Assembly: GCA_031285645.1 (NCBI GenBank)
Contig: JAITVU010000235.1
Coordinates: forward strand, 1-16,046
Origin: Oscillospiraceae bacterium
Lineage (GTDB): Bacteria; Bacillota; Clostridia; Oscillospirales; Ruminococcaceae
Reading direction: 5' to 3'
Length of the DNA: 16,046 nt
Shown: positions 1 to 16,046 of the stretch, piece by piece
Position numbering within the stretch: position 1 is the stretch's first letter
How the letters are laid out: every line of letters starts with the position of its first letter
Position numbers and translations under genes: made by a program
The notes under the pieces: generated by a model
Seen by the model: the letters and a program-made list of their open reading frames with translations, nothing else
Told to the model about the DNA's origin: nothing
The model's database searches: none

Positions 1-1029
1 GAAGACGTCGAGCGCCTCTTCGTACTGTTCAAGCGGAAAACGGTGCGTAACCAAGGTGTCGCCCTTAATAATGCCCCGGCTGATCATCGAGATAACCTTT
101 TCCGAAACTCCCGGATTGGCCCGCGAGCCGTGGATGGAAATTTCGTTGCTGATGAGATCAACTAGATTGGGGAATTTGAGCTCGGTGTCGTGATAATGGC
201 CAATCAAGCCGATTCTTCCGCCGCGCTTTACCATTTTAACCGCCTGTACCGGAGCAACCGACGCGCCTGAGCACTCAAACACCTCGTCCACGCCAAAGCC
301 GTTCGTAATGCGCCGTACCGCCTCGACCGGATCCTCTTCGTTGATATCCACGGCATAATCGACACCAATCCTGACGGCGTTTTGCAGACGGCTGCCCCTG
401 CCGATCATAATGGCATTTGCGGCGCCAAGGCCTTTGACAATCTGCATGGCAGCGACGCCCGCAGGTCCCGGGCCGATGACAGCAACCGTACCAGACGGTG
501 TAACGCCCACAAGCTCGATGCAGTGCATGGCTACACCGCAGATGTCAGAGAGGGATGCGTGCTCAAAGCTTAGGCTGTCGGGAATTTTGTGGATGGACTT
601 GGTCGTATATGCATTGTATTCGCAGTTGGCCCCATTGAAGTTAAAGCCGTAGTGACGGGCGCCGGTCTCCGGCTTGCCGTAATTGAGGCAGATGGTATAG
701 TTGCCAGACAAGCAGTTTTTGCAGTATCCACAGCCGGAGTGCGCTTCACCGGCCACCCGGTCGCCTATCTGGAAATCCGTGACGCCCTCGCCGAGCGCGA
801 CAACCTCCCCCGCCCATTCGTGTCCCAGAATGTGCGGAAAATTTTGCGGCCATTCGCGCGGCCGCTCGCCGCGAATAATCTGCGGGTCGCTGCCACAAAT
901 CGCCACCGCTTTAATTTTGCACAGCACTTCGTTTTTGGCGGGAACAGGCACCGGGATTTCCCGCAGCTCCAAGCGGTTATATGCGGTTAGCAGAACCGCC
1001 CGCATTGTCTTTGGAATTGTATGATTCAT
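1..1029 (-). CDS. Zinc-dependent medium-chain alcohol/polyol dehydrogenase, C-terminus cut by window edge
   Basis: This is an NAD(P)-dependent medium-chain dehydrogenase that probably oxidises a polyol or sugar-alcohol hydroxyl in the cytoplasm. 343 residues are present and the frame is still open at base 1, ending in ...FPLEQYEEALDVF, so only a short C-terminal tail is missing. Visible features are catalytic zinc ligands Cys44 (ICGSD) and His69-Glu70 (LGHE), a full structural-zinc set (Cys99, 102, 105, 113 in the GCGYCKNC stretch), and a Rossmann motif GPGPAG at 185-190. The start at 1029 is preceded by GGAGG (1035-1039). It is the last visible gene of the leftward operon, 21 bases after the transketolase C-subunit. 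That pairing fits oxidation of a polyol to a ketose that feeds transketolase chemistry, which is inference. A sorbitol, threonine or inosose dehydrogenase specificity cannot be told apart here. Confidence 0.93.
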   Translation of the reverse strand, partial: MNHTIPKTMRAVLLTAYNRLELREIPVPVPAKNEVLCKIKAVAICGSDPQIIRGERPREWPQNFPHILGHEWAGEVVALGEGVTDFQIGDRVAGEAHSGCGYCKNCLSGNYTICLNYGKPETGARHYGFNFNGANCEYNAYTTKSIHKIPDSLSFEHASLSDICGVAMHCIELVGVTPSGTVAVIGPGPAGVAAMQIVKGLGAANAIMIGRGSRLQNAVRIGVDYAVDINEEDPVEAVRRITNGFGVDEVFECSGASVAPVQAVKMVKRGGRIGLIGHYHDTELKFPNLVDLISNEISIHGSRANPGVSEKVISMISRGIIKGDTLVTHRFPLEQYEEALDVF

Positions 1030-1050
1030 AGTTGCCTCCAAATGTCGCGC

Positions 1051-1995
1051 TTATGCGTTCATCGCTTTTTCGGCCGAGGATGCAATCGCATCCGCGTCGA
1101 TGCCGTATTCGTGCATCATATAGCCCAGCGTCGCGGTTTCTCCGAAATGATCCTGCAATCCAAGGCGGATCAGCTTCGCTGGGAACTGTGCGCAGAGCAC
1201 CTCCGCGACCGCGCCGCCGAGTCCGCCAATCACGGAATGGTTCTCCACCGTAATAAGGAGTCTTGTCTGCTTCGCGGTTCGAATTAGCTCCTCTGTATCC
1301 AGCGGCTTTACTGTCGGCATGTGGATGTGCCGCACACCGATTCCAAGCTCGTTTAGCATGGCGGTCGCCTTGACGCCCTCGGCAGTTGCGATACCGCAGG
1401 TAATCAAGCCGACATCCGCGCCATCGCTGAGTACAATCGCTTTGCCGGGCTTAAATACGGAATCCTCCGGCAAAAAGGTAGGAAACACGCCCTTGTTGGA
1501 TCGAATATATACCGGGCCGTCGTATTCGGAAGCGAAACGCAGCACCGCGGCAAACTCATTTGCGTCGCCGGGGTCAATAACGAGGAAGCCCGGCATGGCG
1601 CGGTAAATTGCCAGATCGCTGACGGAGATGTGTGTGCCGCCGTTTTTTTCGCTGGTCAGCCCCGCGTAGGTACCAACTACCTTTACGTTGTATTTGTTGT
1701 ACGCGATTGAGTTCATGGCCTGATCGCAGGCCCGCTGCGCCATAAAGCAGGCAAACCCTGAGACAAAAGGAATCTTTCCCATTGCAGCAAGACCGGCGGA
1801 AAAACTCAGAGCGTCCTGCTCGGCAATGCCGACATTGAACATGCGCTCTGGGAAAGCCACCTTGAAAACCGCGCTTCCGGAAGCCTTCATCAGGTCGGCC
1901 TCCACTACGACAATGTTGGAATTCTCTTTTGCAAGCGCGGTTAAAGTTGCGCCATACGTAGCGTTCGTGTCCCTACGCTCCCCGAATTCTATCAT
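1051..1995 (-). CDS. Transketolase, C-terminal (pyrimidine-binding) subunit
   Basis: This is the second half of a split thiamine-diphosphate transketolase (314 aa). Together with the upstream N-terminal subunit it should transfer two-carbon ketol units between sugar phosphates. The NVGIAEQD stretch carries the glutamate (Glu59) that activates the cofactor aminopyrimidine, and NGGTHIS near residue 122 carries the family's active-site histidine. The frame is open further upstream, but the start at 1995 is chosen for two reasons: its ATG overlaps the TGA of the N-subunit by four bases (1992-1995), and it is preceded by the purine-rich GGAAGGGGTG. The overlap implies translational coupling and 1:1 subunit output. 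The alternatives in this fold are 1-deoxyxylulose-5-phosphate synthase or a 2-oxoacid dehydrogenase E1-beta, but the two-gene order and lengths fit split transketolase best. Confidence 0.93.
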   Translation of the reverse strand: MIEFGERRDTNATYGATLTALAKENSNIVVVEADLMKASGSAVFKVAFPERMFNVGIAEQDALSFSAGLAAMGKIPFVSGFACFMAQRACDQAMNSIAYNKYNVKVVGTYAGLTSEKNGGTHISVSDLAIYRAMPGFLVIDPGDANEFAAVLRFASEYDGPVYIRSNKGVFPTFLPEDSVFKPGKAIVLSDGADVGLITCGIATAEGVKATAMLNELGIGVRHIHMPTVKPLDTEELIRTAKQTRLLITVENHSVIGGLGGAVAEVLCAQFPAKLIRLGLQDHFGETATLGYMMHEYGIDADAIASSAEKAMNA

Positions 1996-2810
1996 TGCTT
2001 CGACACCCCTTCCAAGTCCGCGACACCCTGCGTGTATTGCTCCGGCGTAATCTGCCCGCTGTGCCATTTGTACTCGTTTTCCATGAAGGAGACGCCTTTC
2101 CCCTTGACGGTATTTGCAATAATCACGCTCGGCTTGCCGGTAGCTTTTTTCGCTGCCGCGACAGCGCTTAGGATCGCTTCGGTGTCGTGGCCGTCAATCG
2201 TCTGCACATGCCAGCCGAAAGCGCTCCACTTGTCGGCCAGCGGCTCCAGCGCCATGATATCCTCGGTTGTGCCGTCAATTTGATTGCGGTTGCGGTCCAC
2301 AAACGCGATCAGATGATCCAGCCTGTAATGCGACGCGGTCATTGCCGCCTCCCAGACCTGACCCTCGTCCAGCTCGCCGTCACCCATCAATACATATACA
2401 TAGCAGTTGTTTTGATCAAGCCTTGCCGCGGAGGCCATGCCGCAGGCGACGGAAATCCCTTGCCCGAGCGGGCCGGAGGAGTACTCGATTCCCTGAACCT
2501 TTAACCGATCCACATGCTTGGGCAGGCTGCCGCCGTCCTGATCGAGTTCAGCAAGGCGCGCGGGGTCTATGTAACCTAGCTTCGACAGAATTACGTACAG
2601 AGGCGGACCTGCGTGGCCTTTCGCGAGGATGAACCGGTCGCGCTCCGGCCACTCCGGCTCCCCCTGTTTTAGTTTCATAATATCAAAATGCAATGCGGTT
2701 AGAATCTCGATTGCCGAAAGCGAGCCGCCATAATGACCGCCGCCTGCGTTGTAGATGGCCTCGAAGGTTTTGCGCCGGATTTCCTGTGCTTTATTCTGCA
2801 ATCTAACCAT
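1992..2810 (-). CDS. Transketolase, N-terminal (diphosphate-binding) subunit
   Basis: This is the thiamine-diphosphate-binding half of a split transketolase (272 aa). The N-terminal part has the usual HYGGSLSAIEILTAL helix and the KGHAGPPLY loop (64-72). SGPLGQGIS (112-120) and the cofactor/magnesium motif GDGELDEG (143-150) through NRNQ (174-177) follow. The start at 2810 has AGGAGTG upstream. It lies 105 bases after the UroD-like gene, with a strong inverted repeat in the gap, and it is coupled to the C-subunit by a 4-base overlap. Such split pairs are common in Firmicutes catabolic operons as a second transketolase separate from the housekeeping one. The neighbouring dehydrogenase suggests a dedicated role in one sugar or polyol pathway (inference). 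Confidence 0.95.
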   Translation of the reverse strand: MVRLQNKAQEIRRKTFEAIYNAGGGHYGGSLSAIEILTALHFDIMKLKQGEPEWPERDRFILAKGHAGPPLYVILSKLGYIDPARLAELDQDGGSLPKHVDRLKVQGIEYSSGPLGQGISVACGMASAARLDQNNCYVYVLMGDGELDEGQVWEAAMTASHYRLDHLIAFVDRNRNQIDGTTEDIMALEPLADKWSAFGWHVQTIDGHDTEAILSAVAAAKKATGKPSVIIANTVKGKGVSFMENEYKWHSGQITPEQYTQGVADLEGVSKQ

Positions 2811-2867
2811 AATTTCACTCCTAAGAACCGAGATTTAAGCCAGATTATGTGCGGGTATCAATTGGGC

Positions 2868-2911
2868 GATTGCCGCGACAAGCTTCGGTTCTCCCGCCTG
2901 TCGCGGCAATC
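2868..2911 (-). repeat. Perfect 13-bp inverted repeat between uroD-like and transketolase genes
   Basis: GATTGCCGCGACA (2868-2880) and its exact complement TGTCGCGGCAATC (2899-2911) are separated by 18 bases. The repeat sits four bases after the UroD-like stop codon and before the transketolase N-subunit. In the direction of transcription no run of T follows, so it is not a classical intrinsic terminator. It could be a partial terminator, an mRNA processing or stability element, or a protein-binding site that sets different levels for the upstream and downstream parts of the operon. Confidence 0.7.
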
Positions 2912-2915
2912 ACAA

Positions 2916-3971
2916 TCAGCCAATCTTGTATGTATCGGCCGCCCGCAGGTTTGCTTTTAAATTGTCGATGGGTACCTGATTGACCGATCCCCCTGGCGCT
3001 AACACCAGCTTGGTTTTGCCGCCAAAGTATTGCAGCTTCTCCATGCAATGGTTATAGGTTTCCTCCTCGGTAAGGCTCTGCAGCTCCACCGGGTTGAGTC
3101 CGCCCATCAGCGATACCTTCCCCTGAGTCCTTTCCAGCGCCTTTAACGAATCGATGGCGGGTGCATATTGCCACGCGTCCCAGCCCGCTTCCTCGATCTG
3201 GTCTAACAGATGTTCCGCCGACGCATCGTTGTGAAGCCAGCGCTGTACGCCCGGGAACTCTTTAAAGATCATCCGGTAATATGGAACCACCCACTCGCGG
3301 TACTGATCCGGACTGAGGAAAGATGAAATGTCGTCGGCAACCAGAATATGGTGCAACTGGCCGCCCATCATTTTCTCTGCCGCTTTCAGGAATCGAATGC
3401 ACGTTTCGGTGCATACTTCCAACAAAGCTTTTGCCTTATCCTCCTCGACGAGAATGTCCATGCACATGTCGGAAATTCCCCGCAGCTGTGCAGCTACGGT
3501 AAACGGCCCGTGCATAACCGGCGGGTTCACCTTTAAATCGGCGGGAGCGTGCTGCAGCATATACTCCAGAGATTCGAGAGCCCGGCGCATGTAGTTGTCG
3601 CCATAGGGATCGCCCGGCTTGATTGCCAGCACGTCATCCAGTTCTTCAAGCTCCGCCGGTTTTACAGAGATAAAGCCATGTTCGTCAAAGATCACGCTTG
3701 CGCCCAAAGCACTGCACTCCGCAACCGCACCCTCGTCCGGGGCAAAGCTTCCGCAGCGCTCCAGCAGCTCCAAAACCTCAAGCTGAACATCAAAGGTCAC
3801 TTTGGGATCGTGGAAATACGCATTCAAATCCACATGAGTAACGCTCTGGTAAAAAGGGTATGTGTAGTAAAAGAACACTGCATGCCCGTCACTTTCCTGT
3901 CCGGCGATGCTTTGCTTGAGGCGCATAAAGGTTCTGTCGCGCAGGGTTTGGCTTTTTTGTGGCGTAACCAT
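2916..3971 (-). CDS. UroD-like protein (uroporphyrinogen decarboxylase / corrinoid methyltransferase fold)
   Basis: This is a cytoplasmic TIM-barrel protein of the uroporphyrinogen decarboxylase superfamily (351 aa from the chosen start). That superfamily holds haem-pathway decarboxylases and zinc methyltransferases of the MtaA/MtbA/CmuA type. Typical features are VADDISSFLSPDQYREWVVPYY (about 211-232, split here by eye) and the C-terminal LAPGG...VPIDNLKA. The position of the methyltransferase zinc motif His-x-Cys reads His247-Asn-Asp249, and the later ligand cysteine region reads Gly327-Gly328, so the standard cysteine ligands are absent. No corrinoid protein gene is nearby. The start at 3971 is preferred because GGAGGG (3982-3987) precedes it. 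A GTG at 4007, touching the upstream stop, would add 12 residues. Neither haem synthesis nor a named methyl transfer is supported, so the substrate is unknown. Confidence 0.85.
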   Translation of the reverse strand: MVTPQKSQTLRDRTFMRLKQSIAGQESDGHAVFFYYTYPFYQSVTHVDLNAYFHDPKVTFDVQLEVLELLERCGSFAPDEGAVAECSALGASVIFDEHGFISVKPAELEELDDVLAIKPGDPYGDNYMRRALESLEYMLQHAPADLKVNPPVMHGPFTVAAQLRGISDMCMDILVEEDKAKALLEVCTETCIRFLKAAEKMMGGQLHHILVADDISSFLSPDQYREWVVPYYRMIFKEFPGVQRWLHNDASAEHLLDQIEEAGWDAWQYAPAIDSLKALERTQGKVSLMGGLNPVELQSLTEEETYNHCMEKLQYFGGKTKLVLAPGGSVNQVPIDNLKANLRAADTYKIG

Positions 3972-4006
3972 AAATCGTATTCCCTCCGCTGTGTTGTCTA
4001 CAGTCA

Positions 4007-5122
4007 CTATTCAGTATAGGAAAGCTTGGGCAGCGCGTAGACGGATTTCCAACCGGGGGTGAACGGTTCTTTCAGGTAAGGAGCCATTTCCTCGCTGGTA
4101 CGCAGAGTCATCTTCTCGGCGGGTGGCACAGTTCCGGCCGGGAATGCCTCCAAATATTCGTCAATCAGCAGCGCAAGATACTTCATAATCATGAGAACCG
4201 GGCGCTTGCCCTTGGACACAGTGGCCTTTGTGGAGTGGCCCACAACGCCCTCTGGCGTGGCGTACACCTCGTTGCAGGCGTGGCCCTCGCCCTCGCTCCA
4301 ACGGGATGGACGGCGGAACGCGTCGACTGACGAGTCAAAATGTCCGCCGGGAAGAATGTCAACGGGGTCGGTATCGACAGCGTACTTCATATCCACCATC
4401 TCGGGGAACAAGAGCAGGCCGACCGAGGTTTCTGCTTCGTCCGCGTGGGTGAAGGAGGTCTCGTAATCGCCGCCGTCGCGGACGGTCGCAAACGCTTCAC
4501 GAACAGCGCGATGCCAGTCGATGCAGCGGAAGATGCCCGGCAGCTGGTATTTCTTGCAGAAACGCTGCAACGCAGCCTCAATAACCCAGAACTGGCCATG
4601 GTTGTTTACGATAATCTGCTTGCGGTAACCGTCGTTCCACAGTCCAAGCATAACGTCCTCAAGCTGACCGATCACCGTTTCCTCATGCACGACGATCGTG
4701 CCCGGCATACCGATGTGGTGCAGCGGGTGGCAACCGTAGTTAAGCGGTGGCAACGCAATGCCGACGGGCCTGCCCTTCTTGGCGGTGTAGCGGCGCACGC
4801 CCTCGCAAATGCCGGTGACAAAGAATGTGTCCATGGCGCTGCAGGTGTGGTCACCGTGCATTTCGGAGCAGCCAACCGGAATCAGGACGACATCGTTCTT
4901 TTTCTTTTCTTCCAAAACCTGATGACGTATGGTGGACTGTATGTACATACCGGGTGCGCCCAACGCAGGGGGAGAGGGTACGCCAAATTCGGCGAGCATG
5001 GTGTCGAGCTCTGCTTCTGTTGCGTCCCAGACCTCTTTCTTCATCCGGCCTACCTTGGTGTCCTCAAAACTCATTTTTCCGTCGTTGCTCCAAATCAGTT
5101 TTGGAATGTCGTTTAATGCCAT
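4007..5122 (-). CDS. Creatininase-superfamily metal-dependent hydrolase (possibly IolN-like)
   Basis: This is a 371-residue member of the creatininase superfamily, which are hydrolases with a two-metal site acting on cyclic amides or cyclic diketones. The metal-binding signature is complete: Glu87-x-His89 in GCSEMHGDH, Asp98 in AMDT, His175 in NNHGQF, and acidic residues 229/231 in HADEAETS. Typical creatininases are about 250 residues; this one has roughly 80 extra at the N-terminus and an extended C-terminus. Members of this superfamily include creatinine amidohydrolase, FAPy deformylase-type enzymes, and 3-dehydro-scyllo-inosose hydrolase (IolN of Thermotoga inositol breakdown). The company of a zinc dehydrogenase makes the IolN-type ring-opening role attractive, but it is inference. 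It is the first gene of the leftward operon, with AGGAGG at 5131-5136 eight bases before the ATG. Confidence 0.9.
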   Translation of the reverse strand: MALNDIPKLIWSNDGKMSFEDTKVGRMKKEVWDATEAELDTMLAEFGVPSPPALGAPGMYIQSTIRHQVLEEKKKNDVVLIPVGCSEMHGDHTCSAMDTFFVTGICEGVRRYTAKKGRPVGIALPPLNYGCHPLHHIGMPGTIVVHEETVIGQLEDVMLGLWNDGYRKQIIVNNHGQFWVIEAALQRFCKKYQLPGIFRCIDWHRAVREAFATVRDGGDYETSFTHADEAETSVGLLLFPEMVDMKYAVDTDPVDILPGGHFDSSVDAFRRPSRWSEGEGHACNEVYATPEGVVGHSTKATVSKGKRPVLMIMKYLALLIDEYLEAFPAGTVPPAEKMTLRTSEEMAPYLKEPFTPGWKSVYALPKLSYTE

Positions 5123-5272
5123 TGTTTTTTCCTCCTGTAAAATAGTAATAATTTCGTGTGCGAATTTTTTGTTAATATTCCCTTTATTAACCTCTCAAGA
5201 CTTCTTGACAAGCGCAGCAACATAGATTACGCTGGTGACTACACAGTAAAATACCGAAAGGAGTGGGAAATA
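5123..5272. promoter_or_regulatory. Divergent promoter region between the leftward operon and the AraC gene
   Basis: This 150-base AT-rich gap must hold the promoters for both directions. On the + strand a consensus -35 TTGACA lies at 5205-5210, with a weak -10 (TACGCT, 5228-5233) at 17-base spacing. On the - strand TTGTCA (5211-5206) is followed after 16 bases by TAATAA. The two -35 hexamers overlap almost completely. A 14-base dyad, TCAAGA-CT-TCTTGA (5195-5208), covers them and is a plausible regulator site. Ribosome binding sites lie at 5131-5136 (- strand) and 5257-5263 (+ strand, AAAGGAG). Promoter calls are by eye only. Confidence 0.5.
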
Positions 5273-6139
5273 ATGACAGCTGTTAACGTGATAGGGGCCG
5301 CAAAGAACTTTTATCCCGTCGGCTCAGGTTTTAAAGGACATGCACATCGTTATTATCAATTGTTTTATGTTGCTTCCGGGAATGTGAAAATTGTGATTGG
5401 CGAGCATGAATACCCTGCCTGCGAAAACAGCATGGTCTTTGCACAGCTTGATCAATACCACCGCCTGCAACAGATCAGCAAGGATACGGCAAAATTGTTT
5501 GATATCAAATTTTCGATATCAGACGAGACCCTGCATGCGCATGTACAGATGTTGCCACCGGTTATAGAGCTTTCGGACGCTTCTGTGCTGCAATACCTCG
5601 AAACGGCAAGAAATGAATTCCGGATGAAGCAGCCGTTTTTTAACCAGATTGCCAACGGCATCATAGAAGCTCTGCTGTGGAAGCTTATTCGGCTTCAGCA
5701 AAATGAGGTAGCCGCGCAACCTGCTCAATCGCTGATCAGGAACAAAACGCAATTTACGGGTCTTGCAAAGAAAATTGCGGATTATATAGATTCCAACTAT
5801 TGTTGCGAGCTGTCCAACCAAAGTATTGCGGATGCGCTGGGATACAATAAAAATTATTGTTGCATTGCTTTCCACGAAAACAGCGGTCTTACGATCAGCG
5901 CGTACATCAATACCGTGCGCATTTATAGCGCGGTAAACGCGATCGCTTATACAGACCACGGTTTCCCTCAGATTGCGCAAGAGGTCGGGTTTAAAAACAT
6001 TTATCATTTCAGCAGGGTATTTAAGCAGATTACCGGATATACGCCCTCCCAAGTTCGGGAATTGGAGAAAGAAGGCCTATACCACGACCGCCTGATAGAG
6101 CTTTTAGACCCATATCGTTTTGATGGCAGCGAGGTATAA
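5273..6139 (+). CDS. AraC-family transcriptional regulator
   Basis: This is a 288-residue activator/repressor. The N-terminal half is a cupin-like ligand-sensing domain (GHAHRYYQLFYVASG, about 21-35). The C-terminal 100 residues form the double helix-turn-helix of AraC/XylS proteins. The first reads IADYIDSNYCCELSNQSIADALGY, split here as residues about 167-190. The second is IAQEVGFKNIYHFSRVFKQI followed by TGYTPSQVRE. The open frame extends further upstream, but ATG 5273 is chosen for its AAAGGAG at 5257-5263 with 9-base spacing. It is transcribed divergently from the creatininase-UroD-transketolase-dehydrogenase operon, the usual arrangement for a local regulator of that operon. The inducer is unknown. 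Confidence 0.95.
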   Translation: MTAVNVIGAAKNFYPVGSGFKGHAHRYYQLFYVASGNVKIVIGEHEYPACENSMVFAQLDQYHRLQQISKDTAKLFDIKFSISDETLHAHVQMLPPVIELSDASVLQYLETARNEFRMKQPFFNQIANGIIEALLWKLIRLQQNEVAAQPAQSLIRNKTQFTGLAKKIADYIDSNYCCELSNQSIADALGYNKNYCCIAFHENSGLTISAYINTVRIYSAVNAIAYTDHGFPQIAQEVGFKNIYHFSRVFKQITGYTPSQVRELEKEGLYHDRLIELLDPYRFDGSEV

Positions 6140-6149
6140 ACGTCTGAGC

Positions 6150-6179
6150 TTGAATGGCTCTGGAGGGTTTGAATATAAA
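6150..6179 (+). promoter_or_regulatory. Candidate promoter immediately upstream of operator O1
   Basis: TTGAAT (6150-6155) and TATAAA (6174-6179) are spaced 18 bases apart, and the first operator copy begins at the very next base. A repressor bound there would cover the start of transcription. The transcript would run toward the LacI gene. Identified by eye. Confidence 0.4.
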
Positions 6180-6193
6180 TGGTTACGTAGTCA
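6180..6193. promoter_or_regulatory. Operator O1, TGGTTACGTAGTCA
   Basis: This 14-base site has dyad form TG-NN-TACGTA-NN-CA and a central CG, as is usual for LacI/GalR-family operators. It is identical to O3 (7634-7647). Similarity to O3 continues outside the core: AAAT before it and TATGTTT after it, with single-base shifts. It lies 40 bases after the AraC stop. Confidence 0.7.
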
Positions 6194-6390
6194 ATATGTT
6201 TCACAATCATCTTATCCCAGCCCAGCTATTTTGTCAATTTCTAAAAAACTACTATTTTTATCCTAAGGTCAGATTTTGTTTTTGTGGATAAAGGGAAGCT
6301 GTATTAATAAGCCAGAACCAAGATCTAGATAGAAAAAAAGCATACTTAATTGGGATAAAATACAAAAATGAAGAAAAACAGAAAATCATA

Positions 6391-6419
6391 TTGACGTATA
6401 TGATAATATATGCTATAAC
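6391..6419 (+). promoter_or_regulatory. Candidate extended -10 promoter upstream of the LacI gene
   Basis: TTGACG (6391-6396), a 17-base spacer and TATAAC (6414-6419) are preceded by TGC, giving an extended -10. By eye this is the best sigma-A-like promoter in the window. It would give a leader of about 140 bases ahead of the LacI start, with operator O2 inside that leader. Confidence 0.55.
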
Positions 6420-6493
6420 CTAATCACTGCAAATAAATGACTGTGGATTTACTCGGATGACTGCGCCATATCTTCTCATTAGGTAATATTTAC

Positions 6494-6499
6494 TATAAT
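6494..6499 (+). promoter_or_regulatory. Consensus TATAAT -10 adjoining operator O2
   Basis: A perfect TATAAT lies nine bases before operator O2, which would therefore cover the transcription start. The matching -35 region (about 6470-6477) is poor, so this may be a weak or regulated autogenous promoter for the LacI gene. Confidence 0.4.
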
Positions 6500-6507
6500 T
6501 TCCTAGA

Positions 6508-6521
6508 TGTGTACGTAGTCA
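6508..6521. promoter_or_regulatory. Operator O2, TGTGTACGTAGTCA
   Basis: It matches O1 and O3 except for two bases in the left half, and keeps the TG-NN-TACGTA-NN-CA frame. It lies 44 bases before the LacI start codon and just after a TATAAT box, the expected place for autorepression. Confidence 0.65.
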
Positions 6522-6565
6522 TTTTTTTCTAATTTTAAAACAAATTATACAGGTGAAAAAGACAT

Positions 6566-7606
6566 ATGCAAAGGAAAAAGAGCAAGAAATCAATACCCAC
6601 AACGAATGCCGCAACTTCAATAGATGTTGCAAAGTTGGCAGGCGTGTCCCAGACATCTGTATCCAGAGTGTTTAACCGTGAATGGGACGACCGCGTCAGC
6701 GACGAGCTGCGAAATAAAGTCTTATGCGCCGCCGAGGAGCTGGGTTATTCCCCCAACGCAATTGCCCGCGGGTTGATTATACAGAAAACCGGTATAATCG
6801 GAATTGTCTTAGCAGACGAGTTTAGTGTATTTTATCATCACATACTCAGCAAGCTGACAAATGCTTTTCAACAGCATGATATGCGTGTCATGGCATTCAA
6901 TATTGCCCCAGAAAATGACATCAACCAAATTATTACGCGGCTCAACCAATATCAGGTTGACGGCATCGTAATCACCAGCGCGGCAATGACACAGGTCATG
7001 TCCGAGCACTGGATTCAAAGCGGGTTGCCGTTGGTTGTGCTCAACGCGCATATGCCGGAAACCGTGTGCAACAGCGTTTATTGCGACAATTTTGGAGCCA
7101 CCGGACAAATGGCTAAGCACCTTTACGAAACCGGCAAGAGAAAATTTGCTTATGTCAGCTCAGGCAGAAGCCGGTATTCGGATCACATACAGCGGAAACA
7201 GGGCTTTCTAAATGGCTTATCGCAATTGAACATCAATGACTGCAAGGTATTCGAGGGCGATTTTAGCTACGAATCCGGGTTGGAAGCGGGCCGTACGCTG
7301 TTTTCAGAAAATGATTTTCCCGATGCGGTTTTTTGCTGCGGTGAATTGATGGCCCTAGGCGTTATGGATGTTGTCCGCAATGAATTTGGGCTTCGCATTC
7401 CCGAAGACGTCGCGGTTGCAGGATATGACGATTCATTTGCGGCATCGCTTGGCAGCTACCAGCTAACAGCCGTGCATCAGCCAATGGATCGCATGGTAGC
7501 CGACACAACTGAATTGTTGCTGAATCAAATCAATGATGCAAGGCCGGCAACGAAAAGTATATGCGAACCGATGAGTATCATTATTCGCGGCTCCACGGCA
7601 AAATAG
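6566..7606 (+). CDS. LacI/GalR-family transcriptional regulator
   Basis: This 346-residue repressor has an N-terminal LacI helix-turn-helix (SIDVAKLAGVSQTSVSRVFN, about residues 18-37), the hinge region GYSPNAIARGL, and a periplasmic-binding-protein-like effector domain. That domain contains the motifs GIIGIVLAD, DGIVITSA, VAVAGYDDS and QPMDRM. AGGTG precedes the ATG by about ten bases. Three copies of a TACGTA-centred 14-base dyad surround the gene, one directly before it and one directly before the following operon. This makes it the likely repressor of itself and of the NTF2-TRAP-amidohydrolase-lyase operon. The effector is unknown. Given the importer, a sugar acid or other carboxylate is more likely than a plain sugar (inference). 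Confidence 0.95.
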   Translation: MQRKKSKKSIPTTNAATSIDVAKLAGVSQTSVSRVFNREWDDRVSDELRNKVLCAAEELGYSPNAIARGLIIQKTGIIGIVLADEFSVFYHHILSKLTNAFQQHDMRVMAFNIAPENDINQIITRLNQYQVDGIVITSAAMTQVMSEHWIQSGLPLVVLNAHMPETVCNSVYCDNFGATGQMAKHLYETGKRKFAYVSSGRSRYSDHIQRKQGFLNGLSQLNINDCKVFEGDFSYESGLEAGRTLFSENDFPDAVFCCGELMALGVMDVVRNEFGLRIPEDVAVAGYDDSFAASLGSYQLTAVHQPMDRMVADTTELLLNQINDARPATKSICEPMSIIIRGSTAK

Positions 7607-7633
7607 CAGGCAGCATTGTTTTTATGTTTAAAT

Positions 7634-7647
7634 TGGTTACGTAGTCA
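7634..7647. promoter_or_regulatory. Operator O3, TGGTTACGTAGTCA, before the TRAP operon
   Basis: This is an exact copy of O1, located 27 bases after the LacI stop and 82 bases before the first operon gene. I found no convincing -35/-10 pair around it. TTAAAT (7628-7633) directly abuts it and could serve as a -10 element without a good -35. Confidence 0.65.
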
Positions 7648-7728
7648 TATGTTTACTTTACTTGAATTGGAGGTGCTATTATCTGAAAAACGCAATACCT
7701 CAAAAAACAGAAATGGAGTGGATGTACA

Positions 7729-8364
7729 TTGAACGAAAGAGGTCTCGCCACAAAAAAACTGCTTCAAAACCGACAAGAGCTGATGTATAAGTACAACGAC
7801 AAAACCTTTGACGTGCAAAAGTTTCTGAAAGACCGGAAAGAAATGGAACGGATTGTGTCTGAATGTCCGTTTGCGGAGCCTGAACAAATCGCCGACCATT
7901 TTATTGCCTATACCGCCGTAATCTGGGACTACAAAATGGTAGGAAAAATTTATGACTGTTATCACAATAATATTATTGTGCACCGCGAGGGCGGCGACGA
8001 TATTATTTCCTGTGAAAGCGTCATTCGCGACACCCTCCAGCTGCAGGCGGCATTTTCGGATCTGCGCATTATTTTCCACAATATTTTCTGCCAGCGCCAC
8101 GAGGGAGAAGGCGGCGGCTACCGCTTCGGGCAGGCGGTATATTTTGAAGGCACCAATGATGGCTGGAGCAAATTCGGGCCTCCTACTTTCAAGAAGCTGA
8201 CAAAAGAAAACTGTCAGGGTATGTGCGAATGCCTGGTTCAGGTAATTGACGGCCGCTGGAGAATTGCCGAGGAGTGGACAATTCGCAGCGCGGATGCCTT
8301 TGATGCGGTTATGAAGCCGGATCCCGTTGATTTGAGCAGCACAAAGCCTGTATCGCTGGTATAG
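7729..8364 (+). CDS. NTF2/SnoaL-fold protein 1 (function unknown)
   Basis: This is a 211-residue protein with a SnoaL/NTF2-like core from about residue 60. The core shows WDYK, a Y-x-x-x-NIIVHREGGDD stretch, and a terminal DGRWRIAEEW strand. This fold includes polyketide cyclases, ketosteroid isomerase and scytalone dehydratase, and also non-catalytic subunits. The core aligns end to end with that of the next gene, so the two are paralogues. A TTG start at 7729 is chosen because GGAG (7715-7718) precedes it and no in-frame ATG lies nearby until residue 19. The N-terminal 55 residues are specific to this copy and are highly charged. It is the first gene of the LacI-linked operon. Its stop codon overlaps the next gene's ribosome binding site. 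Confidence 0.85.
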   Translation: MNERGLATKKLLQNRQELMYKYNDKTFDVQKFLKDRKEMERIVSECPFAEPEQIADHFIAYTAVIWDYKMVGKIYDCYHNNIIVHREGGDDIISCESVIRDTLQLQAAFSDLRIIFHNIFCQRHEGEGGGYRFGQAVYFEGTNDGWSKFGPPTFKKLTKENCQGMCECLVQVIDGRWRIAEEWTIRSADAFDAVMKPDPVDLSSTKPVSLV

Positions 8365-8377
8365 GAGGATAAGAAAC

Positions 8378-8899
8378 ATGAAAACAGCAGTGCGACCCGA
8401 AGAGCGCGTACAGCAGCTAACGGACAGCCTGGACAACGCTTCCTTTGCAAATACGGCAGAGGTGGAAAAGTTTTATTGTGAATGGATGGAACTGGTGTGG
8501 GACTACAAAATCCCCAGTAAGCTGTTTGATTTTTATGCCCCGAATATCCATGTATACCGTGAAAACGGCGACGATTTAGAGGGCATTCAAGCAGTTGTGC
8601 AGGATGTAATGGTGGTAGAAGCCGCATTCCCGGACGTTACCATGCACGTAGAGGCGGTGGTTTGCGTGGGGAATCCTGAAGACGGTTATGAGCTGTTTGC
8701 CCGCCGGTATCTCAACGGCACAAACCTCGGATACAGCCGGTATGGCGCTCCCACTGAAAGAGTTTTGGACGACACCTGCATGAGCCTTGACATGCTAAAA
8801 TTCGAAAAAATAGACGGCAGATGGCAGGTCGTGCAGGAACATCTGAATCAAAGCACCCGGACGATCCGCGTCGCTATGGGCGGCCCTTACGAAAGATAA
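8378..8899 (+). CDS. NTF2/SnoaL-fold protein 2 (paralogue, function unknown)
   Basis: This is a 173-residue cytoplasmic protein made almost entirely of one SnoaL/NTF2-like domain. Landmarks shared with the preceding gene are LVWDYKIPSKLFDFY versus VIWDYKMVGKIYDCY, NIHVYRENGDD versus NIIVHREGGDD, and DGRW near the C-terminus. AGGAGG at 8363-8368 overlaps the previous stop. NTF2-fold proteins usually dimerise, so adjacent paralogues suggest a heterodimer. Position before a TRAP importer points to a catabolic role, perhaps as an isomerase, dehydratase or cyclase acting on the imported compound (inference). Confidence 0.88.
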   Translation: MKTAVRPEERVQQLTDSLDNASFANTAEVEKFYCEWMELVWDYKIPSKLFDFYAPNIHVYRENGDDLEGIQAVVQDVMVVEAAFPDVTMHVEAVVCVGNPEDGYELFARRYLNGTNLGYSRYGAPTERVLDDTCMSLDMLKFEKIDGRWQVVQEHLNQSTRTIRVAMGGPYER

Positions 8900-8929
8900 A
8901 AAAATATAACAATATGGAGGACATATAGC

Positions 8930-10033
8930 ATGAAAAAATTATTCGCCATTTTAACAGCCCTATGCATGATAGTCGTTCTATTTGCCGCTTGCGGCGGCAG
9001 CGGCAGCCAGACGCCGGCGTCCAGCACCGCGCCCGCTTCGTCGGAAGCGCCGACTTCGGCTTCCGCGGCAAGCCCCAGCAGTCAGGCCGAAGCGCCGGTC
9101 GGACAGGAAATTACAATTCGCGTCGCGCACCAATCGGGTGAGAACGAAAACATCCATATGGGACTTGTGAAGTTCAAAGAGGAAATCGAAGCGGCGAATG
9201 TCGGCATTAAGGTCGAGATATTCCCCAACAAACAGCTGATCAGTTCCGACCGCGACGCCATTGAAGCAACACAATTGGGCGAAATCCACATGACCTCTGT
9301 CGCAGAGATGCAGTTTGCACCTGTTGTCTCGGAATTCTATGTGTTTAACGCAAACTACCTTTTCAGTGGCCAACAGCAAGCCAAGGAAATGCTGGAAGGC
9401 GCTCCTGGCGACATGCTCAAAAAAGCCGCAATTGACAAAGGCGCGGGTGTACGGGTAGCAACCTTCTTTGGCGGCTCCCTGCGCGGTTTCTTCAACAACG
9501 TACGCGAGCTTCGCGGCCCCGATGATTTTAAAGGAATCAAAATGCGCACAGCGGAAAATCCAATCAACGTCGCGGAGCTGACCGCTTTGGGCTGCATCCC
9601 CACCCCCATGGCAGGCGGCGAGCTTTATACCGGCTTGCAGCAGGGCGCGATCGAGGGCTATATCAGCGCAACCGTTCCGCTGATCAAGCAGGGAATGCTG
9701 GAAGTGCTCAAATATGTATCTGATACAAACCAAACGATTTATATCCCCACAATCCTGATTAACGAGGAGCTGTATCAGTCCTTCTCCCCCGAGCAGCTGG
9801 AAGCGTATGAAAAAGCTATAAAAACTGCAACTGATTACCAGTGGGATCTTGTTATGCAGGAGGAAGATACCGCGAAGGAAACCCTGCGCGAGGAGCAGGA
9901 AAAAGGCAATGTTATTTACACAGAACTGACCGATGAAGAGCGCAACTCGATCAAAGAAGTCATGGTAGCAGCAACTGAAGATATGGTACTTGAAATGTGC
10001 GGCGAAGAAATCTTTAAAGCTTTCCGCAGCTAA
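8930..10033 (+). CDS. dctP: TRAP transporter substrate-binding lipoprotein (DctP family)
   Basis: This is the extracytoplasmic solute receptor of a tripartite ATP-independent transporter (367 aa). It has a lipoprotein signal peptide with lipobox LFAAC (Cys21). A Ser/Ala/Pro-rich linker (about 22-58) would hold the binding domain off the membrane. The domain shows the family's KMRTAENPI segment, with Arg206 at the position that normally salt-bridges the ligand carboxylate, and GGELYTGLQQGAIEGY (229-244). The ligand is therefore probably an organic acid such as a sugar acid, hydroxy acid or N-substituted amino acid. GGAGG at 8916-8920 precedes the start. A strong stem-loop follows the stop. Confidence 0.96.
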   Translation: MKKLFAILTALCMIVVLFAACGGSGSQTPASSTAPASSEAPTSASAASPSSQAEAPVGQEITIRVAHQSGENENIHMGLVKFKEEIEAANVGIKVEIFPNKQLISSDRDAIEATQLGEIHMTSVAEMQFAPVVSEFYVFNANYLFSGQQQAKEMLEGAPGDMLKKAAIDKGAGVRVATFFGGSLRGFFNNVRELRGPDDFKGIKMRTAENPINVAELTALGCIPTPMAGGELYTGLQQGAIEGYISATVPLIKQGMLEVLKYVSDTNQTIYIPTILINEELYQSFSPEQLEAYEKAIKTATDYQWDLVMQEEDTAKETLREEQEKGNVIYTELTDEERNSIKEVMVAATEDMVLEMCGEEIFKAFRS

Positions 10034-10045
10034 AACCATCTCAGC

Positions 10046-10074
10046 GTTGTCCGGGGAGATTCTCCCCGGACAAC
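10046..10074 (+). repeat. Perfect stem-loop between dctP and dctQ
   Basis: GTTGTCCGGGGAGA (10046-10059) and its exact complement (10061-10074) form a stem of 12 or more pairs with a loop of about five bases. There is no T-run after it, and the ribosome binding site of dctQ follows closely. It probably protects the dctP message or partly terminates transcription, so that more binding protein than membrane subunit is made, as known for REP-type hairpins in other transport operons. Confidence 0.75.
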
Positions 10075-10099
10075 ACCATAAATGGAAGGAGCGAATGTA

Positions 10100-10621
10100 A
10101 TGGCCATATTGCGTTGGCTGGATAAAAATGCTGAACTGGCGTTTTCTTCGATTATGCTGGTACTGATGGTGTTGTGTGTCAGCTTACAGGTTGTCGGGCG
10201 GTATGTCATGAAGGTGCCGAACCCCTGGACGGAGGAGGCTTCCCGCTACATGTTTGTGTATATGGTGTTTGCCTCCATTGGAATCTGTGCAAGACGCAGC
10301 AAGCATATCCGCATTACAATTATGCACTCATTGCTGCCAAAACGTCTGATTCCGTATCTTGATATCTTCAGTGACCTCTGCTTTGCCATTCTGGGCTGGG
10401 TCTGCATGACCGAGGGATATAGGCTGATGCTGGTGTTGAAAAGCTCCAACCAGGCATCTTCTTCTATGCAGTGGTTCAAAATGTGGGCGTTGTACGCCAT
10501 CGTCCCCATCGGCTTTGCATTATTGCTTGTCCGGCTGCTGCAATGCATTATCGAAAATATAAAGAAGATAATTGTCGGTGACCAGAATCCGCCTGAGCAA
10601 GCAAAGGAGGCCGATGCTTAA
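10100..10621 (+). CDS. dctQ: TRAP transporter small membrane subunit (DctQ family)
   Basis: This 173-residue protein has four predicted membrane segments (about 12-34, 48-64, 84-106, 127-148) and the family signature PWTEEASRYMFVY between the first two. It pairs with DctM to form the membrane part of the sodium-driven importer. ATG 10100 is preferred over an in-frame ATG at 10082 because GGAAGGAG (10084-10091) lies eight bases before it and the family begins close to this residue. Its TAA stop shares one base with the dctM start, indicating coupled translation. Confidence 0.94.
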   Translation: MAILRWLDKNAELAFSSIMLVLMVLCVSLQVVGRYVMKVPNPWTEEASRYMFVYMVFASIGICARRSKHIRITIMHSLLPKRLIPYLDIFSDLCFAILGWVCMTEGYRLMLVLKSSNQASSSMQWFKMWALYAIVPIGFALLLVRLLQCIIENIKKIIVGDQNPPEQAKEADA

Positions 10622-11928
10622 TGTCTATTGCGCTTTTGTTCATCTTTTTTATTGGCCTTGCAATATTAAGCATCCCGATTTCCGCGGCGATTGGCGTCGG
10701 CGTCCTTGCCTCAGTGTTCAGCAGCAATATCATCTCTTTGTCTTATGTTGTCCGCGGCATGGTCAACAATGTGGATTCTTTCACCATGACGGCCATCCCT
10801 TTCTTTGTTTTGGCCGGGCAAATCATGGCTAAGTGCGGTATTTCCAAGGGCCTGTTCGATGTGGCCAATGTGTTCATGGGCAGGCTCAAGGGCGGCGTTA
10901 TGATGGTGACGGTGCTTGCGTGTATGGCGTTTGGCGCCATCTCGGGCTCCGCCTTCGCGACGGTGGCCGCCATCGGCATGATCGCGCTTCCCGAGCTGAA
11001 AAAGCAGGGAGTGAGCAAGGGCGCCGCCGCCGCGCTGATCGCTACGTCCGGCTGTTTGGGCCAGATGATACCGCCCAGTATGGGCCTTGTGGTATATGGC
11101 GGCATGAACAACGTCTCCATCGCGAAGCTGTTTATCGCGGAAGTCATCCCCGGAATCTTTGTGGGCTGCGCTTTTTTGGTTTACTGCTATTATTATGGCA
11201 AAAAACACAATATCTGCGCCGGCGACCGCAGATATACCACAAAAGAAAAGCTGCAAACGATCTGGAATGCCAAATGGAGCCTGCTGATGCCCATCATTAT
11301 ACTGGGCGGAATTTACAGCGGCATGTTCACCCCCACCGAGGCCGCCGTTGTTTCTGTTGTCTATGGTTTTGGATACGGCGTGCTCAAGAGTACTCTACAA
11401 AAGAGACGCGGGCAGGCGCAGGACTTTCTTATCAAGAATACTGTCCCCATGCTGTATGATTCTGTTATTACAACAGCAGGCATTATGTTTCTGGTGGGAA
11501 TCTCCTCCGGCTTCGGCAAGATCCTGACACTGGAAAACGTGCCTGCCAACATGTCGAACTATGTATTGGCAAATGTTGACAGTAAATTCATGGTGCTTGT
11601 TATGATCACTCTGATTCTCCTAGTGTTAGGTACATTCCTTGACGGCACCGCCATCAACGTCATTGTCAGTCCGATATTGCTGAATATTGCGGTACAATAC
11701 GGAATTGACCCCGTTCATTTTGGCGTCATCTTTGTGTTTGTATCCACGCTCGGGCTGTTAACACCGCCGCTTGGAGCCAACCTGTTTGTCGGCTCTCAGA
11801 TCTGCGACACTACCTTCGAGGATTCAGTGAAAAACATCTGGCCCTGGATCGCCGTCATGTTTGCCGCGCTGCTGTTCATTATCTTTATTCCCGGAATGTC
11901 CATGTGGCTGCCATCGCTGATGAAATAA
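10621..11928 (+). CDS. dctM: TRAP transporter large membrane subunit (DctM family)
   Basis: This is a 435-residue polytopic transporter with about 12 hydrophobic segments and typical DctM motifs: AIPFFVLAGQIMAKCGIS, GAISGSAFATVAAIG, the TSGCLGQMIPPSMGLVVYG region, FTPTEAAVVSVVYG, and LTPPLGANLFVG near the C-terminus. It forms the ion-coupled translocation channel with DctQ. The start overlaps the dctQ stop by one base (TAATG), with AAAGGAGG at 10603-10610. The length is normal for the family and no disruption is seen. Confidence 0.97.
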   Translation: MSIALLFIFFIGLAILSIPISAAIGVGVLASVFSSNIISLSYVVRGMVNNVDSFTMTAIPFFVLAGQIMAKCGISKGLFDVANVFMGRLKGGVMMVTVLACMAFGAISGSAFATVAAIGMIALPELKKQGVSKGAAAALIATSGCLGQMIPPSMGLVVYGGMNNVSIAKLFIAEVIPGIFVGCAFLVYCYYYGKKHNICAGDRRYTTKEKLQTIWNAKWSLLMPIIILGGIYSGMFTPTEAAVVSVVYGFGYGVLKSTLQKRRGQAQDFLIKNTVPMLYDSVITTAGIMFLVGISSGFGKILTLENVPANMSNYVLANVDSKFMVLVMITLILLVLGTFLDGTAINVIVSPILLNIAVQYGIDPVHFGVIFVFVSTLGLLTPPLGANLFVGSQICDTTFEDSVKNIWPWIAVMFAALLFIIFIPGMSMWLPSLMK

Positions 11929-11968
11929 CCCCGACAAGGCCTATTATATAAGTTGAGAAGGTGTCTGA

Positions 11969-12622
11969 ATGGAAGACAAGGAAAAGATTTACACAGACAG
12001 TAAAATTGGATTTCCCATCGGGTACGGCAAACGGCCGGCCGTAATCGTCGTGGATTTGCAAAAGGGCTTTACCAGCCCCGATTCCTTCGCGGGCTGCGAC
12101 ATGACGGAGGCGGTGGAGCAGACCAACCGTATTGTAGATGCGGCCCACGAAAAAAATGTAACTGTATTTTTTGCCCGGATTGGCTATCAGTCCCCAAAAG
12201 GCGTCGACCTCGGCGCCTGGGGGCTGAAATGCCACACGGAACGTGCGTTTTCCAATCAATCCGAGCTGTACGAGCTCGACGACCGCCTGCATGTGGGCGC
12301 AAGCGATATTATATTTGAGAAGCATTGGGCGTCGGCCTTTTTCGGTACGCATTTGCTGCAAATGCTTATCAATCTGCAAGTTGACACCACAATCCTGACC
12401 GGATGCACCACGAGCGGTTGCCTTAATGCAAGTATCATTGATGCCATTTCTCACGGTTTTCGCACAATTGTGCCAAGGGAAGCCTGTTGGGACCGATCTG
12501 TGGAGCTTCACGAAATGTATTTGTGGAACATCGGCAAAAAATATGCCGACGTCGTGTCGACACAGGATTCTGTGGAATATCTGAATCGCATTGCACCCAT
12601 GCATTACGCAAATCTATGGTAA
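11969..12622 (+). CDS. Isochorismatase-family cysteine hydrolase, N-carbamoylsarcosine amidohydrolase-like
   Basis: This is a 217-residue cytoplasmic hydrolase with the full Asp-Lys-Cys triad: Asp29 (VIVVDLQKGF), Lys118 (EKHWASAFFGT) and Cys151 (GCTTSGCLNAS). The Lys-to-Cys spacing of 33 equals that of Arthrobacter N-carbamoylsarcosine amidohydrolase (Lys144, Cys177), and the ASAFFGT and GCTTSGC stretches are of that subtype. Relatives also include maleamate and nicotinamide amidohydrolases. The likely reaction is hydrolysis of an amide or carbamoyl group, releasing ammonia (and CO2 if carbamoyl). It follows dctM by 40 bases and precedes the aspartase-like lyase by 15, so its product may be the lyase substrate (inference). 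Confidence 0.92.
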   Translation: MEDKEKIYTDSKIGFPIGYGKRPAVIVVDLQKGFTSPDSFAGCDMTEAVEQTNRIVDAAHEKNVTVFFARIGYQSPKGVDLGAWGLKCHTERAFSNQSELYELDDRLHVGASDIIFEKHWASAFFGTHLLQMLINLQVDTTILTGCTTSGCLNASIIDAISHGFRTIVPREACWDRSVELHEMYLWNIGKKYADVVSTQDSVEYLNRIAPMHYANLW

Positions 12623-12637
12623 GGGGACGGATAAGCA

Positions 12638-14086
12638 ATGAATTATCGCACTGAGTCGGATTGCCTGGGAGAGCTCCAGATCGCCGATGACGTATACTAC
12701 GGGGTACAGACGGAACGCGCACGTCAGAATTTTGCACTTCCAGGCCTGACTACAGACCATTACCCTATCTATATTAACGCGGTCGCTGCTATCAAAAAAG
12801 CAGCGGCTTTGGCGCACAGCGAATTGGGCGTTCTTGATCCAATCATTGCGGAAGCAATTGGCAAAGCGGTCGATGAAATCATTGACGGCAAGCTTGCGGG
12901 CAACTTTCCGCTCCACATGCTGCAGGGAGGCGGCAGCACTTCCACAAATATGAACGTCAATGAGGTGATCGCGAACCGCGCAAACGAGATTTTGACCGGG
13001 CACAAGGGTTACGATTGTGTTCACCCGAATGATCATGTAAACATGGGGCAATCCACCAACGATGTGATTCCAGCGGCAGTTAAGTTAACAGCATACATAT
13101 ATGCCTCTTCTCTGGTAGAGGAACTGGAACGGTTTTGTACCGCTCTTGCGGATAAAGAGAAGGAATTTGCGTCGATTGTAAAGCTGGGGCGCACCTGCTT
13201 GCAGGATGCGATGCCCGTTACGCTGGGTCAGGAATTTTCCGGCTACCGTTCCATAATATCACGTCGGGCGATGAAGCTGAATGAGGCAAAGCAGGACTGC
13301 CTTGCTTTACCGCTGGGTGCGACCGCCATTGGCACTGGCTCCGGCAGCTTTGCGGGATACAGGGAACGGGTCATTCCGCTATTGTCCGAGATCACGGATC
13401 TTAGCCTGACGAGCGAAGAAAACCTGTTTGACGGTCTTCAAAATGCAGACGCATATCTGGATGTCATGCAGGCCGTAAAGAACGCTGCCGTTGCCGTTTC
13501 AAAGATCGCGACAGATTTGCGGCTGCTGTCCTCCGGTCCGAGAGCTGGCCTGAATGAAATCCAGCTTCCGGCCGTTCAACCGGGTTCCTCAATTATGCCG
13601 GGAAAAATCAACCCGGTCATGCCGGAGCTGATGAATCAGATCTGCTACCAAGTTTGCGGGAATGAGCTGGCCATTTCCATGGCCGTGGAGGGTGGCGAGC
13701 TGGATCTTAATGTCTGGGAACCGGTAGTTTTGCGTAATCTATGCGAATCCGCGGGGATGCTCGAGCATGGACTGCGCCTGTTCCGTGAGCGCTGTGTTAT
13801 GGGAATAGAGGCCAATGCTTCTGTTTGCCGAAAATATGCCGAGGAATCGCTATCCATATCCAGTGTTGTAAGTGCGCTGTTTGACTATAAAACCGGTACG
13901 CTTGTTTCTCAGAAGGCATACGCGGAAGACAAGACTATAGCGCAGGCCGCCGTGGAGCTTGGCATCCTTTCGCAGGATGAGGCAAAAACACTATTGGATC
14001 CGCTGCGCATGACAAATAATCAGGAGCTTTCCGAAATGTTGATGCGCTTTCGGAGGGAAAAGCATTCACCCGAAGAAAAGAAATAG
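12638..14086 (+). CDS. aspA: Aspartate ammonia-lyase-like enzyme (aspartase/fumarase superfamily)
   Basis: This is a 482-residue lyase that removes ammonia (or another group) across a C-C bond to give fumarate. The superfamily signature loop GSSIMPGKINPVMPE (316-330) contains the probable catalytic base Ser317, Lys323 and Asn325. STSTNMNVNE (100-109), GQSTND (137-142) and LLSSGPRAGLNEI (296-308) match aspartases. The substrate-contact pair that reads Thr-His in Bacillus AspB and Thr-Gln in E. coli AspA reads Thr186-Cys187 here, so specificity may differ from plain aspartate. The start at 12638 has AAGGGG upstream and lies 15 bases after the amidohydrolase stop. The length matches the family. 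The TAG stop is the first triplet of a palindrome. Confidence 0.9.
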   Translation: MNYRTESDCLGELQIADDVYYGVQTERARQNFALPGLTTDHYPIYINAVAAIKKAAALAHSELGVLDPIIAEAIGKAVDEIIDGKLAGNFPLHMLQGGGSTSTNMNVNEVIANRANEILTGHKGYDCVHPNDHVNMGQSTNDVIPAAVKLTAYIYASSLVEELERFCTALADKEKEFASIVKLGRTCLQDAMPVTLGQEFSGYRSIISRRAMKLNEAKQDCLALPLGATAIGTGSGSFAGYRERVIPLLSEITDLSLTSEENLFDGLQNADAYLDVMQAVKNAAVAVSKIATDLRLLSSGPRAGLNEIQLPAVQPGSSIMPGKINPVMPELMNQICYQVCGNELAISMAVEGGELDLNVWEPVVLRNLCESAGMLEHGLRLFRERCVMGIEANASVCRKYAEESLSISSVVSALFDYKTGTLVSQKAYAEDKTIAQAAVELGILSQDEAKTLLDPLRMTNNQELSEMLMRFRREKHSPEEKK

Positions 14087-14140
14087 AGCAATGCGCCAAA
14101 ATAACCGGAAATTCGATGCCGTATGGCGCGCATTGCTCTA
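14084..14140. repeat. Palindrome 1 overlapping the lyase stop codon
   Basis: TAGAGCAATGCG (14084-14095) is exactly complementary to CGCATTGCTCTA (14129-14140). The stem continues by CCA/TGG after a two-base CG bulge. The stop codon of the aspartase-like gene is its first triplet. No T-run follows, so it is a poor intrinsic terminator. Its ends resemble those of the palindrome at 14197-14247. Confidence 0.75.
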
Positions 14141-14142
14141 TC

Positions 14143-14188
14143 GGCCATATCCGGCGGTTGCCACCCGCAGGTGGCGAGCCGGATGGCC
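14143..14188. repeat. Palindrome 2, nested GC-rich hairpin
   Basis: GGCCAT (14143-14148) pairs with ATGGCC (14183-14188). After a two-base AT bulge CCGGC pairs with GCCGG. After an internal loop GCCACC (14160-14165) pairs with GGTGGC (14170-14175) around a CGCA loop. The result is a long, REP-like cruciform or RNA hairpin directly after palindrome 1. Confidence 0.7.
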
Positions 14189-14196
14189 ATGCCCGT

Positions 14197-14247
14197 TATA
14201 GCAATTGTAGATAAGACCTTTTCCGCTCATTTCTTACAATTGCTATA
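14197..14247. repeat. Palindrome 3 with TA ends
   Basis: TATAGCAATTGTA (14197-14209) and its exact complement TACAATTGCTATA (14235-14247) flank 25 bases. The ends TA-N-AGCAAT and ATTGCT-N-TA are shared with palindrome 1. Short inverted-repeat units bounded by TA resemble miniature elements moved by IS630/Tc1-type transposases, though at 51 bases this is very short. Confidence 0.65.
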
Positions 14248-14265
14248 GTATGAAAATTTAAATAG

Positions 14266-14305
14266 CGGGGCTGCTGCTTTTGATTGAGGCGGCATATTAG
14301 CCCCG
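14266..14305 (+). terminator. Possible weak terminator hairpin
   Basis: CGGGGCT (14266-14272) pairs with AGCCCCG (14299-14305), followed by TTCGTTTT. The loop is long (26 bases) and the T-tract is broken, so it is a weak candidate for the end of the TRAP operon transcript. Confidence 0.3.
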
Positions 14306-14467
14306 TTCGTTTTGCCTAATACTATTGCTTGGCTTCTTATCTTATTTTATGGTTATATATGTGTCGCAGCTCGCTATGCTCCTCCCTGAGCGAATGGACT
14401 GCGGCGGGTAAAGGGTGCGGCGAAAATATCAATTAACAGTATTTTTAATAGTGTTTTAGGGCCGGTT

Positions 14468-16018
14468 ATGCCGGGCCCGTCTAGTTCACACTCAGCTGGA
14501 TGTGCCAGAATTGGCAGAATGACAAGGCTATTATATGGCGGAGAAATTCGACGCGCAGCCGTTATTTTTGATGAAAACGGGGCTTATCCCAGCACATACA
14601 TCGGGCAGGGATCAAACTTTGGCTTCACTGGCGGATTGATGGGGTTACTTAACGATGACCCCGATCTAAAGGATGCGGTAAGCCTTGCACAAGATTCGGG
14701 ATACGACATTACATTCCATAAGGAGCAACTAAGTGCGCGCCATCCAAATGAAGCCCGAATTGATATCTATGATGAAAATAATGAAATAGCGATGTCTGTA
14801 CTGACTTTTTCTACAGGCGGAGGTATGTTTGAAATCGTAAATATGGATGGCTTTCCTGTCTTCATGGATGGGAGCAAGCAGCATATTTATATATGTTGCT
14901 TATCTGAGGCGGCACAAGAATTGAGAACGCAGCTCAATAAGATGTCTGTCTCTCTTGAAGTATGTACGCAAAAAGATAAGACACTATTCTCAGTGCTGGA
15001 ATACAGAGGAGAGGATGAGCCATCTCTTCTGGACTTACAGCACTGCTTTGGAGTTCACTGGATTAGAAAGGCTCATGCGATATTGCCTGTCATGATTCGA
15101 TACGATGCATCTCCCGTTTTTACCTCCGCCAAAGAAGCGTTACTATATTCGGAAGAATTCCACAAAGAGGCGTGGGAGTTAGCCATTGACTACGAATCTT
15201 CAGTAGGAGTCGTTAAGCCGGACGATGTGTGGAGAATGGCTGAACATACTCTTCAGATTATGAAAAGATCCATTGATCCCCCTAATCCTGACAGTACTAC
15301 ACAATTTGGATTTTTACCTTACCAATCATTAAAAATGAATGACGCAATCCCATTAACTACATCAGTAGATGCTGGAGTTTTGAACAAAGCGGCAATGATG
15401 GCCATCGCGGTAATGGAGAACAACTGTGCTCACAATATGATAGTCGCTGCTCCGACAGCAGGATCAAGCGGGGTAATTCCATCTGCAATTTTTTCAGTGG
15501 GAGAGCAGTTGCAGTGCTCTGAGAGTCAGCTTTTGAAAGGATTGCTGACAGCCGGTCTGGTTGGCTCCTTTATCGCGAACCAAGCCACCTTTGGAGCGGA
15601 GGTAGCCGCTTGCCAAGCGGAAAACGGGGCAGCAAGCGCAATGGCCGCCGCCAGTATCGTCCAAATGCTTGGTGGTACCGTGCGCCAGTCGTTTATGGCC
15701 GCATCACTGGCGTTGCAAAATATGCTTGGCTTGGTATGTGACCCTGTTGGAGGCCTGACAGAAATACCCTGCATCAGCCGAAATGTGAGCGCCGTAGCCA
15801 ATGTCGCTCTATCTGCGAATATTGTAATTTGGGGATTTGATCCTGTAATACCCTTGGATGAAACAATAATATCAATGTTTCATGTTGGAAAGATGCTTCC
15901 ATGGGAACTGCGCTGTACATGCAAAGGAGGACTCTGCACAACAGAAACAGGAATGACTATAGCAAAACGCATGGAGCGTGAACGACAGGATGCGACTAGT
16001 AAAACCATGGAAGACTGA
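14468..16018 (+). CDS. Iron-sulfur L-serine dehydratase-like protein, beta and alpha domains in one chain
   Basis: This protein belongs to the oxygen-sensitive [4Fe-4S] serine dehydratase family (serine to pyruvate plus ammonia). From ATG 14468 it has 516 residues. The N-terminal beta domain opens with GPSSSHSAG; the alpha domain holds APTAGSSGVIPS (328-339), NGAASAMAAAS and CDPVGGLTEIPC. Cys382, Cys424 and Cys435 are spaced 42 and 11 apart, the same as the cluster ligands known from Legionella serine dehydratase (343, 385, 396). The usual Gly-rich segment before the alpha core is diverged (FGFLPYQSLKMND), so another beta-hydroxy amino acid is possible. The frame continues upstream to 14390 and encodes SINSIFNSVLGPV, which resembles the normal family N-terminus, so the real start is probably a non-ATG codon near 14426-14432. 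The gene looks more AT-rich than its neighbours. Confidence 0.9.
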   Translation: MPGPSSSHSAGCARIGRMTRLLYGGEIRRAAVIFDENGAYPSTYIGQGSNFGFTGGLMGLLNDDPDLKDAVSLAQDSGYDITFHKEQLSARHPNEARIDIYDENNEIAMSVLTFSTGGGMFEIVNMDGFPVFMDGSKQHIYICCLSEAAQELRTQLNKMSVSLEVCTQKDKTLFSVLEYRGEDEPSLLDLQHCFGVHWIRKAHAILPVMIRYDASPVFTSAKEALLYSEEFHKEAWELAIDYESSVGVVKPDDVWRMAEHTLQIMKRSIDPPNPDSTTQFGFLPYQSLKMNDAIPLTTSVDAGVLNKAAMMAIAVMENNCAHNMIVAAPTAGSSGVIPSAIFSVGEQLQCSESQLLKGLLTAGLVGSFIANQATFGAEVAACQAENGAASAMAAASIVQMLGGTVRQSFMAASLALQNMLGLVCDPVGGLTEIPCISRNVSAVANVALSANIVIWGFDPVIPLDETIISMFHVGKMLPWELRCTCKGGLCTTETGMTIAKRMERERQDATSKTMED

Positions 16019-16030
16019 TTTTTGAACAAA

Positions 16031-16046
16031 AAGGAGTACATGTATG
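16031..16046 (+). other. Ribosome binding site and start codon of a further gene at the right edge
   Basis: AAGGAG (16031-16036) is followed by two ATG codons, at 16040 and 16044. The second has the better spacing (seven bases). Only the start is inside the window, so the product is unknown. The gap of 12 bases from the serine dehydratase-like stop to the RBS suggests co-transcription. Confidence 0.5.

Follow-up and report, generated by a model that had tools for sequence, protein, structure and literature searches.

Three copies of one palindrome surround a lacI-like gene in the window (the whole stretch of DNA that was analysed, 16,046 bases), and the question is whether they are the operators of the protein encoded between them. 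A pattern scan of the entire window recovered exactly three copies of the dyad TGNNTACGTANNCA, termed O1, O2 and O3 (Table 1), at the positions given in the first-pass annotation; the motif occurs nowhere else in the window, as that annotation also stated, and no further copy appears even when one mismatch is allowed. Under a first-order Markov model 0.007 exact copies are expected in the window, and the probability of three or more is about 6e-8. Shuffled windows carried a mean of 0.32 copies at up to one mismatch, and three were reached in 1 of 200 shuffles. The symmetry is exact at TG, TACGTA and CA only, the NN pairs being asymmetric. The identity of O1 and O3 across 14 bases and the centre-to-centre distances of 328, 1126 and 1454 bp, both noted earlier, were confirmed by the window scan, and the right half, TACGTAGTCA, is common to all three sites.

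Table 1. Positions of the predicted operators, promoter-like boxes, regulator and operon genes in the window.
Feature	Position	Strand	Remarks
araC-like gene	5156-6139		O1 begins 40 bp after it
-10-like TATAAA	6174..6179	+	abuts O1; TTGAAT at 6150, spacer 18; not in sigma-70 scan list
O1, TGGTTACGTAGTCA	6180..6193		372 bp before lacI; matrix score 14.7, tied second
-10-like TATAAT	6494..6499	+	8 bp before O2; no clear -35; not in sigma-70 scan list
O2, TGTGTACGTAGTCA	6508..6521		44 bp before lacI start codon; matrix score 15.3, first in window
LacI-family repressor, 346 aa	6566..7606	+	recognition segment VSQTSVSR, hinge ARGL
O3, TGGTTACGTAGTCA	7634..7647		between lacI stop and first operon gene; matrix score 14.7
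SnoaL/NTF2-like protein 1	7729..8364	+	first operon gene; no Pfam match; BLASTP to SnoaL relatives
SnoaL-like protein 2	8378..8899	+	SnoaL 24.3 bits, below cut-off 28.4
TRAP solute-binding protein DctP	8930..10033	+	best solved match is an isethionate binder
Probable TRAP small permease DctQ	10082..10621	+	from ORF and position
Probable TRAP large permease DctM	10621..11928	+	from ORF and position
Isochorismatase-fold amidohydrolase	11969..12622	+	best solved match N-carbamoylsarcosine amidohydrolase
Aspartase/fumarase-family lyase	12638..14086	+	family match

The protein encoded between the dyads is a member of the LacI family, combining a LacI helix-turn-helix domain (PF00356, 53.3 bits, cut-off 27) with a periplasmic-binding-protein-like ligand domain (PF13377, 96.3 bits, cut-off 26.5). 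Its first recognition residue, after VS in the recognition segment, is Gln (hereafter Gln-type). Identity with RbsR, PurR or CcpA was rejected, the NCBIfam equivalog scores of 193, 172 and 154 falling below the respective cut-offs of 382, 501 and 442. The closest plasmid relatives (best ten of the matches in 4316 records) are at most 39.7% identical to the regulator, and the best relatives within the genus and order are 36-37% identical. At E 1e-82 there was no other regulator match in 398 genomes of the phylum, own and same-class genomes included. An exact-peptide contig scan returned one distant relative (L035, 25% identical), which lacks the core. The source genome itself has four regulator matches, the window's included; two of the others were examined, and the recognition helix was readable by script in one. 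Near one LacI paralogue of that genome (C337, VSIATVSR) the palindrome is another one, TGTAAGCGCTTACA.

As CG-centred even palindromes near both the regulator's own gene and its likely target operon, the dyads have the form and placement of LacI-family operators. The centre of O2 lies about 51 bp before lacI, that of O3 about 88 bp before the operon and that of O1 about 380 bp before lacI. According to the text of the survey by Ravcheev et al. (2014, PMC4052901), more than 75% of LacI-family sites fall within a zone 30-140 bp upstream and a central CG is the rule. O2 and O3 fall inside this zone, and O1 belongs to a far-upstream class of about 7%. Like the local regulators described there, the window regulator adjoins its target operon and has more than one site, with CG-centred even dyads 30-140 bp upstream. 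The target differs, however: 176 of the 182 groups with assigned pathways in the survey control carbohydrates, whereas the window operon (TRAP transporter, amidohydrolase, aspartase-family lyase and SnoaL) looks non-sugar. TACGTA was not found in the main text of the survey.

Both O1 and O2 had been described as directly following -10-like boxes, which is accurate for O1 and not for O2, where the TATAAT box ends short of the dyad. A sigma-70 consensus scan of 6100-7800 returned six promoter-like sites against a shuffle mean of 4.6. Because this is background level and the scan lists no promoter at O1, O2 or O3, the promoter assignments are weak, and we treat the proposed promoters at O1 and O2 as suggestions. 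No unusual RNA structure was seen between lacI and the operon (z 0.64), and a search for a small ORF between O1 and lacI yielded nothing convincing.

The first-pass annotation asked whether matches to the motif track relatives of the regulator. In loci of 8-20 kb chosen by similarity to the regulator, the exact core was found in 11 of 18 with a Gln-type protein (15 sites against 0.06 expected) and in none of eight without one (L058, L060 and L093-L098; 0 sites against 0.05 expected). The Gln-type set includes L050, where the closest regulator is Arg-type and the second Gln-type. From the 60 matches listed (180 records) 12 loci were taken, picked for spread of organism and identity and not at random; nine of the 16 same-class matches outside the window were examined as large regions. 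Within 1.5 kb of the gene, the core accompanied 5 of 22 Gln-type and 0 of 42 other proteins (Fisher p 0.0035), a comparison that leaves out ten duplicate loci, six rows with a recognition residue unreadable by script (the core-bearing L091 among them) and L001-L005, L035-L037, L047, L048 and L061-L072. In all four top-scoring same-class genomes (320-360 bits) the core lies close to lacI or immediately precedes a SnoaL gene of the cluster. Among the 12 matches that follow, at 261 bits or less, there is neither a Gln-type regulator nor a core; five were examined over 17-18 kb and seven within 1.5 kb only.

Carriers of the core belong to the Alpha-, Beta- and Gammaproteobacteria, Actinomycetota and Bacillota, together with four genomes of the window's own class. 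In the plasmid loci with gene tables (L046, L048, L054, L055, L057 and L059), seven of eight exact cores are intergenic. Polaromonas (L054) has a pair immediately ahead of lacI, and in Geobacillus (L046) and Roseomonas (L055) a single copy separates lacI from hisD; the exception, in Vibrio (L059), overlaps the opening codons of a gene annotated as a symporter and may be a chance occurrence. Among the same-class genomes, G726 (L090) has two cores at the start of lacI. In G956 (L091) and G926 (L092) a single core follows lacI and either precedes the next gene or coincides with its start, and in G953 (L089) the single core separates two SnoaL-like genes and lies immediately ahead of the second. 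SnoaL similarity also led to two loci, one in Deinococcus (L048) with two cores and one in the archaeon Halobellus (L047) with none. A matrix built from 17 outside sites places O2, O3 and O1 at the top of the window, the next score being 11.2, and in the eight non-Gln loci scores reach 11.7 at most; since its sites were collected with the window's core, this ranking is a test of consistency and not independent.

Seven Gln-type loci of the 18 yielded no exact core. One-mismatch versions occur in L051, L052 and L053, a pair of dyads centred on TTCGAA, ATGCATTCGAATGCAA and ATGCATTCGAATTCAC, occurs in L056, and the scan of L044, L049 and L050 showed no convincing core. Same-genus Gln-type relatives (G003, G005 and G006) have no core within loci of 2.8-3.9 kb, and their hinge departs from ARxL. 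In the genomes searched, no orthologous operon keeping this gene order turned up. Overall, computation shows that the core accompanies many Gln-type relatives in several phyla and is absent from the examined loci with other recognition residues.

The motif had also been offered as a means of finding distant regulon members, provided that it is not frequent at random. The source assembly (2.24 Mb in 428 contigs, 70.55% complete) contains four exact copies of TGNNTACGTANNCA, the window's three included, against none for a reversed-pattern control; scaling from the window's composition gives a chance expectation of about one exact copy in the whole assembly. The fourth copy (C263:3404) falls within a 303-aa open frame. 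Relaxing the search to at most one mismatch raises the count to 23, the four exact copies included, compared with 16 for the reversed control, which is near background. Thus we claim no distant regulon member, and none was found in the assembled genome.

The first-pass annotation called the spacing of the three sites compatible with looping. A tetrameric repressor would then bridge O1, O2 and O3, and a same-order genome (G406:C21) likewise has a lacI gene bracketed by two dyads. Spacing by itself is weak support, though, and the protein argues against this arrangement. The tetramerisation tail of LacI comprises residues about 340-357, whereas the alignment of E. coli LacI (1lbg) to the regulator stops at residue 329 of 360, and the regulator ends in IIIRGSTAK, with no LacI-type tetramerisation helix. 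Because this tail is missing, looping by the repressor alone is unlikely. GalR-type looping uses a helper protein, and dimer looping of that kind may apply here.

Considerably less probable is that the dyads serve another regulator, either the araC-like protein, whose gene ends just short of O1, or a global CcpA-like protein, whose cre operators look similar to these 14-base, CG-centred dyads. Across phyla the motif goes with the lacI-like gene, which speaks against both. The cre consensus is TGNNANCGNTNNCA, and none of the three dyads conforms to it, the T at position 5 and the A at position 10 breaking it. The draft assembly adds a single exact copy outside the window, and so shows no sign of a global regulon. 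That the dyads are chance palindromes or remnants of local duplication can be set aside almost completely: a 25-nt context around them is repeated at 72-76% identity, but the repeat within 6100-7760 spans just those 25 nt, the expected copy number is minute, and the locus scan, in which the motif recurs elsewhere, already contradicts this explanation.

On the sequence evidence the LacI-family protein (6566-7606) very probably has the three dyads as its operators, with O2 predicted to mediate autorepression, O3 to mediate repression of the operon and O1 to have, probably, an auxiliary or second-promoter role. This operator prediction is sound because the same site recurs beside related regulators in distant bacteria. 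When no inducer is present, a repressor dimer would bind O2 and limit its own transcription, and binding at O3, upstream of the SnoaL-SnoaL-TRAP-amidohydrolase-lyase operon (7729-14086), would block that operon. A small molecule imported by the TRAP transporter, or its catabolite, would then release the repressor. For O1, the likeliest role is that of an auxiliary site or of an operator over a second lacI promoter. Of the earlier interpretation, the operators, autorepression and control of the 7729-14086 operon gain support from the recurrence of the motif beside homologous regulators in other phyla, whereas looping by the repressor and, in this 70.55% complete assembly, a wider regulon were not supported. 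The circuit is of the ordinary local LacI-family type; its target is unusual and apparently non-sugar. A dyad noticed by eye has in this way become a regulator-operator pair supported across phyla, and it offers a 14-16 base tag for finding further clusters of the sub-group.

The base sequence of the operator appears to change with the recognition residue. Arg-type relatives (VSRSAVSR) on Limimaricola (L058) and Paracoccus (L060) plasmids each have two perfect copies of TTGCAACCGGTTGCAA, and the Gln/Arg contrast falls at positions 3 and 2 from the operator centre, which are TA with Gln and AC with Arg. In both plasmids the Arg-type lacI adjoins iol genes, and lacI and iolD are each preceded by one copy of TTGCAACCGGTTGCAA; the two loci form a natural pair for the Gln/Arg recognition switch. 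In G406:C21 the relative is Thr-type (VSTITVSR), and its gene lies between TGATTGCGCTATCA and TGATAACGCTATCA, alike in 12 of 14 bases. These flank lacI 1,119 bp apart, compared with 1,126 bp between O2 and O3, and thus the layout is repeated with another dyad. Its neighbours are genes for a UROD-like protein (54% identity to that of the window) and a TRAP binding protein (26%). The TTCGAA-centred locus (L056) is from Klebsiella aerogenes (LR134124), where a Gln-type lacI is divergent from a histidinol-dehydrogenase-like gene named hpsN; its two dyads lie between these genes and are half-site relatives of TTGCATACGTATGCAA.

Camas et al. (2010, PMC2978694) describe recognition-helix residues that co-vary with operator bases, in a code that, as set out in that text, applies to the TVSR set and concerns operator positions 5 and 4. 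Recognition residue and operator bases vary together here as well. Unlike in that code, the window protein has SVSR and the Gln/Arg contrast lies at positions 3 and 2 from the centre. With its Gln after VS and a TACGTA core nearby, the window regulator shows both traits of the Gln-type sub-group. A wider reading of this sub-group we put forward only tentatively: a mobile, cross-phylum set of Gln-type LacI proteins that may read TACGTA and switch an undescribed, largely non-sugar SnoaL/NTF2-fold catabolism with UROD-like and creatininase/IolN-like enzymes. A change of the first residue from Gln to Arg or Thr might rewrite the core while the layout is kept.

The gene content of related loci varies around this regulator. 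Four aligned plasmid relatives, from Ensifer, Sinorhizobium, Ruegeria and Geobacillus, are 38-40% identical to it and Gln-type (VSQSAVSR or VSQSTVSR). The Ensifer, Sinorhizobium and Geobacillus clusters share the window's operator core, and the loci of Ensifer (L043), Sinorhizobium and Ruegeria (L044) have SnoaL-type genes in common with it, which in Ruegeria are annotated 'ester cyclase' and adjoin the regulator and in Ensifer appear as a SnoaL match within the locus; the Ensifer and Sinorhizobium records come without a gene table. Where the window has a TRAP transporter, amidohydrolase and lyase, the Ruegeria locus, which lacks the core, has a sugar-type ABC transporter and a histidinol-dehydrogenase-like gene, and the Geobacillus locus (L046) has a histidinol-dehydrogenase-like gene and no annotated SnoaL. 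A Roseibium locus (L049) combines a LacI of the same type with a TRAP transporter, without the core. In G726 (L090) the Gln-type lacI and its two cores head a different cluster, encoding a sulfolactate-dehydrogenase-like oxidoreductase and IolN-like, SDR, sugar-isomerase-like, UROD-like and four-carbon-acid-kinase-like proteins, all scoring under their NCBIfam cut-offs except the SDR.

For the first SnoaL protein no relative was found at E 1e-3 in 296 other genomes of the same family, and at E 1e-12 there were two others, G953 and G823, in a 391-genome sample of the class (own genome included). No paper describing a SnoaL/LacI module was identified by title or abstract opening among the matches listed for open-licence papers. 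On the other side of the window, a divergent operon (1051-5122, minus strand) encodes a split transketolase, a UROD-like (MtaA/CmuA-related) protein and a creatininase-fold protein that scores 321 bits against the NCBIfam cut-off of 245 for the 3-dehydro-scyllo-inosose hydrolase IolN. G823 has two SnoaL relatives together with UROD-like (53%) and IolN-like (32%) genes, and no TACGTA core or regulator match at E 1e-70. This pairing resembles the divergent left operon, and thus the whole window may be one catabolic locus; the recurrence of UROD-like and IolN-like genes with SnoaL relatives in G823 suggests a single pathway.

The interest of the locus lies in this apparently non-sugar, uncharacterised SnoaL-based pathway. 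The operon gene set (TRAP, SnoaL, amidohydrolase and lyase) appears non-sugar, and a sulfonate (from the DctP match), a creatinine-type and an inositol-type compound are possible leads for its substrate, to which the repressor's inducer would give direct access. Beyond the operon, at a distance of about 380 bp, an L-serine ammonia-lyase-like gene (14468-16018) carries beta and alpha parts in one frame, each under its NCBIfam cut-off. A LacI of the same type and an NTF2-like gene are also found near an L-serine ammonia-lyase in Vibrio europaeus (L059).
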